64,000 nt of DNA from Geodermatophilus sp. DSM 45219 (GTDB lineage: Bacteria; Actinomycetota; Actinomycetes; Mycobacteriales; Geodermatophilaceae): NCBI RefSeq assembly GCF_900104025.1, contig NZ_FNIQ01000004.1, forward strand, positions 496,001 through 560,000. The letters run 5' to 3'. Shown piece after piece: positions 1 to 64,000 of the stretch. Below the pieces are notes generated by a model. The model saw only the letters and a program-made list of their open reading frames with translations. It was not told the origin of the DNA and did no database searches. The position numbers and the translations under genes were made by a program. Each line of letters opens with the position of its first letter. Position 1 is the stretch's first letter.

Positions 1-1339
1 TGGCGGCGACGTGCACGGACATGCCGCCGACGGAGAAGGGCTCGGCGAGCTGCAGGGACAGCCGCCGGCCCAGCGCGGCGGCGGCCTCGTCCGGTCGCGC
101 ACCGACCTCGAGCGGTGCGACGACGGCGAACTCGTCGCCGCCCAGGCGGCCGAGCAGGTCGCCGCTGCGCAGCAGGGGCTGCAGCCGTGCGGCCACCAGC
201 CGGAGCAGCTGGTCGCCGGCGGAGTGACCGAGGCCGTCGTTGACCTCCTTGAACTTGTCCAGGTCCAGCAGGGCCAGCGCCATGGGCACCTGCTCGTCGG
301 CCAGCTCCCGCACGCGGCGCAGCACCGCCCGGCGGTTGGCCGCACGGGTCAGCTCGTCGGTGAGGGCCTCGCGGCGGGTGACCGCCAGCAGCGCCAGCTC
401 CCGGACGTTCATGAGCAGTCGCACGCCCGCGCCGATGATGGCCAGGGCAGCGCAGCAGGCTGCGACGGTGGGGCCGCGCTCGATGAACAACGCGACCGTC
501 GACGCCGCGATGACGACGAAGGCCCCGATCGTCGACGCCGCCGGGTCGGCGGCGCGGGGCGCGCTGCGGGCCGGACGCAGTGCGGCGGCGAGGCCGAGGA
601 GGGCCGCAGCGGCCGGGTCGGCCACCGCGACCCACCCGGCGGGCGTCCCGCCGCCGAGCACGGTCGCCGCGTCCCCGGCCAGTCCCACGCCCACGGCGGC
701 CGCCACCAGCCACGGCCGGGGGTCGTGCCGCATGGCCGCCAGGCCCAGGACGGACAGCACGGTGCCGAGCAGGACGAACCCGGTGGCGACCTGGGCGAGC
801 AGGGGCTGCAGCTCCCACCACGGCGCAGTGGCCAGGGGTGACCCCGCCCGTGTCACCGCGATGTTCAGGAGGGCCACGGCGGCGAGCACGGCCGAGACGC
901 CGTTGAGGATGTCGTTCGGGTCGGCCAGCTGGCCGCTGGAGCGGTTCCACCGGACCAGGCCGGCGTGGACGAGGGGGAAGGTCAGCACGGGAGCCCAGGT
1001 CACGGGTAGGGGCGCCACGTCGCGGGTGGCGTCGGCCAGGCTCAGGACACCACTGGCGACCACCGCGGCGGAGAAGACGACGGAGGCGAGGGCGAGCCGG
1101 CCCCAGACGACCCGCTCCTGCGGCAGGGTGCGGGCCCGCCACACGAGCAGCGCGCAGAACGCGCCCTGCAGGACCAGGACGGGGACGACGGTGGCCGGGG
1201 TGAGCCGGTCGGCGTCCACGACCGAGGCCGGTCCGAGGACCACCACGGCCGCCAGCGCGGTCAGCGGCAGGGGGACGGCGACCAGCACCACCCACCAGGG
1301 TGTCCCGGGCAGGAGCCGGGAGCGCACGCGGACCGTCAT
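1..1339 (-). CDS. Membrane-anchored diguanylate cyclase (GGDEF), 3' end outside window
   Basis: The gene reads leftwards and runs off the window edge, leaving 446 codons. The first ~250 residues form several hydrophobic segments, starting with a WWVVLVAVPLPL helix right after a basic MTVRVRSRL start. A GGDEF domain follows: LLDLDKFKEVNDGLGH carries the metal/substrate residues and RLGGDEF lies at residues 400-404, so the active-site signature is intact. Proteins of this class make cyclic di-GMP from two GTP at the membrane. No RxxD-type inhibitory site was confirmed. The sequence ends inside the GGDEF fold (SVHVAA), so an EAL domain downstream cannot be excluded. The ATG at 1339 was chosen because the membrane segment begins directly after it. 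Confidence 0.9.
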   Translation of the reverse strand, partial: MTVRVRSRLLPGTPWWVVLVAVPLPLTALAAVVVLGPASVVDADRLTPATVVPVLVLQGAFCALLVWRARTLPQERVVWGRLALASVVFSAAVVASGVLSLADATRDVAPLPVTWAPVLTFPLVHAGLVRWNRSSGQLADPNDILNGVSAVLAAVALLNIAVTRAGSPLATAPWWELQPLLAQVATGFVLLGTVLSVLGLAAMRHDPRPWLVAAAVGVGLAGDAATVLGGGTPAGWVAVADPAAAALLGLAAALRPARSAPRAADPAASTIGAFVVIAASTVALFIERGPTVAACCAALAIIGAGVRLLMNVRELALLAVTRREALTDELTRAANRRAVLRRVRELADEQVPMALALLDLDKFKEVNDGLGHSAGDQLLRLVAARLQPLLRSGDLLGRLGGDEFAVVAPLEVGARPDEAAAALGRRLSLQLAEPFSVGGMSVHVAA

Positions 1340-1404
1340 GCCAGGGTGATCGTGCGTCCGGCGACCCGGCTGAACGCCGATCACCCCAACGGGGCGGCCG
1401 CCGG

Positions 1405-2160
1405 TCAGATCCGGGTGAACAGGTACACCGACACCGCGATGCCGAAGGCGACGATGAACACCCGCAGCGGCGTGGCCGGGATCCGGGTGGCGATGCGGGC
1501 GCCGAGGAAGCCGCCGAGCAGGCTGGCCGGGGCGGCGACGGCGACGACCTGCCAGGCGACCGGGCCGAACAGGCCGAAGACGACCACCGTGACGGTGGCG
1601 GTGACCGCCGACAGCGCGGACTTCAGCGCGTTGGCCAGCTTCAGCCGGTGCAGGCCCACCCCGAGGACGCCGACCAGGATCACGCCCAACGCGCCGCCGA
1701 AGTAGCCGCCGTAGACGGTCGCCAGGAACAGCGCGACGTACAGCCACACCGGGTCGCGCCGCGGGCCGCCCTCCTCGGCCTTCCTGAGGCGCCTGGTGAG
1801 CAGCGGCTGGACGGCCAGCAGCAGGCTGGCCAGCAGGACCAGCACGGGGACGACGACGTCGAAGGCCGCCGTCGGCGTGGTGAGCAGCAGGACGCTGCCC
1901 GCGACACCACCGAGCAGGGCGACCAGCCCGAAGCGGACCAGCCGGCCGCGCTGCCCGGCGTACTCCGACCGGAAGCCGACGACGCCACCGAGGTAGCCCG
2001 GCCACTGGGCGATCGAGTTGGTGACGTTGGCGGCCACGGTGCCCAGCCCGAGCGCGACCAGGGTGGGGAAGAGGATCAGCGACCCGCCGCCGGCCACGGA
2101 GTTGACGGCACCGGCGAGCAGGGCGACGCCTGCGGCGATGGCCAGGTCGAGGGCGGACAC
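1405..2160 (-). CDS. TauE/SafE family sulfite exporter-like membrane protein
   Basis: The 251-aa protein is almost entirely hydrophobic with about eight transmembrane segments, and it has the two-halved layout of the TauE/SafE family (formerly DUF81): AGAVNSVAGGGSLILFP near the N terminus and YGGYFGGALGVILVGVLG at the start of the second half. Members export sulfite, sulfoacetate or other small organosulfonates; the substrate here cannot be told. The GTG at 2160 places the first helix immediately after the start and gives the normal family length. It is divergent from the DoxX-like gene, with only 24 bases between start codons, so the two share a promoter region. Confidence 0.88.
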   Translation of the reverse strand: MSALDLAIAAGVALLAGAVNSVAGGGSLILFPTLVALGLGTVAANVTNSIAQWPGYLGGVVGFRSEYAGQRGRLVRFGLVALLGGVAGSVLLLTTPTAAFDVVVPVLVLLASLLLAVQPLLTRRLRKAEEGGPRRDPVWLYVALFLATVYGGYFGGALGVILVGVLGVGLHRLKLANALKSALSAVTATVTVVVFGLFGPVAWQVVAVAAPASLLGGFLGARIATRIPATPLRVFIVAFGIAVSVYLFTRI

Positions 2161-2184
2161 GAGCGGCGAGCCTACGGTGACCGC

Positions 2185-2550
2185 GTGGGGCTCACACGGG
2201 CGGCGGCGGGGTTGGCGGCGGCACTGGGCGGTTCGGGGGTGCTGCACCTGGTCCGGCCGCGGACCTTCGAGTGGCTGGTGCCGCCGGAGCTGGGCGACGC
2301 CCGGCGCTGGGTGCACGCCAGCGGGGTCGCCGAGATCGCCACGGCCGGGCTGATGGCGGTGCCGGCGACGCGGCGGGCCGGGGGCTGGGCCGCCGCGGCG
2401 CTGCTGGCGGCCTTCGTGCCGGCGCACCTGCACACGTTCCGGGTGGTGCCGCGGCGGCCGTTGCCCATGACGATCGCCGCCGTCCGGCTGCCGCTGCAGG
2501 TGCCGCTCATCCGCATCGCGCTGGGGGTCGCCCGGGGCGGCGGCCGCTAA
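2185..2550 (+). CDS. Small DoxX-like membrane protein
   Basis: This 121-aa protein has four hydrophobic segments and the HLVRPRTFEWLVPPELG and WVHASGVAEIATAGLM stretches typical of DoxX-like four-helix membrane proteins. The biochemical role of this subgroup is not established; some relatives sit with quinone-linked or sulfur metabolism, which would fit the divergent TauE/SafE gene, but that is inference. The GTG at 2185 is the first start that gives a compact membrane protein. Its stop overlaps the convergent deaminase gene by four bases. Confidence 0.7.
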   Translation: MGLTRAAAGLAAALGGSGVLHLVRPRTFEWLVPPELGDARRWVHASGVAEIATAGLMAVPATRRAGGWAAAALLAAFVPAHLHTFRVVPRRPLPMTIAAVRLPLQVPLIRIALGVARGGGR

Positions 2551-3020
2551 CGGACCCGGCGCCGGTGCAGCTCGTGCACCTCCTCGTCCAGGCCCGGCAC
2601 CGGACCGTCGACGGGCACGTCCGGCGCGATCTGCGTGATCGGCAGCGGGCGGACCGGCGCCGGCCCCAGGCCGAGCTCGGCAAGCCAGCCGGCCGTCTGC
2701 ACCCCCGAGCTCGCGTAGACGATGCGGCCCAGCCCCACCCAGGCGTGCGCGGCGGCGCACATGGGGCAGTGCTCGCCGGAGGTGTAGACGGTGGCCCGGG
2801 ACCGGTCGGCCGGGGACAGGTGCTCGGCGGCCCAGCGGGCGATCGCGAACTCCGGGTGCTGCGTGGCGTCGCCGGAGGCCACGTGGTTGTGGTCCTCGAA
2901 CAGCACCTGCCCGTCGGGGTCCACGAGCACCGACCCGAAGGGCTCGTCCCCGGCGTCGAGCGCCGCGCGGGCGAGCTCGATGCAGCGGCGGAGGTGGGCG
3001 AGGTCCGCGTCGTCGACCAT
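2547..3020 (-). CDS. Nucleoside deaminase (CMP/dCMP-type zinc deaminase)
   Basis: The 157-aa protein shows the zinc deaminase core: HPEFA (zinc-binding His and proton-shuttling Glu) near residue 65 and GEHCPMCAAAHAW with two zinc Cys near residue 97. The family deaminates guanine, cytosine or related bases; the N-terminal FGSVLVDPDG and the overall length resemble guanine-deaminase or general nucleoside-deaminase members rather than tRNA-specific TadA. One oddity is a His where most members have Pro before the first Cys (EHCPMC instead of EPCPMC). The ATG at 3020 is preferred because AGGA lies eight bases upstream; an in-frame ATG at 3029 has no usable ribosome site. Confidence 0.85.
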   Translation of the reverse strand: MVDDADLAHLRRCIELARAALDAGDEPFGSVLVDPDGQVLFEDHNHVASGDATQHPEFAIARWAAEHLSPADRSRATVYTSGEHCPMCAAAHAWVGLGRIVYASSGVQTAGWLAELGLGPAPVRPLPITQIAPDVPVDGPVPGLDEEVHELHRRRVR

Positions 3021-3086
3021 GCGGCCCATCCTGCGGTGCGGGCGCCGGCCTCGCCGTCCGTCGTCCCCCGGGAGCAGACTGCGGCC

Positions 3087-3809
3087 ATGCCGTCCCTCCC
3101 CATGCCCGACGACTGGCAGCGCGCCCTGGTCGTGGCCGCGCACCCCGACGACATCGAGTACGGGGCGGCCGCGGCCGTCGCCGTCTGGACGGCGGCCGGC
3201 AAGGAGGTGCACTACCTGCTGGCCACCCGCGGTGAGGCCGGCATCGCCGGGATGTCGCCAGCCGAGGCGGGCCCGCTGCGCGAGGAGGAGGAGCGCCGTT
3301 CGGCGGCCGTCGTGGGGGTGTCGGAGGTGGAGTTCCTCGACCACCGGGACGGCGTGCTGGAGGCCGGGGTGGCGCTGCGCCGCGACCTGGCCGCCGCGAT
3401 CCGCCGGCACCGGCCGGAGCTGCTGCTCACCATGTACGGCGGCCCGACGTGGACCCCGCCCGGGATCAGCCCGGGCTACCTGAACTCCGCCGACCACCGG
3501 GCGCTCACCCAGAGCGTGCTCGACGCGGTCGCCGACGCCGGCAACGAGTGGATCTTCCCGGAGCTGACCGAGGAGCCGTGGTCCGGCGTCACGTACGTCG
3601 CCGTCCACACGATCGACCCCGAGCCGCCGCACGTGATGGACGTCAGCTCCGGGGTGGAGAAGGCGGTGGCGTCGCTGACCGAGCACCGCCGCTACCTCGA
3701 GGCGCTGTCGGAGGAGCCGGTCGAGGAGCAGGCACGTCGACAGATCGACATGGCGACGCTGACCGACGACGGCGACCGCCGGGTCGGCTTCGCCCTCTAC
3801 TGGGGCTGA
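3087..3809 (+). CDS. PIG-L family LmbE-like deacetylase
   Basis: The 240-aa protein has the family zinc motif AHPDD (VVAAHPDDIEYGA) at residues 18-22 and a later SADHRAL stretch that supplies the third metal His. PIG-L enzymes remove N-acetyl groups from sugar conjugates; actinobacterial relatives include MshB (mycothiol synthesis) and Mca (mycothiol conjugate amidase). It is shorter than MshB and Mca (about 290 aa), so I do not assign either name. GGGAG lies about 12 bases before the ATG at 3087; a second in-frame ATG at 3102 is possible. The gene sits just upstream of rnpB on the same strand. Confidence 0.85.
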   Translation: MPSLPMPDDWQRALVVAAHPDDIEYGAAAAVAVWTAAGKEVHYLLATRGEAGIAGMSPAEAGPLREEEERRSAAVVGVSEVEFLDHRDGVLEAGVALRRDLAAAIRRHRPELLLTMYGGPTWTPPGISPGYLNSADHRALTQSVLDAVADAGNEWIFPELTEEPWSGVTYVAVHTIDPEPPHVMDVSSGVEKAVASLTEHRRYLEALSEEPVEEQARRQIDMATLTDDGDRRVGFALYWG

Positions 3810-3835
3810 CGACGCACCTCTAGACTGGTCGGCAC

Positions 3836-4257
3836 GACGGACGAGTCGGCCGGGCGGTCGCGTCGGTGGGGGAGACCCCGTCGCCGAGGAACGTCCGGGC
3901 TCCACAGGGCAGGGTGGTCGCTAACGGCGACCCGGGGTGACCCGCGGGACAGTGCCACAGAGAACAGACCGCCGGCGGTACGCCGTCGGTGAGGGTGAAA
4001 CGGTGGTGTAAGAGACCACCAGCGCGCCGGGTGACCGGCGCGGCTCGGTAAACCCCACCCGGAGCAAGGTCGAGAGGGACGGCGGACTGGAACTGCAGGA
4101 CGCCGTCCTGCGCAGGCGTTCGAGGGCTGCCCGCCCGATGCCTGCGGGTGGACCGCTGGAGCCTGCCGGCAACGGCAGGCCTAGATGGATGACCGCCCAT
4201 CGGGATGCCGTGAGGTACCCGTGGACAGAACCCGGCGTACAGGCCGACTCGTCCGTC
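3836..4257 (+). ncRNA. rnpB: RNase P RNA, bacterial type A
   Basis: The catalytic RNA that trims 5' leaders from tRNA precursors. Direct evidence is the conserved block GAGGAACGTCCGGGCTCC near 3886, followed by ACAGGGCAGGGTGGT and the CAGAGAACAGACCGCC element at 3958-3973, the GGGTGAAACGG and AAGAGACCACC elements, the CCCACCCGGAGCAAG stretch near 4056 and the GGATGACCGCC and ACAGAACCCGGCGTACAG end block. The two ends pair perfectly over 16 bases (3836-3851 with 4242-4257), which is helix P1 and fixes the boundaries within a few bases. Length of about 420 nt is normal for actinobacteria. Confidence 0.97.
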
Positions 4258-4498
4258 GCCCGCCCCCGAACTGCGGGAACGCGGTCAGGGGCGGGTGTCA
4301 GTCCGCACGGGTCCGCAACTCGTCGTCCGAGGGCCGCGTCCGACGCCGGTCGGGGCTTCGGTCGCGCTCGAGATGCAGGCGCAGCCAGCGTTGCTCGCAC
4401 GGCACAGCGCGGTGCCGGGCGACGACCGGCAGGTCCGATGAGATCGTCCGCGTCCGCCGGTCAGAGCTCCCGTACCGCGTCGTGGACCAGGAGGACGC

Positions 4499-5065
4499 AT
4501 GCGGAAGATCGTCGTGCACATGATGCTGTCGCTGGACGGCTACTTCGAGGGGCCGGACCGCGACCTGAGCTGGCACCACGTCGACGAGGAGCTGCACGCG
4601 CACTTCAACGAGCAGCTGGCGACCAACAGCGCCTTCGTGGAGGGCCGGATCTCCTACGAGCTCATGGAAGCGGTCTGGCCGACCGCCGACCAGGACCCGG
4701 ACTCCCCGCCGACCATGCGCGAGTTCGCCGGCATCTGGCGGGCGGTGCCGAAGATCGTGTTCTCCCGCACGCTGCGGGAGGTCGGCCCCAACGCCACGCT
4801 GCGGGCAGAGGTGGACCCCGACGAGATCCGCGCACTGAAGCAGCAGCCCGGCGGGGACATGACGCTCGGCGGGGTCGACCTGGCCGGGACCTTCCGCCGA
4901 CTGGACCTGGTCGACGAGTACCGGCTCTACGTCAACCCGGTCGTCATCGGCCGCGGGCGACGGCTGTTCGAGACCGCCGACCACCCGACCGACCTGGAGC
5001 TGGTGGAGACCCGGCGGTTCGGCAACGGTGTCGTCCTGCTGCGCTACGCCGTCCGACGGCCCTAG
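4499..5065 (+). CDS. Dihydrofolate reductase family protein (RibD C-terminal domain type)
   Basis: The 188-aa protein begins KIVVHMMLSLDGYFEG, the signature opening of stand-alone RibD-C/DHFR-like reductases, and has GGVDLAGTF (dinucleotide-binding loop) and YRLYVNPVVIGRGRRLF near the C terminus. These proteins bind NADPH in a DHFR fold; most single-domain members (YyaP/YwjB-like) have no proven substrate. A strong AGGAGG lies six bases before the ATG at 4499. The 241 bases between rnpB and this gene hold no feature I could support. Confidence 0.88.
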   Translation: MRKIVVHMMLSLDGYFEGPDRDLSWHHVDEELHAHFNEQLATNSAFVEGRISYELMEAVWPTADQDPDSPPTMREFAGIWRAVPKIVFSRTLREVGPNATLRAEVDPDEIRALKQQPGGDMTLGGVDLAGTFRRLDLVDEYRLYVNPVVIGRGRRLFETADHPTDLELVETRRFGNGVVLLRYAVRRP

Positions 5066-5168
5066 CCGTCACCTCGAGTGGTCCGAGCGAGACGACCGCG
5101 GCCCGCGTCCGGGCGGAACACGCTCGACGACCCATTGCGGCGTGGGGTCGGGGCTGGACGATGCACCC

Positions 5169-5429
5169 GTGACCGAGGACCCTTTGGCGCCCGACGTCAT
5201 CGGCCAGCCCCCCGACGTTGCTGCGCGTTCCTGCTTCGAGCGCGGTCTGGAGTTGCAGGTCGAGGACGCCGAGTGGTCCTCCTCGTACTGGGGGCAGGGG
5301 CAGCCGTGGCGAGTGACCTGGCAGTCGCCGGGACCCGGCGAACGGATGGCATCGCCCGCGGTCGTGGTCCGCGTGAGCTTGCGTGAGCCTCCCGATGAGG
5401 CAGGCCGGCGCCGGCCCCGCATCAGCTGA
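5169..5429 (+). CDS. Orphan single PASTA-domain protein
   Basis: This small ORF of 86 aa contains one PASTA-like repeat: APDVIGQPPDVAARSCFERG at the front, then VTWQSPGPGERMASPAVVVR, which reproduces the VPDVxGxxxxxA...SQSPxPGxxVxxGxxVxxxVS pattern. PASTA domains normally sit outside the membrane on penicillin-binding proteins and PknB-type kinases and bind muropeptides; this copy has no signal peptide, membrane segment or partner domain. The GTG at 5169 is a weak choice without a clear ribosome site, and an in-frame GTG at 5142 is an alternative. It may be a remnant of a larger gene. Confidence 0.45.
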   Translation: MTEDPLAPDVIGQPPDVAARSCFERGLELQVEDAEWSSSYWGQGQPWRVTWQSPGPGERMASPAVVVRVSLREPPDEAGRRRPRIS

Positions 5430-5843
5430 CCGGGACGGGCCGCCGGTCGCCCCAGCCCGTGTCGGTGTGCGCACGGTGCCGCTCGCCGCTCGCCGCTCGC
5501 CGCTCGCCGCCCGGCGCCCGAGCCCGGGTCACCGGTCCGAGAACGTCCACAACTCGCTGATGGGCCGCAACCCGGGGATGCTGTGCCCGGAACTCCGGCC
5601 GCAAGGGGGGTGACGGTGGACTTGCACAGTCGTCCGTCGGTCCGGCCCGGTCCCGTGCGTCGCCGAGCCACGTCCCGGCGACGGCCACCTGCACGACGGC
5701 CTCCGCGGGGACCGTGTCCCGTCGTCTCCCGCGGAGGACCTCCGGCCTGTCGTCCGGCCGGCTCGACCGCCGGAGGGTTCCCGGCCCTGTGCCGGAGCCA
5801 TCCGGGACCCCACCAGATCCTGTAGACGCGAAGGGGATGAGCC
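5430..5843. other. Non-coding stretch with a short tandem repeat
   Basis: I see no convincing gene in these 414 bases. Four perfect copies of the 7-mer GCTCGCC stand at 5481-5508. The 3' end holds the leader of the following MFS gene, with AAGGGGA at 5831-5837. Confidence 0.6.
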
Positions 5844-7208
5844 TTGTCCAGGTCCCACCAGGAAGCCGCTGTCCCGCCGGGGTCGCGCACGCCCATCGTC
5901 AAGGTCGTCGGCGCCAGCCTCGTCGGGACCACCGTGGAGTGGTACGACTTCTTCCTCTACGGCTCGGCCGCCGCGCTGGTCTTCAACACCCTGTTCTTCC
6001 CCGACTTCGACCCGCTCGTCGGCACGCTGCTCGCCTTCGCCACCTACGCCGTGGGCTTCGCGGCCCGGCCCATCGGCGGCGTCGTCTTCGGGCACTTCGG
6101 CGACAAGGTCGGCCGCAAGCAGATGCTGGTCATCACGCTGATGCTGATGGGCGGCGCGACGTTCCTCATCGGCCTGCTGCCGACCTACGGGGCGATCGGC
6201 GTCTGGGCGCCCATCCTGCTGATCCTGCTCCGGCTGGTGCAGGGCTTCGCCCTCGGTGGCGAGTGGGGCGGGGCGGTGCTGATGGCCGCCGAGTACGGGA
6301 CGCCGGAGCGACGCGGGTACTGGGCCTCCTGGCCGCAGGCCGGTGCGCCGGCGGGCAACCTCCTCGCCGTCGCCGTCCTCGCGCTGGTCGCGGCGTTCAC
6401 CACTGAACAGCAGTTCGAGTCCTGGGGGTGGCGCATCCCGTTCCTGCTCAGCGCGGTGCTGGTGGGCGTGGGTCTGTGGATCCGGGTCTCGATCGAGGAG
6501 TCGCCGGTCTTCCGGGCCGCCCGCGAGCAGTCCGCCAAGGCCGAGGAGGCTCCCAAGCTGCCCGTCGTCCAGGTCCTGCGCGACTACCCCCGCGAGATCA
6601 TCCTGGCCATCGGCGCGCGCCTGGCGGAGAACATCGGCTACTACATCTTCACGGCTTTCGCGCTCAGCTATGCCACCCAGCAGCTCGGCGTCCCGCAGGG
6701 CACGGCGCTGAACGCGGCGCTCATCGCCTCCGCGATCCACTTCGCCGCCATCCCGACCATGGGGGCACTCTCCGACCGGTTCGGCCGCCGGCCGGTCTAC
6801 CTCGTCGGTGCGGTCGGCGTGGGGGTCTGGGGGTTCGTCTTCTTCCGCATGTACGACACCCAGTCGTTCGTGCTGCTGGCGCTCGCCGGCACCATCGCCC
6901 TGGTCTTCCACGGCGCGATGTACGGGCCGCAGGCGTCCTTCTTCTCCGAGCTGTTCTCCACCCAGGTGCGCTACAGCGGCCTGTCGGTGGCCGGTCAGGT
7001 GTCCTCCATCGTGGCGGGCAGCCTGGCACCCGTCATCGCCACGGCACTGCTGATCGAGTACGGCAGTTCGGTGCCGATCTCGCTGTACCTCGCCGGTGCC
7101 GCGGTGCTCACGGTGATCGCCGTCCTGCTCAGCCGGGAGACCGCGCGCAGCGACCTGACGCGGGACCCCGCCGCCGATCGGGCGACGGCCGGCGCAGGCC
7201 GGCGCTGA
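5844..7208 (+). CDS. MHS-family MFS transporter (shikimate/proline-betaine/dicarboxylate type)
   Basis: The 454-aa, 12-helix protein has the metabolite:H+ symporter hallmarks: TTVEWYDFFLYG at the first helix, GHFGDKVGRKQML in the loop between helices 2 and 3, RLVQGFALGGEWGGAVLMAAEY at helices 4-5 and DRFGRRPVYL in the middle loop. The family takes up organic acids or betaines with protons; the substrate cannot be fixed. The start is TTG at 5844, supported by AAGGGGA six bases upstream and by the residues right before the first helix. A CoA-transferase remnant directly downstream suggests that this was once part of an organic-acid catabolic locus. Confidence 0.9.
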   Translation: MSRSHQEAAVPPGSRTPIVKVVGASLVGTTVEWYDFFLYGSAAALVFNTLFFPDFDPLVGTLLAFATYAVGFAARPIGGVVFGHFGDKVGRKQMLVITLMLMGGATFLIGLLPTYGAIGVWAPILLILLRLVQGFALGGEWGGAVLMAAEYGTPERRGYWASWPQAGAPAGNLLAVAVLALVAAFTTEQQFESWGWRIPFLLSAVLVGVGLWIRVSIEESPVFRAAREQSAKAEEAPKLPVVQVLRDYPREIILAIGARLAENIGYYIFTAFALSYATQQLGVPQGTALNAALIASAIHFAAIPTMGALSDRFGRRPVYLVGAVGVGVWGFVFFRMYDTQSFVLLALAGTIALVFHGAMYGPQASFFSELFSTQVRYSGLSVAGQVSSIVAGSLAPVIATALLIEYGSSVPISLYLAGAAVLTVIAVLLSRETARSDLTRDPAADRATAGAGRR

Positions 7209-7221
7209 GCCCCGCCGTCCG

Positions 7222-7606
7222 GTGCGGCGCAACGAGGTCATCTCCGCCGACGCCGCGGCGCGAACCGTCGTCGACGGCGACACCGTCGCCACCGGCGGGT
7301 TCGTCGGCGTCGGGTTCGCCGAAGAGCCGACGCTCGCGCTGGAACGGCGGTTCGAGGCCACCGGCTCGCCGCGGGACCTCACCCTGGTCCACGCGGCGGG
7401 CCAGGGCGACGGCGGCACGCGCGGGCTGGACCACATCGGTGCCGACGGCATGTGCGCCGGGTCGTCGGTGGGCACTGGGGGCTCGTACCGAGCCTCGGGG
7501 TGCTCGCGCTCGACGACCGCATCGAGGCGTACTGCCGGCCGCGGGACGTGATCAGCCACCTCTTCCGGGAGATCGCCGGCGGGCGCCCGGGCGTGGGGGG
7601 AGGAGC
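7222..7606 (+). pseudogene. Frameshifted N-terminal remnant of an acyl-CoA:acetate/3-ketoacid CoA-transferase
   Basis: From the GTG at 7222 the frame encodes the conserved N terminus of class I CoA-transferases: [20 protein letters not shown], then [18 protein letters not shown] and [20 protein letters not shown]. At about 7452 one base is missing after GADGM, and the homologous sequence continues in the +1 frame as [19 protein letters not shown] and [18 protein letters not shown]. After about 7600 the similarity stops; the KVGLGTF-type block and the rest of the ~500-residue protein, including the catalytic Glu, are absent. The stretch 7630-7840 is open in a third frame ([20 protein letters not shown]) but I do not recognise it. 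The gene is dead unless the assembly is wrong. Confidence 0.8.
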
Positions 7607-7931
7607 ACCTCCTTTTCTCCCGCGCAGCCGGTGCACGTGGCCCTGCTCCGCGGGCCTGTGCGCGACGGACGCGGCGGCCCGGACGCGGCGGAGCCCTTGT
7701 CCGCCATGGTCCGGAGCAACGAGGAGCGCTTCTTCCTCTCCTCCAACCGCTACTCGACCACCGCGTTCTCCTGCCGCCAGTTGGGCCGGGAGTTCACCGG
7801 GCACGACCTCTACCCCGACCTCAGCGAGCACCCTCGCTGAGCACGTCGTCCACCCCGCCTCGGTGGCGGAGCAGCCAGCAGGACGGGACGACGACGAGGA
7901 CGGCGCCGGACGCGCCCCCGGAGGCAGGTGC

Positions 7932-8060
7932 TCAGGAGTTCTGCCGTGTCCCGTCCTCGGGAGCGCTGACGGCCTTGACCATCGATCTGATCTGCAGGCC
8001 GGCCGCGGCGGCTGCGACAGCCGCGATCGCGGAACGGAGCAGACGGTGCCTGCGACTCAT
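7932..8060 (-). CDS. Predicted 42-aa protein of unknown function
   Basis: A short reading frame starts with ATG at 8060, preceded by GGGAGG with five bases of spacing. The product begins with basic [10 protein letters not shown], then has an Ala-rich helix [20 protein letters not shown] and a polar tail, so it could be a small membrane-associated peptide. I know no family for it. The ribosome site is the main support. Confidence 0.4.
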
Positions 8061-8252
8061 GGCAGCCTCCCGGAACGGCGGTGTGCCCGATCTCTACTCC
8101 GGTGGCTCGATCGGCTCAACGGCCCGTCAGGTCCGGGGACGCCGCGCACGCGGTGCGTCCCAGGTCGGTCCCGGTCACCCTCCGAGCGTGTTCCGGCGAG
8201 GGGTCGACTGGAGTTGGCGGGGGAGATCGGCTGGTAGCTCGCCTCGACGACC

Positions 8253-8393
8253 TTGCTGATCGTCCTGGTGGTCGAGGAGTCGGGCTACTGGCGGCTCATC
8301 TGGCTGGCGGTGCTCGTCATCGATGCGGCCGTGGTCGGCTACCGGGTCAGGCGCATGTCTCGACGGCTCCGATCGGCGCAGTCCCGCGCATGA
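8253..8393 (+). CDS. Possible small membrane protein, low support
   Basis: The frame reads TLLIVLVVEESGYWRLIWLAVLVIDAAVVGYRV and then a basic tail RRMSRRLRS, a pattern of two short hydrophobic helices and a positive C terminus. The only start is TTG at 8253 with no ribosome site, and a TAG stands in frame at 8235, so this is either a very small gene or the tail of a decayed one. The bases from 8394 to 8679 show nothing I can support. Confidence 0.22.
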   Translation: MLIVLVVEESGYWRLIWLAVLVIDAAVVGYRVRRMSRRLRSAQSRA

Positions 8394-8679
8394 GGGGTCC
8401 CCCCCAGAGGCCGCCTTCCGGGAGACCCGGCGCTGCAGCCGTTCAGCACCGCCGACAGCCGGCTCGAGTCCGCACAGAGTCCGCACGTGGTCCGCGAACT
8501 GCCGTCAGCGACCCACCCGTCCGAGCTCGACGGCACAGGTCGGCACCCGTGTCCACCGCCGGTCGACGCTGGCCGATCGTCCGTCGACACTCCCCGGCGG
8601 ACAGACCGGCTGGTTCGCCGTCCGTGGCTGGTCGACGCCCCGGTCGGTCAGCGGGGGCGCGTCTCCGGCGAGCGCCCGG

Positions 8680-8910
8680 TCAGGAGACGCGTCGTCTGGA
8701 CGGGTCCCCGGACTCGAACAGCGCGCCCCTCGCCGGTCCGCCGACTGGTGGTCGCCCGCGCCGAGGGGCGAGGGCGCGCAGCTGGTCTGCGCTGAGGGAG
8801 CAGCCGCGCGGACAGTCGAACTCGACGGGTCGTCCGTCCACCCAACCGACAGCCGCCGCCCGTCGACAGCTCGGGCAGTCCTCCCAGGTGACCCGCTCAC
8901 TCGGTTCCAT
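8680..8910 (-). CDS. Small zinc-ribbon-like protein
   Basis: The 76-aa product starts with ATG at 8910, with GGGAAGG about seven bases upstream. Near the N terminus it has DCPSC and, 17 residues later, DCPRGC, two Cys pairs that could hold one zinc ion, followed by a helical and then basic, Pro/Gly-rich tail. No catalytic motif is visible and no function is known to me. It lies downstream of the frameshifted GGDEF-EAL gene on the same strand, 131 bases away. Confidence 0.55.
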   Translation of the reverse strand: MEPSERVTWEDCPSCRRAAAVGWVDGRPVEFDCPRGCSLSADQLRALAPRRGRPPVGGPARGALFESGDPSRRRVS

Positions 8911-9041
8911 CTCGTTGCCTTCCCGTGCCGTGTGTCGATGCGCGCGTCGTCGCGGACCGGTGCTCACCAGCGCCGCAGCTGGGTCCGGAGGGCGTCCGCG
9001 AGACACGACGCGCACCCGTCCGTCCGCCTCGGAGCCCGGGG

Positions 9042-11082
9042 TCAGGACGTCGAGCTCCCTGCCGCCTGGGCGCGCCACCACGAGCGCCGGGCGCCCGGGG
9101 CCGAGTCCGGTGCTCCGGCGCAGCGACGGATCTGGTGGGCGATGACGTGGGCGACGCTGATCTCGCTCCAGCGCGCCCCCGTGGGGGTGCGGAGACCCTC
9201 GGCGTCGAGCGTGGCCGCGATGGCGGCCACGGATGCGCCGTCCTGGTGGAGCGCGAGCAGTCGCTGGAGCCAGTGCGAGACGTTCCCACCCCGCTTGACG
9301 CGCTTCGGTGTCCTGGCCGCCGCTGTGCGACCGCGCCCTGCGGTGACCGGACGCGTCCACGTCCGCCTCCCCATGAGAGCGGGGAGGGGGACGGCCGGAC
9401 CCCAGAACCAGCCCTGCGCGGTGGCGCACCCGAGTCCCTGGAGGAGCGCCACCTGCTCGGTCGTCTCGACACCCTCGGCGACCACGCCGACCCCCACGGC
9501 CCGGGCGAGGTCGACGATCCACGCGACGATGGCCAGGGCGTCCCGCTGCTCAGCGATGTCCGCGACGAAGCTGCGGTCGATCTTCAGCGCGGAGATGGGG
9601 AGGTCCCGCAGGTAGGCCAGCGAGCTGTACCCCGTGCCGAAGTCGTCCATCGCGACCCGGACACCGTGCTCCCGGAGGCCCCGCAGCAGCGCCACCGCCC
9701 CGTCGGTGTCCTGCATGATCGCGGTCTCGGTTATCTCGAGGACCAGCCGGCCGGCGGGCAGGCCGGACTCCTCGGTCCAGCCGATCAGGTCCTCGAGGAC
9801 GCCGGCGTCGGTCAGGCTGGCGGCTGACAGGTTGACGGCGAGGTAGGCGTCCTCGGGCACGACCCCCGCCCGGCGCAGCCGGGCCATGTCGTGCACGGCG
9901 CGCCGGATGACCCACCGGTCGAGCTCCGGAGCCAGCCCGCTGAGCTCGGCGACGGTGACGAATGGGTGACACCTCACCGCGCACCGGGTGCGTCCAGCGA
10001 GCCAGGGCCTCCAGGCCGACGACGGCCCCCGACCGCAGGTCCACGATGGGCTGGTACTCGAGGTGGACCGCCTCGTCCGCCAGCGCCGTACGGAGATCGG
10101 TGGCCAGCGCGTACCGGTGTTCTGCGTCCTCGTCGCGCCTGGCCTCGAAGACGTGCACCCGGCCGCGGCCGGCGCTCTTCCCGGCGTGCACGGCCGTGTC
10201 GGCGTGGCGCAGCAGGTCCGTCGCCGGGACCGCCGCGTGCGCCGGGGCGACGACGACGCCGATGGACGCCGTGACGTGCACCGGGGTGTCGTCGACCGGG
10301 GTGGGCTGGGCCACCGCGTCGAGGAGACGGCGCGCCAGCGCGCGGGCCTGGTGCTCGTCGGTGTCCTCGCAGATGACCGCGAACTCGTCGTCACCGCAGC
10401 GGGCGACGGTCTGGTGGCAGGGCACGGCCGCCCGCAGGCGCGCGCCGACCTCGGCCAGCACCAGGTCACCGACGTCGTGCCCCCGTGAGGCGTTGACCAT
10501 CCTGAAGTGGTCCAGGTCGACCATCAGGACGGCGGTCGAGCGGTCGGTCCGCGCCAGCGCACGCGTGAGCCGGTCGAGGAGCTGGGAGCGGTCCGGTTGC
10601 CGCCCCGGTCCGTCCTGGAGCGCGGCTGCCTGCGGGTGCTGCCTCGCCCGGGGGCCGTAGGTCAGGTCGGCCACCGCCACGTCGGCGCGGACGAACACCA
10701 GCTGGCCGGCGTCCGCGCTCGCGCCGGCCAGCACCGACCAGGACGTGGGCACGTCGACGAGGGAGCCGTCGGCGTGCCGGAGCCAGAAGGTCGCGGACCC
10801 GGACGCGGCGCCGCCGCGCGCCACGCGCAGGACGTACTGCAGCAGCGCCTCGGAGGAGGGGTGCAGCAGCTCGCGCGCCGGGACGCCGGACACCTCGCCG
10901 AGCGACCGGCCCGACAACCGGGCGAGCGCGGCGCCGGCCGTGAGCACCGTGCCGGACAGCGAGCACGAGAACAGGGCGCTCGGGACCTCGTCGGCGCCGG
11001 TCCCCCTGTCGCAGGGGTGCGGGTGCCCGTCGGCCGCCACGGCCCCGATCGGCACTGTTGCTCCGTGCTGTGCCCTGGCCAC
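9042..11082 (-). pseudogene. PAS-GGDEF-EAL cyclic-di-GMP protein, frameshifted in the EAL domain
   Basis: The start is GTG at 11082, with CAGGAG seven bases upstream. Domains in order are a PAS-like sensor (ALFSCSLSGTVLTAG onward), a GGDEF domain whose signature is degenerate (ARCGDDEF, so GDDEF), and an EAL domain. The EAL begins in the same frame (GLEALARWTHPVRGEVSP) but at about 9960 the frame breaks; the rest (FVTVAELSGLAPELDRW, AVNLSAASL, LEITETAIM, MDDFGTGYSSL, VAEGVETTEQ) is in another frame. Compared with the usual SPxEF junction, about five bases seem to be missing. All EAL catalytic residues are otherwise kept, so the break is either recent or an assembly error. A C-terminal extension holds a recombinase-like helical segment (see findings). 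Confidence 0.85.
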
Positions 11083-11188
11083 CTGGCTGCTCCTGAGCTG
11101 GGGAAGAGGCGGTGCGCGGCTGCGCACCGGCCGTCCTCAGCGTGTGCCAGGAGGCCGGACCCCTACCAGATGCGCCTGTGCCAACCGC

Positions 11189-11206
11189 CTGGTGCGCTTG
11201 CACTAG
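11189..11206. promoter_or_regulatory. 18-bp dyad, candidate operator (copy 1)
   Basis: CTGGTGCGCTTGCACTAG is an interrupted inverted repeat with 7-base arms (one mismatch) around a 4-base spacer. It lies 107 bases upstream of the GGDEF-EAL start. The same dyad, 16 of 18 bases identical, recurs at 12000. Confidence 0.5.
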
Positions 11207-11299
11207 CACCCACATCCGGCCGATCGGGCAGTGCGGGCGGCGGCACCCGAGCCTGCGGGCGGAGCCCTGACCCGACCGACAGCGGGGCGCCGGCCGGGC

Positions 11300-11974
11300 T
11301 CAGATGCCCTCGACCAGGCCCTCTCGGACGGCGATCGACAGGACCTCGAGCTTGGAGTGCGCGCCGAGCTTGGCCGAGAGGTTGGCCACGTGGTTCCGGA
11401 CGGTGTGCACGCTGATCGTCAGCTGCTCGGCGATGTCGGCGTTGGACAACCCCCGCGCCAGCAGGTCGAGGATCTCGCGTTCCCGCTCGGTCAGCTCGGC
11501 CCTGCCGCCGCCGCTCTGCCTGCGCAGCCGCGGCAGGAGCCGGGTGAGCAGCTTGGCGCTGACCACGGACTCACCCTGGGCAGCGGCCCGTACGCCGTCG
11601 ATCACGTCGTCCAGCCGCTGGGTCTTGGCGATGAACCCGGCAGCGCCGGCCTCCATGGCGGCGACGAGGAGGCGATCGGAGGTCGTGGCGGTGAGCACCA
11701 CGATCTTCGCGGAGGGCCGGATGGCGTGCAGGTCCGCGATCGCGCCCACGCCGTCGCCGTCGGGCAGCCGGTGGTCCAGGAGGACGACGTCCGGGGCGGT
11801 GGACGCCATCAGGTCACGTGCCTCGGCGATCGACGCCCCCTGTCCGACGACGAGCAGGTCGGGCTCCGCCTGCAGCGCCTGCGCCAGGCTGGCGGCGAAC
11901 ATCTGGTGGTCGTCCACGACCAGGACCCGGACCGTGGGGGGCGAGGACCCACCTGACGTGTCCGGCCACACCAC
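11300..11974 (-). CDS. NarL/FixJ-type response regulator
   Basis: The 224-aa protein has a receiver domain at the N terminus (VRVLVVDDHQMFA; phospho-acceptor Asp67 in VVLLDHRLPDG; conserved Lys in AAGFIAKTQ) and a LuxR-type helix-turn-helix at residues 158-220 (LTEREREILDLLARGLSNAD, VHTVRNHVANL). It is a DNA-binding response regulator, and the HisKA_3 kinase at 12334-14154 is the obvious partner. The GTG at 11974 gives a short N-terminal tail before the receiver. An 18-bp dyad (12000-12017) sits 26 bases upstream, which suggests autoregulation. Confidence 0.92.
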   Translation of the reverse strand: MVWPDTSGGSSPPTVRVLVVDDHQMFAASLAQALQAEPDLLVVGQGASIAEARDLMASTAPDVVLLDHRLPDGDGVGAIADLHAIRPSAKIVVLTATTSDRLLVAAMEAGAAGFIAKTQRLDDVIDGVRAAAQGESVVSAKLLTRLLPRLRRQSGGGRAELTEREREILDLLARGLSNADIAEQLTISVHTVRNHVANLSAKLGAHSKLEVLSIAVREGLVEGI

Positions 11975-11999
11975 GTTCCGAGTCTGACACGCACCGCAC

Positions 12000-12017
12000 C
12001 TGGTGCGCGCGCACTAG
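12000..12017. promoter_or_regulatory. 18-bp dyad, candidate operator (copy 2)
   Basis: CTGGTGCGCGCGCACTAG repeats the dyad found at 11189. It lies between the divergent response-regulator gene (start 11974) and lone receiver gene (start 12073), 26 and 55 bases from their starts, so it could control both. Confidence 0.5.
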
Positions 12018-12072
12018 ACCAGCGGTGCCCTCGCATCACGACAACGGTCGGGGCGTACGCGACCGTGCTCCT

Positions 12073-12513
12073 GTGCTGACCCCAGTCCGCGGTGAGATCA
12101 CCGTCGTCATCGCCGATGACGACCACCGCATCGGGGCCGCCGCGGCTGCGCTCCTGGACCAGGAGCCGGACTTCCGGGTCGTCGGGACGGCGGCCACCGG
12201 CGACGACGCGGTGACGCTCGTCCGCGACGTCCGAGCGGCACTCGTCCTGACCGACGTGCGGATGCCGGGCGGCGGACCGGACCTGGTCCGCCGACTGGTC
12301 GCGCTGCCCCATCGGCCGGTCGTCGCCGGGCTGTCAGCGCAGGCGGACCCGGCGACGTGGACGCGCGTGCTGGCGGCCGGCGGATCCGCCTACCTGCTCA
12401 AGGGGACCGTCGCCGACGACCTGCCCGCGCTGCTGCGCCGGTGCGTGCAGGGCCACCTGGTCGTGGGCGTGCCCGGCGCGGCCGACCTGGTCCGCCGGCT
12501 GGTCTCCGCCTAG
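12073..12513 (+). CDS. Stand-alone receiver-domain protein
   Basis: The 146-aa product is one receiver domain: acidic pocket IADDDHRI, acceptor Asp61 in LVLTDVRMPGG, Ser in VVAGLSAQ and Lys in SAYLLKG. No HTH or other output domain follows, although its sequence is of the NarL receiver type, so it either lost its effector domain or acts as a phosphate sink or by protein contact. The GTG at 12073 is the first start that leaves the whole domain. Its 3' part (12334-12513) is antisense to the last codons of the histidine kinase gene. Confidence 0.82.
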   Translation: MLTPVRGEITVVIADDDHRIGAAAAALLDQEPDFRVVGTAATGDDAVTLVRDVRAALVLTDVRMPGGGPDLVRRLVALPHRPVVAGLSAQADPATWTRVLAAGGSAYLLKGTVADDLPALLRRCVQGHLVVGVPGAADLVRRLVSA

Positions 12514-14154
12514 CCGCGTTCCCGTCGGCAGGTCTCCGCGCCCCCCTGCGCCGGGCACGGGGAGGAAGAACGACACGGCGGTGCCGACTCCGCGCGGGCC
12601 GGGCCCGGACCGCCACCAGCCGCCGGACGCCAGCGCCCGGTCCCGCATCGCCACGACACCGGAGTGGCGGCGCCCCGAGCGTGCCGACGCCGTGGCGTCC
12701 ACGCCCGTGCCGTCGTCCACGACCTGCACCTCCACGCCGTGCCCGGTGGCGTCGACGGTGACGCGGACGTGGCGCGCCCGTGCGTGCTTGCGGGCATTGA
12801 CCATCGCCTCGCGGGCGATCCGGTACGCGGAGACCCGCACCTGCTGCGGGAGGTCGGCCCGCCCCCGCTCCTCGACGGACCACGCGACGTCGCTGTCCTC
12901 GAAGACCTGACCCGCCGCATCACACAACCCGTCGGTGAGCGACGCGTCGAGGACCGGCGTCTCCAGTTCGAAGAGCAGGTGGCGCAACCGGACGCTCGCG
13001 CCGTGGACGGCGTCCATCACGGTCTCGACCCCGGCGGCCTCCTCGGGCGCGTGGTGGCGCAGCCGGTTGCGGAGGGCGCCCAGGCGCAGGTCGACGGCCG
13101 CCAGCGCCTGGACGGAGTCGTCGTGGACGTCGGCGGCGATGCGGGCGCGCTCGTCGTCCTGGGCCTCGACGAGGCGCTCGCTGAGCGCGCGCTGGCGGGC
13201 CTCGGTGAGTGCCCGCAGCTCCTGGAACGTCAGGGCCGTGCGCCCGACCATGAGCACGCCGGCGCCCAGCCCCAGGACCGCGGCGACGGGGCTGATCGCG
13301 GAGATGCTGCCGTGGAACAGCAGCCCGAGCACGGCGAGACCGCACACGCCGGGGAGGACGAGGACGGTGACCCCTTCCAGGTCCACGGTCCGGGACTCCG
13401 TCGAGTGCAGGGACGCCAGCGCCGCGCCGGCCAGCAGCAGGCGGGCCAGGAGCCATCCCAGGTCGACCGGCTCACCCCCGACGTAGGCGTCCCTGGCCAC
13501 CAGGCCCGCGTAGACCGCGTCGGTCACGAAGAAGGTCACGAACGACGCGCAGAGCAGCCACCAGGACCGGCCGGCGCCCCGGCCGAGGATGGCGAGCGCC
13601 GCGACCGCCAGGGCGAGGAGCAGCAGGTCGGCGAACGGGTAGGCGGCGGTCAGCGTCGTGACGCCGTCCTGCTCGAGGGGCACGTCCGCCCCCTCGACGT
13701 AGTTCTCCGCCAAGGCCGCGGCCGTCAGGCCGGCGATCAGCCCGTCCAGGGAGAGGCTGGACGGCATCCTGCGCGCCCGGCTGCGCAGTCTCAAGACCAG
13801 CCCGATGGCGAGCAGCGTGTAGAAGAGCAGCCACCCCGCATCCGCCCACGAGGGGCTCGGGATCGGGTCGAGGTACTGGTAGTACGCGAAGTAGGTGGTG
13901 CTCGCACCGAAGGCCGCGACCAGGCCCGCCGTCATGAACAGCCAGGCCGCCCGGTCCCTGCGGTCGAGGACGCAGCGGAGCGCGAGCACGAGGATGACCA
14001 GGCCGTCGACGGTCATGTTCAGCCACCCGTCGATGGCCGACCGGTAGCCCGGCGCCGGGCGGATCCCCGGCAGGAGGGTGACCGCGTAGACCGTGCCCAG
14101 CGCGAGCATCAGCCAGGCGGTCACCCGGATGAGCGAGCCGGTGGAGTGCGGCAC
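12334..14154 (-). CDS. Membrane histidine kinase (HisKA_3 type)
   Basis: The 606-aa protein has about nine transmembrane helices (residues 10-310), then a dimerisation helix with the phospho-acceptor His344 (DERARIAADVHDDSVQAL) and an HATPase domain (N box REAMVNARKHARA, G1 box VVDDGTGVD, G2-like GVGTAVSFFLP at about 522-532). This is the kinase type that pairs with NarL/LuxR regulators, matching the genes next door. The GTG at 14154 follows GGGAGG with four bases of spacing and is preferred over an in-frame GTG at 14190. Residues after about 547 are coded antisense to the lone receiver gene and look like read-through rather than a domain. Confidence 0.9.
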   Translation of the reverse strand: MPHSTGSLIRVTAWLMLALGTVYAVTLLPGIRPAPGYRSAIDGWLNMTVDGLVILVLALRCVLDRRDRAAWLFMTAGLVAAFGASTTYFAYYQYLDPIPSPSWADAGWLLFYTLLAIGLVLRLRSRARRMPSSLSLDGLIAGLTAAALAENYVEGADVPLEQDGVTTLTAAYPFADLLLLALAVAALAILGRGAGRSWWLLCASFVTFFVTDAVYAGLVARDAYVGGEPVDLGWLLARLLLAGAALASLHSTESRTVDLEGVTVLVLPGVCGLAVLGLLFHGSISAISPVAAVLGLGAGVLMVGRTALTFQELRALTEARQRALSERLVEAQDDERARIAADVHDDSVQALAAVDLRLGALRNRLRHHAPEEAAGVETVMDAVHGASVRLRHLLFELETPVLDASLTDGLCDAAGQVFEDSDVAWSVEERGRADLPQQVRVSAYRIAREAMVNARKHARARHVRVTVDATGHGVEVQVVDDGTGVDATASARSGRRHSGVVAMRDRALASGGWWRSGPGPRGVGTAVSFFLPVPGAGGRGDLPTGTRLGGDQPADQVGRAGHAHDQVALHAPAQQRGQVVGDGPLEQVGGSAGRQHARPRRRVRLR

Positions 14155-14280
14155 GTCGCCTCCCGCGTCTGACCCCTGGTCGAGCTGCACACCAGAGGGA
14201 CGGCGGCCGCCGCGCTGCTCCGCGGCGGGTCCCGACGTCGCCTCCTGGAGGCGGCGGCCAGGACTATAGGCGCTGCGGCT

Positions 14281-14292
14281 GGGTGATCACCC
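14281..14292. promoter_or_regulatory. 12-bp perfect palindrome upstream of the kinase gene
   Basis: GGGTGATCACCC stands 127 bases before the histidine kinase start, in the gap after the PP2C phosphatase gene. It may be a regulator site; nothing else supports this. Confidence 0.25.
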
Positions 14293-14356
14293 GGTGCGCG
14301 AGTGGCCGGAGGGCCGCTCGTCGGGGACCACGGGAGCCGGCGGACCGGCGACGGCG

Positions 14357-15598
14357 TCACGGCTCCAGTCGGCGCTCGTCCCCGGTCCGCCACTCGAGCA
14401 CGATGATGCTGGCGTCGTCCTGCAGGTGGTCGGCCTGGTGGGCCAGGACGTGCCGCATCAGCCGCCGCACGGTCTCCGGGGCGGGGTCCCCGGCGGCGCT
14501 GGCGCGGTGCACGAAGTCGGCCAGCCGCTCCTCGCCGAAGAACTCGCCCGCCGGCGACCGCGCCTCGACGATGCCGTCGGTGTAGAGGATGACGCGGTCG
14601 CCGGGGCGCAGCTGGGTCTCGCATACGTCGGGCTTGCGCAGCTGCAGGCCGAGCGGGGGGTGCGGCTTGCACGGACCGGGGACGAGCAGCCCGCCGTCGC
14701 GGACGATCAGCGGGTGGGGGTGACCCGCGTTGACCCACCGCAGCTGGCCGGTGTCCAGGTGCAGGCGCGCGATGGCCGCGGTGGCGAACCGGCTGCCGCT
14801 GAACTCGCCGGCGATCACGTCGTTCACCGCCGCGGCGACGTCCGGCAGGTCGCGCATCTCGCGGCGGGCGTGGCGGTAGGCGCCCACCGCGGTGGAGGCC
14901 AGGACGGCGGCCGGCAGCCCGTGGCCGACGGCGTCCAGCACCATGAGGTCGACGGTGGGCCCGTTGACCGCGTAGTCGAACGTGTCGCCACCGATGTCGT
15001 AGGCCGGCTCCAGCGCGCCGGAGATCACGACCCGGTCGGAGGCGAAGGTCAGCGGCGGCAGCAGATCCCACTGGATCTCGGCGGCCAGGCTCATGGTCCG
15101 CCGCCGGCGCAACTGGGCGAAGATGTCGGTGTAGTTGTCGTTGACGACGACGAGTTCGGCGACGAGCCCGACAAGCGCCCGCATCTCGTCCTCGACGGTC
15201 GCCGTGGCCGTGTCGACGACGATCTCCACGACCCCCAGCCGCTCGACGCCGTCCAGCAGCGGCACCCACAGGCGCCTGGTCCGCGAGTGCGCCGGCGACC
15301 ACACCACCTCCACCTGACGGAACGCCCGTCCGGCCAGCGAACCCTCGACACTCAGCTCCTGCCGGGGTGGCACGCCCTCGCCACGGAGCGGCTGCAGCAG
15401 CACCTGCTCGTAGTCGACGAGGTAGATGACGATCTCGCGGGCACCCAGCCTCCGCCCGTGCGCGGCGACGACGGCGGAGAGCTGGTCGGGCGCGAGCAGG
15501 TGGACGTCGCGCAGCAACGCCCGCAGCGGGTCACCGGTCCCGGCGAGGTCAGGGGAGGACACGACCGGGTCCGGTGCCCAGAACGCCCGGGTCCACAC
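14357..15598 (-). CDS. PP2C-type serine phosphatase with SpoIIE/RsbU domain
   Basis: The 413-aa protein has a GAF-like N-terminal half ([19 protein letters not shown], then [20 protein letters not shown]) and a C-terminal SpoIIE/RsbU phosphatase domain. The metal-binding Asp motifs are present: [34 protein letters not shown] and [12 protein letters not shown]. Such enzymes dephosphorylate anti-anti-sigma factors to release stress sigma factors; no STAS or anti-sigma gene lies in this window, so the target is unknown. The start is GTG at 15598, chosen because an ordered domain begins soon after; no strong ribosome site is seen. It may be co-transcribed with the kinase gene 200 bases downstream. 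Confidence 0.88.
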
Positions 15599-15666
15599 CG
15601 GCCGGGCGCCGGTGGCCCGGTGCCGGGATCGGGAACAGCAGCGGCCGTCGGTGCGCTGACCACGGG

Positions 15667-17130
15667 GTGAGTGTCGCGTCTGCTGCCACCGTGTCCTTCG
15701 ACGACCGCTTCGCCCGGGAGCTGCCGGAGATGGCGGTGTCCTGGCAGGCCGACGAGGCGCCGGACCCGCGCCTGCTCGTGCTGAACGACGGGCTGGCCAC
15801 CGAGCTCGGCCTCGACCCCGCCTCGCTGCGCAGCCCCGAGGGCGTGCGAATGCTGGTCGGCACCGCCGTCCCCGGCGGTGCGAAGCCGGTGGCGCAGGCC
15901 TACGCCGGGCACCAGTTCGGCGGCTTCGTCCCACGGCTCGGCGACGGCCGGGCGCTGCTGCTCGGCGAGCTGGTGGACGCCGAGGGCCGGCCGCGCGACC
16001 TGCACCTCAAGGGGTCGGGCCGCACACCGTTCTCCCGCGGCGGCGACGGGCTGGCCGCGGTCGGTCCGATGCTGCGCGAGTACGTGATCAGCGAGGCCAT
16101 GCACGCCCTGGGCATCCCGACCACCCGCTCCCTCGCCGTGGTGGCGACCGGCCGCGCCGTGCGCCGGGAGACCCTGCTGCCCGGCGCCGTGCTGGCCCGC
16201 GTCGCGAGCAGCCACCTGCGCGTCGGCAGCTTCCAGTACGCCGCGGCCACGGGGGACGTCGACCTGCTGCGCCGCCTCGCCGACCACGCGATCGCCCGGC
16301 ACCACTCACAGGCCGCCGACGCCGACAACCGGTACCTGGCGCTGTTCGAGGCCGTCGTCGCGGCGCAGGCGTCGCTCGTGGCGCGGTGGGTGCTCGTCGG
16401 CTTCGTGCACGGGGTGATGAACACCGACAACACGACGATCTCCGGCGAGACGATCGACTACGGTCCCTGCGCGTTCATGGAGGGCTACGACCCGGCGACG
16501 GTCTACAGCTCGATCGACCACGGCGGGCGCTACGCCTACGGCAACCAGCCGATCGTCATGGAGTGGAACCTCGCGCGGTTCGCCGAGGCGCTGCTGCCGC
16601 TGCTCGCCGAGGACCAGGAGCAGGCCGTCGCCCTCGCGGTGGAGGCGCTCGGCCGGTTCCGCCCGGAGTACAACGCGGCCTGGACGGCGGGCATGCGCGC
16701 CAAGCTCGGCCTGCCCGAGGGCCTGGACGACGAGGTCGCCGCGTCGCTCGTCGACGACCTGCTGACGCTGATGGCGCAGAGCCGCGTCGACCTCACCAGC
16801 TTCTTCCGCTCCCTCGGCACCGCTGCCCGGGGGGACGCCGAGCCCGCCCGGCTCGTGGTGCTGGACCTCGCGGCGTTCGACGGCTGGCTGGAGCGGTGGC
16901 GGGCACTGGCACCGGACGCCGAGGTGATGGACCGGACCAACCCCGTCTACGTCCCGCGCAACCAGCTGGTCGAGGAGGCGCTCGACGCCGCGACCGCCGG
17001 CGACCTGGCCCCGTTCGAGCGCCTGCTGGAGGTCGTGGCCCGGCCCTTCGACGAGCGGCCCGGTCTGGAGCGCTACACGACCCCGGCCCCGGAGGGCGCC
17101 GGCCCGTACCGCACCTTCTGCGGCACCTGA
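15667..17130 (+). CDS. selO: Protein adenylyltransferase SelO (YdiU family)
   Basis: The 487-aa protein matches the SelO pseudokinase family in length and motifs: [36 protein letters not shown] (nucleotide-binding Lys), [45 protein letters not shown] (the Asn/Asp metal ligands) and [11 protein letters not shown]. SelO transfers AMP from ATP onto Ser, Thr or Tyr of proteins and takes part in redox stress responses. The C terminus is FCGT, keeping a Cys in the position where eukaryotic SelO carries selenocysteine. The GTG at 15667 gives the normal family length. Confidence 0.95.
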
Positions 17131-17172
17131 GGCACGCCGCCCGCTGCGGTGGCGCACGACCGCGCCGGGGGC

Positions 17173-17210
17173 GACGGCACCTCCGGCGGGATCTCCCCGG
17201 AGGTGCCGTC
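17173..17210. terminator. Strong hairpin between convergent selO and CHRD genes
   Basis: GACGGCACCTCCGG at 17173-17186 pairs perfectly with CCGGAGGTGCCGTC at 17197-17210 around a 10-base loop. There is no T run, as is usual in high-GC actinobacteria. It lies between two convergent genes and can serve both. Confidence 0.75.
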
Positions 17211-17284
17211 GGCCCGTTCAGGAGGCGCAGGCTCCGGCTACCCGTGGTCCGCCACGGTCACCGCGCGAGGCCCGTGCCGACCGG

Positions 17285-18040
17285 TCAGCCGTGGCGGTGG
17301 CCGTGGCCGCCGTTCCTGCCGTGGTCCTTCTTGCCGTGGTCCTTCTTGCCGTGGTCGTCCTCGTCGTGGTCGTCGGCGTCGGCGTCGACCTCGTCCAGCT
17401 CACCGCACGCGACGGGGAGCTCGGCCTCCAGGGGCGCGCCCAGCGCGGTGATCGGCTCGGCGTCGTACGTCCCGTCGTCGTCCAGGTCCTCGCCGTGGAT
17501 GACGATGTGCAGGTCGTCGAGCTCGTCGAGGACGTCGTCCGGCACGTCGAGGAGGACGCGCTGGTAGCTCAGCGTGCCGTCCTCGTCCGCCACGGGCGCA
17601 CGGTCGAGGGCGAGCCCGGAGTCCGCACTCGTGTCACCCTCCGCGCTGAAGGTGACCAGGATCGGGCCGTAGGCCGGCAGCCCGTCGGCGGTCTCGATCA
17701 GCCGGTCGTCCACCCCGCCGGCCCTGAACCGCGGGCCGGGGCACTCGTTCTCCGCCTCCAGCTCGCCGTGGATGTGCATGAGGTGCGGCAGCAGCGGGCT
17801 GAGCCCCCAGGCCTCCACCTCCACCTTGAGCTCGCCGTCCACCTCGACCAGCTCCGCATGGCCGTTCACGTCGGACCCGCTGTCGGCCTTCGGGTGGTGG
17901 GGCACGGGGTCCAGGCGGGCCTGGTACGTCGCGGCGTCCCACCCGTCGTCGTACTGGCGGTCCGATCCGAGCGCCGGGGTGGCGAGGGCCGGCAGCAGGG
18001 CCGCGCCGGCCAGGACGCTGAAGAGTGCTCGATTGCGCAT
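17285..18040 (-). CDS. Secreted CHRD-domain protein with His/Asp/Lys-rich tail
   Basis: The 251-aa protein starts with a signal peptide (MRNRALFSVLAGAALLPALA, cleavage after TPALG). A CHRD domain follows: YQARLDPVPHH, a HLMHIHGE metal-like motif and DLHIVIHGEDLDDDG. CHRD domains occur in chordin and in many bacterial secreted proteins without a proven role. After residue 220 the tail is very acidic, then shows tandem DHGKK units and ends NGGHGHRHG, so it may bind metal ions. The ATG at 18040 is preceded by AGAGGA with six bases of spacing. Confidence 0.85.
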   Translation of the reverse strand: MRNRALFSVLAGAALLPALATPALGSDRQYDDGWDAATYQARLDPVPHHPKADSGSDVNGHAELVEVDGELKVEVEAWGLSPLLPHLMHIHGELEAENECPGPRFRAGGVDDRLIETADGLPAYGPILVTFSAEGDTSADSGLALDRAPVADEDGTLSYQRVLLDVPDDVLDELDDLHIVIHGEDLDDDGTYDAEPITALGAPLEAELPVACGELDEVDADADDHDEDDHGKKDHGKKDHGRNGGHGHRHG

Positions 18041-18308
18041 GGTGTTCCTCTCGGGAGGCGGTCGGCCGAGCCACCACGGCTCGACGACGCCTCCTGTTCG
18101 GGCCCAGGTGAGGCGCGGTTCAGCCGCTCGGGTCCCCTGACCTGGGTTCCTGCTGCGGTGCGGCGTGTCCGCGCTGGATGTGACGTGGGCGACAGCAGGG
18201 CGTGGGGTCGCCCCGTGTGGCCGGAGCTCCGCGGCCGTTTGCCAGGTCAGCAACGATCCTTGCCGTCGGATGACTCGCGGTCGCACAGTCGTCGTGGAGG
18301 TGGTCACG

Positions 18309-19274
18309 GTGACCGGAGAGCTGGGGAACGGGTACGACGTCGTGGTGGTCGGCGGGGGCGCGGCCGGGCTGAACGGGGCGCTGGTGCTGGCGCGCTCGCG
18401 GCGCTCCGTCGTGGTGCTGGACGCGGGTGCCCCGCGGAACGCGCCCGCGGCGGGCGTGCACGGGCTGCTCGCCCGCGAGGGCATGCGACCCGGTGAGCTG
18501 CTGGAGCGCGGGCGGGCCGAGGTCCGCTCCTACGGCGGCCAGGTGGTGGACGGCGAGGTCGCCACGGTCGCGCGGGACGGCGACGGGTTCACGGTCGGGC
18601 TGGCCGACGGGCGCAGCACGCGCGCGCGGCGGCTGCTGGTGACCACCGGGCTGGTCGACGAGCTGCCCGACGTCCCCGGGCTGCGCGAGCGGTGGGGCCG
18701 CGACGTGCTGCACTGCCCGTACTGCCACGGCTGGGAGGTGCGCGACCGGGCGATCGGCGTGCTGGCCAACGGTCCCATGGCGGTGCACCAGGCGCTGCTG
18801 TTCCGCCAGCTCAGCCCCGACGTCACCCTGTTCGCCCACACCCACCCGGCGCCGGCCGGTGAGCAGGCCGAGCAGCTCGCCGCCCTCGGGATCCCGGTGG
18901 TGACCGGCGAGGTGGCGTCGCTGGTGGTCGACGGCGACCGCGTCACCGGCGTGCGGCTGGCCGACGGCACGGTGGTGGCCCGCGAGGCGGTCGCCGTCCA
19001 GTCGCGCATGGTCGCCCGCGCCGGCTTCCTCGCCGGCCTCGGGCTCGACCCCCTGCCGCACCCCTCGGGGATGGGCGAGCACCTGCCCGCCGACCCCACC
19101 GGGCGCACCGCCGTCCCCGGCGTGTGGGTCGCCGGCAACGTCACCGACCTGTCCGCCCAGGTGGGCGCCGCCGCCGCGGCCGGCGCGACGGCCGGCGCCC
19201 AGGTCAACTACGACCTCGTGGTCGAGGACACCGCCCGCGCCGTCGCCGCCGCACGCGAGCCGGTGGAGGTCTGA
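18309..19274 (+). CDS. Thioredoxin-reductase-like FAD/NAD(P) oxidoreductase
   Basis: The 321-aa flavoprotein has an FAD-binding GGGAAGLNGALVLAR motif near residue 16, the redox pair CPYC at residues 136-139 (LHCPYCHGWEVRDR) and a C-terminal GVWVAGNVTD FAD motif. It resembles the short TrxB-like proteins of actinobacteria that often lack a matched thioredoxin; the NADPH motif is weak (VLANGPMAVHQA instead of GGGxSA), so the electron donor is uncertain. The GTG at 18309 is chosen because GGAGG lies eight bases upstream; an in-frame ATG at 18270 has no such site. Confidence 0.85.
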   Translation: MTGELGNGYDVVVVGGGAAGLNGALVLARSRRSVVVLDAGAPRNAPAAGVHGLLAREGMRPGELLERGRAEVRSYGGQVVDGEVATVARDGDGFTVGLADGRSTRARRLLVTTGLVDELPDVPGLRERWGRDVLHCPYCHGWEVRDRAIGVLANGPMAVHQALLFRQLSPDVTLFAHTHPAPAGEQAEQLAALGIPVVTGEVASLVVDGDRVTGVRLADGTVVAREAVAVQSRMVARAGFLAGLGLDPLPHPSGMGEHLPADPTGRTAVPGVWVAGNVTDLSAQVGAAAAAGATAGAQVNYDLVVEDTARAVAAAREPVEV

Positions 19275-19380
19275 GCGACGGATGGGGCCGACCAGGAATG
19301 TCCGGTCGCCGTCCCGCCTTGCCCCCTGACATCCGGCCAGCGTGGGCCGCTCGCACACCGCCTGACCGACAGGGACACCC

Positions 19381-20649
19381 GTGACAGACCTGCAGGACCG
19401 CGCCGCTCCGGCGACGCTCGTACCGACGACCGCGGACGCGCCGCCCAACCGGGCACTGCTCGCCCTCCTCCTCGGCGCCTTCGTCGCCGTGGGGCCGCTG
19501 ACCATCGACATGTACCTCCCGGCGCTGCCGACCATCACCGCGGAGCTGGAGACGACGTCGGCGATGGTCCAGCTGACCCTCACCGGCACGCTCGTCGGCC
19601 TGGCCATCGGGCAGCTGGTCCTCGGGCCGCTGTCCGACGCGTTCGGCCGGCGCGGTCCGCTGCTGGCCGGCACGGCGCTGTACGTGGTGGCGTCCCTGCT
19701 CGTCCTGGTCGCCCCGACCATCGAGGTCCTCGGCGTGCTGCGCGTGCTCCAGGGCGTGGGCACGGCGGCCGGTGCGGTGGTCGCCATGGCGATCGTGCGC
19801 GACCTGTTCACCGGACGGGCCGCGGCCACCATGCTGTCGCGGCTGTTCCTCGTGCTCGGGGCCGCGCCGGTGCTGGCGCCGACCCTCGGCGGGGAGCTGC
19901 TGCGGTTCACCAGCTGGCGCGGCATCTTCGCCGTCCTCGCGGTCTACGGCCTGCTGCTGCTCGCCGTGGGCTGGTTCTTCCTGCGCGAGACGCTGCCGCC
20001 GGCCCGCCGCAGCACCGCCGGCCTCGGCGGCACGCTGCGCACCTACCGGCGGCTGCTGCGCGACCGCACGCTCGTCGGCCTGGTGCTGGTCGCCGGGCTG
20101 ACCATGGCCGGGCTGTTCAGCTACGTCTCCGGCTCCTCCTTCGTCTTCCAGCGCCAGTTCGGCCTCGACGAGCAGGAGTTCGGCATGCTGTTCGGCGCCG
20201 GTGCCGTCTGGCTGATCGCCGCGACCCAGCTCAACCCGGTCGTGCTCCGGCGCTGGGCCCCGGCCCAGGTGCTCGTCGCGGGCGTCGTGGGCGGTGCGCT
20301 CTCGGGCGCGGTCATGCTGGTGCTCGCCCTGACCGGCACCGGCGGCCTGCCGGGCGTCGTCGTCCCGCTGTGGGCCATGCTCTTCGCCTCCGGCCTGGCG
20401 CTGCCCAACGCGCCGGCCCTGGCGCTGTCCCGGCACGGCGACTCCGCCGGCGCGGCCGCGGCGCTGCTGGGCGCGGTCCAGTTCGGCGTCGGCGCCGCGG
20501 TCTCCCCGGTCGTCGGGCTGCTGGGCAACGACGCGGCGGCGATGGGCACGGTCATCCTCGTCGCCCTGTCGCTGGCCATCGTGGTGCTGGTGGCCGTCGT
20601 CCGGCCGTGGCAGCTGACCGACGTCGAGGAGCCGGCGCCGGCCCGCTGA
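19381..20649 (+). CDS. Bcr/CflA-family multidrug efflux MFS transporter
   Basis: The 422-aa, 12-helix protein shows the Bcr/CflA opening VGPLTIDMYLPALPTITAEL, the loop 2-3 motif GPLSDAFGRRGPLL and motif C-like GAAPVLAPTLGGEL in helix 5, typical of drug:H+ antiporters. Relatives export bicyclomycin, chloramphenicol or other compounds; the substrate here is not known. The GTG at 19381 opens a short polar N terminus before the first helix. The next gene is another efflux-type MFS on the same strand, 67 bases away. Confidence 0.9.
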   Translation: MTDLQDRAAPATLVPTTADAPPNRALLALLLGAFVAVGPLTIDMYLPALPTITAELETTSAMVQLTLTGTLVGLAIGQLVLGPLSDAFGRRGPLLAGTALYVVASLLVLVAPTIEVLGVLRVLQGVGTAAGAVVAMAIVRDLFTGRAAATMLSRLFLVLGAAPVLAPTLGGELLRFTSWRGIFAVLAVYGLLLLAVGWFFLRETLPPARRSTAGLGGTLRTYRRLLRDRTLVGLVLVAGLTMAGLFSYVSGSSFVFQRQFGLDEQEFGMLFGAGAVWLIAATQLNPVVLRRWAPAQVLVAGVVGGALSGAVMLVLALTGTGGLPGVVVPLWAMLFASGLALPNAPALALSRHGDSAGAAAALLGAVQFGVGAAVSPVVGLLGNDAAAMGTVILVALSLAIVVLVAVVRPWQLTDVEEPAPAR

Positions 20650-20716
20650 CCGGACGGGCCGGGCCTGCCCGAGCGGCCGGTTGACGACCGGCGGGTCCGG
20701 CGGCCACGGTCGCCGG

Positions 20717-21940
20717 GTGAGCGACAGCCGGGGAGTCCTCGACCGCCGCGGGCTGGGCGTGCTGACGGCCAGCCACGTCGTCGACGACCTCTACCAGGGA
20801 GCAGTGCCCGCGCTGCTGCCCTTCCTGGTGCTGGAGCGGGGGTACACCTACGCGGCCGCGACCGGCATCACCCTGGCCGCCACGGTCCTGTCGTCGGTGG
20901 TGCAGCCGGCGTTCGGCGTCCTGGTCGACCGGCGGCCGCTGCCCTGGCTGACCCCTGTCGGGCTGCTGGTGGCCGGCGTCGGCATCGGGCTGGCCGGGGT
21001 CGGCGGCTCCTACTGGTGGACCTGGGCGGCGGTGGCCCTCTCCGGCCTCGGCGTGGCCGCCTACCACCCGGCCGCGGCCCGGGCGGCCCGCGCCGCCGCG
21101 GGTGCCTCCGCGCAGGGGATGAGCTGGTTCGCCGTCGGCGGCAACGCCGGACTGGCCCTGGGGCCGGTCGTGGTCACCCCGGTGCTGCTGGCCTACGGCG
21201 TGGCCGGGACGCCGCTGCTCGCCCTGCCGGCGCTGGTCATGGCCGCCGTCCTGCTGGCCCTCGGCCGGCGGGCCCGCAGCCGTCCGCGACCGGCAGGCGG
21301 GGGAGGGGGTGCCTCCCTCCGGGACGACGACTGGCGGTCGTTCGGCTGGCTCGCCGGGCTCGTGGTGATCCGCTCGGTCCTCTACTTCGGGGTGTCGTCG
21401 CTGGTGGCGCTGTACGTCATCGACCGCTTCGGCGTTACGGCCTCGGCCGGCTCCGCGGCGCTGACCACGTTCCTCGCGGTCGGGGCACTGGGCACCTTCG
21501 CCGGCGGCTGGCTGGCCGACCGGTGGGGCCGGGTCCCGGCGATCCGGCTCGGCTACGCCGTCGCCGTCCCCGGTCTGGTGCTGCTCGTCGCCGCGCCGTC
21601 CTGGCCGGTGGCCCTGGCCGCCGCCGTCCTGCTGGGTGTCGGGCTCTACCTGCCCTTCTCCGTGCAGACGACGCTGGGGCAGGAGTACCTGCCGAACCGG
21701 ATCGGCACCGCCTCCGGCGTCACCCTGGGCCTGGCCGTGTCGGCCGGTGGCGCCGCGACGCCGCTGTTCGGGCTGCTGGCCGACGCGCACGGCCTGGTGT
21801 GGTCGCTGGCGGCGCTCCTGCCGCTGCCCCTGCTCGCCCTGCTCATCACCCTGCGGCTGCCGCCCGGCCTGGTCAGCACGCCGGCCCGCCGGGACGAGCG
21901 CCGGGAGTCCCCGCCGGAGCACGCTTCCCGGCACCGCTGA
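20717..21940 (+). CDS. MFS transporter, fosmidomycin-resistance (Fsr)-like
   Basis: The 407-aa protein has 12 helices and the Fsr-type first segment LTASHVVDDLYQGAVPALLP, with a second half beginning FGVSSLVALYVIDRFG and a loop motif GWLADRWGRVPAIRL. Relatives expel fosmidomycin or other small acids. The GTG at 20717 is preferred because the sequence before it is not conserved-looking; a TTG at 20681 is also in frame. The C-terminal 20 residues are polar. Confidence 0.85.
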   Translation: MSDSRGVLDRRGLGVLTASHVVDDLYQGAVPALLPFLVLERGYTYAAATGITLAATVLSSVVQPAFGVLVDRRPLPWLTPVGLLVAGVGIGLAGVGGSYWWTWAAVALSGLGVAAYHPAAARAARAAAGASAQGMSWFAVGGNAGLALGPVVVTPVLLAYGVAGTPLLALPALVMAAVLLALGRRARSRPRPAGGGGGASLRDDDWRSFGWLAGLVVIRSVLYFGVSSLVALYVIDRFGVTASAGSAALTTFLAVGALGTFAGGWLADRWGRVPAIRLGYAVAVPGLVLLVAAPSWPVALAAAVLLGVGLYLPFSVQTTLGQEYLPNRIGTASGVTLGLAVSAGGAATPLFGLLADAHGLVWSLAALLPLPLLALLITLRLPPGLVSTPARRDERRESPPEHASRHR

Positions 21941-22058
21941 GGTCGAGCGTGGAGGGAGTTCAGTCATCGTCGATCGCGGCGGGGCGAGCCGGTGACGTCG
22001 ACCCGGCTACAGGGGGGCGAGCGCACATCGTCCGGCGATAGACCGAGAACTGTCGTAC

Positions 22059-22076
22059 CCCGAACGTATGTTCGGG
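22059..22076. promoter_or_regulatory. LexA (SOS) box overlapping the -10 element of the HNH gene
   Basis: CCCGAACGTATGTTCGGG is a perfect 7-base inverted repeat around GTAT and matches the actinobacterial SOS box TCGAAC-N4-GTTCGA in 10 of 12 positions. TATGTT at 22067-22072 inside it fits the -10 consensus TAnnnT, and the first GTG of the gene begins six bases later at 22079, so the promoter appears leaderless and directly blocked by LexA. CTGTC at 22050-22054, eight bases before the box, resembles the TGTCR core of the RecA-independent PafBC promoter element. Confidence 0.8.
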
Positions 22077-22078
22077 TC

Positions 22079-23572
22079 GTGGCGGTGGTGGCAGAGCAGC
22101 AGACCCCTCTGGAGGGGCTGTTGGTCGACTGGTTGGTCGACCAGCCGCTGCTGGGTGCCCGCCTCCCGGTGTCGATGCTGACCCGAGCGCAGAAGGCCGC
22201 CGAGCTGCAGCGGGTGATCTCCGCCCGGGCGATGGCGGCGGCGTACGAGGCCGAGCTGGTGCTGGGGCTGGCCGACGACAGCCCCGACACGTTGGATCCG
22301 CCGCCCGGGCATCCGGGTGCGCGGAAGGGGTCGTGGGCTGCGGACACCGAGCTGCCCGGGGTGAGTGAGTTCTTCCCGGCCGAGCTGGCGGTGGTGCTCA
22401 ACTGCGGGCGGGGCACCGCCGCGCACCTGGCGCACCGCGCGTGGGTGTACCGGGAGAGCCTGCCGGCCACCTGGGCCGCCCTGTCCGACGGTGTGCTGGA
22501 CGAGGCGCGGGCCAAGGTGCTGGTCGACGTGCTGGCGCACACCTCCCCGGCGATCGCCCGGGTGATCGAGTCCCGGCTGCTGCCCGAGGCGGCCGGCCTG
22601 TCGACCGGCCGGCTGCGGGCCCGGGCGCTGGCGCTGCTGCTGGAGCTCGACGCCGCCGCGGTCGACAAGCGGCGCACGGACGCGCGCCGGCAGGCCGACG
22701 TGCGCTCCTACGCCTCGCACCTGGAGGGCATGTCCACGCTGGCCGCGGACCTGCCGACGCCGGTGTCCGAGGAGTGCTTCTCGATGGTCGACCAGCTGGC
22801 CGCCCTGCTCAAGGCCGACGGCGATCCCCGCCCGATCGGCGAGCTGCGCGCGGAGGTGCTGGCGGACCTGATCCGCCGGCCGTGGGACACCAGCCGACCG
22901 GCGGTCACCGCACGGCTGGACATCACCGCGGACCTGGCGAGCCTGGCCGGGCGCTCCGGCGCCGCGGGTGAGGTGAACGGACAGCCGATCACTGCCGCCC
23001 ACCTCCGTGAGCTGCTGGAAGAACTGGGCGCCCTGGGGCTGCGGGCGCCGCAGCATGGGTCGCTGGCGTTCGCGCTCACCGACGCCGAGGGCCGGCTGCT
23101 GGCCACGGCCACGCCGGCGCAGCTGGCCCGCTTGGTCCGCCGCGGCTGCCGGGACCACCCCGACCGCGACTGCGGCTGCCCCGTATTGGGCGCGCCGCCG
23201 GCCACCGAGGCCTACACGCCCACCGCCGCCCAGGACGCCTTCGTCAGCACCCGCGACCGCGCCTGCCGCTTCCCGAACTGCGGGCAACGGGTCGGCTGGA
23301 CCGACCGCGACCACGTCCTCCCGCACGCCGACGGCGGCGAGACCGACTGCGCCAACCTGTGCTGCCTGTGCCGCTCCCACCACCGGCTCAAGACCTTCGC
23401 CCGCGGCTGGCGGTTCACCATGACCCCCGACGGCACCCTGACCGTCACCACCCCCTCCGGGGTCACCCGCACCACCCGACCACCCGGCACGCGCGCCCGG
23501 GTACCGGAACCGCCGCAGACCACCGGCTCCCCGCCGACGCGGGCCGCCCCGGACGACGAGCCACCCTTCTGA
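22079..23572 (+). CDS. DUF222/13E12-family HNH endonuclease
   Basis: The 497-aa protein has the helical DUF222 domain (residues ~30-340, with SDGVLDEARAKVLVDVLAHT and DVRSYASHLEGMSTLAADLP) and a C-terminal HNH nuclease (about 395-450): CRFPNCGQRVGWTDRDHVLP, then GGETDCANLCCLCRSHHRLK, including zinc Cys and the HNH His/Asn. The family is highly repeated in actinobacteria (the 13E12 repeats of mycobacteria), and some members there are LexA-controlled; the cellular job is unknown. The SOS box directly upstream supports DNA-damage induction. Candidate GTG starts are 22079, 22085 and 22088; 22079 fits a leaderless transcript. Confidence 0.92.
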   Translation: MAVVAEQQTPLEGLLVDWLVDQPLLGARLPVSMLTRAQKAAELQRVISARAMAAAYEAELVLGLADDSPDTLDPPPGHPGARKGSWAADTELPGVSEFFPAELAVVLNCGRGTAAHLAHRAWVYRESLPATWAALSDGVLDEARAKVLVDVLAHTSPAIARVIESRLLPEAAGLSTGRLRARALALLLELDAAAVDKRRTDARRQADVRSYASHLEGMSTLAADLPTPVSEECFSMVDQLAALLKADGDPRPIGELRAEVLADLIRRPWDTSRPAVTARLDITADLASLAGRSGAAGEVNGQPITAAHLRELLEELGALGLRAPQHGSLAFALTDAEGRLLATATPAQLARLVRRGCRDHPDRDCGCPVLGAPPATEAYTPTAAQDAFVSTRDRACRFPNCGQRVGWTDRDHVLPHADGGETDCANLCCLCRSHHRLKTFARGWRFTMTPDGTLTVTTPSGVTRTTRPPGTRARVPEPPQTTGSPPTRAAPDDEPPF

Positions 23573-23804
23573 CCCCCGGCTCGACGATGCGCGGAACGAA
23601 CGGCGCACCGCTGTCGGTCCTGGAGTGCGGGCGCCCTGTCGACGGGGCCGCTCGCCTCGGAGTCCGCCCGTGTGACCCACCCGAGAGCGGCGACTGGCCA
23701 GCCCATCACGGGTTCCGGAACCGGCGCGAGCCGCAGTCGCCTGATCGAGTGACCACGGCGGTCACCCGGAGCGAGGGCCGGAGGTCGCCCCTAGCTTCCG
23801 GCTC
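23573..23804. other. Intergenic region without recognised features
   Basis: These 232 bases between the HNH gene and the lipoprotein gene hold no gene, hairpin or repeat that I could support. Confidence 0.5.
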
Positions 23805-24551
23805 ATGACCTCCCCGAAGCGCCGCCTGCTGGGTCCCGTCCTCGCCGGGCTCACCGTCCTCGCCGCGGCCACCGCGTGCGCCGAGCAGCCGGCGGGGGGC
23901 GAGGCCGCGGCGCCGTCCTCGTCGAGCACGGCGCCGTCGTCCAGCGAGGCGCCCGAGGAGCTCAGCACCCAGGACGAGCTCGCCGCGGGGCTGCTGCCGG
24001 CCGACGCGTTCGGGCCCGAGGCCAACGTCGTCACCGTCGACGTCCGCCAGGTGGCCACCGGCGCGGCCGGCGGGCTGCCGCAGGGCGCGACCGTGACGCC
24101 GCCGGAGTGCGGTCAGAACCTGGGTGCCACGACGGTCACGCCGGAGGACTTCGGCGCCATCGTGGCCCAGACGGCGACCGCCCCGGACGCCGTCACCGTG
24201 GAGGTCCTGGCCGAGGCCGAGCAGCCGCAGGAGGCCGGGCCGCGGTTCGACCAGCTGGTCGAGCAGTGCCCGAAGGTGACCGTCGAGGCCCCCGACGGCA
24301 CCACCATCACCGTCGACTTCGCGCTCCTGGAGGTCCCCGAGCTGGGCGACGCGAGCGGCGGGGTGCGCCTCACCACCGCCGTGTCGGCGCCCGACGGCAC
24401 GCAGCTGACCGTGCCCTCGCTCCTGGCGGTCGCCACCGACGGTCCGCGGACGGTGTTCCTGCAGCGCACCGGCACCGGCTCCGAGCCGCTCGACGAGGCC
24501 GCCTTCACCGACCTCCTCGAGCAGGCGTTCCGGACCCAGCAGGACGCCTGA
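23805..24551 (+). CDS. Lipoprotein of unknown function (sensor-domain-like)
   Basis: The 248-aa product has a lipoprotein signal: basic MTSPKRRLLG, a hydrophobic stretch and lipobox TACAEQ with Cys25 as the lipidated residue. A Ser/Pro/Glu-rich linker (about 30-50) leads to a folded domain with two Cys (PPECGQNL and VEQCPKVT), a layout like the extracellular sensor domain of mycobacterial lipoproteins and PknH. Function unknown. The stop is followed seven bases later by the next gene, so they may be co-transcribed. Confidence 0.8.
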   Translation: MTSPKRRLLGPVLAGLTVLAAATACAEQPAGGEAAAPSSSSTAPSSSEAPEELSTQDELAAGLLPADAFGPEANVVTVDVRQVATGAAGGLPQGATVTPPECGQNLGATTVTPEDFGAIVAQTATAPDAVTVEVLAEAEQPQEAGPRFDQLVEQCPKVTVEAPDGTTITVDFALLEVPELGDASGGVRLTTAVSAPDGTQLTVPSLLAVATDGPRTVFLQRTGTGSEPLDEAAFTDLLEQAFRTQQDA

Positions 24552-24558
24552 CCGCGTC

Positions 24559-24903
24559 GTGGACGCCGCGCGGAAGCGGACCACCGCGGCCCGCGTGCAC
24601 CTCGTGGCCTTCGCCGCCTGGGTCGGCACCTGGGTCGTCAGCGTGGTCGCGGCCGGCGGCCGGACGACGATCGTGGCCGACACGCCGCCGGAGTACGTGG
24701 CCCTGGCCGTGCTCTTCGCCAGCTGCGTCGTCACCGTCACCAGCGCCGTGGTCGCCCGGCTGGACGTCGGCGGGACACGCGCGACCACCGGGCCGCTCAT
24801 GGCGACCGCCGCGATGCTCGGCCTGATGCTCCCCTCCGCGGTGCGGCGCATCGGCGGGCCGCGCGGGGAGCGGCCGGAGGGGCGCGACCACCCGACGGGG
24901 TGA
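24559..24903 (+). CDS. Small membrane protein of unknown function
   Basis: The 114-aa product has three predicted transmembrane segments (HLVAFAAWVGTWVVSVVAAG, YVALAVLFASCVVTVTSAVV and GPLMATAAMLGLMLPSAV) and a basic C terminus. It starts with GTG and lies between the lipoprotein and prepilin-peptidase genes. I do not recognise a family. Confidence 0.65.
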   Translation: MDAARKRTTAARVHLVAFAAWVGTWVVSVVAAGGRTTIVADTPPEYVALAVLFASCVVTVTSAVVARLDVGGTRATTGPLMATAAMLGLMLPSAVRRIGGPRGERPEGRDHPTG

Positions 24904-24945
24904 GCGCTCCCGGGCCAGCGGGCCTGGGCGTGCCATCGTCCCTGC

Positions 24946-25617
24946 GTGCTCGTCGTCCTGGCCGTCGTCGCCCTGGTTCCCGGCGCGGCCGCGGGGGTGC
25001 TGGTCAACCGGGCCGCCGGCCGCTTCCCGTGGCCGGCCGGGACGAGTGCTCGCGAGCTGGTGGCGCCCGGGCCGGTCGCCGTCCGGCCGCCGGTGGTCGA
25101 GGCGCTGACCGCGCTGCTCGCCGTCCTCACCGTGCTGCGGTTCGGTGCCTCCTGGGAGCTGCCCGCCTTCCTGCTCCTGGTCGTGGCCGGTGTGCTGCTG
25201 ACCGTCGTCGACCTGCGGCACCGGCTGCTGCCCAACCGGGTCGTGCTGCCCGCGCTGGTCGCCGGTGCGGCGCTCCTGCTCGTGCCTGCCGTGGCCGGCG
25301 GCGCGTGGGACGCGCTGCTGCGGGCGGTGCTCGGCGCGGCGACGCTGTTCGCGGTGTACCTGGCGCTGGCGCTGGTCTCGCCGGGGGGACTCGGCATGGG
25401 TGACGTCAAGCTCGCCGCGCTCCTGGGGCTGTACCTGGGCTGGCTCGGCTGGCCGGTGGTCGTCCTCGGCGCGCTGGCCGGCTTCGTCGTCCAGGCGGTG
25501 GTCGCGCTGGCCCTGCTGGCCACCCGGCGGATCGGGCTGCGCGGCGAGCTGCCGTTCGGCCCGGCCATGCTCGCCGGCGCCGCCCTGGTGATCGGCGGGA
25601 CCGCGCTGCTGCCCTGA
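24946..25617 (+). CDS. Prepilin peptidase (A24 family), TadV-like
   Basis: The 223-aa membrane protein has both aspartate motifs of type IV prepilin peptidases: TVVDLRHRLLPN at about residue 85 and the GxGD-type motif GLGMGDVKLAALLG at about 148. It lacks the N-terminal cytoplasmic methyltransferase region of long PilD enzymes, as TadV and actinobacterial forms do. It should cut the Flp pilin and the TadE/TadG pseudopilins at Gly|X-Glu-type sites. It precedes the pilin gene by 179 bases and forms the start of the pilus locus. The initiator is GTG. Confidence 0.92.
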   Translation: MLVVLAVVALVPGAAAGVLVNRAAGRFPWPAGTSARELVAPGPVAVRPPVVEALTALLAVLTVLRFGASWELPAFLLLVVAGVLLTVVDLRHRLLPNRVVLPALVAGAALLLVPAVAGGAWDALLRAVLGAATLFAVYLALALVSPGGLGMGDVKLAALLGLYLGWLGWPVVVLGALAGFVVQAVVALALLATRRIGLRGELPFGPAMLAGAALVIGGTALLP

Positions 25618-25796
25618 GGCGGTCACCGCGAGTGACGGCGGCGGTGGGCGTTCACCCGGGCGGGCGGACGGTGTCGGCCGACCGGGTGGACGGGGCTCAA
25701 GCGGGCAAGCCGATCTCTCGACACCCCCTGGCAAGTGCTGCGACGCCGGGTCACCCCCGACCCGGACCGGTCGGCACCGTCCTCCAGGGAGTCCCC

Positions 25797-26045
25797 GTGC
25801 TGAACCTCGTCACCAACCCGCTCGCCACGGTCGTCACGCTCTACTCGTTCGTCGAGGAGCGCCTCAAGCGCGAGGAGAAGGGCGCGACCGCCGTCGAGTA
25901 CGGCCTCATGGTCGGCCTGATCGCCGTCGTCATCATCGCCGCGGTCGTCCTGCTCGGGAAGAACCTCGACGCCCTGTTCGACACCATCGGCACCAAGCTG
26001 GGCTCCACCGCCACCACCGGCACCGGCACGACTCCCGCCACCTGA
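25797..26045 (+). CDS. flp: Flp/Fap pilin component
   Basis: The 82-aa prepilin has an N-terminal leader with charged EERLKREEKG and the class IVb cleavage/assembly motif G-ATAVEYGLM followed by a hydrophobic helix VGLIAVVIIAAVVLLG. The Glu and Tyr of the Flp motif are present. It would be the main fibre subunit after cutting by the prepilin peptidase upstream. GTG at 25797 is preceded by AGGGAG. A Thr/Gly-rich tail ends the protein. A strong hairpin follows. Confidence 0.93.
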   Translation: MLNLVTNPLATVVTLYSFVEERLKREEKGATAVEYGLMVGLIAVVIIAAVVLLGKNLDALFDTIGTKLGSTATTGTGTTPAT

Positions 26046-26061
26046 GCACTCGCATCTTCCA

Positions 26062-26099
26062 CGGCGCAGCGGCCCCGTCCCCCCGGGGCCGCTGCGCCG
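26062..26099. terminator. Very stable hairpin directly after the flp pilin gene
   Basis: The 16-base arm at 26062-26077 (CGGCGCAGCGGCCCCG) pairs perfectly with 26084-26099 around a six-base loop. It separates flp from tadE, so it probably stops most transcripts after the pilin and lets a fraction read into the assembly genes. Confidence 0.8.
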
Positions 26100-26140
26100 C
26101 GCCGTACCCGGACGACTACTGCGGAGGAGGTGGGGGACAG

Positions 26141-26539
26141 ATGCGCACCCGACTGCGCGACGAGCACGGCGCGAGCGCCGTCGAATTCGCGATGATCGTG
26201 CCGCTGCTGCTCGTCCTGGTGCTCGGCATCGCCGAGTTCGGGCACGCGTTCCAGGTGCAGGGCACGCTGTCCGCCGCCGCCCGCGAGGGTGCCCGTGTCA
26301 TGGCCCTGCAGAACGACCCGGCCGCGGCGCGCAGGGCCGTCCGCGATGCCAGCCCCACGCTCGACCCCCTGGTCGCCAACGCGCAGATCACCGTCACGCC
26401 GCAGACCGGCTGCCCGACGTCCAGCACGACGACCCAGAACGTACGGGTGACCGTCGCCTACCCGATGCCGTTCCTCACCGACTTCTTCGGCGCGCGCATC
26501 GACCTGACCGGGACGGGGGTCATGCGGTGCAACGGCTGA
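26141..26539 (+). CDS. tadE: TadE-like pseudopilin
   Basis: The 132-aa product starts with basic MRTRLRDEHG and GASAVEFAMIVPLLLVLVLG, the TadE pattern with a Glu at position +5 of the mature helix, and continues with FGHAFQVQGTLSAAAREGAR. Two Cys near the C terminus could pair. Minor pseudopilins of this kind work with TadF/TadG in Tad pilus assembly. It overlaps the next gene by 13 bases. GGAGGAGG precedes the ATG. Confidence 0.92.
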   Translation: MRTRLRDEHGASAVEFAMIVPLLLVLVLGIAEFGHAFQVQGTLSAAAREGARVMALQNDPAAARRAVRDASPTLDPLVANAQITVTPQTGCPTSSTTTQNVRVTVAYPMPFLTDFFGARIDLTGTGVMRCNG

Positions 26540-27486
26540 CCTCCCGGATCCGGCGGCGGCTGGCCGGGGAGCACGGCGCCGCGGCGGTGCTCCTGGCCCT
26601 GCTGCTGGTGCCGATCCTCGGGTTCACCGCGATCGCGGTCGACGTCGGCGCGCTCTACGCGGAGCGCACCCGGTTGCAGACCGCGGCCGATGCCGCGGCC
26701 CTCGCCGTCGCCCGTGACTGCGCCCGTGGCGCCTGCGGCGACATGCGGGCCACGGCGCAGGGCATGGTCGACGCCAACCTCGGCGACGCCTCCGCCGCCC
26801 CGCCGGTGCTCGCCAGCGACCCGCTCCGCGTGACCGTCACCGGCAGCACGCCCACCGAGCACTGGTTCGCACCGGTCATCGGCCACGAGTCGACGCAGGT
26901 GAGGGCGACCGCGACCGTCGCCTGGGGCGCGCCCGACGCCGGGACGGCGATGCTGCCGCTGATCTTCTCCTGGTGCGAGTTCAAGGCCCAGACCGGCGGC
27001 GGCCTGCCCTCGACCACCACCGAGCGCACCATCGAGCTGCCGAAGAAGTCCGACACCGGGTGCACCGGGCCCTCCGACATGTTCGTGCCCGGCGGCTTCG
27101 GCTGGCTGACCACCGACGGTGGCGGCACCACCTGCCGGGCCACGAGCCGGGTCGGCGGCCGGTTCACCTCCGAGCCGGGCAACAACCCGTCCCGGGGCTG
27201 CGAGACCGACGACGTGGCCGCGCTGGTGGGCCGCACCGTGCTGCTGCCGATCTTCGACGAGGCGGGCGGCACCGGCAGCAGCGCCTGGTACCACGTCTAC
27301 GGCTACGCCGCGTTCACGATCACCGCGTACCACTTCGGCGGCCAGTACGACGCCGGCAAGCCGTGCAAGGGCGAGGACCGCTGCATCCGCGGCTACTTCA
27401 CCCGCTTCGTCGACGCCGGCAACTCCTTCTCCTACGGCCCTGGTGCGCCCTCCCTGGGCGCCTGGGTCCTCCGACTCGTCCGATAG
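26527..27486 (+). CDS. TadG-like pilus protein
   Basis: The 319-aa product begins with basic residues, then GAAAVLLALLLVPILGFTAI and DVGALYAERTRLQTAADAAA, the helix and following segment of the TadG/TadE_N class. No von Willebrand A fold (MIDAS DxSxS) is seen, unlike classical TadG. The extracellular part is Cys-rich (WCEF, TGCTGPSD, TTCRAT, RGCETDD, KPCKGEDRCIRG) and probably disulfide-stabilised, so it may be a surface-exposed tip or anchor. The initiator is GTG at 26527 inside the end of tadE. Confidence 0.8.
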   Translation: MQRLTSRIRRRLAGEHGAAAVLLALLLVPILGFTAIAVDVGALYAERTRLQTAADAAALAVARDCARGACGDMRATAQGMVDANLGDASAAPPVLASDPLRVTVTGSTPTEHWFAPVIGHESTQVRATATVAWGAPDAGTAMLPLIFSWCEFKAQTGGGLPSTTTERTIELPKKSDTGCTGPSDMFVPGGFGWLTTDGGGTTCRATSRVGGRFTSEPGNNPSRGCETDDVAALVGRTVLLPIFDEAGGTGSSAWYHVYGYAAFTITAYHFGGQYDAGKPCKGEDRCIRGYFTRFVDAGNSFSYGPGAPSLGAWVLRLVR

Positions 27487-27495
27487 GGGCCCCTC

Positions 27496-28227
27496 GTGAG
27501 ACGCCGACTGCTCGCCGTCCTCGCGGCGCTGCTCCTCGCCGCCACCGGCGCCGTGGTCCTGCTGGCCTACGTGCGCGGTGCCGACGCCCGCGCCCTGGCC
27601 GGGGTGCAGACCGTGGCCGTCCTCGTGGTCGACCAGCCGGTCGCCGAGGGGACGCCGGGAGAGGACCTGGCCGGCCTGGTCCGCACCGAGCAGGTGCCGG
27701 TCAAGGCCGCCGTCCCGGGCGGGGTCACCGACCTCGACGCGCTGGCCGGGCAGGTCGCCACCGTCGACCTCCAGCCGGGCGAGCAGCTGCTGGCCGCCCG
27801 CTTCGCCGCACCGGACGACCTCGGGGTGCCCGGCACGGTCGCCCCACCCGAGGGGGCGTCGGAGGTGAGCATCCTGCTCGAGCCGCAGCGCGCGGTCGGC
27901 GGCCGGCTCGCGGCCGGGGACACCGTCGGCGTGCACGTCTCCCTCGAGGGGCAGACGCACGTCGTCCTCAACCGCGTCCTGGTCACCCAGGTCCAGGGCG
28001 CGCCGGCGCCGGCCGAGGGCGAGGGGACGGAGACCGCGTCCTCCGGCGGGGCGGCGCCCACGAACAGCCTCATGGTCACCCTCGGGCTGCGCCCCGAGCA
28101 GACCGAGGCCGTCGTCTTCGGCATGGAGCACGGCACGGTCTGGCTCTCCCTCGAGCCCGAGGGTGTCGACCTCGAGGGCACCGAGGTCCTCACCCCCGGG
28201 AACATCTACGAGAAGGACTTCTCATGA
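27496..28227 (+). CDS. cpaB: Pilus assembly protein CpaB/RcpC (SAF domain)
   Basis: The 243-aa protein has an N-terminal membrane helix (RLLAVLAALLLAATGAVVLL) and a SAF domain (VLVVDQPVAEGTPGEDLAG, DLQPGEQLLAARF), then a C-terminal region with VGVHVSLEGQTHVVL. CpaB is the periplasmic/extracytoplasmic partner of Tad systems; in Gram-negatives it works with a secretin, which is not present here. The ATGA overlap with the next gene means translational coupling. The start is GTG. Confidence 0.9.
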   Translation: MRRRLLAVLAALLLAATGAVVLLAYVRGADARALAGVQTVAVLVVDQPVAEGTPGEDLAGLVRTEQVPVKAAVPGGVTDLDALAGQVATVDLQPGEQLLAARFAAPDDLGVPGTVAPPEGASEVSILLEPQRAVGGRLAAGDTVGVHVSLEGQTHVVLNRVLVTQVQGAPAPAEGEGTETASSGGAAPTNSLMVTLGLRPEQTEAVVFGMEHGTVWLSLEPEGVDLEGTEVLTPGNIYEKDFS

Positions 28228-29414
28228 GTCGTGTGGTGCTCGGCGCAGCCGACGAGGAGCTCGTCCTGCGCGTCAAGGAGGCGACCGAGGGCGACGTGCA
28301 CGTGCTGCCGGCCGGCCGGCTGCCCGCCGACCCGGCGCGGCTGTTCGAGCAGCTGGTGGACGGCGAGCTGCCCGACGTCCTGCTGATCGGCCCGGGGGCG
28401 GCGCCGGACGCGGTGCTCACCCTCGCCTCCCGGCTCGACGTGCAGAGCCCCGGGATCACCGTGGTGCTCATGGCCGAGGCCTCTCCGCAGATGTGGCAGG
28501 CGGCGATGCGCTCCGGCATCCGCGACCTGCTCTCGCCCAACGCCGACGTCCTCACCATCCGGGAGGCCGTCGAGCGGGCCGGTGCCGCCGCGGCCGGACG
28601 GCGGCGGGTGCTGCGCCCGGTCGAGGAGACCGCCCGCTACACCGGCCGGGTGATCACGGTGGCCTCGCCGAAGGGCGGCGTCGGCAAGACCACCGTCTCG
28701 ACCAACCTGGCGATCGGGCTGACCGCGGCCGCACCCCAGTCGACGGTGCTGGTCGACCTCGACGTCCAGTTCGGCGACGTCGCCTCCGCCCTCGGCCTGG
28801 TCCCCGAGTACGCGCTGCCCGACGTCGCCCACGGCCCGGCGGCCGAGGACACGATGGTCCTCAAGACGTTCCTCACCCAGCACCCCAGCGGCCTGTACGC
28901 GGTGTGCGGCGCGGAGTCCCCGGCCGCCGGGGACACGGTGACCGCCGCCGACGTCACGCGGCTGCTGACCTCGCTGGCCCGCGAGTTCCGCTACGTCGTC
29001 GTCGACACCGCGCCGGGGCTGTCGGAGCAGACGCTCGCCGCCCTCGACCGCGCCACCGACGTGGTCATGGTGACCAGCATGGACGTCCCCGGCGTCCGCG
29101 GGCTGCGCAAGGAGCTCGACGTGCTCCGCGAGCTATGCATGATCCCGGCCGGCCGGCACGTGGTCATGAACCTCGCCGACGCCAAGGGCGGGCTCTCGGT
29201 GCGCGACGTCGAGACGGCGATCGGCACCGGTGTGGACGTCGTCGTCCCGCGCTCGGCCGCCGTGCCGGTGTCGACCAACCAGGGGGTGCCGATCGTCGCC
29301 GGCGGCCGCAAGGACCCGGCGGCCAAGGAGCTGCGCCGCCTGGTGTCCCGGTTCGCCGCCACCCCGATCGTGCGACCGGGCCGGTACCGGGCCAAGCACC
29401 GGGCGGCGTCGTGA
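28224..29414 (+). CDS. cpaE: CpaE/TadZ-like pilus localisation ATPase
   Basis: The 396-aa protein joins an N-terminal receiver-like domain (LPDVLLIGPGAAPDAV, VVLMAEASPQMWQAAMRSG) to a ParA/MinD-type ATPase with the deviant Walker A SPKGGVGKTTVSTNLAIG and Walker A' VLVDLDVQFGDVAS. CpaE/TadZ places the Tad machinery in the cell. The receiver part lacks the usual phosphorylation Asp context. It is coupled to the genes on both sides by ATGA and GTGA overlaps. Confidence 0.93.
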   Translation: MSRVVLGAADEELVLRVKEATEGDVHVLPAGRLPADPARLFEQLVDGELPDVLLIGPGAAPDAVLTLASRLDVQSPGITVVLMAEASPQMWQAAMRSGIRDLLSPNADVLTIREAVERAGAAAAGRRRVLRPVEETARYTGRVITVASPKGGVGKTTVSTNLAIGLTAAAPQSTVLVDLDVQFGDVASALGLVPEYALPDVAHGPAAEDTMVLKTFLTQHPSGLYAVCGAESPAAGDTVTAADVTRLLTSLAREFRYVVVDTAPGLSEQTLAALDRATDVVMVTSMDVPGVRGLRKELDVLRELCMIPAGRHVVMNLADAKGGLSVRDVETAIGTGVDVVVPRSAAVPVSTNQGVPIVAGGRKDPAAKELRRLVSRFAATPIVRPGRYRAKHRAAS

Positions 29415-30817
29415 ACCTCTCCTCGCGCCTCGCCGTCGCCCAGGGGCGGCACTCCGCCCCGGAGACCCCAGCGCCGACGCCGGTCCCGGTGCCCCGGCCG
29501 GTCCCCCCGGTGGCCGGCACGCCACCCACCGACGCGCTGGCCAAGCTCAAGGACCGGGTCGCCAAGGCGCTGTTCGAGCGCATGGGCAACCGGATGAACG
29601 ACCCCTCGCTGTCCGAGGAGGCGCTGCGCACGATCGTGCTCGGCGAGCTCGACGAGGTGGTCGAGGAGGAGCGGGTCCCGCTCTCGACCGAGGAGCGGGC
29701 GCGGCTGACCGCCGAGCTGGCCGACGACGTCCTCGGCTACGGCCCGCTGCAGCGGCTGCTCGACGACCCGACCGTCACCGAGATCATGTGCAACGGCCCG
29801 GACGCGGTCTACGTCGAGCAGGAGGGCCGGCTGGTCCGCACCGGCGCGCGGTTCACCTCCGAGGAGCACCTGCGCCGGGTCATCGACCGGATCGTGTCGA
29901 AGGTGGGACGGCGGATCGACGAGTCCTCGCCGCTGGTCGACGCGCGCCTGGCCGATGGCTCCCGGGTCAACGCGATCATCCCGCCGCTGGCCTTCAGCGG
30001 GTCGACGCTGACCATCCGCAAGTTCGCCAAGGACCCGTTCGGCGTCGACGACCTGATCGGCTTCGGCACCCTGTCGCCGGAGATGGCCGAGCTGCTGCGC
30101 GCCTGCGTCGAGGCCCGGCTGAACATCATCGTCTCCGGCGGCACCGGCACGGGGAAGACGACGCTGCTCAACGTGCTGTCCTCGTTCATCCCGGACGGCG
30201 AGCGGATCGTCACCATCGAGGACGCCGTCGAGCTGCAGCTGCAGCAGGACCACGTCGTCCGGCTGGAGTCGCGCCCGCCCAACATCGAGGGCCGCGGCGC
30301 GATCACCATCCGCGACCTGGTGCGCAACTCGCTGCGGATGCGCCCCGACCGGATCGTGGTCGGGGAGTGCCGCGGCGGGGAGTCGCTGGACATGCTGCAG
30401 GCGATGAACACCGGCCACGACGGCTCGCTGTCGACGGTGCACGCCAACTCCCCGCGCGACGCGATCGCCCGGCTGGAGACCCTGGTGCTGATGGCCGGCA
30501 TGGACCTGCCGCTGCGCGCCATCCGCGAGCAGATCGCCTCGGCCGTGGACGTCGTCGTCCAGCTGACCCGGCTGCGCGACGGCACCCGCCGGGTCACCCA
30601 CGTGACCGAGGTGCAGGGCATGGAGGGCGAGACGGTCACCCTGCAGGACGCGTTCCTGTTCGACTACTCCGCCGGCGTCGACGCCGCCGGCCGGTTCCTC
30701 GGCAAGCCGGTGCCCACCGGTGTGCGGCCGCGGTTCACCGACCGCTTCGACGAGCTCGGCATCAAGGTCTCGCCGCGGGTCTTCGGGACCGTCGAGCCGC
30801 GGCGGGGGTGGGCCTGA
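29411..30817 (+). CDS. cpaF: Tad pilus secretion ATPase CpaF/TadA
   Basis: The 468-aa hexameric ATPase has a Pro-rich N terminus, the N-terminal helical domain (LGYGPLQRLLDDPTVTEIMC), Walker A SGGTGTGKTTLLN, Asp box VTIEDAVELQL, Walker B RPDRIVVGECRGGE and the His box TGHDGSLSTVHANS. It powers assembly of the Flp pilus. GTG at 29411 overlaps the cpaE stop. Confidence 0.96.
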   Translation: MNLSSRLAVAQGRHSAPETPAPTPVPVPRPVPPVAGTPPTDALAKLKDRVAKALFERMGNRMNDPSLSEEALRTIVLGELDEVVEEERVPLSTEERARLTAELADDVLGYGPLQRLLDDPTVTEIMCNGPDAVYVEQEGRLVRTGARFTSEEHLRRVIDRIVSKVGRRIDESSPLVDARLADGSRVNAIIPPLAFSGSTLTIRKFAKDPFGVDDLIGFGTLSPEMAELLRACVEARLNIIVSGGTGTGKTTLLNVLSSFIPDGERIVTIEDAVELQLQQDHVVRLESRPPNIEGRGAITIRDLVRNSLRMRPDRIVVGECRGGESLDMLQAMNTGHDGSLSTVHANSPRDAIARLETLVLMAGMDLPLRAIREQIASAVDVVVQLTRLRDGTRRVTHVTEVQGMEGETVTLQDAFLFDYSAGVDAAGRFLGKPVPTGVRPRFTDRFDELGIKVSPRVFGTVEPRRGWA

Positions 30818-31749
30818 TGCTGCTCGCCGCCGGGCTGCTCGCGGTGACCGGCGCGCTGCTGCTGCTCGCGTTCGTCGTCCTCCCGGCCGGGCCGCGGCGG
30901 GTGCCGCTGTCCCGCCTGGACCCCACGGTGGCGCCACCGGCGTCCGCGCTCGCCGGGGCCTCGGCCGCGGCCGGCGCCGCGGTGGAGCGGGTGCTGGCCC
31001 GGCGCGGGCTGGTGGCCCGCGGTGCGGCCGCACTGGAGCGGGCCGGGGTGGCGATGGCCCTGCCGGACGTCGTCCTGCTGGTCGGCCTGGCCGCCGTCGT
31101 CCTCGGCGCGCTCGGCTTCCTGCTCGGCGGGGTGCTGCTCGCCCTGCCGCTCGCGGCGCTGGCCCCGCTGGGCACCAAGGTGCTGCTCGGGCTGAGGCGC
31201 GGACGGCGGCAGGTGGCCTTCGCCGACCAGCTCGACGACTCGCTGCAGCTGATGGCCTCGAGCCTCCGGGCGGGGCACAGCCTGCTGCGCGCGGTGGACG
31301 CGGTCTCCACGGAGGCCGCCTCGCCCACGTCGGAGGAGTTCGCCCGCATCGTCAACGAGACCCGGGTGGGCCGCGACCTCGGCGACGCCCTCGAGGAGGT
31401 GGCCGAGCGGACCGCCAGCGACGACTTCCGCTGGGTCGCCCAGGCGATCGGCATCCACCGCGAGGTCGGCGGCAACCTGGCCGAGGTGCTGGACACCGTC
31501 GGGCACACCATCCGGGAGCGCAACGCGATCCGCCGGCAGGTCAAGGCGCTGTCGGCCGAGGGCAAGCTGTCGGCGGTCGTGCTGATGAGCCTGCCGTTCG
31601 GCATCGTCGGGTTCCTGTCCGTGACCAACCCCGCCTACCTCGCCGGCTTCACCGAGGGCCTCGCCGGCTACCTGATGATCGCGACGGTCGTCGTGCTGCT
31701 CACGGTCGGCGGGCTGTGGCTCAAGAAGACCGTGGCGATCCGGTTCTGA
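30817..31749 (+). CDS. tadB: Tad pilus inner-membrane platform protein TadB
   Basis: The 310-aa type II secretion F domain protein has two N-terminal membrane helices, a cytoplasmic region with ADQLDDSLQLMASSLRAGHS and RVGRDLGDALEEVAERT and two more helices at the C terminus. It pairs with TadC as the machine base on which CpaF acts. The ATG overlaps the cpaF stop (TGATG). Confidence 0.94.
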   Translation: MLLAAGLLAVTGALLLLAFVVLPAGPRRVPLSRLDPTVAPPASALAGASAAAGAAVERVLARRGLVARGAAALERAGVAMALPDVVLLVGLAAVVLGALGFLLGGVLLALPLAALAPLGTKVLLGLRRGRRQVAFADQLDDSLQLMASSLRAGHSLLRAVDAVSTEAASPTSEEFARIVNETRVGRDLGDALEEVAERTASDDFRWVAQAIGIHREVGGNLAEVLDTVGHTIRERNAIRRQVKALSAEGKLSAVVLMSLPFGIVGFLSVTNPAYLAGFTEGLAGYLMIATVVVLLTVGGLWLKKTVAIRF

Positions 31750-32639
31750 TGGTCCCCGCCCCCGTGCTCGCGGCCGCGCTGGCCGTCGCCCTCGCCGTCC
31801 CGCTGCTGGGCTGGGCCCTGCTCGCCCGCCCGCAGGACGCCGCCGCCCGGGCCCGGGCCAACCTCACCCGCGGCCTGGAGCTGCCGGGTGCGGCCACCGC
31901 CCGCTCGCGGCCGCGGCTGCTGCCGCGGCTGGCCCGCGCCCTGACCCCCGCCGGCACCGTGGCCCGGCTCAACCGGCTGGCCGGCGCCGCGGGCCGCCCC
32001 GCGGAGTGGCCGGTGCCCCGGCTGGTGGCCGCCAAGCTGGTGCTCGCGGTCGTCGCCGCGGCACTCGGCCTCCTGGTGGTGGCGGCGAGGCCCGGTCCGC
32101 TGACCGTGCTGATGGCCGTCGTCGTCACCGGCGTGACCTACGTCGTCCCCGAGCTGCTGCTCCACTCGCGCGGGCAGGAGCGGCAGCAGGCGATCGCCCT
32201 CGAGCTCGCCGACACCCTGGACCAGATGACCATCGCGGTGGAGGCCGGGCTCGGCTTCGAGGCGGCGATGGCCCGGGCCGGGCGCAACGGCCGGGGCCCG
32301 CTGGCCGAGGAGCTGGTGCGCACACTGCAGGACATCGCCGTCGGCCAGCCCCGCCGGGAGGCCTACCTGGCGCTGGCCGAGCGGGCCGCGGTGACCGACC
32401 TGCGCCGGTTCATCCGCGCGGTGGTGCAGGCCGACGCGTACGGCGTCTCGATCGCCGACGTGCTGCGCACCCAGGCGGCGGAGATGCGGCTCAAGCGGCG
32501 CCAGCGGGCCGAGGAGAAGGCGATGCAGATCCCGGTGAAGGTGATCTTCCCGCTGATCCTGTGCATCCTCCCGACGCTGTTCATCGTGCTGCTGGGCCCC
32601 GCCGTCCTGGACATCGCGGCCGCCTTCAGCGGGGAGTGA
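31749..32639 (+). CDS. tadC: Tad pilus inner-membrane platform protein TadC
   Basis: The 296-aa type II secretion F domain protein has ELADTLDQMTIAVEAGLGFE and QPRREAYLALAERAAVTDLR and ends with a C-terminal helix FPLILCILPTLFIVLLGPAV. The ATG overlaps the tadB stop. It is the last gene of the operon; its final 14 bases overlap the end of the convergent nuclease gene. A 59-bp palindrome starts 25 bases after the stop. Confidence 0.94.
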   Translation: MVPAPVLAAALAVALAVPLLGWALLARPQDAAARARANLTRGLELPGAATARSRPRLLPRLARALTPAGTVARLNRLAGAAGRPAEWPVPRLVAAKLVLAVVAAALGLLVVAARPGPLTVLMAVVVTGVTYVVPELLLHSRGQERQQAIALELADTLDQMTIAVEAGLGFEAAMARAGRNGRGPLAEELVRTLQDIAVGQPRREAYLALAERAAVTDLRRFIRAVVQADAYGVSIADVLRTQAAEMRLKRRQRAEEKAMQIPVKVIFPLILCILPTLFIVLLGPAVLDIAAAFSGE

Positions 32640-33606
32640 GCCCGGGCGAGATCGCCGAGCCCACCGAGCCATGCGAACTCGTGGCCATCAGGCGCTGATG
32701 GCCACGAGTTCGCATGACTCGGGATCGGGGACCCGCGAGCGCGCGTCTGATCGTGGCCACCACCCACGCAGGTCGGCCCACCAGGTCGGCGGAGGTGAAG
32801 CGCAGCACCACCCAGCCGGCGAGCACCAGACGGTTCTGCCGGCGGAGGTCGTCGACGAAGACGCGGCGCTCGCGGTGTCCGTCGCCGTCGAACTCGATCA
32901 GCACCCTGCGCTCCGGCCAGGCCAGGTCCACGCGGCCGAGAAACTCCCCGTGCCCTCCGCGGACGACGTGCTGGAGCACCGGCGGCGGCAGCGCGGCCTC
33001 GTGGACGATCCAGCGCAGCACCGACTCCATCGGGGAGCCGGCCAGCGGGTCGGCCACCGCCAGGACCTCGCGAGCGGTGCGGACGCCGCGCTGTCCCCGC
33101 GACGCGTCGAGCACCCGCTGGAACGCCTCGGGCGGGTACCCGCGCGCGAGCATCTGGTCGGTCACGGCCAACAGCGCAGCGGCCGGCAGCCGGGCGGCGA
33201 GGTCCCGCCACGTGCGTCCGGGTGAGGTCAGGGCGACGCCACCGCGCCGGGCGACCTGCCACTCCGGCAGGACCGCGCAGTGCACCTGGCGGTCGGCACG
33301 CGACCGGATGCGCGTCGCGGGGGGAACCGTGAGGTGCACACGCCCGTCGTCCCGCACCAGTGGGATCTGCAGCCCCCACGACCAGGCCGCTGTCCGGTGG
33401 CTGATCACCGCCGAGGGTGGAGCGCCCAGGAGGACGGCCGTGACGCGGGTGCCGACGTCGTCCGCCGTCGTGGCGGGCAGATAGGTGTTCCGGGAGCTGC
33501 GGACGACCTCGAGGTGCCGCAGCTGCCAGTCGGTCACCCCGTCGGCGCGGGCGCCCGCCCTGTCGGTCGGTCGGGTGACGCGGGGTGGGACGGGCGGCGT
33601 GGGCAC
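32626..33606 (-). CDS. DUF559/AbiEi-type protein with PD-(D/E)XK nuclease fold
   Basis: The 326-aa protein has an N-terminal winged-helix-like part (DWQLRHLEVVRSSRNTYLP, VISHRTAAWSWGLQIPL) typical of AbiEi antitoxin-like proteins and a C-terminal Vsr/DUF559 nuclease-like domain: ESVLRWIVHEAALPPPVLQH, then FLGRVDLAWPERRVLIEFDG and FVDDLRRQNRLVLAGW, with the Glu, Asp and Glu positions of the PD-(D/E)XK site. Such stand-alone genes are common in actinobacteria; no cognate AbiEii toxin is here. The last ~30 residues (MRTRGHQRLMATSSHG) are coded by a palindrome that appears to have extended the ORF. An ATG at 33669 lies in the second palindrome; GTG at 33606 is a conservative start. Confidence 0.75.
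   Translation of the reverse strand: MPTPPVPPRVTRPTDRAGARADGVTDWQLRHLEVVRSSRNTYLPATTADDVGTRVTAVLLGAPPSAVISHRTAAWSWGLQIPLVRDDGRVHLTVPPATRIRSRADRQVHCAVLPEWQVARRGGVALTSPGRTWRDLAARLPAAALLAVTDQMLARGYPPEAFQRVLDASRGQRGVRTAREVLAVADPLAGSPMESVLRWIVHEAALPPPVLQHVVRGGHGEFLGRVDLAWPERRVLIEFDGDGHRERRVFVDDLRRQNRLVLAGWVVLRFTSADLVGRPAWVVATIRRALAGPRSRVMRTRGHQRLMATSSHGSVGSAISPGLTPR
32664..32722. repeat. 59-bp palindromic element, copy 1
   Basis: A 28-base arm (32664-32691) pairs with 32695-32722 around a GCG loop with one mismatch. The core of the arm is ATGCGAACTCGTGGCCATCA. It lies inside the 3' coding end of the nuclease gene and 24 bases after the tadC stop. A second copy, 55 of 59 bases identical, is at 33661. 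Confidence 0.95.
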
Positions 33607-33660
33607 CTGCGGACCATGCCGCGGGACGGCGTCATCCCGCTGACGTCGTCCACAGGGGCA

Positions 33661-33719
33661 CCGAGTCATGCGAACTCGGGGCGATCAGGCGCTGACGGCC
33701 ACGAGTTCGCATGACTCGG
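33661..33719. repeat. 59-bp palindromic element, copy 2
   Basis: Arms at 33661-33688 and 33692-33719 around a GCG loop, with three arm mismatches. The right arm differs from copy 1 by one base. It sits upstream of the nuclease gene and is followed by short CTCGGCGG-type direct repeats (33715-33749). Confidence 0.95.
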
Positions 33720-33759
33720 CGACTCGGCGGGTCGGCGGCTCGGCGGGGGGCCAGCTGCC

Positions 33760-34095
33760 TCAGCGGGGCTGGGCCGGGTTGGTCGGGTCGCCCTGGGACG
33801 GCGGGTTGATCTTCGGGCCGGTCGTCGCCTCGGACGCCTTCGACCCGCCCGCGGCGTGCACCGGGTCGTCGGCGGCCGCGGCTGCGGGGTCGCCGCCGGA
33901 GGGCTGGGCGCCCTCGCGCAGCGCGGTGAGGCGGTTCTCCATGATCGTCACCACCTGCAGCCGGTCGGCGTGCGCGCGCTCGTACTCCAGCAGCGTCTGC
34001 AGGCCGGTGGCGTCCAGGGTGCGGATCCGCGACGCCAGCCCCTCCACGGGGAGGTGGTCGTAGTCGGGCAGCGGCAGTCGGTCGTGCTCGGTCAT
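33760..34095 (-). CDS. Conserved small actinobacterial protein (LLxYExxHAxR type)
   Basis: The 111-aa product has a charged helical N-terminal half, LPLPDYDHLPVEGLASRIRT then LLEYERAHADRLQVVTIMEN, a pattern I know from many small actinobacterial proteins of unknown function, and a disordered Gly/Pro/Asp-rich tail. ATG at 34095 is chosen because the pattern starts at once; the upstream in-frame GTG would add a basic tail. It is divergent from the Vms1-like gene. Confidence 0.75.
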   Translation of the reverse strand: MTEHDRLPLPDYDHLPVEGLASRIRTLDATGLQTLLEYERAHADRLQVVTIMENRLTALREGAQPSGGDPAAAAADDPVHAAGGSKASEATTGPKINPPSQGDPTNPAQPR

Positions 34096-34235
34096 GGCCG
34101 ACCGCCTACCCCCGGCCCGCCCGGTCGACACCGGGTGTGAGGGCACGGGGGGTGGGTAGGCGGCGGAGGCGGGACAGGCCGCGGTTGCGGGCCCCGCCGA
34201 CGAACCCCCAGCGATCGAGGAGTGGTCCCACCCCC

Positions 34236-35369
34236 ATGGACGTGTCCTTCCTGGCGCCGGTCTTCAGCGCCGCCGGGCCCTACGCCACGGTGTGCGCCGA
34301 CGTCACGCACACCACCGAGAACGCCGACACCGAGCTGGACCTGCGGGTCCGCGCCATCGCCGAGGAACTGACCGGGCAGGGCGCGCCGGAGGCGGTCGTC
34401 GAGGCCGTCCGCGGCCGCCTGCTCGAGGGCAACGAGGGTGGGGACGCCGGGAGGCTGCGCGGTCGCGCCCTGGTCGTGGCCGCCGACGGCTCCGTCGTCC
34501 TCGACGAGGTGCTCGCCGACGTCCCGCGCGACCCGGTCGTCACCTGGTCCCCGCAACCGGACGTGCTGCCGGTGCTGCGGCAGCTCGCTGCGCGGGTGCC
34601 GCACGTCGTCGTCGTCACCGACCGGGTCGGCGCCGACCTCTCGGTCGCCTCGATGGCCGGCCGGCCGGGGGAGGAGGAGCAGGTCGAGGGCGACACCTTC
34701 CACATGCGGAAGGTGAAGGTCGGCGGCTGGGCGCACAACACCTACATGCACACCGCCGAGAACCAGTGGGAGGAGAACGCGGGCCGGGTCGCCGAGGAGA
34801 TCGCCTCGCTGGCCCGGCGGCTGCCGCTGCGGTTCGTCCTCGTGGCCGGTGACGTCCGGGCCCGGCAGATCCTCACCGACAAGGCCGACGGCGTCTGGAA
34901 GGACCTCGTCGTGACCATGGACGAGGGCGGCCGTGCGGCCGGCGCCGACCGCGAGGTGGTCGATCGGCGGGCCGCGGAGCTGGTCGCCGAGCACGAGGCC
35001 CACGAGGAGGCCGACGCGGTCGAGAAGATCCAGTCCGCCGCGGCGCACGGCCTGGCCGTGACCGGCACCGCGTCCGTCGTCGAGGCGCTGCGCAAGAGCC
35101 AGGTGGAGACCCTCGTGCTCGCCGACCGGCCGGACGACGGGGAACTGCTCGTCGGGCCCTCGCCGCTGCTGCTCGGCACCGAGCAGGGCGACATGGAGGC
35201 CCTCGGCGTCCAGGAGGTGCACCCGGTGCCCGCCGACCGGGCACTGCTCGCCGCGGCGGTGGCCAGCGACGCCGGCGTCGTCGTCGTCCCCCGGTCGGCG
35301 ATGCCCGGGGACATCCCGGTCGCCGCGATCCTCCGCTACACCGACGACTCCACCCCCAAGGCCCAGTGA
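34236..35369 (+). CDS. Vms1/baeRF-family protein (Rv2629-like)
   Basis: The 377-aa protein belongs to the bacterial eRF1-like/Vms1 group: VFSAAGPYATVCADVTHTTE at the N terminus, VVVVTDRVGADLSVASM, then NTYMHTAENQWEENAGRVAE and FVLVAGDVRARQILTD. Eukaryotic relatives release stalled nascent chains; the mycobacterial homologue is linked to dormancy, but the bacterial reaction is not proven. The catalytic GGQ of release factors is not seen. GAGGAG lies 12 bases upstream of the ATG. Two small genes follow on the same strand within 13 bases. Confidence 0.85.
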   Translation: MDVSFLAPVFSAAGPYATVCADVTHTTENADTELDLRVRAIAEELTGQGAPEAVVEAVRGRLLEGNEGGDAGRLRGRALVVAADGSVVLDEVLADVPRDPVVTWSPQPDVLPVLRQLAARVPHVVVVTDRVGADLSVASMAGRPGEEEQVEGDTFHMRKVKVGGWAHNTYMHTAENQWEENAGRVAEEIASLARRLPLRFVLVAGDVRARQILTDKADGVWKDLVVTMDEGGRAAGADREVVDRRAAELVAEHEAHEEADAVEKIQSAAAHGLAVTGTASVVEALRKSQVETLVLADRPDDGELLVGPSPLLLGTEQGDMEALGVQEVHPVPADRALLAAAVASDAGVVVVPRSAMPGDIPVAAILRYTDDSTPKAQ

Positions 35370-35380
35370 GGAGCCCCCTG

Positions 35381-35638
35381 ATGTCCGATCCGCACCAGCC
35401 CGCCACCGCACCCGGCACGTCGACCGGTGACGTCGAGCGCCGCGCGGCGATCGCCGAGGCCCTCGGCAAGGAGGTCTGGCCGGCCGACCGTGACGCGCTC
35501 GTGGCCAAGGCCCAGGAGGGCAACGCCCCCGACCGCGTGCTGTCCGACCTGCGCCGGCTGCCGTCCGGTGAGCGGTTCGACAACGTGCAGGACGTCGCCC
35601 GCGCGCTGGGCCTCGGCACCGAGCAGCAGCGGTTCTGA
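35381..35638 (+). CDS. DUF2795-family protein
   Basis: The 85-aa product has the DUF2795 pattern: ALGKEVWPADRDALVAKAQE then APDRVLSDLRRLPSGERFDN and VQDVARALG. These small helical proteins are common in actinobacteria and have no assigned function. GAGGAGC precedes the ATG, and it starts 11 bases after the Vms1-like stop. Confidence 0.88.
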   Translation: MSDPHQPATAPGTSTGDVERRAAIAEALGKEVWPADRDALVAKAQEGNAPDRVLSDLRRLPSGERFDNVQDVARALGLGTEQQRF

Positions 35639-35639
35639 G

Positions 35640-35876
35640 ATGACCACGCACAAGGAGCCCAGCCCCGAGGCGCTGGCCAATGTCACCGAGCAGAACGTCG
35701 AGACCCGCTCGCACCCGGTGTTGCCGGAGGAGGAGCAGGCCATCGCCGACACCGGCCTGGAGGAGACGGCGGCCGAGCTGATCCTGGCCGAGTCCGAGGA
35801 GCGGACCCTCCACCCCGACCCGGACGACGCCCAGGGCGCGCACCGCACGTCCGCCGACACCGCGGACCTGCCCTGA
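35640..35876 (+). CDS. Small acidic protein of unknown function
   Basis: The 78-aa product is highly acidic and without hydrophobic core, with EEEQAIADTGLEETAAELIL and a disordered C terminus. ATG lies within a GAG-ATG overlap right after the DUF2795 stop, so it is coupled to it. No family recognised. Confidence 0.65.
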   Translation: MTTHKEPSPEALANVTEQNVETRSHPVLPEEEQAIADTGLEETAAELILAESEERTLHPDPDDAQGAHRTSADTADLP

Positions 35877-36165
35877 GCACTCCGCACGAGCACGCCGTCC
35901 AGCTGCGCTGGTCGGACCCGGACTCCCTCGGTTGGAGGTCGATTACCTGCGCCAGCTGTACTACCGGGTGGGCGAGCGGCTCTGCGTGCGCAGCGCGGTG
36001 ACGCGGCTGGGCACCAGGTCGTTCACCGTCCGGCAGGAGCTCGTGCAGGACGACGCGGTCGCCATCCGCGCGGACCTCGTCATGGTGCTGTTCGACTTCG
36101 CCGGCGACACCAGCCGGCCGATGTCCGACGCCGAGCGCACCCACTGGAGCCGGTTCCTGACGTGA
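35873..36165 (+). pseudogene. Thioesterase (4HBT) remnant with internal deletion
   Basis: The first 60 bases encode HEHAVQLRWSDPDSLG, the start of a YbgC/4HBT-type hotdog thioesterase. After 35932 the frame changes and the C-terminal half continues as LEVDYLRQLYYRVGERL and VTRLGTRSFTVRQELVQDDA. The missing middle, normally GHVNNARYxxxxEEAR plus about 30 residues, includes the catalytic Asn/Glu region. The original start seems changed too (CTG where a GTG would stand). The gene is therefore broken. Its stop overlaps the next start. Confidence 0.8.
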
Positions 36166-37034
36166 CCTCCTTCGCCGGGTTCGAGGAGCGGTGGGTCGAC
36201 GGGGCGGACGGCGTCCGGCTGCGGGTGCGGGTCGGCGGCGAGGGCCCGCCCGTCGTCCTGCTGCACGGGCACCCGCGCACGCACACCACCTGGCACCGGG
36301 TTGCCCCGCTGCTGGCCGCGGCCGGGCACTCCGTCATCTGCCCGGACCTGCGCGGCTACGGCCGCTCGTCGAAGCCGCCGACCACCGAGAACCACGCGCC
36401 GTACTCGAAGCGCGCCATGGCCCGCGACGTGGTCGCGCTGATGCAAGGCCTCGGGCACGAGCGCTTCGCCGTCGTGGGCCACGACCGGGGCAGCTACGTC
36501 GCGCTGCGCACCGCCCTGGACCACCCCGGCGCCGTCACCCACCTCGCCGTCCTGGACTGCATCCCGATCGTGGAGCACCTCGACCGCGCCGACGCCCGTT
36601 TCGCCACCGCCTGGTGGCACTGGTTCTTCTTCGCCCAGCCCGACAAGCCGGAGCGGGCCATCGGCGCCGACCCCGACGCCTGGTACGGCGGTGACCCCGC
36701 CGTGATGGGGGAGGAGAACCACGCCGACTTCCGGGCCGCGGTGCACGACCCGGCCACCGTGCGGGCGATGCTCGAGGACTACCGGGCCGGGCTCGGTGTC
36801 GACCGGGCCGCCGAGGAGGCCGACCGGGCGGCGGGACGGCGGGTCACCTGCCCGACCCTGGTGCTCTGGTCGACCCGCGACGACCTGGAGGAGCTGCACG
36901 GCGACCCGCGGGCGATCTGGGCGGGGTGGACGAGCGACCTGCGCGGCGGCGGGCGCATCGACAGCGGTCACCACATGGCGGAGGAAGCCCCCGACGAGCT
37001 GGCGGCGGCCCTGGTCCCGTTCCTCGCGAGCTGA
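36162..37034 (+). CDS. Haloacetate/fluoroacetate dehalogenase-like alpha/beta hydrolase
   Basis: The 290-aa protein has the oxyanion motif LLHGHPRTHTTWH, the nucleophile elbow VVGHDRGSYVALR with Asp (not Ser) as nucleophile, FFFAQPDKPERAI in the cap after WWHW and the catalytic His in SGHHMAEEAPDEL. Asp at the elbow and the His-Trp pair resemble haloacetate dehalogenases, which cut C-halogen bonds by an ester intermediate. Epoxide hydrolases are the alternative. GTG at 36162 is used; the ORF overlaps the stop of the thioesterase remnant. Confidence 0.85.
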   Translation: MTSFAGFEERWVDGADGVRLRVRVGGEGPPVVLLHGHPRTHTTWHRVAPLLAAAGHSVICPDLRGYGRSSKPPTTENHAPYSKRAMARDVVALMQGLGHERFAVVGHDRGSYVALRTALDHPGAVTHLAVLDCIPIVEHLDRADARFATAWWHWFFFAQPDKPERAIGADPDAWYGGDPAVMGEENHADFRAAVHDPATVRAMLEDYRAGLGVDRAAEEADRAAGRRVTCPTLVLWSTRDDLEELHGDPRAIWAGWTSDLRGGGRIDSGHHMAEEAPDELAAALVPFLAS

Positions 37035-37053
37035 TCAGGGGTAGGACGGCGGC

Positions 37054-37473
37054 ATGCCGAAGACGACGAAGAGCGGGGACGCCAAGGCCGACGAGATCCC
37101 CAGCACCCTGCAGCGCTCGGAGGAGAAGGCGCAGCGCACCTTCGCCAAGGCCCACGACTCCGCGATGGACTCCTACGACGACGAGCAGCGCGCCAACCAG
37201 GTCGCCTGGTCCGCGGTCAAGCACACGCACGAGAAGGTCGGCGACCACTGGGAGCCGAAGGACCACAAGGGTCCCAGCGACGCCCAGGCCGAGGGCGGCC
37301 GGGACACGGACCGGGAGACCAAGGGTGGCGTCGACGCGAACGCCACCAAGGAGCACCTGATGGACGTCGCCAAGCGGTTGGACGTCTCCGGCCGCTCGAC
37401 GATGACCAAGGACGAGCTGGTCGACGCCATCCAGAAGGCCAACGACCGCGAGACACGCAGGGCGCGGTCGTGA
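37054..37473 (+). CDS. ChaB-like protein with SAP/Rho-N-like C terminus
   Basis: The 139-aa product has a ChaB-type region (DEIPSTLQRSEEKAQRTFAK, QVAWSAVKHTHEKVGDHW) and a C-terminal helix-extended-helix segment (KEHLMDVAKRLDVSGRSTMT, KDELVDAIQKAN) like the Rho N-terminal/SAP nucleic-acid-binding fold. This combination is common in actinobacteria and may be DNA-associated; no function is proven. It follows the hydrolase gene by 19 bases. Confidence 0.82.
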   Translation: MPKTTKSGDAKADEIPSTLQRSEEKAQRTFAKAHDSAMDSYDDEQRANQVAWSAVKHTHEKVGDHWEPKDHKGPSDAQAEGGRDTDRETKGGVDANATKEHLMDVAKRLDVSGRSTMTKDELVDAIQKANDRETRRARS

Positions 37474-37718
37474 GCCGGACCGGACGACTCCCTCAGGCCG
37501 GTCTACCGGCGTCCTGCGTCTGACCGGGTCGCGCCAGAGGCCCCTCCGGCCCCTCTCCCGGCGGTTCGTCGCCGGTGGAGACCCTCAGGGACAGCAGCTC
37601 GCGCTGGGGGCGGAGAGTCACCGCAGCCCGGTCAGCCGGGTGGCCGGCGCGGGCCGGGCGAGCTGCTGATTCAGGCGATCAGGCGGCGCCCGTCGTCCTG
37701 ACCCGAGCGCCTGTCCGT

Positions 37719-37740
37719 TGCCTTTCGCGCGCGAAAGGCA
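37719..37740. terminator. 22-bp perfect palindrome after the M24 peptidase gene
   Basis: The arms TGCCTTTCGCG and CGCGAAAGGCA form a perfect palindrome three bases beyond the peptidase stop, suiting a terminator or a repeat of the kind also found at 54726. The 245 bases further left to the ChaB gene stop contain nothing recognisable. Confidence 0.6.
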
Positions 37741-37743
37741 CCC

Positions 37744-39054
37744 TCACGTGCTGGGGATGAGCAGCAGCTCGGTCTGCCGGTCGCCGAGATAGCGCACACC
37801 GTCGTCGGTGAGGGCGACGCCCTCCTCCAGCGCCATCCGCACCGGCTGGTCGCCCCACTCGGGCACCGGCACCCGGACGCACAGCTCGAGGGCGTAGACG
37901 GTGTCCGGGTGCAGCACCCGGTCACCGGCACCGGGGACGCCGCGCTGGTCGTCCCACAGCCCGATCGCCGGGCCCGCCCCGTGCCCGTGGACGCCGACGG
38001 GGTGCGAGTAGACGTCGCCGTCGATGCCCTCGGCCGCCGCCGCGCACCGGGCCGCGGTGAGGACCTGGTTGCCGGTCCGGCCGGGGACGAGCTCCGCCGT
38101 GGTGAGGTCCTGCATCCGGTTGCCGATGGACAGCGCGCGCCGCAGACCCGCCGGGGCCTCGGTCTCGCCGTGGCGGAGCACGTAGCCGTTGCGCTGGTTG
38201 TCGGTCTTGAGTCCGAGGCTGGACAGCCCGACGTCGCAGTGCACCAGGTCACCCGGCTCCACCGGCACGTCGTAGCGGACGGCGGGCAGCAGGGCGCCCT
38301 GCTCGCGCAGCGGGGGCACCCCCGCGCGCTGGACGTCGACCACCGGGTGGAACCACGGCTCGACGCCCAGGTCGGTCAGCCGCTGCCGGATCCACCAGGC
38401 CAGGTCGGTCGCGGTCGAGACCCCGGCGGTCAGGACGGCGGGGGAGAAGGCCTCCTCGACCACCTCGCGCGCCAGCCGGTTGAGCCCGTCGAGCGCGGCG
38501 ATCTCCTCGGGCAGCCGGGTCTCCAGCCAGCCGACCGCCAGCTCCTCGGCCGACACCAGCCGGTCCGCCCACGGCCCCAGCGCCTCGGTGACCAGCCGGT
38601 GCTCGGTGTGCGAGAGCCCGTCGGCCAGGGCGAAGTCGGCGGAGACGTCGATGCCGATCCGGCGGGGCGCGGCCTGCTCGACGATCCGGCGCACCTCGGC
38701 CCACTGGGACCGCTCCGCGGTGAGCCGCCCGTCGCCGTCCGGGGACCAGGCCGGCAGGAACTGGCCGACCGGGTAGCGGGAGACCGCCGCCGCGGTGACG
38801 CCGTCGTCGCTGCGGTGCAGCGCCAGGATCGTGCGGCGGCGGGCCGACAGCCAGGTCGCCGGCAGCAGGGTGGCCAGCACCGGGTCCTCGTTGTACTCGC
38901 GGCCGACGACCAGCCACAGGTCGATGCCCGCGGCGTCCATCAGCCCGGGCAGCAGGTCGAGCAGCCGCTGGGTCAGCCACCGGTCGCGGACGTCGGCCTG
39001 CGCACGGAGCGGCAGCGGGACCGTCCGGGTCGGGTCCGGCGCGACGAGCGTCAT
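37744..39054 (-). CDS. M24-family peptidase (Xaa-Pro aminopeptidase-like)
   Basis: The 436-aa protein has an N-terminal creatinase-like domain (about 1-200, with IDLWLVVGREYNEDPVLATL) and a C-terminal pita-bread fold. Metal residues are partly visible: HCDVGLSSLGLKTDNQRNGY (Asp pair region), GVHGHGAGPAIGLWDDQRG (His) and YALELCVRVPVPEW and RMALEEGVALTDDGV (Glu pair). The motif around the first Asp is unlike the canonical DxGxxxxGYxxD, so substrate and activity are uncertain. ATG at 39054. Confidence 0.82.
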   Translation of the reverse strand: MTLVAPDPTRTVPLPLRAQADVRDRWLTQRLLDLLPGLMDAAGIDLWLVVGREYNEDPVLATLLPATWLSARRRTILALHRSDDGVTAAAVSRYPVGQFLPAWSPDGDGRLTAERSQWAEVRRIVEQAAPRRIGIDVSADFALADGLSHTEHRLVTEALGPWADRLVSAEELAVGWLETRLPEEIAALDGLNRLAREVVEEAFSPAVLTAGVSTATDLAWWIRQRLTDLGVEPWFHPVVDVQRAGVPPLREQGALLPAVRYDVPVEPGDLVHCDVGLSSLGLKTDNQRNGYVLRHGETEAPAGLRRALSIGNRMQDLTTAELVPGRTGNQVLTAARCAAAAEGIDGDVYSHPVGVHGHGAGPAIGLWDDQRGVPGAGDRVLHPDTVYALELCVRVPVPEWGDQPVRMALEEGVALTDDGVRYLGDRQTELLLIPST

Positions 39055-39104
39055 GCGAACAGGGAAGCAGAGAACCGGCGTCCCCACCGGTCGAGCGGCC
39101 TCTC

Positions 39105-40256
39105 TCAGGCGGCGTCGTGGTCGGCCGGCGGGAGGCTGTCGGCGTGCCGCCCGGCGCGCTGCCGGGGCAGCACGGCGGCCACCCGGTTGCGGCCGGCCTG
39201 CTTGGCCTCGTACATGGCCGCGTCGGCGCGGTCGACCAACCGCCACATCGCGTCCCCGGCGTCCTCGCCGTCCACGGGGCGGGCCAGCGCGATGCCGATC
39301 GAGGCGGTCACCGAGTGGCCGTCGTCCGTGCGGCTGGAGGACACCGCCGTCCGCAGCCGCTCGGCCAGCTGGTGGGCCTCTGCCGGGTCGCTCACCAGGC
39401 CCAGCACGATCAGCTCCTCCCCGCCGATGCGGGCCAGCACGTCGCTGGGGCGCACGCCGGCCGACAGCGACGCCGCCACCGCGCGGAGGACGGCGTCCCC
39501 CGCGGCGTGCCCGTAGGCGTCGTTGAGCTGCTTGAAGTGGTCGAGGTCCAGCACCATCGCGGCCACCCGGGACCCCTCGCGCCGGGCCTGCCGCCACACC
39601 CGCGGGGCCTGCTCGACGAGGAAGCGCCGGTTGGACAGCCCGGTGAGCGGGTCCTGGTGGGACAGCGCCTGGGTGGCCTCCAGCAGCCGCTGCACCCGGC
39701 GGCGGAGCACGTAGACGCCGAAGGCGGCCGCGTTCAGCACGCCGGAGTTCACGCCCACCTGGACGGCGAGGCCCAGGGCGCTGTCGTAGCTGCCCCACAT
39801 GGCCAGCAGGCAGGCCACCACGGTGGCCACCATGTTCACGCCCAGCATCACCGGGCCGAGGAACCAGGCGGCGACGAAGGCCGCGAACAGCAGCATCAGC
39901 GGTGTGGCGTACCGGACCGGGTCCTCGATGCACATCGCGACGACGACGTAGACCAGGTCGCCGAGCAGCACCAGGCCGAAGGTCTCCCACCTGCCGACCC
40001 GCCGGAAGAAGGCCAGCCACCCGCCCAGGGCCATGAGCAGCACCATCGTGGCGCCGTAGACCACGACCGGGGCGCCCTCACGGAGCACCCCGTCGACGAA
40101 CAGGTTCACCAGGCCCATGGCGGCGCCCAGGAACAGCAGCCCGGCGAGGGTCAGGGCGGCCACGTGGCGCTCCACCCCGCGGCCGGCCGCCAGGTCGGCG
40201 GCCAGCGGCCGTGTGTCGGTGCCATTGCGTCCCCACCCGGTCACACCGGGCAGCAT
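39105..40256 (-). CDS. Membrane diguanylate cyclase with GGEEL signature
   Basis: The 383-aa protein has six N-terminal transmembrane segments (LTLAGLLFLGAAMGLVNLFV onward) and a GGDEF domain: HQDPLTGLSNRRFL, MVLDLDHFKQLNDAYGHAAG and the A-site ARIGGEELIVL. Glu at the third position is accepted by active cyclases (GGEEF type), and the last residue is Leu instead of Phe. It would make cyclic di-GMP. ATG at 40256 gives a short polar start before the first helix. The M24 peptidase gene follows after 50 bases on the same strand. Confidence 0.9.
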   Translation of the reverse strand: MLPGVTGWGRNGTDTRPLAADLAAGRGVERHVAALTLAGLLFLGAAMGLVNLFVDGVLREGAPVVVYGATMVLLMALGGWLAFFRRVGRWETFGLVLLGDLVYVVVAMCIEDPVRYATPLMLLFAAFVAAWFLGPVMLGVNMVATVVACLLAMWGSYDSALGLAVQVGVNSGVLNAAAFGVYVLRRRVQRLLEATQALSHQDPLTGLSNRRFLVEQAPRVWRQARREGSRVAAMVLDLDHFKQLNDAYGHAAGDAVLRAVAASLSAGVRPSDVLARIGGEELIVLGLVSDPAEAHQLAERLRTAVSSSRTDDGHSVTASIGIALARPVDGEDAGDAMWRLVDRADAAMYEAKQAGRNRVAAVLPRQRAGRHADSLPPADHDAA

Positions 40257-40362
40257 GCCGTACACAGCGCGTTCACAGGGAGCCCCGGAACGTCCTGGTC
40301 CCAGGCGTCCCAGTGGCCGGGACGGGTCGACGCCGCAGCGACCCGGTGCCAGGGTGACGGCC

Positions 40363-40833
40363 GTGTCCCATCCCGAACCGGGCCTGGTCGTCGTCCGCAC
40401 CCTGGCCGAGCACCCGCTGGTCGACGCCGCCGGCGCGGCGCTGCGCATGGTCGCGCCCGGCTCGGAGACCGCCGGCCGGTTCGGCCTGGTCGAGTACCAC
40501 CTGCAGCCGGGCGCTCCGGGGGCCCTGCCGCACTACCACCAGACCTTCTCCGAGTCGTTCTACGTGCTCTCCGGCGAGCTCACGCTGTACGCGGACGGCG
40601 CCTGGCGACCCTGCTCGGCGGGGGACTTCGCCCTGGTCCACGAGCGCGGGGTGCACGGCTTCCGCAACGACGGGGACGAGCCGGCGGCCTTCCTCATCCT
40701 CTTCACGCCCGGCATCGCGCGGGAGCAGTTCTTCGCCGAGACGGCCGAGCTGCGCCGCAGCGGGCGGACGCCCACGCCCGAGGAGATGACCGCCTTCTAC
40801 GCCCGGCACGACCAGGTGATGGTCGACGTCTGA
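40363..40833 (+). CDS. Cupin-domain protein
   Basis: The 156-aa product has one cupin barrel: LPHYHQTFSESFYVLSGELTLY (metal His, His and Glu) and later GDFALVHERGVHGFRND (second His). The C-terminal helix region PEEMTAFYARHDQ suits the small mono-cupin family. No enzyme function can be assigned. GTG at 40363 follows AGGGTG; an in-frame GTG lies at 40354. The stop is three bases from the stop of the convergent gene. Confidence 0.82.
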   Translation: MSHPEPGLVVVRTLAEHPLVDAAGAALRMVAPGSETAGRFGLVEYHLQPGAPGALPHYHQTFSESFYVLSGELTLYADGAWRPCSAGDFALVHERGVHGFRNDGDEPAAFLILFTPGIAREQFFAETAELRRSGRTPTPEEMTAFYARHDQVMVDV

Positions 40834-40836
40834 GCC

Positions 40837-41394
40837 TCAGCCCGTCCGACGCACCCGCACCCTGAGGTACCGGTCGGAGGAGAAGAGGCCCCGGACCGGG
40901 TCGTCGGGTGTGACCGTCACGGTCACCGAGCCGGCCGGCGGGACGTCGACCTCGACCGGAGGACTGCCGGTCCAGTCGATCCTCGCCTGCACGCTGTGCC
41001 GGCCTGCCGGGACGTCGAGGCGCAGGTCCTCGCCCCGACGGAGCCGCCCGGCCACCCGCCCGTCGACGAGCACCTCGTACCGCCGCAGCCGGTCCTGGTA
41101 CCAGCCGGCGGGACGGGAGACGACGAGCGCGCCCGATCCGCTCGTGCCGGATGCCCCGCTGAGCGGCACGTCGTCGCGGCCCTGCCGGTCCTCCACGCGC
41201 CGACGCCCGGCGTCGCGACCCAGCAACAGGGTGGCCGGCACCAGCAGCACGGTCAGGACGAGGAACACGACGCTGAGGTCGTAGGTGCCCTCGTGCTCCC
41301 AGAAGGCGACCGCCATGACGAGCCCGAGAACCGCGCCCAGGACGCCGATGAGTCCGTAGCGGTGCACCCCGCTCCCCCCACCGCCTGAGCGCAC
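40837..41394 (-). CDS. Membrane protein with C-terminal beta-rich (PEGA-like) domain
   Basis: The 185-aa product has two N-terminal helices (GLIGVLGAVLGLVMAVAFW and SVVFLVLTVLLVPATLLLG), then a region YEVLVDGRVAGRLRRGEDLR, DVPAGRHSVQARIDWTGSPP, the look of a PEGA-type surface or regulatory beta domain. Function unknown. GTG at 41394; GTG at 41367 is an alternative. Confidence 0.7.
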   Translation of the reverse strand: MRSGGGGSGVHRYGLIGVLGAVLGLVMAVAFWEHEGTYDLSVVFLVLTVLLVPATLLLGRDAGRRRVEDRQGRDDVPLSGASGTSGSGALVVSRPAGWYQDRLRRYEVLVDGRVAGRLRRGEDLRLDVPAGRHSVQARIDWTGSPPVEVDVPPAGSVTVTVTPDDPVRGLFSSDRYLRVRVRRTG

Positions 41395-41557
41395 GCCCGG
41401 AACCTACGGAGACGGGCGGTGGACGGCCAGGTCGTCCACCCGATCCGGCTACCCCGGAGGACCTGGCACCGAGCGGGAGGCGGCGGCGTTTGACCGTCCG
41501 GGAGTCGGCCTACCCCTACCGTGACGTGCGGGCGGACCGTGCGGAGGAGGGGACGAC

Positions 41558-41740
41558 ATGGCGCAGGGACCGTGGTTCTGGTGCCTCAAGCACAACACCG
41601 TCGAGGACCGGGACGGCTGCGCCGAACGGCACCGCCTCGGCCCCTACGAGACCCGTGCCGAGGCCGAGCACGCACTGCAGACGGTGGCCGAGCGCGAGCA
41701 GCGGCTCACCGAGGAGGACCGCCGCTGGCAGAACGAGTGA
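41558..41740 (+). CDS. Small conserved actinobacterial protein
   Basis: The 60-aa product, MAQGPWFWCLKHNTVEDRDG then RLGPYETRAEAEHALQTVAE, has the WxxCxxH..V and GPYxTxxEAExAL patterns known from short actinobacterial proteins whose job is unknown. A very strong GGAGGAGGGG precedes the ATG. It is a real gene although short. Confidence 0.85.
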   Translation: MAQGPWFWCLKHNTVEDRDGCAERHRLGPYETRAEAEHALQTVAEREQRLTEEDRRWQNE

Positions 41741-41869
41741 GGGAGGACCACCTTCCCCACGCCTCGCCGGCGCAGGCGGAGGTCCCCTGGAGGGTGACCG
41801 TCCCGGTCCGTCACCAGGGCATGATCGGCGGCGATGACGCCGGGCGGTCCGGCGCGCGGGAGGTGGGGC

Positions 41870-42565
41870 GTGAGCGACGTGCGCTCGGTGGAGGACCTGG
41901 TCGTGGGCGTGCTGGGCGGCACCGGTCCGCAGGGACGCGGGCTCGCCGTCCGCCTGGCCGCGGCCGGTCAGCGGGTGCTGCTGGGCTCGCGCGACGCCGA
42001 GCGGGCCGGTGAGGTGGCCGCGCAGGTCGCCGAGCGCGCCGGCGCCGCGGCCGACGGTGGCGAGGTGTCGGTGACCGGCGGCTCCAACGTGGACGTCGCC
42101 GGTGCGGCCGACCTGGTGATCGTCGCCGTCCCCTACGCCGGGCACGCCGACACCCTGGCCGGGCTGGCCACCCCGCTGGCGGGCAAGGTCGTCGTCGACT
42201 GCGTCGTCCCCATGGCCTTCGACGAGCTGGGCGCCTACGTGCTCGACGTCCCCGAGGGCTCGGCGGCCCAGCAGGCCGCCGCGCTGCTGCCCGACTCGCA
42301 CGTGGTCGGCGCCTTCCACCACCTGTCGGCGCGCCTGCTGGAGGACCTCTCCAAGCCCACCCTGGACGGCGACGTGATGGTGGTCGGGGACGTCCGCGAG
42401 GCCACCGACACCGTGCAGGCCCTCGCCGGGCGGCTCCCGGGCATGCGCGGCATCTACGCCGGGCGGCTGCGCAACGCCCGCCAGGTGGAGGCGCTGACCA
42501 TCAACCTGGTGTCGGTCAACCGCCGGTACAAGGCGCACGCCGGCATCCGCGTCACCGACGTCTGA
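41870..42565 (+). CDS. npdG: F420:NADP oxidoreductase (NpdG/Fno type)
   Basis: The 231-aa protein begins with the family's NADP motif VGVLGGTGPQGRGLAVRLAAAG, followed by VLLGSRDAERA, a VIVAVPYAGHADTLAG block and HVVGAFHHLSARLLEDL, matching reduced-F420:NADP oxidoreductases. It moves hydride between F420H2 and NADP+. This implies the organism makes coenzyme F420. GTG at 41870 follows GGGAGG with six bases of spacing. Confidence 0.9.
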   Translation: MSDVRSVEDLVVGVLGGTGPQGRGLAVRLAAAGQRVLLGSRDAERAGEVAAQVAERAGAAADGGEVSVTGGSNVDVAGAADLVIVAVPYAGHADTLAGLATPLAGKVVVDCVVPMAFDELGAYVLDVPEGSAAQQAAALLPDSHVVGAFHHLSARLLEDLSKPTLDGDVMVVGDVREATDTVQALAGRLPGMRGIYAGRLRNARQVEALTINLVSVNRRYKAHAGIRVTDV

Positions 42566-42576
42566 GCTGGCTCATC

Positions 42577-42636
42577 GCCGGCGTTCCTCGTGCCGTGCCG
42601 GTACTGCAGGCCCGGCAGTCCGCGAGGAGCGCCGGC
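42577..42636. terminator. Long hairpin between npdG and the convergent glycosyltransferase gene
   Basis: GCCGGCGTTCCTCG (42577-42590) pairs with CGAGGAGCGCCGGC (42623-42636), 13 of 14 positions plus one G-T. A smaller nested hairpin fills the loop. It lies just after npdG and just before the end of the opposing gene. Confidence 0.7.
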
Positions 42637-42645
42637 AGTGCGGGC

Positions 42646-43755
42646 TCACCGGCCGGCGACCGCTGCCAGGTGCGGGACGAGCTCGACCGGGGGCGGCATG
42701 GCGGCCATCTCGGCGGCGACCTCGCCGGCCGAGGTCCGGAGCGCCGGGTCGGACACCAGCCGGTCCAGCAGGGCGCGGTTGACGTCGCCGAGGTCGGCCG
42801 CCAGGCCCGCGCCGCGCGCGGCCACGAGGTCGGCGTTCACCCGGCGGTCGCCCGCGCCGCGGACGACGAGCTGCGGCAGCCCGGCCGCGAGCGCGGTCAG
42901 CACGGTGCCGGCGCCGCCGTGGTGGACCACGCCCGCGGCGGCCGGGAACACCTCGGGGAACGGCAGCCAGTCCGTCGTCCGCACGCCGGGCGGCAGCGGG
43001 CGGCGGGTCACCCAGCGGTCGGGGCGGACCAGCACGACGTCGAGGTCGCTGCCGGCCGCCGCGGCGACGACCGTGGTCATGAGCCGGTCGCGGCGCGGGT
43101 CGGCCACGGTGCTGCGGCTGACCAGCAGCCGCGGACGCTCGCCGGGTTGGGCGTAGGCGGGGTCGAAGGGGCGGTCCGGGGCCTCGGGAACGAACCGCAT
43201 CGGCCGGCCCGAGCGGGGGCCGACCAGGCTCGGGGGCGCGGTGCTCAGCACCTCCGCCGGCGCCGGGAGGTCCGCAAGGCCACGGGCGGGTCGGTAGGTG
43301 GCGCCGGCCGCGGCGAGCAGCTCCCGCGCGTCGAAGAGGTTGCCCTCGACCAGCACCGCCGGGACGCCGTGGCGCGCGGCGACCTCCGCGCCGGCCACCG
43401 CCAGCGGCTCGTGGACGACGAGGTCGGGACGCACCCGGTCGGCGTGCGCGAGGACCCCGTCGGCCATCCGGACGCCCACCGCACCGAAGAGGAGCCCCAC
43501 GCCGCGGGTGCCGCCGCGGCCGGCCATGTCGCGGCGGGCCAGGCGCGGGTGGCGCGCCATGACCCGCAGGAACAGCGGCCCGGTCCGCAGGTCCGGGGCG
43601 ACGTCGGTGGGGTCCAGCTCCGGCGGGCAGACACCGAGGCCGTCACCGGAGGTCGCGACGGTCACAGCGTGCCCGGCGTCCCGCAGCGCCCGGGCGAGCG
43701 GGACGAGCGGGAGGACGTGCCCGGTGAGGGGCGAGGCGACGACGAGGACGCGCAC
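42646..43755 (-). CDS. UGT/MGT-type glycosyltransferase
   Basis: The 369-aa GT-B protein starts VLVVASPLTGHVLPLVPLAR (the GH acceptor motif with basic His) and has the nucleotide-sugar block VVHHGGAGTVLTALAAGLPQ near residue 285. It is shorter than antibiotic glycosyltransferases (about 400 aa) and stands alone without biosynthetic neighbours, so substrate is unknown. GTG at 43755. Confidence 0.88.
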   Translation of the reverse strand: MRVLVVASPLTGHVLPLVPLARALRDAGHAVTVATSGDGLGVCPPELDPTDVAPDLRTGPLFLRVMARHPRLARRDMAGRGGTRGVGLLFGAVGVRMADGVLAHADRVRPDLVVHEPLAVAGAEVAARHGVPAVLVEGNLFDARELLAAAGATYRPARGLADLPAPAEVLSTAPPSLVGPRSGRPMRFVPEAPDRPFDPAYAQPGERPRLLVSRSTVADPRRDRLMTTVVAAAAGSDLDVVLVRPDRWVTRRPLPPGVRTTDWLPFPEVFPAAAGVVHHGGAGTVLTALAAGLPQLVVRGAGDRRVNADLVAARGAGLAADLGDVNRALLDRLVSDPALRTSAGEVAAEMAAMPPPVELVPHLAAVAGR

Positions 43756-43810
43756 CCGCCCAGCCTGGTCCGTCGGGCCGCCCGCGTCACCCAGCGGAGG
43801 CGCGCCGCGG

Positions 43811-44422
43811 TCAGCCGGCCAGCAGGGCGATGCCCACGAGCACCGCGACCACGGTGAGGACGACGGCCACCTCGAGCAGGGTGCGGTGCCGGTCCCACCA
43901 CGGCATCTCGTAGACCCGGCGCCACGCCAGCTCGCCGGGGGTGAGGTCGTCGTCGAGGACGGTCACGGGGACCGCGCTGGCGTGGGCGATCTCGCGCAAC
44001 CAGTCGAGGCCCCAGGGCTCGCCCGACAGGCGGAGCAGGGGCCGGCGGCGGTCGTCGAGGAGGAGGAGCAGGCCGGTCGGCGGGTCGCCGCGCTCGTGGA
44101 AGCCGGGCATCAGCAGCGCGCTGGCGATGTCGCCGCGGGGGACGCTGCGCGTGCGGCCGGTCAGGCCGCGCCGCTGCACGGCGGAGTCGCTCACCCGCAC
44201 CCGCCCGACGGCGAGCCAGGCCGCGCGCTGCAGGGCGACCAGCAGGACGGCGGCGAGGAGCGCGAGGACGAGTCCAGGACCGCCGCCCGCGGCACTGACG
44301 ACGAGCGCGGCCAGCGCGAGGAGGGGGCCGATCAGTCGCCCCGGGGAGCGCAGGGCCCGTCGGCAGGTGCCGAGCGAGGGGCGGAACTCCTGCCGGCCTC
44401 CGACTGGGCGCGGCTCGGTCAC
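43811..44422 (-). CDS. Membrane protein with PH-like domain
   Basis: The 203-aa product has helices at about 30-70 (LIGPLLALAALVVSAAGGGP and LVLALLAAVLLVALQ), a middle beta region (VSDSAVQRRGLTGRTRSVPR, GLLLLLDDRRRPLLRLSGEP) typical of bacterial PH-like (bPH) domains, and a C-terminal helix. Function unknown. GTG at 44422 fits the family; an in-frame start at 44470 exists. Confidence 0.7.
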   Translation of the reverse strand: MTEPRPVGGRQEFRPSLGTCRRALRSPGRLIGPLLALAALVVSAAGGGPGLVLALLAAVLLVALQRAAWLAVGRVRVSDSAVQRRGLTGRTRSVPRGDIASALLMPGFHERGDPPTGLLLLLDDRRRPLLRLSGEPWGLDWLREIAHASAVPVTVLDDDLTPGELAWRRVYEMPWWDRHRTLLEVAVVLTVVAVLVGIALLAG

Positions 44423-44552
44423 GGCTGCGGACGGTAGGCGGCCGGTCGTCGTCCGCACCACCGGCGTCACCGGCCCGAGTGAGCAGGTGCGGTCGGCCGC
44501 GGCGGCGTGTCCGTGCGTGTCGGCGACCGCAACTGCGCACTCGGCGGCGCGG

Positions 44553-45383
44553 CTACTCGAAGGAGTGCTCGGGGCCCGGGAAGACGCCGGTGCGCACCTC
44601 GTCGGCGTACTCCCGCGCCGCCCGCAGCAGCTCGCCGCGGAGGTCGGCGTACTTCTTCACGAAGCGCGGCACCCGGCCGGTGGTCAGCCCGGCCATGTCC
44701 GGCCAGACGAGCACCTGCGCGTCGCAGTCGACGCCGGCCCCGATGCCGATGGTCGGGATGGCCAGCTCCTTGGTCACCTGCGCCGCGATCTCGGCGGGCA
44801 CCATCTCCAGGACGACGGCGAACGCGCCGGACTCCTGGGCGGAGTGCGCGTCGGCCAGCAGCTGGTCGGCCCCCGCGCCCCGGCCCTGCACCCGGTAGCC
44901 GCCGAGGGCGTGCTCGCTCTGCGGCGTGAACCCGATGTGCGCCATGACCGGGATGCCGTTCTCGGTCAGCATCCGGGTCTGCGCGGCGACCCGCACGCCT
45001 CCCTCGAGCTTGACCGCCTGCGCGCCGCCCTCCTTCATCATCCGGACGGCGGTGGCGAACGCCTGCTGCGGCGATCCCTCGTAGCTGCCGAAGGGCAGGT
45101 CGGCCACGATCAGCGCCCGCTTGGTCGAGCGGGTGACCGCCTTGGTCATCCCCAGGATGTCCTCGACGGTGACCGGCACGGTGGAGGTGTGCCCGAGGAC
45201 GACGTTGCCCGAGGAGTCGCCCACCAGCATCACCGGGATGCCGGCCTCCTCGAAGACGGCGGCGCTGAGCGTGTCGTAGGCGGTGAGCATCGCCCACTTC
45301 TCGCCACGCTCCTTGGCCTGCTGCAGGTGGTGCACCCGCACCCGGACGGTGGACTTCCCGCCGTAGAGAACCGGTTCGCTCAT
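44553..45383 (-). CDS. panB: 3-methyl-2-oxobutanoate hydroxymethyltransferase
   Basis: The 276-aa enzyme uses methylene-tetrahydrofolate to make ketopantoate, the first step to pantothenate. Motifs fit: [40 protein letters not shown] (metal Asp), [29 protein letters not shown]-like [15 protein letters not shown] and [20 protein letters not shown]. Length is normal. It follows nadE by 73 bases on the same strand, so both cofactor genes may share a transcript. Confidence 0.96.
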
Positions 45384-45456
45384 GCTTCCTCCTCGCTGGC
45401 GCCCGTCGGCAGCACGAGCGACGCTGCTCTGCCCTCTGACGACCTCGCGAGCTCGG

Positions 45457-47292
45457 TCATCGGTGTGATGCCGCTCCCTCGCGGACGGTCGGCAGCGTCT
45501 CCCGCCACCGGTTGGTGACGGGCAGCCGCCTGTCGCGTCCGAACGCCTTCAGGCTGATCTTCGTTCCCGGTGCCGACTGCCGGCGCTTGAACTCCGCCGC
45601 GTCGACGAGCCGGAGCACGCGCGCCACCACCTCGGGGTCGTGGCCCCGCTCGAGCAGCTCGGCCATCCCGAGGTCGCGGTCGACGTAGTCGGCGACCACC
45701 GCGTCGAGCTCCTCGTAGGAGGGCAGCGAGTCGGTGTCCACCTGGCCGGGCGCGAGCTCCGCGGACGGCGGCTTCTCGATCGAGTTGGCCGGGATCGGCT
45801 CGGTCTCGCCGCGCCCCCGCGCGTACTCGTTCCGCCACCGGGCCAGGGCCCACACCAGCGTCTTCGGCACGTCCTTGATCGGTGCGAACCCGCCCGCCGA
45901 GTCGCCGTAGAGCGTCGAGTAGCCGACGGCGATCTCGCTCTTGTTCCCCGTGGTGAGCAGCAGGTGCCCGTGCTGGTTGGACAGCCCCATCAGCAGCGTG
46001 CCGCGGACCCGGGCCTGCAGGTTCTCCGCGGCCACCCCGGTGAGCTCCACCGACGAGTGGTAGGCGTCGACCATCGGCGCGATCGGGACGACGGTGTAGT
46101 GCAGCCCGGTCCGGTCCGCGAGGTCCTCGGCGTCGGCCAGGGAGTGCTCGCTGGACCACTTCGACGGCAGGCCCACGCCGTACACCCGGTCGGCGCCCAG
46201 CGCGTCGACGGCCAGCGCCGCGCAGACGGCCGAGTCGATGCCGCCGGACAGGCCCAGCACCACCGAGGGCATGCCGTTCTTGTCGATGAAGTCGCGCAGG
46301 CCCAGGACCAGGGCCCGCCACACCTCCTCGTGGTCGTCCAGCGGCTCGGCCACCGACGCCGGTCGCGGCTCGAACGCCGGCACCGGCTCCTCGGACAGCA
46401 CGTGCCGGGTGACCGTCATCGGCCCGATCCGGCCCGCGCGCCGCTCGGGCACGGCCGACGGGTCGATCCGCAGGTCCACGCACATCAGGTGCTCGACGAA
46501 CTGCGGCGCCCGGCCGAGCAGCTCGCCGTCCGCGGCGACGGCCAGCGAGTCGCCGTCGAAGACCAGCTCGTCCTGGCCGCCCACCTGGTTGCAGTAGACG
46601 ACGGTGGCCCGCGCCTCGGCGGCCCGCCGGCGGACCAGCGGCAGCCGCAGGTCGTCCTTGGCCCGCTCGTACGGCGAGGCGTTGGGGGAGACGACCAGGT
46701 CCACGCCGGCCTGCCCGGCCACCCCGCACGGCCCGCCCTCGACCCAGAGGTCCTCGCAGACGGTCAGCGCGACGTCCACGCCGTGCAGCCGCACGACCGG
46801 CAGCTCGGTGCCCGGCACGAAGTAGCGCGCCTCGTCGAAGACGCCGTAGTTGGGCAGGTGCCGCTTGTGGTAGCGGACGACCACCTCGCCGCCGTGCAGC
46901 AGGGCCGCGGCGTTGCGGGGCGCGCCGCGCCGCGGGTTGGCGTCGGCCGGCCGGTCGTCGTCCCCGGGCATCGACTCGGCCGGCGCCGGGCCGGGGCCCT
47001 CCGTGTGCGCCAGGTAGCCGACGACGACGGCGGTGCCGCCCAGACCCCGCTCGGCGAGGTCGGCAGCCAGGTCGACGAGCGCGGTCTCGCTGGCGCGGGC
47101 GAAGGACTCGCGGAGCACGAGGTCCTCGGCGGGGTACCCGGTCAGGGTCATCTCGGGGAAGACGACGACGTGGGCACCGGCCGCGGCCGCGTCGGCCGTC
47201 CAGCGGGTCACCAGCTCGGCGTTGCCGGTGATGTCGCCGACGCGGGTGTCGACCTGGGCCAGGGCCACTCTGAGCTGCACGGGTTCGCTCAC
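45457..47292 (-). CDS. nadE: Glutamine-dependent NAD+ synthetase
   Basis: The 611-aa enzyme makes NAD+ from deamido-NAD+, ATP and glutamine. The N-terminal nitrilase-type amidase has [20 protein letters not shown] (Glu), [14 protein letters not shown] (Lys) and [12 protein letters not shown] (Cys nucleophile); the C-terminal synthetase has [20 protein letters not shown] and [20 protein letters not shown]. It is slightly shorter than mycobacterial NadE (about 680 aa). GTG at 47292. It is divergent from the DUF4345 gene. Confidence 0.95.
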
Positions 47293-47373
47293 GCGCCCAT
47301 CCTCGTCGCCGCACGTGGTCCCCGGCCAGACGGGGGCTGGCCCGGTGATCACGCAGCCCCTAGCCTCGGCCGC

Positions 47374-47790
47374 ATGACCCTCCGCTCGACCCTGCGACGG
47401 TCGGCGGCGGGCGCCTACGCCGTGATCGGCGTCGTCGCCGCGCTCGCGCCCGCCCGGGTGCCGGGCGTCTTCGGCGGTACCGCCGGCACGCCGGAGGCCC
47501 GCACCGAGGTCCGCGCGGTGTACGCGGGCATCCCGCTGGCCCTCGCGGGCTCTCTCGCGGCGGCGTCGGGCTCGGCACCGGGGGACGACGCCGTCCTGCG
47601 CACGGTGGGCGCCGCGAGTGCCGGGATGGCCGCGGCCCGGCTCGCGGGGTGCGTGGCCGAGCGCCGGCTCGCCCCCTGGCCGACCGGCGCCTACCTCGTC
47701 CTGGAGGCCGCGCTGGCCGTGGCGCTCGGCGTGGCCACCCGGGCCGGGACGGCCCGTGGCCCCCTGCAGGGTCCCACCGCGAGCCTGTGA
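47374..47790 (+). CDS. DUF4345-like small membrane protein
   Basis: The 138-aa product has four hydrophobic segments (AYAVIGVVAALAPARVPGVF, EVRAVYAGIPLALAGSLAAA and two later). This matches DUF4345-type proteins of unknown function. Its last ~11 codons (GPLQGPTASL) are encoded by a 53-bp repeat, which appears to have replaced the original C terminus. Confidence 0.75.
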   Translation: MTLRSTLRRSAAGAYAVIGVVAALAPARVPGVFGGTAGTPEARTEVRAVYAGIPLALAGSLAAASGSAPGDDAVLRTVGAASAGMAAARLAGCVAERRLAPWPTGAYLVLEAALAVALGVATRAGTARGPLQGPTASL

Positions 47791-47810
47791 GCGGTGGGGG
47801 GCAGGGGGTC
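47758..47810. repeat. 53-bp repeat at convergent gene ends, copy 1
   Basis: It starts GGCCCCCTGCAGGGTCCC and ends GGGGGGCAGGGGGTC; 50 of 53 bases match a copy at 59021. Outer arms CCCCCTGC/GCAGGGGG and an inner ACCGC/GCGGT can pair. It spans the end of the DUF4345 gene and stops four bases before the slipin gene end, so it may terminate both. Confidence 0.85.
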
Positions 47811-47814
47811 TTCT

Positions 47815-48654
47815 TCAGCCGGCGGACACCGGCGGGGCCGTCGGACGCGGGACGGGCAGCCCGTCGACCCCGGCCGGCGTCCCGGCCTCGGACGCCGGGG
47901 GAGTGGCGTGCTCCAGGAAGCGGAGCAGCTCGACCGGGAACGGCAGGACGACCGTCGAGTTCTTCTCCGCGGCCACCTCGACCATGGTCTGCAGCAGGCG
48001 CAGCTGCAGCGCGGCCGGCTGGGTGGCCATCACCGAGGCGGCCTGCGCCAGCTTCTGCGAGGCCTGCAGCTCGCCCTCGGCGGTGATCACCCGGGAGCGG
48101 CGTTCCCGCTCCGCCTCGGCCTGACGGGACATCGAGCGCTTCATCGAGTCCGGGAGCGCGACGTCCTTGATGTCGACGCGGTCGATGTGCACGCCCCAGT
48201 CGACCGCGGGGCTGTCCATCATCAGCTCCAGGCCCTGGTTGAGCCGCTCGCGGTTGGACAGCAGGTCGTCGAGCTCGCTCTTGCCGATGACCGACCGCAG
48301 GGACGCCTGGGCGACCTGGCCGATCGCGGCCTGGTAGTTCTGCACGTCCACGACCACCCGGACCGGGTCGTAGACCCGCCAGTAGACGACGGCGTCGACC
48401 TTCACGGTGACGTTGTCGCGGGTGATCCCCTCCTGCGCCGGCACCGGCATGGTGACGATCTGCATGTTGACCTTGTGCATCCGGTCGATGCCCGGCGCGA
48501 TGAGGGCCAGGCCGGGCGGGCGGGCGTCGCCGTGCAGCCGGCCGAAGCGCAGGACCACCCCCCGCTGGTACTGGGTCACCACCCGGACGCTCGCGCTCAC
48601 GAGCACCAGCAGCCCGAGGACCGCGACGACGAGCAGTGCGAGAACGACGTCCAT
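47815..48654 (-). CDS. Slipin/stomatin-like SPFH-domain protein
   Basis: The 279-aa protein has an N-terminal membrane anchor (LALLVVAVLGLLVLVSASVR), the SPFH core (VVTQYQRGVVLRFGRLHGDA, ITRDNVTVKVDAVVYWRVYD, VIGKSELDDLLSNRERLNQG) and a coiled C-terminal part ERERRSRVITAEGELQASQK. Such proteins form membrane microdomain oligomers. A partner NfeD gene is not adjacent. ATG at 48654 follows GGAGGG. Confidence 0.92.
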   Translation of the reverse strand: MDVVLALLVVAVLGLLVLVSASVRVVTQYQRGVVLRFGRLHGDARPPGLALIAPGIDRMHKVNMQIVTMPVPAQEGITRDNVTVKVDAVVYWRVYDPVRVVVDVQNYQAAIGQVAQASLRSVIGKSELDDLLSNRERLNQGLELMMDSPAVDWGVHIDRVDIKDVALPDSMKRSMSRQAEAERERRSRVITAEGELQASQKLAQAASVMATQPAALQLRLLQTMVEVAAEKNSTVVLPFPVELLRFLEHATPPASEAGTPAGVDGLPVPRPTAPPVSAG

Positions 48655-48867
48655 CTCGCCCTCCGCCAACGGCGCCGCGGCCGGACGCGGGATCGTGCCC
48701 GTGGCCGCGTCGCCCTCGTGATGGCGATCACATGCTAGATCCACGCGGGCTGCCCGGGGCGCCCCGCGGCAACGGCGCGGGGTGCCGGCCCGGGCGTGCG
48801 CTGGTGTCGTCGTGCGCCGGACGTCCCCGCGGCGCGCAGCGCCGCAGCCGGCCGGGGCGCTGCGCGG

Positions 48868-49893
48868 CTACCCGGAGGCCCACCGGTGGGCCGCCGGTGG
48901 TGACGATCCGGTCCCGCGGGGGACCACGGCGACCGGGCCCGCAGCCACGTCGATGACGGCGCGGCCCACCGAGCCGAACAGGGTGGCGAGCCCTCCCCTC
49001 GACCCCCGTGAACCGACGACGACGAGTGCGGCGTCGGCTGAGCCGGTCACCAGGGCCGACACCGGATCGCGGCGCACCACCTCGGTGGTGACCGGCACGT
49101 CCGGGTACAGCTCGCGCCACCGCGCGACGGCGCCGTCCACGAGCGCGTGCGCCCCGGACTCGGTGGTCACGAGCGGAGCGGTCACGGCCTCCAGGTCCGC
49201 AGGGCAGTCGGCGGTCCAGGCGTGGACGGCGGTGACGGGGATGCCGCGCCGCGCGGCGGCCCGGAAGGCGAAGCCGATGGCGGCGTCGGAGTGCTCCAGG
49301 CCGTCGATCCCCACGACGACGCGAGGGGGGAGGCGGTCCGCGCCCGCGTCGCGCGACGGGTGCACCACCGTCACGGGGCAGCAGGCGGACGTCGCCACCC
49401 GCAGGTGGAGCGGCGCCTGCACGAGGCCGTGCCTCCGCGCCCGGCGTCGGGCGCCCAGCACGAGCAGGTGGGCGCCCCGGCTCTCGCGGAGCAGGACCCG
49501 GTGGGGGGAGCCCCGGACGACGCTCGCGGAGGCACGGACCCCCGGGGCGACCGACCGGACCCGTGCCAGTGCGACATCGAGGAGCTGCGCGGCGGCCGCC
49601 TGCTGTGCGGACAGGCAATCGGCGGTGAGGGCCACGCCGAACGGATCCACCACCGCCATCGGCAGGTGGTACGCGTGCACGATCCGCAACGGGCGTCTCT
49701 GGCCGGCTGCTTCCGCGGCTGCCCAGTCGAGGGCCGACGCACCACTGCCGTCGGCGCCCACGCCGACGACGACGGGAGCGGACAGCCGCTGGAGCCGGGT
49801 CACGGCAGGGAGGACGGCGCGGGTGAAGGCCTCGTCCGCCAGCAGTGCCGACTCGAGCTCGTGCACGGTCCGACGTTCGGAGTCACTGAGCAC
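48868..49893 (-). CDS. Tandem universal stress protein with DUF3040-like N terminus
   Basis: The 341-aa protein opens with LSDSERRTVHELESALLADE, like the helix of DUF3040 proteins, followed by two UspA domains: the first begins PVVVGVGADGSGASALDWAA, the second PPRVVVGIDGLEHSDAAIGF, with the ATP-loop-like VVGSRGSRGGLATLFGSVGR in the second and LVLGARRRARRHGLVQAPLH in the first. The first domain's loop lacks the GxGxxxG glycines and probably does not bind ATP. GTG at 49893 follows GAGGAG. It is divergent from the MarR gene. Confidence 0.88.
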   Translation of the reverse strand: MLSDSERRTVHELESALLADEAFTRAVLPAVTRLQRLSAPVVVGVGADGSGASALDWAAAEAAGQRRPLRIVHAYHLPMAVVDPFGVALTADCLSAQQAAAAQLLDVALARVRSVAPGVRASASVVRGSPHRVLLRESRGAHLLVLGARRRARRHGLVQAPLHLRVATSACCPVTVVHPSRDAGADRLPPRVVVGIDGLEHSDAAIGFAFRAAARRGIPVTAVHAWTADCPADLEAVTAPLVTTESGAHALVDGAVARWRELYPDVPVTTEVVRRDPVSALVTGSADAALVVVGSRGSRGGLATLFGSVGRAVIDVAAGPVAVVPRGTGSSPPAAHRWASG

Positions 49894-49929
49894 GAGCGTC
49901 TCCTCGAGGCGATCCGCACCGGCGGATGC

Positions 49930-49945
49930 ATCGTAACGCGATACT
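49930..49945. promoter_or_regulatory. Possible promoter/operator between USP and MarR genes
   Basis: ATCGTAACGCGATACT contains the dyad ATCG-N5-CGAT and a -10-like GATACT at 49940-49945, 35 bases before the MarR start. Autoregulation by the MarR protein is possible; the dyad is short. Confidence 0.3.
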
Positions 49946-49980
49946 CCGACCTGGAAAACCGCTTCTCGAGCGGTGGTCCC

Positions 49981-50451
49981 GTGGTCGAATGGGGCGTGGT
50001 CCCGGAGGACGACGCACCGGCCGGTGCGCCACTGACCAAGCAGGAGTTCGAGGCGCTGGCGCGCTTCCGGTTCGGGATCCGCCGCTACCTGCGCTTCAGC
50101 GAGGAGACCGTGCGGCGGCACGGGCTGACTCCGCAGCAGTACCAGCTGCTCCTCGCGCTCAAGGGCTTCCCCGACCGGGAGTGGGCCACGGTCCGGGAGC
50201 TGGCCGAGCGCCTGCAGCTGCGCCATCACAGCGTCGTCGAGCTGGTCGACCGGGCCCAGGGCCAGGATCTCGTCGCACGGGCGGCCAATCCCGATGACGC
50301 CCGCTCCGTCCGGATCCTGCTGACCGCGCAGGGCGAGGAGGTGCTGGGTCGGCTCAGCGCCCTGCACCGGGACGAGCTGCGCCGTCTCGACACGACGCTG
50401 ACCCCGCCGAACTGGGGCGACGTCCCCGCGGCCGACTCCGGGACTGTTTGA
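49981..50451 (+). CDS. MarR-family transcriptional regulator
   Basis: The 156-aa protein has a winged helix-turn-helix: FGIRRYLRFSEETVRRHGLT, YQLLLALKGFPDREWATVRE, LAERLQLRHHSVVELVDRAQ and the wing VARAANPDDARSVRILLT. MarR proteins repress genes and release on ligand or oxidation; no Cys sensor is visible. The start is GTG at 49981 (or 49996). The divergent universal stress gene is a likely target. Confidence 0.88.
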   Translation: MVEWGVVPEDDAPAGAPLTKQEFEALARFRFGIRRYLRFSEETVRRHGLTPQQYQLLLALKGFPDREWATVRELAERLQLRHHSVVELVDRAQGQDLVARAANPDDARSVRILLTAQGEEVLGRLSALHRDELRRLDTTLTPPNWGDVPAADSGTV

Positions 50452-50452
50452 A

Positions 50453-50474
50453 CAACGCTCGTTGGTTCTAGAAT
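50453..50474 (+). promoter_or_regulatory. Leaderless promoter with CAACG-CT-CGTTG dyad
   Basis: TAGAAT at 50469-50474 fits TAnnnT and ends six bases before the GTG at 50481, so the mRNA probably starts at the start codon. A perfect dyad CAACG (50453-50457) / CGTTG (50460-50464) covers the spacer and is a likely operator for the regulator encoded downstream. Confidence 0.55.
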
Positions 50475-50480
50475 CGTTGC

Positions 50481-51185
50481 GTGGATCCCCGCGTGGCCCA
50501 GGTCGCCGCCGTCGCCGCGCTGGCCGAGCCCACCCGGCGCCGGCTGTACGACCACGTCGTCCGCCAGCCGGAGCCGGTCGGGCGGGACGAGGTGGCTGCC
50601 GCCCTGGGCGTCCCCCGGGCGACGGTGGCCTTCCACCTCGACCGGCTCGTGGCCGACGGCCTGCTCGACGTGCACTACCAGCGCCGGACCGGGCGGAGCG
50701 GCCCGGGCGCCGGGCGTCCCGCGAAGCTCTACCGGCGGTCGGAGTGCTCGGTGGCCGTCTCGCTGCCGGAGCGCCACTACGACCTGGCCGGTGAGCTCCT
50801 CGCCGAGGCCGTGACCGAGGCCGAGCGATCGGGCGAGCGGCCGGCGGCCGTCCTGCACCGGCGCGCCTACGGACGAGGGCGGGAGCTCGGGGTCGCCGTC
50901 GACGGGGCCGGGGGCCGGGAGGCCGTGCTGCGCGTGCTGGAGGCCCACGGGTACGAGCCGCGGATCGGGGAGGGCGGCGTCGCCCTCGCCAACTGCCCGT
51001 TCCACGACCTGGCGCGCGGGCGCACCGAGCTGGTCTGCGGCATGAACCTGCGGCTCCTCGAGGGCCTGCTGGACGGCGTCGGGTTCAGCGGTCTGACCGC
51101 CCGTCTGCAGCCCGCCCCCGGTGCCTGCTGCGTGCGCATGGACGGCGGCGATCCGTCTCCCGGGAGCGGTGCGCCGGACGGTTGA
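50481..51185 (+). CDS. ArsR/SufR-like HTH regulator with C-terminal Cys cluster
   Basis: The 234-aa protein has an N-terminal winged helix (LAEPTRRRLYDHVVRQPEPV, AAALGVPRATVAFHLDRLVA) and a C-terminal sensor part with NCPFHDLARGRTELVCGMNL and PAPGACCVRM. This spacing of Cys resembles actinobacterial SufR-type proteins, which hold an Fe-S cluster; a zinc site is the alternative. It likely regulates itself and the following 55-aa protein-folE-reductase operon. GTG at 50481 sits at the predicted transcript start. Confidence 0.85.
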   Translation: MDPRVAQVAAVAALAEPTRRRLYDHVVRQPEPVGRDEVAAALGVPRATVAFHLDRLVADGLLDVHYQRRTGRSGPGAGRPAKLYRRSECSVAVSLPERHYDLAGELLAEAVTEAERSGERPAAVLHRRAYGRGRELGVAVDGAGGREAVLRVLEAHGYEPRIGEGGVALANCPFHDLARGRTELVCGMNLRLLEGLLDGVGFSGLTARLQPAPGACCVRMDGGDPSPGSGAPDG

Positions 51186-51210
51186 CAGGCCTGTGGTCCA
51201 GGTCTCTACT
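51182..51210 (+). promoter_or_regulatory. Sigma-70-type promoter for the folE operon
   Basis: A perfect -35 box TTGACA (51182-51187) overlaps the end of the regulator gene and is followed after 17 bases by TCTACT (51205-51210). A strong GGAGG lies further on, before the ATG at 51243. Confidence 0.6.
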
Positions 51211-51242
51211 GGTAATCAGCTTTGCTTTTAGAGGAGGTCGGC

Positions 51243-51410
51243 ATGGCCACCCACCTGACCCACCCCTCCGCCGACCCCGGCCGGCAGGCGCTCCTCCTGC
51301 GGACCGGCTCCGCCGTCGCGCCGATCGCCTCCGGCCTGGACGAGTGCGCGGACGTGCTGACCGGCTGGCCGGGCCACGCGCCGTCCCACGGCGCCCGGGA
51401 CCGGTCGTGA
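51243..51410 (+). CDS. 55-aa protein of unknown function in the folE operon
   Basis: MATHLTHPSADPGRQALLLR then GSAVAPIASGLDECADVLTG; one Cys, no membrane helix. The ribosome site GGAGG lies six bases upstream and the stop overlaps the folE start (GTGA), so it is translated and coupled to folE. I know no family. Confidence 0.7.
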   Translation: MATHLTHPSADPGRQALLLRTGSAVAPIASGLDECADVLTGWPGHAPSHGARDRS

Positions 51411-52036
51411 CCGCGCCCGAGCCGGCGGACCCGGCCGCCCCCGTGGACCGTCCCCCGGCCCTCCGGGTCGTCCGGGAGAGCAGGGCGGTGGACCTGCCCG
51501 CGACCGAGCAGGCGGTCGACCAGCTCCTGCGGGCGCTGGGCCGCGACCCGGCTGATCCGCACCTGGCCGAGACGCCTCGGCGGGTCGCCTCCGCCTACGC
51601 CGAGCTGCTGTCGGCTCCGCAGTTCGACCTGACCACCTTCCCCGACGAGGAGGGCTACGACGAGCTGGTCATCGCCCGGGGGATCCCGCTGCAGTCCCTG
51701 TGCGAGCACCACCTGCTGCCCTTCTCCGGGGTGGCCCACGTCGGCTACCTGCCGGGAGAGCGGATCCTCGGCCTGTCGAAGCTCGCCCGGGTCCTCGAGC
51801 TGTTCGCCCGCGACCTGCAGGTCCAGGAGCGGCTGACCCAGCAGGTGGCCGACTGGCTGCAGGAGCACCTCGCGCCGCGCAGGGTCGGTGTGGTCGTCGA
51901 GGCCGAGCACCTGTGCATGTCCCTGCGCGGGGTGCGGGCCACCGGCACCCGCACCGTCACCTCCGCGCTGCACGGCGTGCTGCGTTCGGACGTGCGCTCC
52001 CGGGCCGAGTTCTTCGCGCTCACCGGAACCACCTGA
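51407..52036 (+). CDS. folE: GTP cyclohydrolase I
   Basis: The 209-aa enzyme converts GTP to dihydroneopterin triphosphate, the first step of folate/pterin synthesis. Motifs: HLAETPRRVASAYAELLSAP, LQSLCEHHLLPFSGVAHVGY (zinc Cys and His) and EHLCMSLRGVRATGTRTVTS (second Cys). Zinc site intact. It is outside the usual folate operon (ftsH-folE-folP-folB-folK in actinobacteria), so it is probably a second copy under separate control. Confidence 0.93.
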   Translation: MTAPEPADPAAPVDRPPALRVVRESRAVDLPATEQAVDQLLRALGRDPADPHLAETPRRVASAYAELLSAPQFDLTTFPDEEGYDELVIARGIPLQSLCEHHLLPFSGVAHVGYLPGERILGLSKLARVLELFARDLQVQERLTQQVADWLQEHLAPRRVGVVVEAEHLCMSLRGVRATGTRTVTSALHGVLRSDVRSRAEFFALTGTT

Positions 52037-52057
52037 CCCGTCCCGAGGGGAGACCCC

Positions 52058-53287
52058 GTGCCCATCCAGGATCCGTTCGTCGTCGTCGGTGCCGGACTGG
52101 CCGGCGCCAAGGCCGCCGAGACGCTGCGGGAGGAGGGGTTCGACGGGCCGGTCGTGCTCGTCGGCGCAGAACCCGAGCGGCCCTACGAGCGGCCGCCGCT
52201 GTCCAAGCAGTACCTGCTCGACCGCGCCGGCCGCGACAGTGCGTTCGTCCACGACGCCGGGTGGTACGCCGACCAGGACGTCGAGCTGCGCACCGGCGTC
52301 CGGGCCACCCGGCTGGACCCGGCCGCGCACCGGCTGACCCTGGACACGGGGGAGGAGATCGCCTACGCGCGGCTGCTGCTGGCCACCGGGGCCTCGGCCC
52401 GACGGCTCCCGGTGCCCGGCGCCGAGCTCGACGGCGTCCGGTACCTGCGCACCCTGGCCGACGCCGACCGGTTGAAGGCCGACCTCGCCGACGGCGGACG
52501 GCAGCTCGTGATCGTGGGTGCGGGCTGGATCGGGCTCGAGGTCGCGGCTGCCGCCCGCTCCCACGGCAACGCGGTGACCGTCGTCGAACCGCAACCCACG
52601 CCGCTGCACGCGGTGCTGGGTCAGCAGATGGGGGAGGTCTTCGCCCGCCTGCACCGGCAGCACGGCGTCGACGTGTTCACCGACACGACCGTGCGCGAGA
52701 TCCGCGGAGCCGACGGCCGGGCCGCCTCGGTGGTGACCGACCGGCACGCGGGGCTGCCCGCCGACCTGGTCGTCGTCGGCATCGGTGCCGTACCGCACAC
52801 CCACCTGGCGGCGTCGGCGGGCCTGGAGGTCGACAACGGTGTGGTCACCGACCACGCGCTGCGGACCTCCGCGCCGGACGTGTTCGCCGCAGGTGACGTG
52901 GCGGCGTCCTTCCGCCCGCTCTACGGCCGGCACGTCCGCGTCGAGCACTGGGCCAACGCGCTGCACGGCGGTCCGGCCGCGGCGCGGTCCATGCTCGGGC
53001 AGGACGTCGTCTTCGACCGGGTCCCCTACTTCTTCACCGACCAGTACGAGCTCGGCATGGAGTACTCGGGGCTCGCCGGTCCCGGCGACACGGTCGTCTG
53101 CCGCGGGGACCCCGACCGCGGGCCGTTCATCGCCTTCTGGATGGCCGACGGTCGCGTGACCGCCGGCATGAACGTGGACGTCTGGGACGTCACCGCGCCC
53201 ATCCAGCAGCTGATCCGGTCGCGGCGGCAGGTCCAGCCGGCCAGGCTCGCCGACCCGGACACCCCGCTGGAGCTGCTCGCGGGATAG
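52058..53287 (+). CDS. Ferredoxin/rubredoxin-type FAD reductase
   Basis: The 409-aa flavoprotein has FVVVGAGLAGAKAAETLREE (FAD), PYERPPLSKQYLLD, a second Rossmann motif QLVIVGAGWIGLEVAAAARS (NAD(P)) and APDVFAAGDVAASF; the C terminus ends like ferredoxin reductases of P450 and dioxygenase systems (HVRVEHWANALHGG). It passes electrons from NADH to a ferredoxin; no ferredoxin gene is adjacent. GTG at 52058, 21 bases after folE. Confidence 0.92.
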   Translation: MPIQDPFVVVGAGLAGAKAAETLREEGFDGPVVLVGAEPERPYERPPLSKQYLLDRAGRDSAFVHDAGWYADQDVELRTGVRATRLDPAAHRLTLDTGEEIAYARLLLATGASARRLPVPGAELDGVRYLRTLADADRLKADLADGGRQLVIVGAGWIGLEVAAAARSHGNAVTVVEPQPTPLHAVLGQQMGEVFARLHRQHGVDVFTDTTVREIRGADGRAASVVTDRHAGLPADLVVVGIGAVPHTHLAASAGLEVDNGVVTDHALRTSAPDVFAAGDVAASFRPLYGRHVRVEHWANALHGGPAAARSMLGQDVVFDRVPYFFTDQYELGMEYSGLAGPGDTVVCRGDPDRGPFIAFWMADGRVTAGMNVDVWDVTAPIQQLIRSRRQVQPARLADPDTPLELLAG

Positions 53288-53288
53288 G

Positions 53289-53305
53289 CCCCGGGCGTGC
53301 CGGGG
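53289..53305 (+). terminator. Short hairpin after the reductase gene
   Basis: CCCCGG (53289-53294) and CCGGGG (53300-53305) form a six-base stem around GCGTG, starting two bases after the stop codon. Confidence 0.45.
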
Positions 53306-53382
53306 TGCCGTCGTTCCCGCGCAGGAGGCAGGCTGGAGGCGACGTCACACCCCGGAAACGACTGGACGCGATCATGCCGAGC

Positions 53383-54723
53383 ATGGACCGACAGCAGGAG
53401 TTCGTCCTGCGCACCCTCGAGGAACGCGACATCCGCTTCGTGCGGCTGTGGTTCACCGACGTCTCCGGGTACCTCAAGGCCGTGGCCGTGGCCCCCGCCG
53501 AGATCGAGGCCGCCTTCGCGGAGGGCATCGGCTTCGACGGCTCGGCCATCGAGGGCTTCGCGCGGGTCTACGAGTCCGACATGCTCGCCAAGCCCGACCC
53601 CGGCACCTTCCAGGTGATGCCGTCGGCCAAGGGCGGCTCCAGCGACACCGCGCGGATGTTCTGCGACCTCACCACCCCCGACGGCTCGCCGTCCTGGGCC
53701 GACCCCCGGCACGTGCTGCGCCGGGCGCTGTCGAAGGCCGCCGAGATGGGCTTCACCTTCTACACCCACCCCGAGGTCGAGTTCTTCCTGCTCAAGGACC
53801 AGCCCGGCGACGGCAGCCCGCCCGAGCCCGCCGACAACGGCGGCTACTTCGACCTGTCCACGCACAACGTCGCCCACGACTTCCGCCGCGAGGCGGTCTT
53901 CGCCCTGGAGGCGATGGGCATCTCGGTGGAGTTCAGCCACCACGAGGTCGCGCCGGGCCAGCAGGAGATCGACCTGCGCTACGCCGACGCGCTGTCGATG
54001 GCCGACAACATCATGACGCTGCGGCACGTCGTCCGTGAGGTCGCGCTCGCCCAGCAGGTGCACGCCACGTTCATGCCCAAGCCGTTCACCGACCTGGCCG
54101 GCTCGGCGATGCACACCCACCTGTCGCTGTTCGAGGGCGACCGCAACGCCTTCCACGACCCGGCCGACCCGATGCGGCTGTCGGCCACCGGCAAGCAGTT
54201 CATCGCCGGACTGCTCGTCCACGCCCGGGAGTACACGGCCGTCACCAACCAGACGGTGAACTCCTACCGGCGGCTGCTGGCCGGCACCGAGGCGCCGACC
54301 GCGGCCACCTGGGGCCGGGCCAACCGGTCGGCGCTGGTCCGGCTGCCCTCCTACAAGCCGAACAAGGGCCAGTCGGCGCGGGTCGAGGTGCGCTCGCCTG
54401 ACTCCGCGTGCAACCCCTACCTCACCTTCGCCGTCCTGCTGGCCGCCGGGCTGCGCGGCATCGAGAAGGGCTACGAGCTCCCGCCGGAGGCCGAGGACGA
54501 CGTCTGGTCGCTCACCGACACCGAGCGCCGCGCCGCCGGCTACGAGGACCTCCCGGTCTCCCTCGGCGAGGCGCTCACCGCGATGCAGGGCAGCGAACTG
54601 GTCGCCGAGGCCCTGGGCGAGCACGTCTTCGAGTTCTTCCTGCGCAACAAGTGGGCCGAGTTCAACGCCTACCGGCAGAACGTGACCCCCTGGGAGCTCA
54701 AGCGCTACCTCCCCGGCCTCTGA
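53383..54723 (+). CDS. glnA2: Glutamine synthetase, GlnA2 type
   Basis: The 446-aa enzyme is the same length as mycobacterial GlnA2 and starts MDRQQEFVLRTLEERDIRFV, very like it. Motifs: GFDGSAIEGFARVYESDM, PEVEFFLL, KPFTDLAGSAMHTHLSLFEG (metal/ammonia), NSYRRLLAGTEAPTAATWGR and VEVRSPDSACNPYL. The Tyr adenylylation loop of GlnA1 is replaced here. ATG at 53383 is used over the in-frame ATG at 53374. Confidence 0.94.
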   Translation: MDRQQEFVLRTLEERDIRFVRLWFTDVSGYLKAVAVAPAEIEAAFAEGIGFDGSAIEGFARVYESDMLAKPDPGTFQVMPSAKGGSSDTARMFCDLTTPDGSPSWADPRHVLRRALSKAAEMGFTFYTHPEVEFFLLKDQPGDGSPPEPADNGGYFDLSTHNVAHDFRREAVFALEAMGISVEFSHHEVAPGQQEIDLRYADALSMADNIMTLRHVVREVALAQQVHATFMPKPFTDLAGSAMHTHLSLFEGDRNAFHDPADPMRLSATGKQFIAGLLVHAREYTAVTNQTVNSYRRLLAGTEAPTAATWGRANRSALVRLPSYKPNKGQSARVEVRSPDSACNPYLTFAVLLAAGLRGIEKGYELPPEAEDDVWSLTDTERRAAGYEDLPVSLGEALTAMQGSELVAEALGEHVFEFFLRNKWAEFNAYRQNVTPWELKRYLPGL

Positions 54724-54725
54724 GT

Positions 54726-54745
54726 GCCTTTATCGCGATAATGGC
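54726..54745. terminator. 20-bp near-perfect palindrome after glnA2
   Basis: GCCTTTATCG / CGATAATGGC pair with one mismatch, starting three bases after the stop, as the palindrome at 37719 does. It contains TCGCGA in the middle. Confidence 0.6.
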
Positions 54746-54788
54746 GGTGAGCGGGGGATGGTGGGCTGCGCGAACTACGCTCGGCGCC

Positions 54789-55541
54789 GTGTCCGGCCAG
54801 CTTGCCCGCCTGCTCGTCGTCGTCCCCTCGGAGACCGATCCGCCCGCCCGGCTCGGGGCGTGGCTGGCGCAGGCCGGACTGGAGCTCGACGAGCGCCGGC
54901 CCGGAGCCGGCGACGACCTGCCCGCGACGCTCGACGAGTTCGACGGACTGCTCGTCCTGGGCGGGCCGCAGTCGGCGATGGACGACGAGGCGACCAGCCC
55001 GGAGCTCGTCGGCGTCCGCCGGCTGCTGGCGCAGGCGCTCGAGGCCGACGTCCCCACCCTGGCCGTCTGCCTGGGCGCGCAGCTGCTCGCCGAGGTCGGG
55101 GGCGGGCGGGTGCGGAAGGGGGTCGACGGGCCGGAGGTCGGCGCCACCCTCGTCGCCAAGCGCGACGCCGCCGACCGCGACCCGCTGTTCGGCCCGCTGC
55201 CGATGACCCCGGACGTCATCCAGTTCCACCACGACGAGATCGCCGAGCTGCCCCGCGGGGCGACCCTGCTGGCCAGCAACCCGGCCTATCCCCACCAGGC
55301 CTTCCGCGTGGGCCGGCGCGTCTACGGCGTGCAGTTCCACATCGAGACGACGCCGGAGATCGTCGAGGAGTGGGCCACCCGCGACGTCGTGGGCGTGGCC
55401 GCCAGCCCCTTCGACCGGGAGACCATCTGCGCCCGCGCCGCCGCGGTGCACCCGGACCTGGAGGAGGTGTGGGCGCCGTTCGCCGGCCGGTTCGCCGAGC
55501 TGGTGCGCACCACCGCCCGGACCGGAGCCGGTGCGGCGTGA
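54789..55541 (+). CDS. Class I glutamine amidotransferase (GuaA-like)
   Basis: The 250-aa protein has the catalytic triad of class I GATases: Cys in PTLAVCLGAQLLAEVGGGRV and His/Glu in YGVQFHIETTPEIVEEW, plus FDGLLVLGGPQSAMDDE for the oxyanion hole. It is a stand-alone amidase domain; the acceptor is unknown. It lies between glnA2 and glnE and overlaps glnE by four bases (GTGA), which suggests a link with glutamine use. GTG at 54789. Confidence 0.9.
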   Translation: MSGQLARLLVVVPSETDPPARLGAWLAQAGLELDERRPGAGDDLPATLDEFDGLLVLGGPQSAMDDEATSPELVGVRRLLAQALEADVPTLAVCLGAQLLAEVGGGRVRKGVDGPEVGATLVAKRDAADRDPLFGPLPMTPDVIQFHHDEIAELPRGATLLASNPAYPHQAFRVGRRVYGVQFHIETTPEIVEEWATRDVVGVAASPFDRETICARAAAVHPDLEEVWAPFAGRFAELVRTTARTGAGAA

Positions 55542-58500
55542 CCAGCGCGCCGGAGGTCCCGCGCCGGGCCGTCGTCCGGCTGGTGCGGTTCGGGTTCGTC
55601 GACGGCGAGCGGGCCGCCCGCCTGCTGTCCGAGCCCGCGATGGGGCTGTGGGACCTCGAGCGCAACGAGCCCGCCGACCCCGAGGCCGGCCCGGTCGTCT
55701 CCGCGCTGGCCCGCACCGGCGACCCCGACCTCGCCGTCCGCTCGCTGCGCCGGCTGGTCGAGTCCCTCGACGCCGCCGACCCCGGCGGCGGGTCGGCCGC
55801 CGCGCTGCTGGCCCGGCTGCGCGGCTCGGCGCTGCTGCGCTCCCGGCTGCTCGCCGTGCTGGGCGCCAGCTCCGGCCTGGCCGACCACCTGGCGGCCAAC
55901 CCCGGCGACTGGACCGTCCTCGACAGTGACGGCAGCGGCCCGACCCGGCCCACGCCGCAGGCGCTGGAGCGGCAGATGCTGGTCGCCGTCGGCGCCGACT
56001 CCGACGACCCGCCGTGGGGGGTGCGGCTGGGCAGGGCGGCGCCGGACGCGGGCCCACAGCGCGTCGCCGACCTCCGGCTGGCCTACCGGCGGGCCATCCT
56101 CTCGGTCGCCGGCCGCGACCTCGGCGAGGGCCTGGCCGCCGAGGACGTCGCCGCCGAGCTGGCCGACATCGCCGGCGCCGTCCTCACCGCGGGGCTCGCG
56201 CTGGCCGTCGCCGAGCAGCCCGCCGACGCCGCGCCCTGCCGGCTGGCGGTGATCGCGCTGGGGAAGACCGGTGGCCGGGAGCTCAACTACGTCAGCGACG
56301 TCGACGTCGTCTTCGTCGCCGAGCCGGTCGACCCGTCCGGCCGGACCGGTTCGGAGGTCGACGCCGGCCCCGCGGTGAAGAGCGCGACCCGCGTGGCCGC
56401 GGCGCTGATGCGGATCTGCCACGAGGCGGCCTGGGAGGTCGACGCGGCGCTGCGCCCCGAGGGCAAGGCCGGTGCGCTGGTGCGCACGCTGGCCAACCAC
56501 GCGGCCTACTACCGCAGCTGGGCGAGCACCTGGGAGTTCCAGGCGCTGCTGAAGATGCGTCCGGTCGCCGGCGACCCCGACCTCGGCCGGGCCTACGTCG
56601 AGGAGCTGTTCCCGCTGGTCTGGGAGGCCGGCGAGCGGCCCGGCTTCGTCGCCGAGGTGCAGGCCATGCGCCGGCGGGTGCTGGACAACATCCCCCCGGC
56701 CCAGGCCGAGCGCGAGCTCAAGCTCGGCCGCGGCGGGCTGCGCGACGTCGAGTTCGCCGTCCAGCTGCTGCAGCTGGTGCACGGCCGGGTCGACGTCCGG
56801 CTGCGGGTGGGCGGCACCCTGCCGGCGCTGCACGCGCTGCGCGCCGGCGGCTACGTCGGCCGGGAGGACGCCGACACCCTCATCGCCTCCTACCGGTTCC
56901 TGCGCACCGTGGAGCACCGGCTCCAGCTGCTCCGGCTGCGCCGCACCCACCTGCTGCCCACCGACGAGCAGCAGCTGCGCTGGCTGGCCCGCTCGCTGGG
57001 CTACAAGCCCGACCACCGCGGGGACGCCGTCGCCGTGCTGGACGCCGAGCTGTCGCTGCACACCCGCGAGGTGCGCCGGCTGCACGAGAAGCTCTTCTAC
57101 CGGCCGCTGCTGTCGGCGGTGGCGAAGGTGCCGCCGGAGGCCGCGCAGCTGGGCTCCAAGGCCGCCGGGGACTGGTTGCGCGCCCTCGGCTTCGCCGACC
57201 CCGACGGCGCGCTGCGGCACATGGCCGCGCTCACCGGCGGGGTGTCCCGGTCGGCGTCGATGCAGAAGTACCTGCTGCCGGTGGTGCTGCAGACCCTCGC
57301 CGACTGCGCGGACCCCGACGCCGGCCTGCTGGCCTACCGCAAGGTCAGCGAGGCCCTCGGCGGCAACCAGTGGTACCTGCGGCTGCTGCGTGACGAGGGG
57401 CAGGTCGCCGAGCGGCTGGCCGCGCTGCTGGGCTCCAGCCAGTACCTCGCCGCGCTGCTGACCCGCACGCCCGAGGCGCTGCGGATCCTCGCCGACGACG
57501 ACGAGCTGCGCCCGCGCACCGCCGAGGCGCTGACCCGGGCGTGGCGGCAGGCGGCCGGGCGCGCCGCGGACCCCACCGCCGGCATCCGGGTACTCCGCGG
57601 GCTGCGCCGGCACGAGCTGCTGCGGGTCGCCGCCGCCGACCTGCTGGGCCTGCTGGACGTCGAGCAGGTCGGGCGGGCGCTCACCGACATCGCCGTCGCC
57701 ATGCTGCAGGTCGGCCTGGACGTCGCGATCCGGGCGCACGCCGCCGAGGCCGGCACCGCACCCGGCGACCTGCCGACCGATCTCGCCGTCATCGGCTTGG
57801 GCCGGCTCGGCGGCGGCGAGATGGCCTACGGCTCGGACGCCGACGTGCTGTTCGTGCACCGGCCGAAGCAGGGTGCGGAGGACGGGAAGGCGACCGCGGC
57901 GGCCAACGCCGTGGCGCACACGCTGCGCCGGCTGCTCGGCGAGCCGGCGCCCGACCCCGCCTTCGAGGTGGACGCCGACCTGCGGCCGGAGGGCCGGCAG
58001 GGCGCGCTGGTGCGCTCGCTGGACTCCTACCGCGAGTACTACGACCGCTGGATGTCGGTCTGGGAGGTGCAGGCGCTGCTGCGCGCCGTGCCGGTGGCCG
58101 GCGACGAGGCCCTCGGGACGGCGTTCACCGAGCTGGTCGACCCGATCCGCTACCCGGCCGGCGGGATCTCCGCCGAGCAGGTCGCCGAGATCCGCCGGAT
58201 CAAGGCCCGGGTCGAGCGCGAGCGGCTGCCGCGCGGCGCGGACCCCACGACGCACACCAAGCTCGGCCGCGGTGGTCTGGCCGACGTCGAGTGGACCGTC
58301 CAGCTGCTGCAGCTCGAGCACGCCGCGGAGCGCCCGCAGCTGCGGGTGACCTCGACCGTGGCGGCGCTGACCGCGCTGCGCGAGGCCGGGCTGCTCACCG
58401 GCGACCAGGCCGGGGCGCTGCAGCGGGCGTGGGAGCTGGCCAGCCGGGCCCGCAACGCGGTCTTCCTCGTCCGCGGCCGGCCGAGCGACCAGCTGCCCCG

Positions 58501-58654
58501 TCCGGGCGTCGAGCTGGGCGGCGTCGCGCGGGCCAGCGGCTACGGCCCCGACGCCGACCCCGGCCAGTTCCTCGACGACTACCGGCGGGCCACCCGGCAG
58601 GCGCGCGGCGTCGTGGAGCAGGTCTTCTACGGCCAGCCGCCGACCGGCTCCTGA
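55538..58654 (+). CDS. glnE: Bifunctional glutamine synthetase adenylyltransferase/deadenylase
   Basis: The 1038-aa protein switches glutamine synthetase off by adding AMP and on by phosphorolysis. Two nucleotidyltransferase domains show: VIALGKTGGRELNYVSDVDV (deadenylation half) and VIGLGRLGGGEMAYGSDADV (adenylation half), each with the G-G-x(8)-D-x-D pattern, and each followed by DAALRPEGKAGALVRTL or DADLRPEGRQGALVRSL and KLGRGGL.DVE (ELKLGRGGLRDVEFAVQLLQ, TKLGRGGLADVEWTVQLLQ). Its GlnA1 target is not in the window. Confidence 0.97.
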   Translation: MTSAPEVPRRAVVRLVRFGFVDGERAARLLSEPAMGLWDLERNEPADPEAGPVVSALARTGDPDLAVRSLRRLVESLDAADPGGGSAAALLARLRGSALLRSRLLAVLGASSGLADHLAANPGDWTVLDSDGSGPTRPTPQALERQMLVAVGADSDDPPWGVRLGRAAPDAGPQRVADLRLAYRRAILSVAGRDLGEGLAAEDVAAELADIAGAVLTAGLALAVAEQPADAAPCRLAVIALGKTGGRELNYVSDVDVVFVAEPVDPSGRTGSEVDAGPAVKSATRVAAALMRICHEAAWEVDAALRPEGKAGALVRTLANHAAYYRSWASTWEFQALLKMRPVAGDPDLGRAYVEELFPLVWEAGERPGFVAEVQAMRRRVLDNIPPAQAERELKLGRGGLRDVEFAVQLLQLVHGRVDVRLRVGGTLPALHALRAGGYVGREDADTLIASYRFLRTVEHRLQLLRLRRTHLLPTDEQQLRWLARSLGYKPDHRGDAVAVLDAELSLHTREVRRLHEKLFYRPLLSAVAKVPPEAAQLGSKAAGDWLRALGFADPDGALRHMAALTGGVSRSASMQKYLLPVVLQTLADCADPDAGLLAYRKVSEALGGNQWYLRLLRDEGQVAERLAALLGSSQYLAALLTRTPEALRILADDDELRPRTAEALTRAWRQAAGRAADPTAGIRVLRGLRRHELLRVAAADLLGLLDVEQVGRALTDIAVAMLQVGLDVAIRAHAAEAGTAPGDLPTDLAVIGLGRLGGGEMAYGSDADVLFVHRPKQGAEDGKATAAANAVAHTLRRLLGEPAPDPAFEVDADLRPEGRQGALVRSLDSYREYYDRWMSVWEVQALLRAVPVAGDEALGTAFTELVDPIRYPAGGISAEQVAEIRRIKARVERERLPRGADPTTHTKLGRGGLADVEWTVQLLQLEHAAERPQLRVTSTVAALTALREAGLLTGDQAGALQRAWELASRARNAVFLVRGRPSDQLPRPGVELGGVARASGYGPDADPGQFLDDYRRATRQARGVVEQVFYGQPPTGS

Positions 58655-58657
58655 CCG

Positions 58658-59011
58658 ATGGGTGTGCCGACCGCCCCGCCGGGGCAGGGGAGGGGGGTGT
58701 CGCAGCCCGCCGCCGCTCCCGACCCGATCGAGGACCCCGCCCCGTCCACCGCGGGCGGTGCCACCATCACGCCCTACCGCGACGGGCCGCTCATCGTCCG
58801 CGGCGACTTCCGGCTGCTCGACCAGGACGGCGCCGAGATCGACCCGGGCCGCGAGACGATCGCGCTGTGCCGCTGCGGCAAGTCCGGCATCAAGCCCTTC
58901 TGCGACGGCTCGCACAAGCGGGCCGGGTTCTCGGCCCCGAGCGCGCCGAGCCGGCCGCGCCCGGCCGCCCGGATCCTGCGGCAGGGTCCCGAGGGGGACC
59001 CCGCTCGCTAG
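58658..59011 (+). CDS. CDGSH iron-sulfur domain protein
   Basis: The 117-aa product has the CDGSH motif CRCGKSGIKPFCDGSHKR (three Cys and one His for a 2Fe-2S cluster) after a Pro-rich N terminus. Single-CDGSH actinobacterial proteins are redox or iron-handling proteins without a defined reaction. ATG at 58658 or GTG at 58697. It is convergent with the diiron enzyme gene, an arrangement I associate with functional pairing. Confidence 0.9.
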   Translation: MGVPTAPPGQGRGVSQPAAAPDPIEDPAPSTAGGATITPYRDGPLIVRGDFRLLDQDGAEIDPGRETIALCRCGKSGIKPFCDGSHKRAGFSAPSAPSRPRPAARILRQGPEGDPAR

Positions 59012-59020
59012 CCCGGGGAC

Positions 59021-59073
59021 GGCCCCCTGCAGGGTCCCGCCGCGAGCCTGCGAGTGGTGGGGGGCAGGGGGTC
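59021..59073. repeat. 53-bp repeat at convergent gene ends, copy 2
   Basis: The second copy of the repeat at 47758 (50 of 53 bases identical). It fills the gap between the CDGSH gene stop and the diiron enzyme stop (59079). Confidence 0.85.
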
Positions 59074-59078
59074 CTCTT

Positions 59079-60089
59079 TCAGGCGGCGACCGGAGCCCGC
59101 CCGCGCAGCGCTGAGCCGCCGGACTCCCAGGCGCCCAGCAGGTGGGCGGCGGCCAGCCCGTCCATCGCCAGCGAGCACGCGGCCCCGAAGAGCACGTCGG
59201 CGGCCAGCTCGGGCTCCTCGGCGACCAGCGAGCCGCACATGTCCACCGAGGCGATCTGCTCGTGGACGGCGTCGGCCTCGACGTGCTCGTCGTAGAAGAC
59301 CGTCGTCGCCCCGCGGAAGCCCAGCCGGCGCAACCCGGCCGAGTAGCGGCGGGAGGGCTCGGAGGAGGTCATCTCCACGCAGGCCAGGTGGCCGAGCGCG
59401 GCGCCCCGCCAGCGGCGGTGCAGACCGAACAGCGACATGGTGTTGACCGAGGCGAAGGCGGCAGCGGGGGCGTCGTCCCAGAGGGCGCCGTAGCCGGCGT
59501 CCAGATCGAGGTCGCGCATCATCCCGGCGAACAGCTCGCTGTGCATCCGCTCCGGGGCGCCGCCGCCGTACTCGTCGGCCTGGATCTCCACCATCGCGGC
59601 CTTGGTCCGCCCCGACAGCCGGGGGACGGCGAAGGTGTGCGGGTCGGCCTCCTTGAGGTGGTACACCGACCGCAGCGTGAGGTACTCCCGCCACTGCTCC
59701 AGCGACCCGGTGCGCGACATGTACGACGACAGCGAGGGGCCGTCGTCGGCGGCGATCAGGGCGGTGAGCTGCCGGTCGACCGGCTCGTCGGTCACCGCGA
59801 GGTCGCCGACCAGGCCGCGCAGCGCCGCGGTGTGCGCCCGCTCCAGGTGCGCGCGCAGGCGCAGCAGGTCCGGATCCCACTCCCAGTCCTCGTCGACGCC
59901 GTCGAAGCCGCGGTAGTGCAGCTCGTAGCAGATCGCGAGGGCGAGCTGGAGGTCGTCGTCGGTGAGCGGGTCGGTCGCGGCGGCCGCCGTCCGCTCCGCC
60001 AGCTCGGCGGTCGCGGGCGACAGCGTGCCGGCGCTGAGGTCGGTGCACAGGGCGTCGGTCAGGGGGCCCCGGGGCTCGGGCAGGCGCAT
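59079..60089 (-). CDS. Haem-oxygenase-fold iron-containing redox enzyme
   Basis: The 336-aa helical protein fits the iron-containing redox enzyme (HDO) family: CYELHYRGFDGVDEDWEWDP, ADEYGGGAPERMHSELFAGM, AALGHLACVEMTSSEPSRRY and TVFYDEHVEADAVHEQIA, with Glu and His sets that could bind two iron ions. Such enzymes oxidise fatty acids or amino acids using oxygen in other systems; the substrate here is unknown. GTG/ATG choice: ATG at 60089. Confidence 0.88.
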   Translation of the reverse strand: MRLPEPRGPLTDALCTDLSAGTLSPATAELAERTAAAATDPLTDDDLQLALAICYELHYRGFDGVDEDWEWDPDLLRLRAHLERAHTAALRGLVGDLAVTDEPVDRQLTALIAADDGPSLSSYMSRTGSLEQWREYLTLRSVYHLKEADPHTFAVPRLSGRTKAAMVEIQADEYGGGAPERMHSELFAGMMRDLDLDAGYGALWDDAPAAAFASVNTMSLFGLHRRWRGAALGHLACVEMTSSEPSRRYSAGLRRLGFRGATTVFYDEHVEADAVHEQIASVDMCGSLVAEEPELAADVLFGAACSLAMDGLAAAHLLGAWESGGSALRGRAPVAA

Positions 60090-60163
60090 CCCCCGCCCAT
60101 GCCCACGACCGGCCCGTTCGATGCGTGTGCGCGTGCAACGTCGCCCGTGGGTAGGACCTGGGC

Positions 60164-61012
60164 ATGAGCACGAGCCCGGCCGGCCGCGTCGTCCTGGTCA
60201 CCGGCGGCAGCGCCGGCATCGGCCGCAGCACCGTCGCCCGGCTGTCCCGCGACGGCGCGCGGGTGGTGACCTGCGCCCGCGGCGGCGACCGGCTGGAGCG
60301 GGCCGTCGGCGGGCTGCCCGGGGTCAGCACGGTCGTGGCCGACGTCGCCGACGGGGCCGACCGCGCGCGGCTGCTCGACCGGGTCCTCGACGAGCACGGC
60401 CGGCTCGACGCCGTCGTCCTCAACGCCGGGCTGGGCTGGGCCGGCCTGGTCGAGGACATGCCCGGCGACGCCGTCGAGCGGCTGATCGGGCTCAACCTGA
60501 CCGGTGTCGTGGAGCTCACCCGGATCGCCCTGCCGCACCTGCTGGACGCCGCCGCCCGCCGGGGGCGGGCCGACGTCGTCACCGTCGCCTCGGTCGCGGC
60601 GTGGTCTCAGGTGCCGCCCCTGACGGTCTACTCGGCGACCAAGGCCGGGGTGCAGGGCTTCGTCACGGGGCTGCGGCGGGAGGTGACCGCCCGGGGCGTG
60701 CGGGTGCACACCGTCAACCCCGGCCCGGTGTCCACCGAGTGGCTGGCCCGCGGGCACGGCTCCCCGCCGGCGTCGGACGCCGACGCCCGGGGCCGGCTCT
60801 CCCGCGGGATCCGCCCGGACCGGGTCGCCGACCAGATCGCCCGCTGCCTGACCTCGCCGTGGTCGCGCACGGTCGCCGTCCCCCGCTGGACGGGCCTGGC
60901 CCGGCTGGGCGAGGTGCCGCCGGTGGACCGGCTGCTGGACCTGGTGCTCTCCCGGCAGGCCCACCGGATCCGACGGGTCGCCGCGCGGTCGGTGGAGCGG
61001 CGCACCGGCTGA
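60164..61012 (+). CDS. Short-chain dehydrogenase/reductase
   Basis: The 282-aa Rossmann enzyme has GRVVLVTGGSAGIGRSTVAR (NADP motif TGGSxGIG), LDAVVLNAGLGWAG (NAG), the catalytic Ser in VVTVASVAAWSQ and YSATK (Tyr and Lys). The extended C terminus (about 60 residues) is basic and membrane-adhesive. Substrate unknown. It is divergent from the diiron enzyme gene. Confidence 0.92.
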   Translation: MSTSPAGRVVLVTGGSAGIGRSTVARLSRDGARVVTCARGGDRLERAVGGLPGVSTVVADVADGADRARLLDRVLDEHGRLDAVVLNAGLGWAGLVEDMPGDAVERLIGLNLTGVVELTRIALPHLLDAAARRGRADVVTVASVAAWSQVPPLTVYSATKAGVQGFVTGLRREVTARGVRVHTVNPGPVSTEWLARGHGSPPASDADARGRLSRGIRPDRVADQIARCLTSPWSRTVAVPRWTGLARLGEVPPVDRLLDLVLSRQAHRIRRVAARSVERRTG

Positions 61013-61099
61013 CCCGGCCGCCGCCGTCGCGTTTCGGGAGGACTGCCCGCTGGGCAGGGGGAGGGGGTCCGTGCACCCGACCGGGAGGACGCCGAGACC

Positions 61100-61666
61100 G
61101 TGCGCCACCTCCGCGCAACCGCCGCCGTTGCCCCGCTGCTGGCCCTGGCCGCCTGCGCCTCCCCGGCCTCCGGGGCGGCTCCGCAGGCGGCCGCCGTCGC
61201 GCAGCCCGTGTCGGTCGCGCAGCCGCAGGACGACGGCACCTCCTGCACCGGCCCCGGCGGCTACCGGGTCGAGCTGCCCCCCGGCTGGTCGACCAACGAC
61301 GCCGGCGTGCTGCCCGCCTGCAGCTGGTTCGGGCCCGGCGAGGTCGTCGTCCCCGAAGCCTCGGACGTCCGGACCGCCCCCGTCACCCTGCAGCTGCTGG
61401 ACGCCCCGCTCGCCGAGGCCGCCGGCCCGGTGCCCGACGAGGTGGCCCGCACGGAGCTGGTGGTGGGCGGGCGCGAGGCCGTGCGGATCGAGCAGGTCAC
61501 CACGCTGGGGCTGTACCCGGAGGGCACCCGCATCACGACGTGGGCGGTCGACCTCGGCGGGCGCACCCTGCTGGCCGACGCCGTCGAGCTGCCCCGGGTC
61601 GACCACGAGAGCGCGGTGGCGGCCCTCGACGCCATGGTGGAGGGCCTGCAGACCACCGCCGTCTGA
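61100..61666 (+). CDS. Lipoprotein of unknown function
   Basis: The 188-aa product has a lipobox LALAACASPASG after a basic start. A folded domain with two Cys (TSCTGPGGYRVELPPGWSTN, LPACSWFGPGEVVV) follows and looks like LpqN/LpqT-type secreted domains. GTG at 61100. A small CTGCCC/GGGCAG hairpin (61043-61057) precedes it. Confidence 0.8.
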   Translation: MRHLRATAAVAPLLALAACASPASGAAPQAAAVAQPVSVAQPQDDGTSCTGPGGYRVELPPGWSTNDAGVLPACSWFGPGEVVVPEASDVRTAPVTLQLLDAPLAEAAGPVPDEVARTELVVGGREAVRIEQVTTLGLYPEGTRITTWAVDLGGRTLLADAVELPRVDHESAVAALDAMVEGLQTTAV

Positions 61667-61764
61667 GCCCGGTCCACCGACGCGCCCGCGACTCACCGTT
61701 CCCTGTTCGTCACCCACCTCGTGCACAGTGCTCGTCAGACCGAACGGTGGGACGAGGAGGGGCG

Positions 61765-62625
61765 ATGGACTTCCTGCAGCCGTCGTCGTGGGACGAGGCG
61801 CTCGCGCTGCGGGCCGAGCGGCCCGACGCGCTGCCGATCAGCGGCGGCACCGACGTGATGGTCGAGCTGAACTTCGACCGCCGCCGTCCCGGGGCGCTGC
61901 TGGACCTCACACGGGTCGGCGAGCTCCGGGAGTGGTCGCTCGACGGCGGGACGGTGCGGCTGGGCGCCGGAGTCCCGTACGCGCGGGTGATCACCGAGCT
62001 GGGCGCGCAGCTGCCCGGCCTGGCGATGGCCTCGCGCACCGTCGGCTCGCCGCAGATCCGGGTGCGCGGCACCGTGGGCGGCAACCTCGGGTCGGCGTCC
62101 CCGGCCGGTGACGCGCACCCGCCGCTGCTGGCCGCCGGCGCGGAGGTGGAGGTGGCGTCGGCCGCCAGGGGTCCCCGCCGCGTCCCGGTGGCGGAGTTCT
62201 TCACCGGGGTCAAGCGCAACGCCCTCGAGCCCGACGAGCTGATCGCCGCGGTCCTCGTGCGCACCGCGCGCGGACCGCAGCAGTTCTGCAAGGTCGGCAC
62301 CCGCAACGCGATGGTGATCTCGGTGTCGGCGTTCGCACTCGCCCTGCACCCCGACCGGCAGGCGGTCGGCACCGGCATCGGGTCGGCCGCACCCACCCCG
62401 CGGCGCGCTCCCGAGGCCGAGGAGTTCCTCGCCGGCGCGCTGGACTGGGCCGCCCGCAGCCCGCTGCCCGACGGCCTGGCGCGGGCCTTCGGCGAGCGGG
62501 TCGCCGCCGCGGCCTCGCCGATCGACGACGTCCGGGGGACGGCGGCCTACCGGCGGCACTCGCTCGCGGTGCTGGCCCGCCGCGCCGTCACCTGGGCCTG
62601 GGACGACCTGAGGAGGGCCGCCTGA
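61765..62625 (+). CDS. Xanthine-dehydrogenase-type FAD subunit (CoxM)
   Basis: The 286-aa protein opens MDFLQPSSWDEALALRAERP and has PISGGTDVMVELNFDRRRPG (FAD), ASRTVGSPQIRVRGTVGGNL and SPAGDAHPPLLA. It is the FAD subunit of a molybdenum hydroxylase (xanthine, nicotinate or CO type). GAGGAGGGG precedes the ATG. It is the first gene of the operon. Confidence 0.93.
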   Translation: MDFLQPSSWDEALALRAERPDALPISGGTDVMVELNFDRRRPGALLDLTRVGELREWSLDGGTVRLGAGVPYARVITELGAQLPGLAMASRTVGSPQIRVRGTVGGNLGSASPAGDAHPPLLAAGAEVEVASAARGPRRVPVAEFFTGVKRNALEPDELIAAVLVRTARGPQQFCKVGTRNAMVISVSAFALALHPDRQAVGTGIGSAAPTPRRAPEAEEFLAGALDWAARSPLPDGLARAFGERVAAAASPIDDVRGTAAYRRHSLAVLARRAVTWAWDDLRRAA

Positions 62626-63095
62626 TGCGCGTCACCACCACCGTCAACGGCACCGAGCGCACCGCCGACGACGTCTGGCCGGGGGAGAGCCTGCTGTACC
62701 TGCTGCGCGAGCGGCTGGGCCTGCCCGGCGCGAAGAACGCCTGCGAGCAGGGCGAGTGCGGCTCGTGCACCGTCTACCTGGACGGCGAGCCGGTGTGCGC
62801 GTGCCTGGTCGCCGCCGGTCAGGCGATCGGCCGCGAGGTCACCACCGTCGAGGGCCTGGCCGACGGCGAGGCGCTGCACCCGGTGCAGGAGGCCTTCGTC
62901 GACGCCGGCGCCGTGCAGTGCGGGTTCTGCACCCCCGGGCTGGTCGTCGCAGCGCACGACCTGCTGGCCCGCGTGCCGCAGCCGTCGGACCCCGAGATCC
63001 GCGAGGCGCTGGCCGGCAACCTGTGCCGCTGCACCGGCTACGAGAAGATCCTCGACGCCGTCCGGCTCGCGGCCGACCGGCAGGCGACGCGATGA
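62625..63095 (+). CDS. Xanthine-dehydrogenase-type 2Fe-2S subunit (CoxS)
   Basis: The 156-aa protein has the plant-type cluster [20 protein letters not shown] and the second cluster CGFCTPG...NLCRCTGY. It feeds electrons from the molybdenum site to FAD. The ATG overlaps the FAD subunit stop (TGATG). Confidence 0.96.
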
Positions 63096-64000
63096 CCACC
63101 ACCGAGACCGGGGCCCGGACGACCGGCCGGATCGGCGACAGCGCCCAGCGCCCCGACGGCACGCTCAAGGTCACCGGCGAGTTCGCCTACGCCAGCGACC
63201 TGTGGCACGACGACATGGTCTGGGGCGTCACGCTGCGCAGCCCGCACCCGCACGCCCGCATCCGGCGCATCGACGTCACCGAGGCGCTCACGGTGCCCGG
63301 CGTCAGCGCCGTCCTCACCGCCGACGACGTGCCCGGCGAGAACGCCTACGGCCTCGAGCACGCCGACCAGCCGGTGCTGGCCGGGGAGTTCGTCCGGTTC
63401 GAGGGCGAGCCGGTGGCGCTGGTCGCCGCCGACCACCCGGAGACCGCGCGCCGGGCGGCGGCGCGGATCCGGGTCGACTACGAGGTGCTGCCCGCGCTCA
63501 CCGACGCCCGCCGCGCGCTGGACGACGACGCGCCGCGGGTGCACCCCGGCGGCAACCTGGTCCGCCACCTGCGGCTCCGGCGCGGCGACCCGGCCCCGGT
63601 CGCCCCGGTCGTGGTGAGCCTCGACTTCGAGGTCGGCATGCAGGACCAGGCGTTCCTCGGGCCGGAGTCCGGGCTCGCCGTCCCGGCCGAGGACGGCGGT
63701 GTCGACCTCTACGTCGCCACCCAGTGGCTGCACGTCGACCAGCGGCAGATCTGCCTCGCGCTGGGCATGCCGCCCGAGAAGGTGCGGCTCACGCTGGCCG
63801 GCGTCGGCGGCGCGTTCGGCGGCCGGGAGGACCTCTCGGTGCACGTGCACGCCTGCCTGCTGGCGCTGCGCACCGGCAGGCCGGTGAAGATGAGCTACGG
63901 CCGGGAGGAGTCCTTCTACGGCCACGTGCACCGGCACCCGGCGACGATGACCTACGAGTTCGGCGCGGAGCGCGACGGCACCCTGGTCTACGCGAAGGCC
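63092..64000 (+). CDS. Xanthine-dehydrogenase-type molybdenum subunit, 3' end outside window
   Basis: The first 303 codons of the large subunit: RIGDSAQRPDGTLKVTGEFA, VLTADDVPGENAYG, RFEGEPVALVAADHPETARR, a QDQAFLGPESGLAVPAEDGG segment (similar to the Q-x-xLEPE substrate region) and VRLTLAGVGGAFGGREDLSV (molybdopterin-binding GGxFGG). It overlaps the 2Fe-2S stop by four bases (ATGA). Its catalytic Glu lies beyond the window, so substrate class cannot be judged. Confidence 0.93.
   Translation, partial: MTTTETGARTTGRIGDSAQRPDGTLKVTGEFAYASDLWHDDMVWGVTLRSPHPHARIRRIDVTEALTVPGVSAVLTADDVPGENAYGLEHADQPVLAGEFVRFEGEPVALVAADHPETARRAAARIRVDYEVLPALTDARRALDDDAPRVHPGGNLVRHLRLRRGDPAPVAPVVVSLDFEVGMQDQAFLGPESGLAVPAEDGGVDLYVATQWLHVDQRQICLALGMPPEKVRLTLAGVGGAFGGREDLSVHVHACLLALRTGRPVKMSYGREESFYGHVHRHPATMTYEFGAERDGTLVYAKA

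Follow-up and report, generated by a model that had tools for sequence, protein, structure and literature searches.

The gene and its product

The analysed window, a stretch of 64,000 nucleotides from Geodermatophilus sp. DSM 45219, contains on its forward strand a gene (22079–23572) for a DUF222 (13E12-type) protein of 497 amino acids with an HNH-like C-terminus. The DUF222 domain was recognized by Pfam with a score of 42.2 bits (PF02720, cut-off 24.4), and the HNH domain scored 18.5 bits, which is below its cut-off of 21.4 (PF01844); the Cys, Asp-His, and His-His positions of the HNH motif are invariant in an alignment of 20 sequences. NCBIfam holds no family for the protein, a sequence search of the PDB returned a single match only, at an E-value of 0.35, and a PDB search with the predicted structure (mean pLDDT of 67) gave no match at an E-value of 0.001 or below, from which no function was inferred. 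To our knowledge, the DUF222/HNH proteins constitute a large actinobacterial family without an assigned role. The genome contains 24 matches to the gene, six of which, including the window gene itself, are close and nearly full-length.

The GTG at 22079 is preferred as start codon over a second in-frame GTG located upstream at 21992, because the relatives line up from 22079. A clean empty site was not found in genome G005, where 1.5 kb of DNA lie above the 78% relative of the downstream gene (L283), and these 1.5 kb do not match either the HNH or the transporter protein. At about positions 1200–1400 of L283, a short DUF222-like start belonging to another subfamily was noticed by eye in place of the window gene.

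Layout of the promoter region

Direct reading of the window sequence at 22050–22082 gives CTGTCGTACCCCGAACGTATGTTCGGGTCGTGG. This segment contains a TGTC of the PafBC type (22051–22054, forward strand), followed after 12 bases by the TANNNT-type -10 element TATGTT (22067–22072, forward strand), which was assigned from its position and its conservation in relatives, and after six further bases by the GTG start codon (22079–22081, forward strand), which is also predicted to form the first bases of a leaderless mRNA. The LexA (SOS) box core CGAACGTATGTTCG, to which no strand is assigned, spans 22061–22074, thus enclosing the -10 element, and is the only exact match of the 14-mer pattern in the window. 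It is part of the 18-mer CCCGAACGTATGTTCGGG at 22059–22076, whose half-sites are exact and whose centre, GTAT, is not self-complementary. The outer bases of the box are C/G rather than T/A, and it matches 10 of the 12 positions of the full 16-mer TCGAAC-N4-GTTCGA. With the GTG at 22079 as +1, TGTC lies at -28 to -25, and the 14-base LexA core (-18 to -5) extends on both sides beyond the -10 element (-12 to -7). As judged by eye, little is conserved in the relatives above approximately five bases 5' of TGTC.

A preliminary description of this DNA had placed a LexA box on the -10 element of the promoter of the HNH gene, with TATGTT in the centre of the box and the GTG six bases on, and both the overlap and the spacing are confirmed by direct reading. 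Its further statement that TGTC precedes the box by eight bases holds if counted from start to start, whereas the gap between TGTC and the 18-mer is only four bases.

The PafBC motif has been given as tTGTCRgtg-8 nt-TannnT, with the RGTG bases partly in lower case (PMC5656591; this and the other papers are cited for the sections that were accessible), and TGTC, 12 bases, and TANNNT recur in the RecA-NDp/PafBC promoters (PMC5656591; PMC8151990). The window promoter shares this spacing, but has TGTCGTACC in place of the consensus TGTCRGTG, such that its TGTCGTAC agrees with RGTG at the R and not at GTG. The form TGTCGT falls outside the three variants named for Mycobacterium tuberculosis in the accessible part of PMC8151990, differing in the sixth base. 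With respect to the leaderless start, leaderless genes make up 22% of those that M. tuberculosis expresses in exponential phase, and they carry a TANNNT centred 7–12 bases before the start site (PMC3898074). The position of the start codon in the window fits the leaderless criterion of approximately 6–7 bases after TANNNT.

Conservation among relatives of the same genus

Of 100 same-genus matches, 68 were used (6 from the own genome and 62 from others), leaving out 31 with alignments starting beyond query residue 33 as well as G007:C5:12-485. All seven motif bases are present in 59 of the 68 upstream regions, and 57 of the 68 have in addition an in-frame start codon 5–8 bases further on; in the other two (L197 and L199), the start is out of frame despite the motif. 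Six relatives show one substitution in the motif (L003, L151, L170, L176, L188, L191), L205 retains five of the seven bases, and L179 and L187 lack the motif. As controls, the best other tetramer was found in two relatives, and TGTC at other spacings in at most two. Most relatives have an in-frame start codon 6 or 7 bases after TANNNT, which supports the leaderless start suggested previously, as far as upstream sequences can tell.

The perfect LexA core was found in only six of the 68 relatives (L001, L002, L003, L149, L160, and L188), two of which (L160 and L188) carry the full TCGAAC-N4-GTTCGA, and a single-mismatch form with GTAC is present in eight. The own paralogues L004–L006 have kept TGTC, the -10 element, and the start codon, but lack the LexA half-sites. 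Owing to its overlap with the -10 element, GTTC, the downstream half, is found in most relatives, whereas GAAC, the upstream half, is limited to six of the 68. The comparison of orthologous upstream regions, which had been proposed as a check, thus upheld the PafBC-type part of the arrangement (57/68), but not a general presence of the LexA core (6/68), and reverses the weights given to the two elements before: the putative PafBC-type promoter is the conserved part, and the LexA box a sporadic overlay.

Within the genus, the LexA overlay may have arisen once or several times. On a tree holding 62 of the 68 rows, the GAAC state requires five changes (bootstrap 4–5), although the starred branches force only one, and shuffled labels were as clustered as the real LexA states in 79 of 500 cases.

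LexA boxes in the window and the genome

The exact pattern CGAACRNNYGTTCG occurs once in the 64 kb, namely at the box described here. The shorter core GAAC-N4-GTTC is not unique, being found at two more places in the window (6405 and 7342). With up to two mismatches allowed, the longer pattern has 24 matches in the window versus a mean of 13 in shuffled sequences, and 24 matches were reached in 1 of 100 shuffles. The whole genome contains 13 exact palindromes, among them those at recA and the DNA polymerase IV gene (both verified), in the region beside lexA, at three DUF222 genes (L025, L029, L034), and before a gene read as dnaB from its sequence (L027), while six of the 13 could not be tied to an SOS gene. 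The assignment of the box as a probable LexA site agrees with the finding that recA, the lexA region, and DNA polymerase IV of this organism carry the same palindrome. At the own recA, a LexA box is followed approximately 80 bases on (start to start) by a separate TGTC-N12-TANNNT.

PafBC and its motif in the own and sister genomes

The genome encodes PafB, as indicated by E-values of 2.5e-71 to chain AY of 7p5x and of 2.5e-48 to PafBC (6sj9). Close to pafA, and downstream of it, two WYL genes are adjacent to one another; one is PafB by sequence, and the other is taken as coding for a putative PafC. The genome contains five WYL matches, and the PafBC-like pair accounts for only two of them.

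TGTC-N12-TANNNT occurs once in the window when both strands are scanned. Blind motif searches, each controlled with the reversed pattern, returned TGTC-N12-TANNNT-N6-RTG at 14 places in the own genome versus one in the control, consisting of five DUF222 genes, pafA, dop, uvrB, ybaB, an amidase gene, and four places that were not assigned. Four sister genomes yielded 35 places versus four in the control. The 30 of these that were inspected (26 new ones and four earlier loci) include radA, uvrB, ybaB, pafA, and a DEDD exonuclease gene (one radA and one exonuclease verified, the others identified by eye). Amidases, AraC-like regulators, and frames stopping at once are likewise among them. The narrower TGTCGT form was found at 74 places in 26 genomes of the genus, compared to none in the control. 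The 12-base spacing equal to that of the published motif, the encoded PafB, and the occurrence of the motif before uvrB, ybaB, pafA, and dop therefore favour the earlier proposal that TGTC represents a PafBC-type core.

At pafA and dop of the own genome (L080, L081), TGTC-N12-TANNNT is followed by the start codon after six bases, and the same is seen at pafA of one sister genome (L225), hinting at a feedback on the Pup genes. An amidase gene with the PafBC-type leaderless pattern is present in the own genome and in at least three of the four sister genomes (L084, L226, L227, L231).

Occurrence across the class

A class-wide sample of 70 DUF222 genes was composed of 30 returned loci (67 genomes had a match) and 40 listed places, which were picked before their upstream sequences were seen. 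The leaderless PafBC-type layout, including TGTC, was found in 36 of the 70 genes, while the best other tetramer reached two and other spacings at most one. Upstream of the domain, 27 of the 70 genes have a perfect LexA core, where "upstream" is to be taken loosely, as the searched stretch began 60 bases 5' of the open frame, ended at the DUF222 match, and measured up to several hundred bases. In the 30-gene subset, GAAC-N4-GTTC is present in nine genes, and none combines GAAC with GTTC at a different spacing between 0 and 10. Both elements occur in eight genes, the PafBC-type layout only in 28, the LexA core only in 19, and neither in 15 (n = 70). A negative association of the two elements was considered (Fisher odds ratio 0.23, p = 0.006), but is not claimed, because it was not supported by independent pairs taken from the tree (median p = 1).

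The overlapping arrangement was searched in 394 genomes of the class and found at 19 places in 17 genomes, with none in the reversed control. Nine of these places are DUF222 genes, as identified by Pfam (L233, L235, L240, L242, L244) or tblastn (L241, L250), or known as the window gene itself (L243) and its 78% identical copy (L251), and another one (L238) appears DUF222-like by eye only. No DUF222 or sbcD gene was seen at seven of the 19 places (L234, L236, L237, L239, L245, L248, L249). The remaining two are sbcD genes from two genomes of one family (L246, L247), representing a case outside DUF222 in which TGTC is combined with GAAC-N4-GTTC over the -10 element. The start codon follows at six bases in all nine DUF222 and both sbcD cases, and also at L238.

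In a second geometry, CGAACATGNGTTCG closely follows the -10 element and an ATG lies inside the LexA box. It occurs at 29 places in 18 of the 394 genomes (none in the control), and of the 20 places inspected, 17 contain DUF222 relatives (16 by tblastn, L354 by Pfam), including three already counted in the class sample (L349, L353, L358). Several frames from this ATG are very short, and the ATG may therefore not be the start codon there.

Proposed regulation and alternative explanations

Two DNA-damage regulators, PafBC and LexA, probably control the gene through one leaderless promoter, which is most likely of the PafBC type and carries a LexA operator across its -10 element. Conservation of the sequence argues strongly for the PafBC half, moderately for the LexA half at the window locus, and better for the latter across the class. 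Genes for LexA, RecA, and PafB are all present in the genome. From the sequence we infer the following scheme of binding, induction, transcript start, and AND logic. Single-stranded DNA is known to activate PafBC (PMC11804915), which would bring the housekeeping RNA polymerase via TGTC at -28 to -25 to TATGTT, and transcription would start at the GTG itself. LexA bound to -18 to -5 would cover the -10 element and silence the gene. Damage would give rise to single-stranded DNA, leading to the destruction of LexA (through RecA) and to the activation of PafBC; because single-stranded DNA would cause both, full expression may need both events, as in an AND gate. Since most same-genus relatives keep only the PafBC half, LexA is read as a possible added brake on some of the copies.

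It seems unlikely that only the PafBC-type promoter works and that the LexA-like palindrome has arisen by chance where a -10 element continuing as GTTC lies next to a GAAC. The frequent GTTC explained by the -10 overlap, the rarity of GAAC (6/68), and the two further GAAC-N4-GTTC places in the window would all suit an accident, but the perfect core found ahead of the domain in 27 of 70 class genes, the nine cores of the 30-gene subset with none at other spacings from 0 to 10, and the full TCGAAC-N4-GTTCGA of L160 and L188 argue against it, as do the five changes of the GAAC state on the tree (bootstrap 4–5), even if the starred branches force only one. The opposite case of a plain SOS gene, with LexA as the sole regulator and TGTC not serving as a PafBC site, appears very improbable: within the genus, conservation of TGTC at the exact distance of 12 bases far exceeds that of the LexA core (57 versus 6 of 68), and the TGTC layout occurs without a perfect core in 28 of 70 class genes, although the bases after TGTC depart from the published variants and 13E12 HNH genes have been discussed as LexA targets in M. 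tuberculosis (PMC4181829). There is a similarly slight chance that it is not PafBC and LexA but a different WYL regulator that acts at the conserved block, or that the HNH protein has its own target there. The three WYL matches beyond the PafBC-like pair and the several gene copies per genome, which suggest mobility, are compatible with this proposal, which is countered by the presence of the same motif before recA and before genes for repair and the Pup system, which are no copies of the HNH gene.

If a PafBC-type promoter overlaid by a LexA operator is indeed present, it would be a compact natural promoter on which a repressor and an activator responding to one signal, single-stranded DNA, compete for one -10 element. 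As paralogues with and without the LexA half coexist in one genome (L001–L003 versus L004–L006), this logic would be measurable side by side.

Comparison with known systems and wider implications

LexA boxes were reportedly found at 13E12 genes by Davis in 2002. The 13E12 HNH genes have been discussed in an extended, partly inferred LexA regulon of M. tuberculosis (PMC4181829), and five putative HNH endonucleases, for which the name 13E12 is not used in the accessible text, are among the RecA-dependent genes after mitomycin C treatment (PMC8151990). These systems resemble the window gene in having HNH genes under SOS control, but differ in that neither a PafBC element on the same core promoter nor a leaderless start is described in the sections available. 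Several mycobacterial genes carry both a PafBC motif and an SOS box upstream (PMC8223512), and with the P1/P2 promoters of mycobacterial recA, one gene is under both PafBC and LexA (PMC11804915; PMC8223512). The two promoters of mycobacterial recA are separate, as are the two elements at recA of the own genome, whereas the window gene has one shared -10 element. Mycobacteria are thus already known to have genes under both regulators and 13E12 genes controlled by LexA; in the accessible sections of the literature searched, no overlap of both sites on one leaderless promoter, no family-wide PafBC wiring, and nothing joining PafBC with 13E12 was found. An initial search in Streptomyces venezuelae did not find the PafBC motif of M. 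smegmatis conserved (PMC9380542), which speaks against a class-wide PafBC reading.

On balance, we lean toward regarding the DUF222/HNH genes as a dedicated damage-response arm across the class, wired via leaderless PafBC promoters and LexA operators laid down repeatedly in two geometries, either on the -10 element or around the start codon. A role in the damage response is thereby suggested for a family of many copies and unknown function, and in the start-codon geometry, if true, the operator, the first mRNA bases, and the first codons would be the same DNA.

Some minor observations concern other LexA-like boxes of the own genome. TCGAACNNNNGATCGA and other near-LexA boxes are found close to the starts of genes from other DUF222 subfamilies (L010, L014, L016, L015, L017, L022, L023, L024), some of them directly after a sigma-70-like -10 element as judged by eye. 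The perfect LexA palindrome of L027 is located at positions 1501–1514, with the presumed dnaB frame following after approximately 90 bases.
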